Source: Candidatus Hodarchaeota archaeon (GTDB taxonomy: Archaea > Asgardarchaeota > Heimdallarchaeia > Hodarchaeales > Hodarchaeaceae). Taken from it: 6,661 bases of DNA. Below, in pieces: positions 1 through 6,661 of this stretch. A program made the position numbers and the translations under genes. The notes beneath the pieces are model-generated. The model was given only the letters and a program-made list of their open reading frames with translations, was not told the DNA's origin and ran no database searches. Location of the stretch: NCBI GenBank assembly GCA_016839665.1, contig JAEOTU010000020.1, positions 1 to 6,661 of the forward strand, given 5' to 3'. Position 1 is the stretch's first letter, and each line of letters starts with the position of its first letter.

Positions 1-22
1 AAGGAAATCTTTTCAATCCACT

Positions 23-1780
23 TTATTTTTCAAAACGACCTAAAAAATATCTATTGGGGTCAAAAGACCTTAGGAGTTGTAACCAATCTACCGAAGGTAT
101 TGAGTAATGCTTCAGAGGACTTCTTTTCTCTAGTTCCCAACCGATAATTTCTTTGATATCATCAATGATTTGATCTCTATCTGAGACACCCCCAATGTAT
201 CCAGTTAACACGAATGGTTCTGAGTTATCCCTTTCGAAAATCCCCTCAGTTGTTACGCATATCGAAACGTTTTTACCTGGGACTGTGATGTAAGGAACTT
301 CAGCAGGAAAGCGTCCAGCTTTAAGGGGAATAAGCACAATAATTTCATGGGAATTTGACCCCACATCATTGGCTCCTCCAGAACCAAATAGGATGAAAGA
401 ATTAATTCGTGTAGAATTGATATTGCCCCACTGATCTATCTGTCCTGCACCCAAAACACCAAGACTCTTTGTTGATCGTAATACTCCTCCAAGAGCCATG
501 ATAGAGTCTATCACGGCTGTTGACGTACGAAGGTTATTGAATTCGAAGATGTAAGGACTAGCAGGTCTAGGTTGGTATCCATAAAAACCTACTTCAGCAA
601 GAAGATTCACATTTTGACGAGTATCTTGAAGGGAATTTGCTGCAAGCCATGCTGCTAAATTAGATGCTCCTTGGCCTGCTAGGATAGTTGTATAACCTTT
701 CTTCTGGACTCGTTCCTTTATAATCTCGGTTGCCACCCAAATCATTTTTTCGACTGGTGTTGCGGGTTGATCTGTTTGGATATTGATTTTCTTGTCTACT
801 ACTACCCATTTCCAATAAGATTCATCCAAACGCCCACAGTTGGCTGATAATCGCTCCAATCCGACTTTTTGTAGGTAGGATTCGGGAGTTGTATTATGGA
901 CCCATTCTTTCATCCAAGTATTGATATTCTCTTCATCTTTTGCTGATTCTCTAAACTCGATCAAATAGTCAAGATCTATATCATAACCAGCTCCATCTGG
1001 ACCGTAATGAGAACCAGGATGACCACCAAATGGTGATTCAGAAACAAATTCTGCAATTCCACTTGGAAGCATAGTACACTGACAAGAATTGGCTAATTTT
1101 CGGATTGAATTAGTATCTACAATTCTTTCGGCAGTTAAAATAACTTTTTTACTTGCATAACTTCCCCAAAGGTTTTCACTGTAGGGGGGGAAAAAAAGAG
1201 CATTCCCCAGTGGATCAGAAACCCAACAATGAACAAAACTTACATCAGGAATCAGTTCTTTCACAATAGCAATATCTTGGGTCGGACTAAAGGGATCAGG
1301 GACAGTTTTGAATGACTGTTCATTGTCCCTCTCCATTGTGCTTCCGATAAGGGATGTGGTAGGAACGAATTTCAATCCGAGAGCTCCTGCATACAAACGT
1401 TGACAAAGTGTTAAAAGAGACCACTGCTCAATGTCTAGTCCTTTGTCAACAGCACGTTGGAAAACAGGGGAGATTCCAGGCCTTGGATAAACGTCCCCCA
1501 CATAACTTGTAATAAGCTTGGAAACTAATCCTTCAACAATAAGCATCTGAATTTGACTTGCTGATCCCAAAGAGATTGCCCTAATTTCGAGACCATTACC
1601 AGCAAACTGTCTAATGATTTCTCGAATAGACGAATAAGGTAATGCACTAATACACGCGAAATGCAGTTTCATTTTGGGCTTCAAAACATTCTTAATTGCG
1701 GTTGGGAGATCAAGAAGTCTACTGTCTATCTTGTGAGGAATTTTTAACTGTCTTTCAAGGTTGGAAGCGAAAAAGGCCAT
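23..1780 (-). CDS. Fused GctA-GctB-type (family I) CoA-transferase
   Basis: This 585-residue cytoplasmic enzyme is predicted to move CoA between an acyl-CoA and a carboxylic acid; the substrate cannot be read from the sequence. Residues about 30-320 resemble glutaconate CoA-transferase subunit A: HCWVSDPLGN at 184-193, PFGGHP at 250-255 and KEWV at 291-294. Residues about 345-585 resemble subunit B: GAGQIDQWGN at 444-453, GSGGAND at 466-472 and a C-terminal DPNRYF. Glu396, in LLAEVG, falls where GctB carries its catalytic glutamate, so transferase chemistry rather than an IpdAB-type hydrolase is favoured. The two halves are usually separate genes, and here one chain carries both. The N-terminal stretch ACISALPYSS replaces the glycine-rich GGF loop usual in subunit A. 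A GTG at 1789 extends the frame by three codons but lies inside the Shine-Dalgarno sequence AGGTGAT, so the ATG at 1780 is chosen. It is a single-gene unit, divergent from the gene at 1919. Family is secure; substrate unknown. Confidence 0.88.
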   Translation of the reverse strand: MAFFASNLERQLKIPHKIDSRLLDLPTAIKNVLKPKMKLHFACISALPYSSIREIIRQFAGNGLEIRAISLGSASQIQMLIVEGLVSKLITSYVGDVYPRPGISPVFQRAVDKGLDIEQWSLLTLCQRLYAGALGLKFVPTTSLIGSTMERDNEQSFKTVPDPFSPTQDIAIVKELIPDVSFVHCWVSDPLGNALFFPPYSENLWGSYASKKVILTAERIVDTNSIRKLANSCQCTMLPSGIAEFVSESPFGGHPGSHYGPDGAGYDIDLDYLIEFRESAKDEENINTWMKEWVHNTTPESYLQKVGLERLSANCGRLDESYWKWVVVDKKINIQTDQPATPVEKMIWVATEIIKERVQKKGYTTILAGQGASNLAAWLAANSLQDTRQNVNLLAEVGFYGYQPRPASPYIFEFNNLRTSTAVIDSIMALGGVLRSTKSLGVLGAGQIDQWGNINSTRINSFILFGSGGANDVGSNSHEIIVLIPLKAGRFPAEVPYITVPGKNVSICVTTEGIFERDNSEPFVLTGYIGGVSDRDQIIDDIKEIIGWELEKRSPLKHYSIPSVDWLQLLRSFDPNRYFLGRFEK

Positions 1781-1784
1781 AATG

Positions 1785-1791
1785 ATCACCT
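1785..1791 (-). promoter_or_regulatory. Ribosome binding site that decides the CoA-transferase start
   Basis: AGGTGAT lies 4 bases upstream of the ATG at 1780. It continues with C at 1784, and AGGTGATC matches the 16S 3' end. It contains the competing GTG at 1789, so that GTG is very unlikely to be the initiation codon. Confidence 0.75.
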
Positions 1792-1900
1792 AATGATATT
1801 TCGAATAACTCTGGTGAGTATATCAATAAACCAAAACAATTATTCCATTAATATTTAGCAAAAATAATAAAGGGTTTTGTGCCAAAGTATGGAGTATTGA

Positions 1901-1912
1901 ATGGTTGTGTGA
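1901..1912 (+). other. Three-codon leader ORF or interrupted start (ATG GTT GTG TGA)
   Basis: An ATG at 1901 is preceded by GGAG (1891-1894) at a 6-base spacing and is followed two codons later by TGA. It is in the same frame as the GTG-started gene at 1919, only six codons downstream. It could be a minimal leader peptide, an ancestral start cut off by a nonsense mutation, or chance. The better ribosome binding site belongs to this ATG rather than to the GTG. Confidence 0.4.
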
Positions 1913-1918
1913 AACTTA

Positions 1919-2428
1919 GTGGAGAAAGATAACTTAACAGACCCAGTATTGTTTAGAGAGTATATTAAAGCTAAACATGCTGATATGGTTTGGAATGCTT
2001 ATCTTCATCAGAATAAAATCGAACAACTACTCAACCAAGATCTTGCTGGTTCACTTAACTCATTAGTTCAGTTATTTTTACAGTATGTTTTAAAAGAATG
2101 GGCCTGTCCAAATTGTTTACAGACTATCCTTCCTTTTATGAAAAATTGTTATAGAGAACTTCCAGAAAACGGAGACATTGCTTATGTATCTTCTCCAATT
2201 CTCTTAAGTCACTTTCCTGTCCTCTTGTGTCCTCATTGTGAAACTAATATCGTTGTTATTGCAACGAGTGAACATAGTGACATATTTGAATTCCGTTATA
2301 AAAATATCAAAGGAGAGGTCTTTGACTTTGTTGAAGAACGAGCTCTCAGTAATCGGGAGATAAAAGAATTAGGGTTGACAAGGAAGGGGCAACAATCTCT
2401 CATCAATTATAAGTTAAGAAAATTCTAA
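1919..2428 (+). CDS. Hypothetical protein with split CxxC zinc-ribbon pattern
   Basis: I do not recognise this 169-residue protein. CPNC at residues 63-66 and CPHC at 104-107 form the two knuckles of a likely zinc ribbon with a 37-residue insert, which also holds an unpaired Cys77. The N-terminal 60 residues look helical and acidic/hydrophobic (repeated LLNQ and LVQLFLQY types). The C-terminus is charged and basic, ending in NYKLRKF. No signal peptide or membrane span is evident, so it is probably cytoplasmic. The GTG at 1919 is the first possible start after the in-frame TGA at 1910-1912. It has no good Shine-Dalgarno site directly upstream, so initiation is either leaderless or weak. It is the only plus-strand gene, divergent from the CoA-transferase and convergent with ridA, so no operon partner hints at a role. 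A nucleic-acid-binding or protein-binding function would be a guess. Confidence 0.7.
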   Translation: MEKDNLTDPVLFREYIKAKHADMVWNAYLHQNKIEQLLNQDLAGSLNSLVQLFLQYVLKEWACPNCLQTILPFMKNCYRELPENGDIAYVSSPILLSHFPVLLCPHCETNIVVIATSEHSDIFEFRYKNIKGEVFDFVEERALSNREIKELGLTRKGQQSLINYKLRKF

Positions 2429-2486
2429 TGAAAGAAGCTTCTTACCTCAAACCAACATTAACCAAAGACGATCGAAGAAAGAAACA
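2429..2486. other. Convergent intergenic spacer
   Basis: These 58 bases separate the converging ends of the zinc-ribbon gene and ridA. They contain the perfect 12-base palindrome AAGAAGCTTCTT at 2432-2443, which has no loop and so is not a good hairpin. A T-rich run on the minus strand (TTTCTTTCTTC) just after the ridA stop could act as a weak U-tract terminator. No clear bidirectional terminator was found. Confidence 0.35.
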
Positions 2487-2873
2487 CTACTCTTCAGGAA
2501 TAAAAATTATCGCTTCTATCTCAACATGGACATCTCTAAGTAAAGGGCCAACCTGAACAGTAGAACGAGCTGGTGGAGTATCAGGGAAAAATTCTGCATA
2601 TACAGCATTAAACCGAGCGAACAACCTCATGTCTGTGAGAAATACAGTAGTTTTTATTGTATTTGCGAGTGACGTATTTGCAGCTTCAGCAACAGCTGAA
2701 AGATTGTTGAGAACCTGTCGTGTTTCATTTTCAATATTATCATTGATTATTTGGTCAGTTTCAGGATTGTAGGCAATTTGGCCTGCAGTGAATAAAAGAT
2801 TACCAACTTTTATACCTTGAGAATAATGACCACCAGGAGGAGTAGCTCTATCAGACTGAATTTCTTCTATCAT
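2487..2873 (-). CDS. ridA: RidA family reactive enamine/imine deaminase
   Basis: RidA (YjgF/YER057c/UK114) proteins hydrolyse reactive enamine/imine intermediates such as 2-aminoacrylate, released by pyridoxal-phosphate enzymes, and act as cytoplasmic homotrimers. The 128 residues match the usual length. The C-terminal signature PARSTVQVGPLLRDVHVEIEA (split here as PARSTVQV, then LLRDVHVEIE at 111-120) includes Arg103, the substrate carboxylate-binding arginine, and the family glutamate near 118-120. YSQG at 17-20 and LLFTAGQI at 26-33 are also typical; the usual GPYSQ is replaced by GGHYSQG. The ATG at 2873 has GAGGT (2885-2881) 7 bases upstream. It lies 150 bases downstream of sucD, beyond a terminator, so it probably has its own promoter. 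Family assignment is confident, but RidA paralogues with other roles exist, so the exact substrate is less certain. Confidence 0.93.
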   Translation of the reverse strand: MIEEIQSDRATPPGGHYSQGIKVGNLLFTAGQIAYNPETDQIINDNIENETRQVLNNLSAVAEAANTSLANTIKTTVFLTDMRLFARFNAVYAEFFPDTPPARSTVQVGPLLRDVHVEIEAIIFIPEE

Positions 2874-2897
2874 TTGAAATACCTCGTGATTTTGTTT

Positions 2898-2916
2898 GTT
2901 TTAATCAATTAAAAAC
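2898..2916. promoter_or_regulatory. AT-rich near-palindrome upstream of ridA
   Basis: GTTTTAATCAATTAAAAAC is a near-perfect inverted repeat (one extra A on one side) ending about 25 bases before the ridA ATG. Its position would suit an operator or promoter-proximal element. AT-rich sequence produces such palindromes by chance, so confidence is low. Confidence 0.25.
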
Positions 2917-2973
2917 TCTTGGATGACTAGTAAATCATACAGTGAAAAATATACGGATGATTAATTCTAAGCT

Positions 2974-3013
2974 AAAATAAAAAAGTGAAAAGAAGTCTCC
3001 TAAAAGAAGAGAC
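2974..3013 (-). terminator. Hairpin plus U-tract terminator after sucD
   Basis: On the minus strand, GTCTCTT (3013-3007) pairs with AGGAGAC (3001-2995), with one G-T wobble and a 5-base loop. A T-rich run follows (TTCTTTTCACTTTTTTATTTT type, to about 2974). The stem begins 10 bases after the sucD stop. It fits the end of the fumarase/succinate-CoA ligase cluster. The stem is only moderately stable, and in an archaeon the U-tract alone could terminate. Confidence 0.65.
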
Positions 3014-3023
3014 ATCTAACAAG

Positions 3024-3887
3024 CTATAAGAAGGTTTTAACTGCTTCAGGAATCTCCCACGGTGTTTCAGTGACTTTAGCTCCGACTGCTTCTAGGGCAT
3101 CAATTTTTCCTTGCGCCGTGCCAACATTTCCAGAGATAATTGCACCAGCATGACCCATTCTTTTTCCTTCGGGTGCACTCTTTCCTGCAATATAAGCCAC
3201 TATTGGTTTGTCAACTTTTTGATCTTTAATATATTGAGCAACTTTTTCTTCATCATCACCGCCGATTTCACCAATTAATACAATTACCTTTGTTCCAAAA
3301 TCTTGTACATAATAGTCAAACGCCTCAGACAAAGTTTTTCCCCGTACTGGATCTCCACCAATTCCAATATAAGCAGAAACTCCAATCTTGGCATTTCCGA
3401 GAGCTTTCGTGATCTCATATGATAGCGTACCACTCTTTGCAATTACAGCAACATTTCCAAATTGAGCCATATCTCCAGGCATGATTCCCAACTTAATTTT
3501 GTCAGGGATTAACATTCCTGGCGTATTTGGACCTATTAGATGTAATCCTTTTTCCTTAGAAGTTTCCACAAGACGAACCATGTCAAAAACTGGCACTCCT
3601 TCTGTGATGACGCATGTCATATTGACTCCTGCATCAAAACTTTCCATAACAGCTCCGTAGGTGAACCGAGCGGGAACAAAAATAATACTTGTATCCACTT
3701 CACGCTCTTCGACAGCTTCTTGAACAGTATTGAAGACAGGCACCCCAAGAACTTCCTGGCCACCCTTTTTAGGAGTTACTCCTGCTACAACATTAGTACC
3801 GTAATCAAGCATCAACTGGGCATGAAACCTTCCTTGGTTACCAGTAATGCCTTGAACAACGACTTTTGAATCTTTACTGATGTACAT
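3024..3887 (-). CDS. sucD: Succinate-CoA ligase, alpha subunit (ADP/GDP-forming)
   Basis: The alpha subunit binds CoA and carries the phosphohistidine for succinyl-CoA + NDP + Pi = succinate + CoA + NTP. The 287 residues are full length. An N-terminal Rossmann CoA-binding domain shows GITGNQGRFH at 13-22, and GPNTPG lies at 119-124, where many homologues have GPNCPG. The second domain has AKSGTLSYE at 150-158, GEIGG at 206-210 and GKRMGHAGAI at 241-250. His246 is the expected phosphorylated histidine and has the same number as in E. coli. The ATG at 3887 has an AAGGTGG Shine-Dalgarno site (3898-3892), partly overlapping the end of sucC, whose stop is 12 bases upstream, so the two subunits are translated from one message. 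The order beta then alpha is the usual sucCD order. Every key motif is intact, so the enzyme should be active. Confidence 0.97.
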   Translation of the reverse strand: MYISKDSKVVVQGITGNQGRFHAQLMLDYGTNVVAGVTPKKGGQEVLGVPVFNTVQEAVEEREVDTSIIFVPARFTYGAVMESFDAGVNMTCVITEGVPVFDMVRLVETSKEKGLHLIGPNTPGMLIPDKIKLGIMPGDMAQFGNVAVIAKSGTLSYEITKALGNAKIGVSAYIGIGGDPVRGKTLSEAFDYYVQDFGTKVIVLIGEIGGDDEEKVAQYIKDQKVDKPIVAYIAGKSAPEGKRMGHAGAIISGNVGTAQGKIDALEAVGAKVTETPWEIPEAVKTFL

Positions 3888-3899
3888 GATACCACCTTC

Positions 3900-5021
3900 T
3901 TATGCCATTACCTCTTTAAGCTTACCAACCGCATCCATCATATCTTGGTACGCATCAACGCCAGCATCTTTGAGTATTGCTACACCCTCTGCCTCTCGTG
4001 TTCCTGTTAGTCTAATTACCATAGGGGGAGCATCTGGAAATTCCTTCATTGTCAGAAGTATGGCTTCAGCCACGACATCACACCTAGTAATGCCACCATA
4101 AATATTGATAAGGACTGCCTTTGGTTTCATTGTATATATGAGCTTAAGAGCTTCATATACACGTTCTTTACTGGCACCACCACCAACATCAAGAAAGTTC
4201 ATACCTGCTAGTCCATGTTGAGCCAGTACGTCAAGTAAAGCCATTGTTAACCCTGCTCCATTCGCTAGAATACCAATTTCACCATCGAGTTCGACAAATG
4301 AGAATCCAACTCTTTGTGCTGTCTTTTCTAGCTCAGTAAGTTTACGCTTTCGTAATTCCACAACAAGTTCTTGGCGAAAGGCAGCGTTATCATCCAAAGT
4401 CATCTTTCCATCTACAGCAACCACTCCCGAAGGAGTAAGAACCAACGGATTAATTTCAACAAGTTGTGCCTCTTTTTCAGTAGTAATACGCCATAACTTA
4501 AGGAAAAGGTCTGTAGCTGAATCTAGATCATCACCCGAAAAACCTAATCTCTCAGCAACACTCTTTGCAACAACTTCACTCAAACCTTCTGTCAGAGAAA
4601 TATTCTCTTTGACAATAGCTTCTGGACGAGTAGCAGCAACTTCCTCAATATCAATACCACCTTCTGCGCTTGCAATAAGTACAAAACGTCTCCCAGAGGA
4701 ATCTAGAGCAATAGAGCAATAATACTCATGCTTAATATCAGCCAATCCTTCTATAAGGATTGCTTCAACTCCGTATTCCCCAACTTTTCTACTAAAGAAC
4801 TCTTCACACATTGAAAGAGCTTCGTCTCTCGTTTGAGCAATTTTGATGAGACCTCGTTTTTTTCGGCTACCAACAGCTATCTGACTTTTAACTATAGCAG
4901 GAAAGCTGAATTGACCAATCTTTTCCCCGATATCTTCCCCTTTTGTGATTACAAGACGTTCAGCAAGGGGAATATCATATTCACTGAAAATTTCTTTGCT
5001 TTCATATTCGAGAAGTCGAAT
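3900..5021 (-). CDS. sucC: Succinate-CoA ligase, beta subunit, with predicted AUU start
   Basis: The beta subunit supplies the nucleotide-binding ATP-grasp domain and the succinate site of succinate-CoA ligase, partnering SucD just downstream. The frame is open back to a TAG at 5036-5034 but has no ATG, GTG, TTG or CTG before codon 71 (ATG at 4811). The skipped segment is clearly conserved SucC: RLLEYESKEIF, then PAIVKSQ. It begins with ATT at 5021 where homologues have Met, 7 bases after AGGAGGT, giving 373 residues (E. coli SucC is 388). Other motifs by this numbering are ASAEGGIDIE (117-126), EINPL (189-193, with Asn191 for Mg), DGK (Asp204), NGAGLTM (254-260), LDVGGGAS (277-284), NIYGGITRCD (306-315) and RLTGT (337-341). 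The nucleotide-binding loop reads VGSRKKRG instead of the common GGRGKAGG. Gene identity is certain; the AUU start is inferred, and the alternatives are an ACG one codon earlier or a base error. Confidence 0.93.
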   Translation of the reverse strand: MRLLEYESKEIFSEYDIPLAERLVITKGEDIGEKIGQFSFPAIVKSQIAVGSRKKRGLIKIAQTRDEALSMCEEFFSRKVGEYGVEAILIEGLADIKHEYYCSIALDSSGRRFVLIASAEGGIDIEEVAATRPEAIVKENISLTEGLSEVVAKSVAERLGFSGDDLDSATDLFLKLWRITTEKEAQLVEINPLVLTPSGVVAVDGKMTLDDNAAFRQELVVELRKRKLTELEKTAQRVGFSFVELDGEIGILANGAGLTMALLDVLAQHGLAGMNFLDVGGGASKERVYEALKLIYTMKPKAVLINIYGGITRCDVVAEAILLTMKEFPDAPPMVIRLTGTREAEGVAILKDAGVDAYQDMMDAVGKLKEVMA

Positions 5022-5028
5022 CGTTTGA

Positions 5029-5035
5029 ACCTCCT
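5029..5035 (-). promoter_or_regulatory. Strong Shine-Dalgarno site marking the ATT start of sucC
   Basis: AGGAGGT on the minus strand ends 7 bases before ATT at 5021, an optimal spacing. The site overlaps the in-frame TAG (5036-5034) that closes the frame upstream, so initiation must occur within the next few codons. No other gene start is nearby on this strand, so the site is explained only by sucC. Confidence 0.8.
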
Positions 5036-5039
5036 AAGT

Positions 5040-5047
5040 TTATATAA
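5040..5047 (-). promoter_or_regulatory. TATA-like element upstream of sucC
   Basis: TTATATAA on the minus strand, within CTTATATAAAC, lies between the hairpin/U-tract and the sucC Shine-Dalgarno site. It resembles an archaeal TATA box or a bacterial -10. However, it is only about 20 bases from the start codon, so an archaeal start site would fall near ATT and leave the Shine-Dalgarno site untranscribed. It may be only AT-rich spacer. Confidence 0.3.
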
Positions 5048-5057
5048 GATTGATAAT

Positions 5058-5111
5058 AAAAAAAATAGGATTGAAGAATGATCTTGTCAGATCTTCTGAA
5101 AAAATCCTATT
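5058..5111 (-). terminator. Hairpin and U-tract between fumarase beta and sucC
   Basis: On the minus strand AATAGGATT (5111-5103) pairs perfectly with AATCCTATT (5072-5064). An inner stem AGAA-GATC / GATC-TTCT with a 6-base loop and one bulged base sits inside it. Eight T residues (5065-5058) overlap the last stem pairs and follow it. This is a classic intrinsic-terminator layout starting at the fumarase beta stop codon. It separates fumAB from sucCD, so it would end or attenuate the fumarase transcript and leave sucCD to partial read-through or its own promoter. Confidence 0.7.
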
Positions 5112-5715
5112 AAAAGGTGATACCTAAGAATTCACCTATTTTGGGTAAATTCTTTTGTGCTTCATCTGCAACATTCTGGAACAAACTATCACCATTGGTA
5201 TCAATACCCACGATTAAAGGACCAAATTTGTCAACTTCTAACACCCATAAGCATTCTGGGGTTCCCAGGTCGAGCCAGTGAACTTCCTTGACACGCTTAA
5301 TCCCCTTTGCGGCAACAACTGCGGCTCCTCCAACGAAAGCTGTATAAATTGCTTTATATTCTTTCATTGCTTTAGCGGTTCTCTCACCCATACCACCTTT
5401 ACCGATCACTACGTTTACATTGAAGGTCTTGATAAACTCATCTTCAAATATATCCATCCTGGTTGAAGTTGTTGGGCCAGCAGCGACAATTTCCCATTGA
5501 TCTCCGACTTTTCTTACGACGGGGCCACAATGATAAACAGCAAGGCCCTCAAAATCGATAGGCATCTTCTCGCCTTTCTCAGCTAGTTCTAATGCTCGTT
5601 CGTGAGCTTCATCTCGAGCTGTGAACACAATTCCCGAGACGTAAATAACATCACCTATTTTGACTTTTTGTACATCCTCCTTTGAAATTGGAGTTGTAAA
5701 ATGATATTCAGCCAT
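5110..5715 (-). CDS. fumB: Class I fumarate hydratase, beta subunit (C-terminal domain type)
   Basis: This is the small subunit of the two-subunit, iron-sulfur fumarase that interconverts fumarate and malate; it corresponds to the C-terminal domain of single-chain class I fumarases. The 201 residues match the family. Motifs are FTARDEAHE at 31-39, YHCGP at 61-65, AAGPTTSTRMD at 78-88, GKGGMG at 105-110, and WLDLGTPE with LWVLEV at 147-161. The cluster cysteines are on the alpha subunit. The ATG at 5715 has a near-perfect TAAGGAGG site (5730-5723), placed inside the end of the alpha gene, and is only 2 bases after the alpha stop, indicating coupled translation. L-tartrate dehydratase beta (TtdB) is the main alternative; the neighbouring sucCD favours fumarase. 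Confidence 0.94.
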   Translation of the reverse strand: MAEYHFTTPISKEDVQKVKIGDVIYVSGIVFTARDEAHERALELAEKGEKMPIDFEGLAVYHCGPVVRKVGDQWEIVAAGPTTSTRMDIFEDEFIKTFNVNVVIGKGGMGERTAKAMKEYKAIYTAFVGGAAVVAAKGIKRVKEVHWLDLGTPECLWVLEVDKFGPLIVGIDTNGDSLFQNVADEAQKNLPKIGEFLGITF

Positions 5716-5717
5716 GA

Positions 5718-6614
5718 TTATGCCTCCTTATGGGTTAAGTATTCAACCCGTTTATCGGGATAGATGCGAGCTGTTGCTCTTCTCGCCGCCCAGCACTGAA
5801 TAGCTACTGCAGCAGGAAGGGATGCAGGATGTCGATGAGCATAGTCGATCTTCACATCTAGCGCGGTCGAAAAATCGCCACCTAAGCCCATAGAACCAAT
5901 ACCAGTCATGTTAATAGCTTTTAATAGATCCTCTTCAAGTTTAGCTATTTCTGGGTCGGAGTGTCTTTGGCCTAGTGGTCGCATTAGTTGTTTTTTGCCT
6001 AATTTTAAAGCAATGTCAGCTCCACCTCCAATTCCGAGACCGACGATTACTGGAGGACAAGGTTGTCCACCTGCGTTCAAAATTGTATCTATAACGAACT
6101 TCTTTATCCCTTTAATTCCCTGACCTGGCTTTAGCATTCCCAAGGCACACATGTTTTCTGATCCACCACCTTTAGGAAATACTGTTATTTCCAAGTAATC
6201 GACATCAGGAATGAAATCATAGTTAATATATGGAATATGGTTCCCTGTATTATCCCCAGAGTTTCCGCCAACAATAGGGTTGACCGCATTTGGTCTCAAA
6301 GGAACTTCCTTGGTTGCACGTACAGAAGCTTTCCTAAAGGTCTCTTCAAGCCCCGCAATTTTAGGAAAATCCTCACCAATATTGACATAGTAAATGTGAA
6401 TTCCAGTATCCTGGCACATTGGGGTAGATGTTTCATCTGCAATGGTAAAGTTATCCACAATTGTTTTTAACGCGGCTTTACTCGTTGGTTTCGTTTCCTT
6501 TTCATACATGGTCTTTAATGCTTCGGAAACGTCATTTGGTAGCTGAGTTGCAGCAAACTTGTGCAATTTTACAGCAGTATCTTCTATTATTGTGTTATCA
6601 AACGTTTCTGTCAT
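5718..6614 (-). CDS. fumA: Class I fumarate hydratase, alpha subunit (4Fe-4S)
   Basis: This large subunit carries the oxygen-sensitive 4Fe-4S cluster whose open iron acts as the Lewis acid for fumarate/malate hydration. The 298 residues are full length for the N-terminal-domain type. The three cluster cysteines are Cys67 in PMCQDTG, Cys156 in SENMCALGML and Cys186 in GGQPCPPVIVGLG. VGGNSGDNTG (115-124), KGGGSEN (148-154) and RPLGQRHSDPE (212-222) are further family motifs. The C-terminal HPASLPAAVAIQCWAARR resembles archaeal and anaerobe homologues. The ATG at 6614 is preferred to a TTG at 6632, which has no Shine-Dalgarno and adds six non-conserved residues. The ATG has only a weak GGGAT upstream but sits about 26 bases from a TATA-like box, so a leaderless message is possible. 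It is the first gene of the cluster seen here. TtdA is the alternative. Confidence 0.94.
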   Translation of the reverse strand: MTETFDNTIIEDTAVKLHKFAATQLPNDVSEALKTMYEKETKPTSKAALKTIVDNFTIADETSTPMCQDTGIHIYYVNIGEDFPKIAGLEETFRKASVRATKEVPLRPNAVNPIVGGNSGDNTGNHIPYINYDFIPDVDYLEITVFPKGGGSENMCALGMLKPGQGIKGIKKFVIDTILNAGGQPCPPVIVGLGIGGGADIALKLGKKQLMRPLGQRHSDPEIAKLEEDLLKAINMTGIGSMGLGGDFSTALDVKIDYAHRHPASLPAAVAIQCWAARRATARIYPDKRVEYLTHKEA

Positions 6615-6638
6615 AGTAATCCCAATTCTCAAGCTGAA

Positions 6639-6645
6639 ATTATAT
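6639..6645 (-). promoter_or_regulatory. TATA-like or -10 promoter element of the fumarase operon
   Basis: ATATAAT on the minus strand lies about 25 bases before the ATG at 6614. As an archaeal TATA box it would place transcription start at or just before that ATG, giving a leaderless message. As a bacterial -10 (TATAAT) it would give an untranslated leader of about 18 bases; a matching -35 would lie at or past the window edge and cannot be judged. Confidence 0.4.
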
Positions 6646-6661
6646 GAAAAACTGGTTAAGT

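Follow-up and report, generated by a model that had tools for sequence, protein, structure and literature searches.

Translation of sucC, the gene for the β subunit of succinate-CoA ligase, very probably starts at an AUU codon (5021-5019) in the DNA analyzed here, a stretch of 6,661 nucleotides (the window) that is a Hodarchaeales-type Asgard contig. Judged by its relatives, this AUU, or AUA in its place, appears to be a near-cognate start that is particular to this gene and has been retained for a long time, and it was shown to be the sole conserved start candidate, with 15 sucC loci having no canonical codon nearby. The named best database relatives are proteins of Promethearchaeota, Thorarchaeota, and Hodarchaeales MAGs, and the nearest named locus (L008), from a Hodarchaeota MAG, is 97% identical to the window. 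The minus strand of the window has the gene order fumA-fumB-sucC-sucD. The fumarase α subunit gene fumA (5718..6614) is taken to start with the ATG at 6614, with a TTG six codons upstream; fumB (5110..5715), recognized as the fumarase β subunit by profile match, and sucD (3024..3887), recognized as the ligase α subunit by NF004230, have ordinary ATG starts. sucC itself (3900..5021) encodes 373 aa when read from ATT and was identified with Pfam and phmmer. It has the ATP-grasp_2 and CoA-ligase domains over its full length (Pfam PF08442, 1.8e-49; PF00549, 1.1e-18), sucD adjoins it, and its score against NCBIfam NF001913, 368.9 bits, lies just under the cut-off of 370. A search of the window with Rfam gave no match at the gathering threshold, indicating no known leader RNA.

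The putative initiation codon (ATT, 5019..5021, minus strand) is marked by the Met position of homologues, by the relatives, and by the lack of a canonical start until codon 71. An in-frame TAG (5034..5036) closes the frame five codons upstream of ATT and overlaps a Shine-Dalgarno sequence, AGGAGGT (5029..5035), from which ATT is separated by the spacer TCAAACG. After the TAG the frame reads GAG GTT CAA ACG ATT CGA CTT CTC, with ACG as the codon preceding ATT, and the protein continues as RLLEYESKEIF.... The initial annotation had stated that the frame opens at the TAG (5036-5034) with no ATG, GTG, TTG, or CTG before codon 71, and that ATT occupies the Met position of homologues 7 bases past AGGAGGT. 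Both statements are borne out by the sequence, the second also by phmmer: its alignments to the solved SucC chains 1jkj (E. coli) and 3ufx pair residue 2 of the 373-aa frame with residue 2 of each chain, which places ATT at Met. It had further predicted that gene callers would mis-start the gene at 4811 and that a plus-strand frame covering the sucC N-terminus (4833..5081) is spurious; the public call does begin at the ATG of codon 71 (4809..4811), as do those for P0046, P0048, and P0051 (303 aa), and a Pfam search with the plus-strand frame gave no match. A start at codon 71 would cost the protein the stretch that aligns with approximately residues 1 to 70 of E. coli SucC, and with it VKCQVHAGGRGKAGG, which belongs to the nucleotide-binding ATP-grasp half. 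The nearest named relative, L048 (the same locus as L008; isolate YT5_056, another MAG, 97% identical), has ATT as well, and its frame is closed by a TAA two codons before it.

Of the 47 loci obtained in a scan of contigs, 23 are Asgard, and the starts of these are ATT, ATA, one GTA, and one ATG. When 227 Asgard-phylum genomes were searched, at least 38 were found to have this sucC type (54-97% identity), together with a more distant type at ~40% identity; in 12 sampled loci of the latter (L086-L097), a canonical start stands at the aligned position in eight and one codon before it in four. The 41 loci compared (the window, L048-L085, and the partial loci L046 and L047) have at the Met position of sucC ATT in 18, ATA in 15, GTA in one, ATG in six, and GTG in one. 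The AUU start proposed in the initial annotation is thus supported and extends, as ATT or ATA in 33 of 41 loci, to a clade. An ATG at this position in related genomes had been named there as evidence against AUU; such genomes do exist as a minority, as the six ATG loci and the GTG locus attest, but the window's own group has no ATG in ten sequences. In 15 of the 41 loci there is no ATG, GTG, or TTG from the upstream in-frame stop to codon +20, and in ten of these the stop precedes the start by just one or two codons, compared with five in the window. A canonical codon lies nearby in the 19 other non-canonical loci. Seven of the ten loci in the window's group have a TTG or GTG 3-5 codons upstream that overlaps the Shine-Dalgarno sequence (some also have one further up), leaving only three (the window, L048, and L050) free of a nearby canonical codon. 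At codon 3, ten of the 41 loci (eight with ATA, two with ATT) carry a TTG that could serve as a UUG start there, although its distance from the Shine-Dalgarno sequence is six bases greater than that of AUA/AUU; single cases are a TTG at -14 in L065 and a GTG at +10 in L074. In the window's sucC, no canonical start lies near the N-terminus, and the conserved Met position, preceded by a Shine-Dalgarno sequence, is occupied by a near-cognate codon. Separately, L073 (= L015) has GTA at the start position, and a nearby canonical codon is absent. Among the 120 database SucC proteins listed, 53 have an extension before the Ile and many others begin at codon 3 or further in; 22 have Met at the start position, some of which may represent true ATG starts, these being protein sequences only.

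The distribution of start codons was placed on a maximum-likelihood tree of 42 SucC sequences, in which some long branches, including L081, L082, and L084, are of unsure place. All ten sequences of the window's group have ATT or ATA. Of the seven ATG/GTG loci, L057 (ATG) branches apart near the base of the tree, L082-L085, like L057, lie on separate, mostly long branches, and L075 and L080 form a nested Loki pair; within the Loki-type part of the tree, L075 and L080 have ATG, and L083-L085 have ATG, ATG, and GTG, respectively. With the start column omitted from tree building, at least five changes between ATT and ATA are required, and four between an Ile codon and any other. None of the 31 rows that open with an Ile codon uses ATC there, yet ATC occurs in at least two rows of every one of the 13 other invariant Ile columns (77 of 396 codons in total), and every one of 42 fourfold columns has G or C somewhere (four of the 42 being without G). 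Since the rows share ancestry, the events behind these numbers are not independent. Because ATC is absent from the start column yet present in the other Ile columns, the start column is, by this comparison of sequences, not a free Ile codon, and it would be under a constraint beyond coding Ile. The best Shine-Dalgarno match is at identical spacing in 27 of the 31 Ile-start sequences, with 7-8 bases matched in 14, 6 in 5, and 4-5 in 12. The preceding codon varies (ACG, ACA, AAA, AAG, GAA, TTT, ATC, and others, with a stop in L076 and L081), and conservation climbs sharply at the ATT codon. Two other readings were considered and dropped. One assumes a longer frame in which ATT encodes an internal Ile; it conflicts with the absence of ATC and with the 15 of 41 loci where nothing upstream could act as a start. 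The other has an intron or editing supply an AUG, for which there was no evidence and which would have to recur in many lineages.

Neighboring genes were used to gauge how specific this start is. Counted over distinct genomes, the sucD genes beside these sucC genes open with ATG in 34 of 37 cases, GTG in one, and ATT in two; one of the ATT cases (L072) has an ATG two codons upstream and the other (L076) does not. In L076 (= L019), the sucD frame holds no canonical codon from the upstream stop up to the conserved N-terminal part of SucD. fumB starts with ATG in all ten distinct genomes. A wider survey paired two incomplete Hodarchaeales-type stretches, 1.2 Mb from G001 and 1.6 Mb from G002. It yielded 253 reciprocal best hits, of which 205 were used; the sucC pair is not one of the 253, having been lost to the ORF filter. 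Both members have a canonical start in 191 of the 205 pairs, and 14 pairs were flagged. Inspection of eight of the 14 revealed no shared AUU/AUA start; some are antisense-looking frames, and in others a canonical start is found further downstream. A CUG start is possible for one G002 ORF, B-1015604_1016285, which by eye resembles an HD-domain protein: its CTG follows AAGGTGATATAG and takes the place of the ATG in the G001 orthologue. An ab initio start survey of half of the G002 chromosome was set aside as too noisy; the Shine-Dalgarno sequence is not general there, and sucC was not reported. A pattern search for an initiator-like tRNA with an Ile anticodon was uninformative, giving in many genomes about as many matches as a reversed-pattern control. 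ARAGORN, run on parts of both genomes, made a doubtful call of tRNA-Ile(AAT) in G002 and found in G001 a tRNA-Met(CAT) that looks like an initiator, having an A1-U72 pair and an anticodon loop interrupted by an intron.

In E. coli, AUU starts are policed by IF3, and for this reason the genes for aIF1 were examined; aIF1/SUI1, the start-codon fidelity factor of archaea, is the functional counterpart of IF3, although the two are not known to be homologous. Of the 38 genomes that have this sucC type, 32 contain PF01253 (aIF1/SUI1), and 40 aIF1 loci, chosen from the match lists, were compared. The labels Hodarchaeales-type and Loki-type come from contigs common to named records or otherwise from sequence grouping, and of the 30 Loki-type aIF1 rows only G110, G112, G144, and G145 are named Loki. 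A canonical start precedes the zinc knuckle in ten of the 40 loci: the six Hodarchaeales genes among them have ATG, as do G054 and G055, and second aIF1 copies in G139 and G148 have a GTG within GAGGTG, four codons before an ATT. In the other 30 loci, all Loki-type (L242, L246, L247, L249, L251, L253-L277), no canonical start occurs from the upstream stop to the zinc knuckle. The codon at their start position is ATT in 28, ATC in one (L251), and ATA in one, and AGGTTGTGA lies within 24 bases before it in 25 of the 30; the leader pairing is imperfect and 12 bases from the AUU. The nearest solved structure to the Loki-type product is the aIF1 chain 4mo0 (E 5e-24), and its best NCBIfam family is the stress response translation initiation inhibitor YciH. 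Public aIF1 entries begin MKDDDICP, or MWKKS, or past the zinc knuckle, and 49 of the 120 listed relatives fail the zinc-knuckle pattern, mostly through beginning past it. We interpret the MKDDDICP entries as ATT read as Met and MWKKS as TTG followed by a TGA read as Trp; judged at the protein level, some of the MKDDDICP starts seem to have been assigned silently by the NCBI pipeline, and the codon may thus already be annotated, though without remark. Loki-type aIF1 thus seems to start at AUU, and this AUU is a possible archaeal parallel to that of infC.

The mechanism that we favor, and regard as probable though well short of established, is that the AUU of sucC is a weak start kept as a throttle set by aIF1, with aIF1 and sucC together forming the counterpart of the IF3/infC circuit. 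AGGAGGT would position the 30S complex and the initiator tRNA (anticodon CAU) over the AUU, where Met-tRNAi(CAU) could pair at two positions, the third being a C-U mismatch (C-A for AUA). Initiation would thereby be with Met, and the avoidance of AUC is consistent with C-C being the worst mismatch. aIF1 destabilizes a non-AUG initiation complex, according to work cited in PMC6237735. The start-codon stringency set by aIF1 would then govern the output of SucC, selection would keep the start weak, and in Loki-type genomes aIF1 would also set its own synthesis through its AUU start. Whether the AUU/AUA start of sucC has a regulatory role at all we consider evenly balanced. Of the two roles suggested in the initial annotation, limiting β-subunit synthesis relative to α would be conjecture, and a link to translation state draws indirect support from the like start on Loki-type aIF1, although the six Hodarchaeales aIF1 genes have ATG. 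More tentative still, and somewhat doubtful at present, is a broader proposal in which a small class of Asgard AUU/AUA genes follows stringency, with Loki aIF1 autoregulating via AUU in convergence with IF3/infC and sucC as a metabolic target.

The chief alternative to a throttle accepts the AUU/AUA start but gives it no regulatory meaning: an ancient mutation would have been tolerated, with the Shine-Dalgarno sequence compensating for it. This is a serious contender, if one that we think rather less than probable. The long Shine-Dalgarno matches of 7-8 bases in 14 of 31 sequences agree with it, as does the ATG of the nested Loki pair (L075, L080), but the match is short (4-5 bases) in another 12. 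Moreover, ATG is a single mutation away, yet the near-cognate codon lasts in both branches, A and T swap repeatedly while ATC stays absent, and aIF1 offers a parallel. A different possibility, to which we give a low probability, is that these archaea are lax about start codons throughout their genes, which would make sucC unremarkable. The ATT of sucD in L076, the G002 gene with CTG against ATG in its G001 orthologue, and the aIF1 genes of Loki-type genomes could each be read in this way. However, the neighboring genes start mostly with ATG, and the orthologue survey of the two Hodarchaeales-type stretches found canonical starts in both members of most pairs, with no shared AUU/AUA start among the eight flagged pairs inspected.

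That translation begins somewhere other than the AUU is considerably less likely again. The candidates would be the ACG before ATT, a TTG or GTG overlapping the Shine-Dalgarno sequence, the codon-3 TTG, or the ATG at codon 71; public calls do use such starts, the upstream extensions of 53 of the 120 database proteins included, and the codon-3 TTG in ten loci and the upstream TTG/GTG in seven provide the means. Against them, codon -1 is unconserved and is a stop in L076 and L081, a codon-71 start costs the N-terminal fifth of SucC, 15 of the 41 loci have no canonical codon upstream or at codon 3, and conservation rises at the ATT codon itself. Least likely by far, to the point of being negligible, is that ATT is a sequencing or assembly error for ATG. 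The data do come from MAGs, but ATT or ATA recurs in many separately named MAGs, and the error reading is refuted by these relatives.

The E. coli infC gene, which encodes IF3, is the closest known system: its expression is reportedly limited by AUU, and mutation of AUU to AUG is said to abolish autocontrol. The likeness would be an AUU start on an initiation fidelity factor, here the aIF1 of Loki-type genomes; the difference is that sucC is a metabolic gene rather than a translation factor, and the window's own group, Hodarchaeales, departs from the infC pattern in having ATG on aIF1 in six of six genes. In eukaryotes' eIF1, autoregulation works through poor start context. For E. coli recJ, a GUA initiation codon mutation is said to be suppressed through IF3; it resembles sucC as a non-canonical start on a non-translation gene (the sucC relative L073 has GTA), but the recJ GUA is a mutation whereas the AUU/AUA of sucC is natural and conserved. 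In chloroplasts, evolutionarily kept non-AUG starts have been proposed as a layer of translational control (PMC9845219), a case similar in its retention and different in its plastid genes and machinery. Passages of a review of archaeal initiation (PMC7531240) name AUG, GUG, and UUG as starts and describe Shine-Dalgarno-led initiation with aIF1, aIF1A, and aIF2; AUU does not occur in that text. Initiation at sucC would likewise be Shine-Dalgarno-led, but at an AUU/AUA codon instead of AUG, GUG, or UUG. Within the open-licence part of PubMed Central, no title or abstract opening listed by the searches dealt with AUU/AUA starts of Asgard sucC or aIF1.

If the proposal is true, the archaeal lineage closest to eukaryotes uses start-codon stringency to control genes, which bears on how fidelity factors come to regulate their own production. 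Public protein sets would also contain truncated or falsely extended SucC and aIF1, apparently because gene callers disallow AUU/AUA. Elsewhere in the window, the plus strand at 1919-2428 encodes a 169-aa protein with two CPxC-type pairs and without a Pfam or NCBIfam match. In the window's SucC, codons 50-58 read VGSRKKRGL where E. coli SucC has AGGRGKAGG, a replacement with a possible effect on nucleotide binding.
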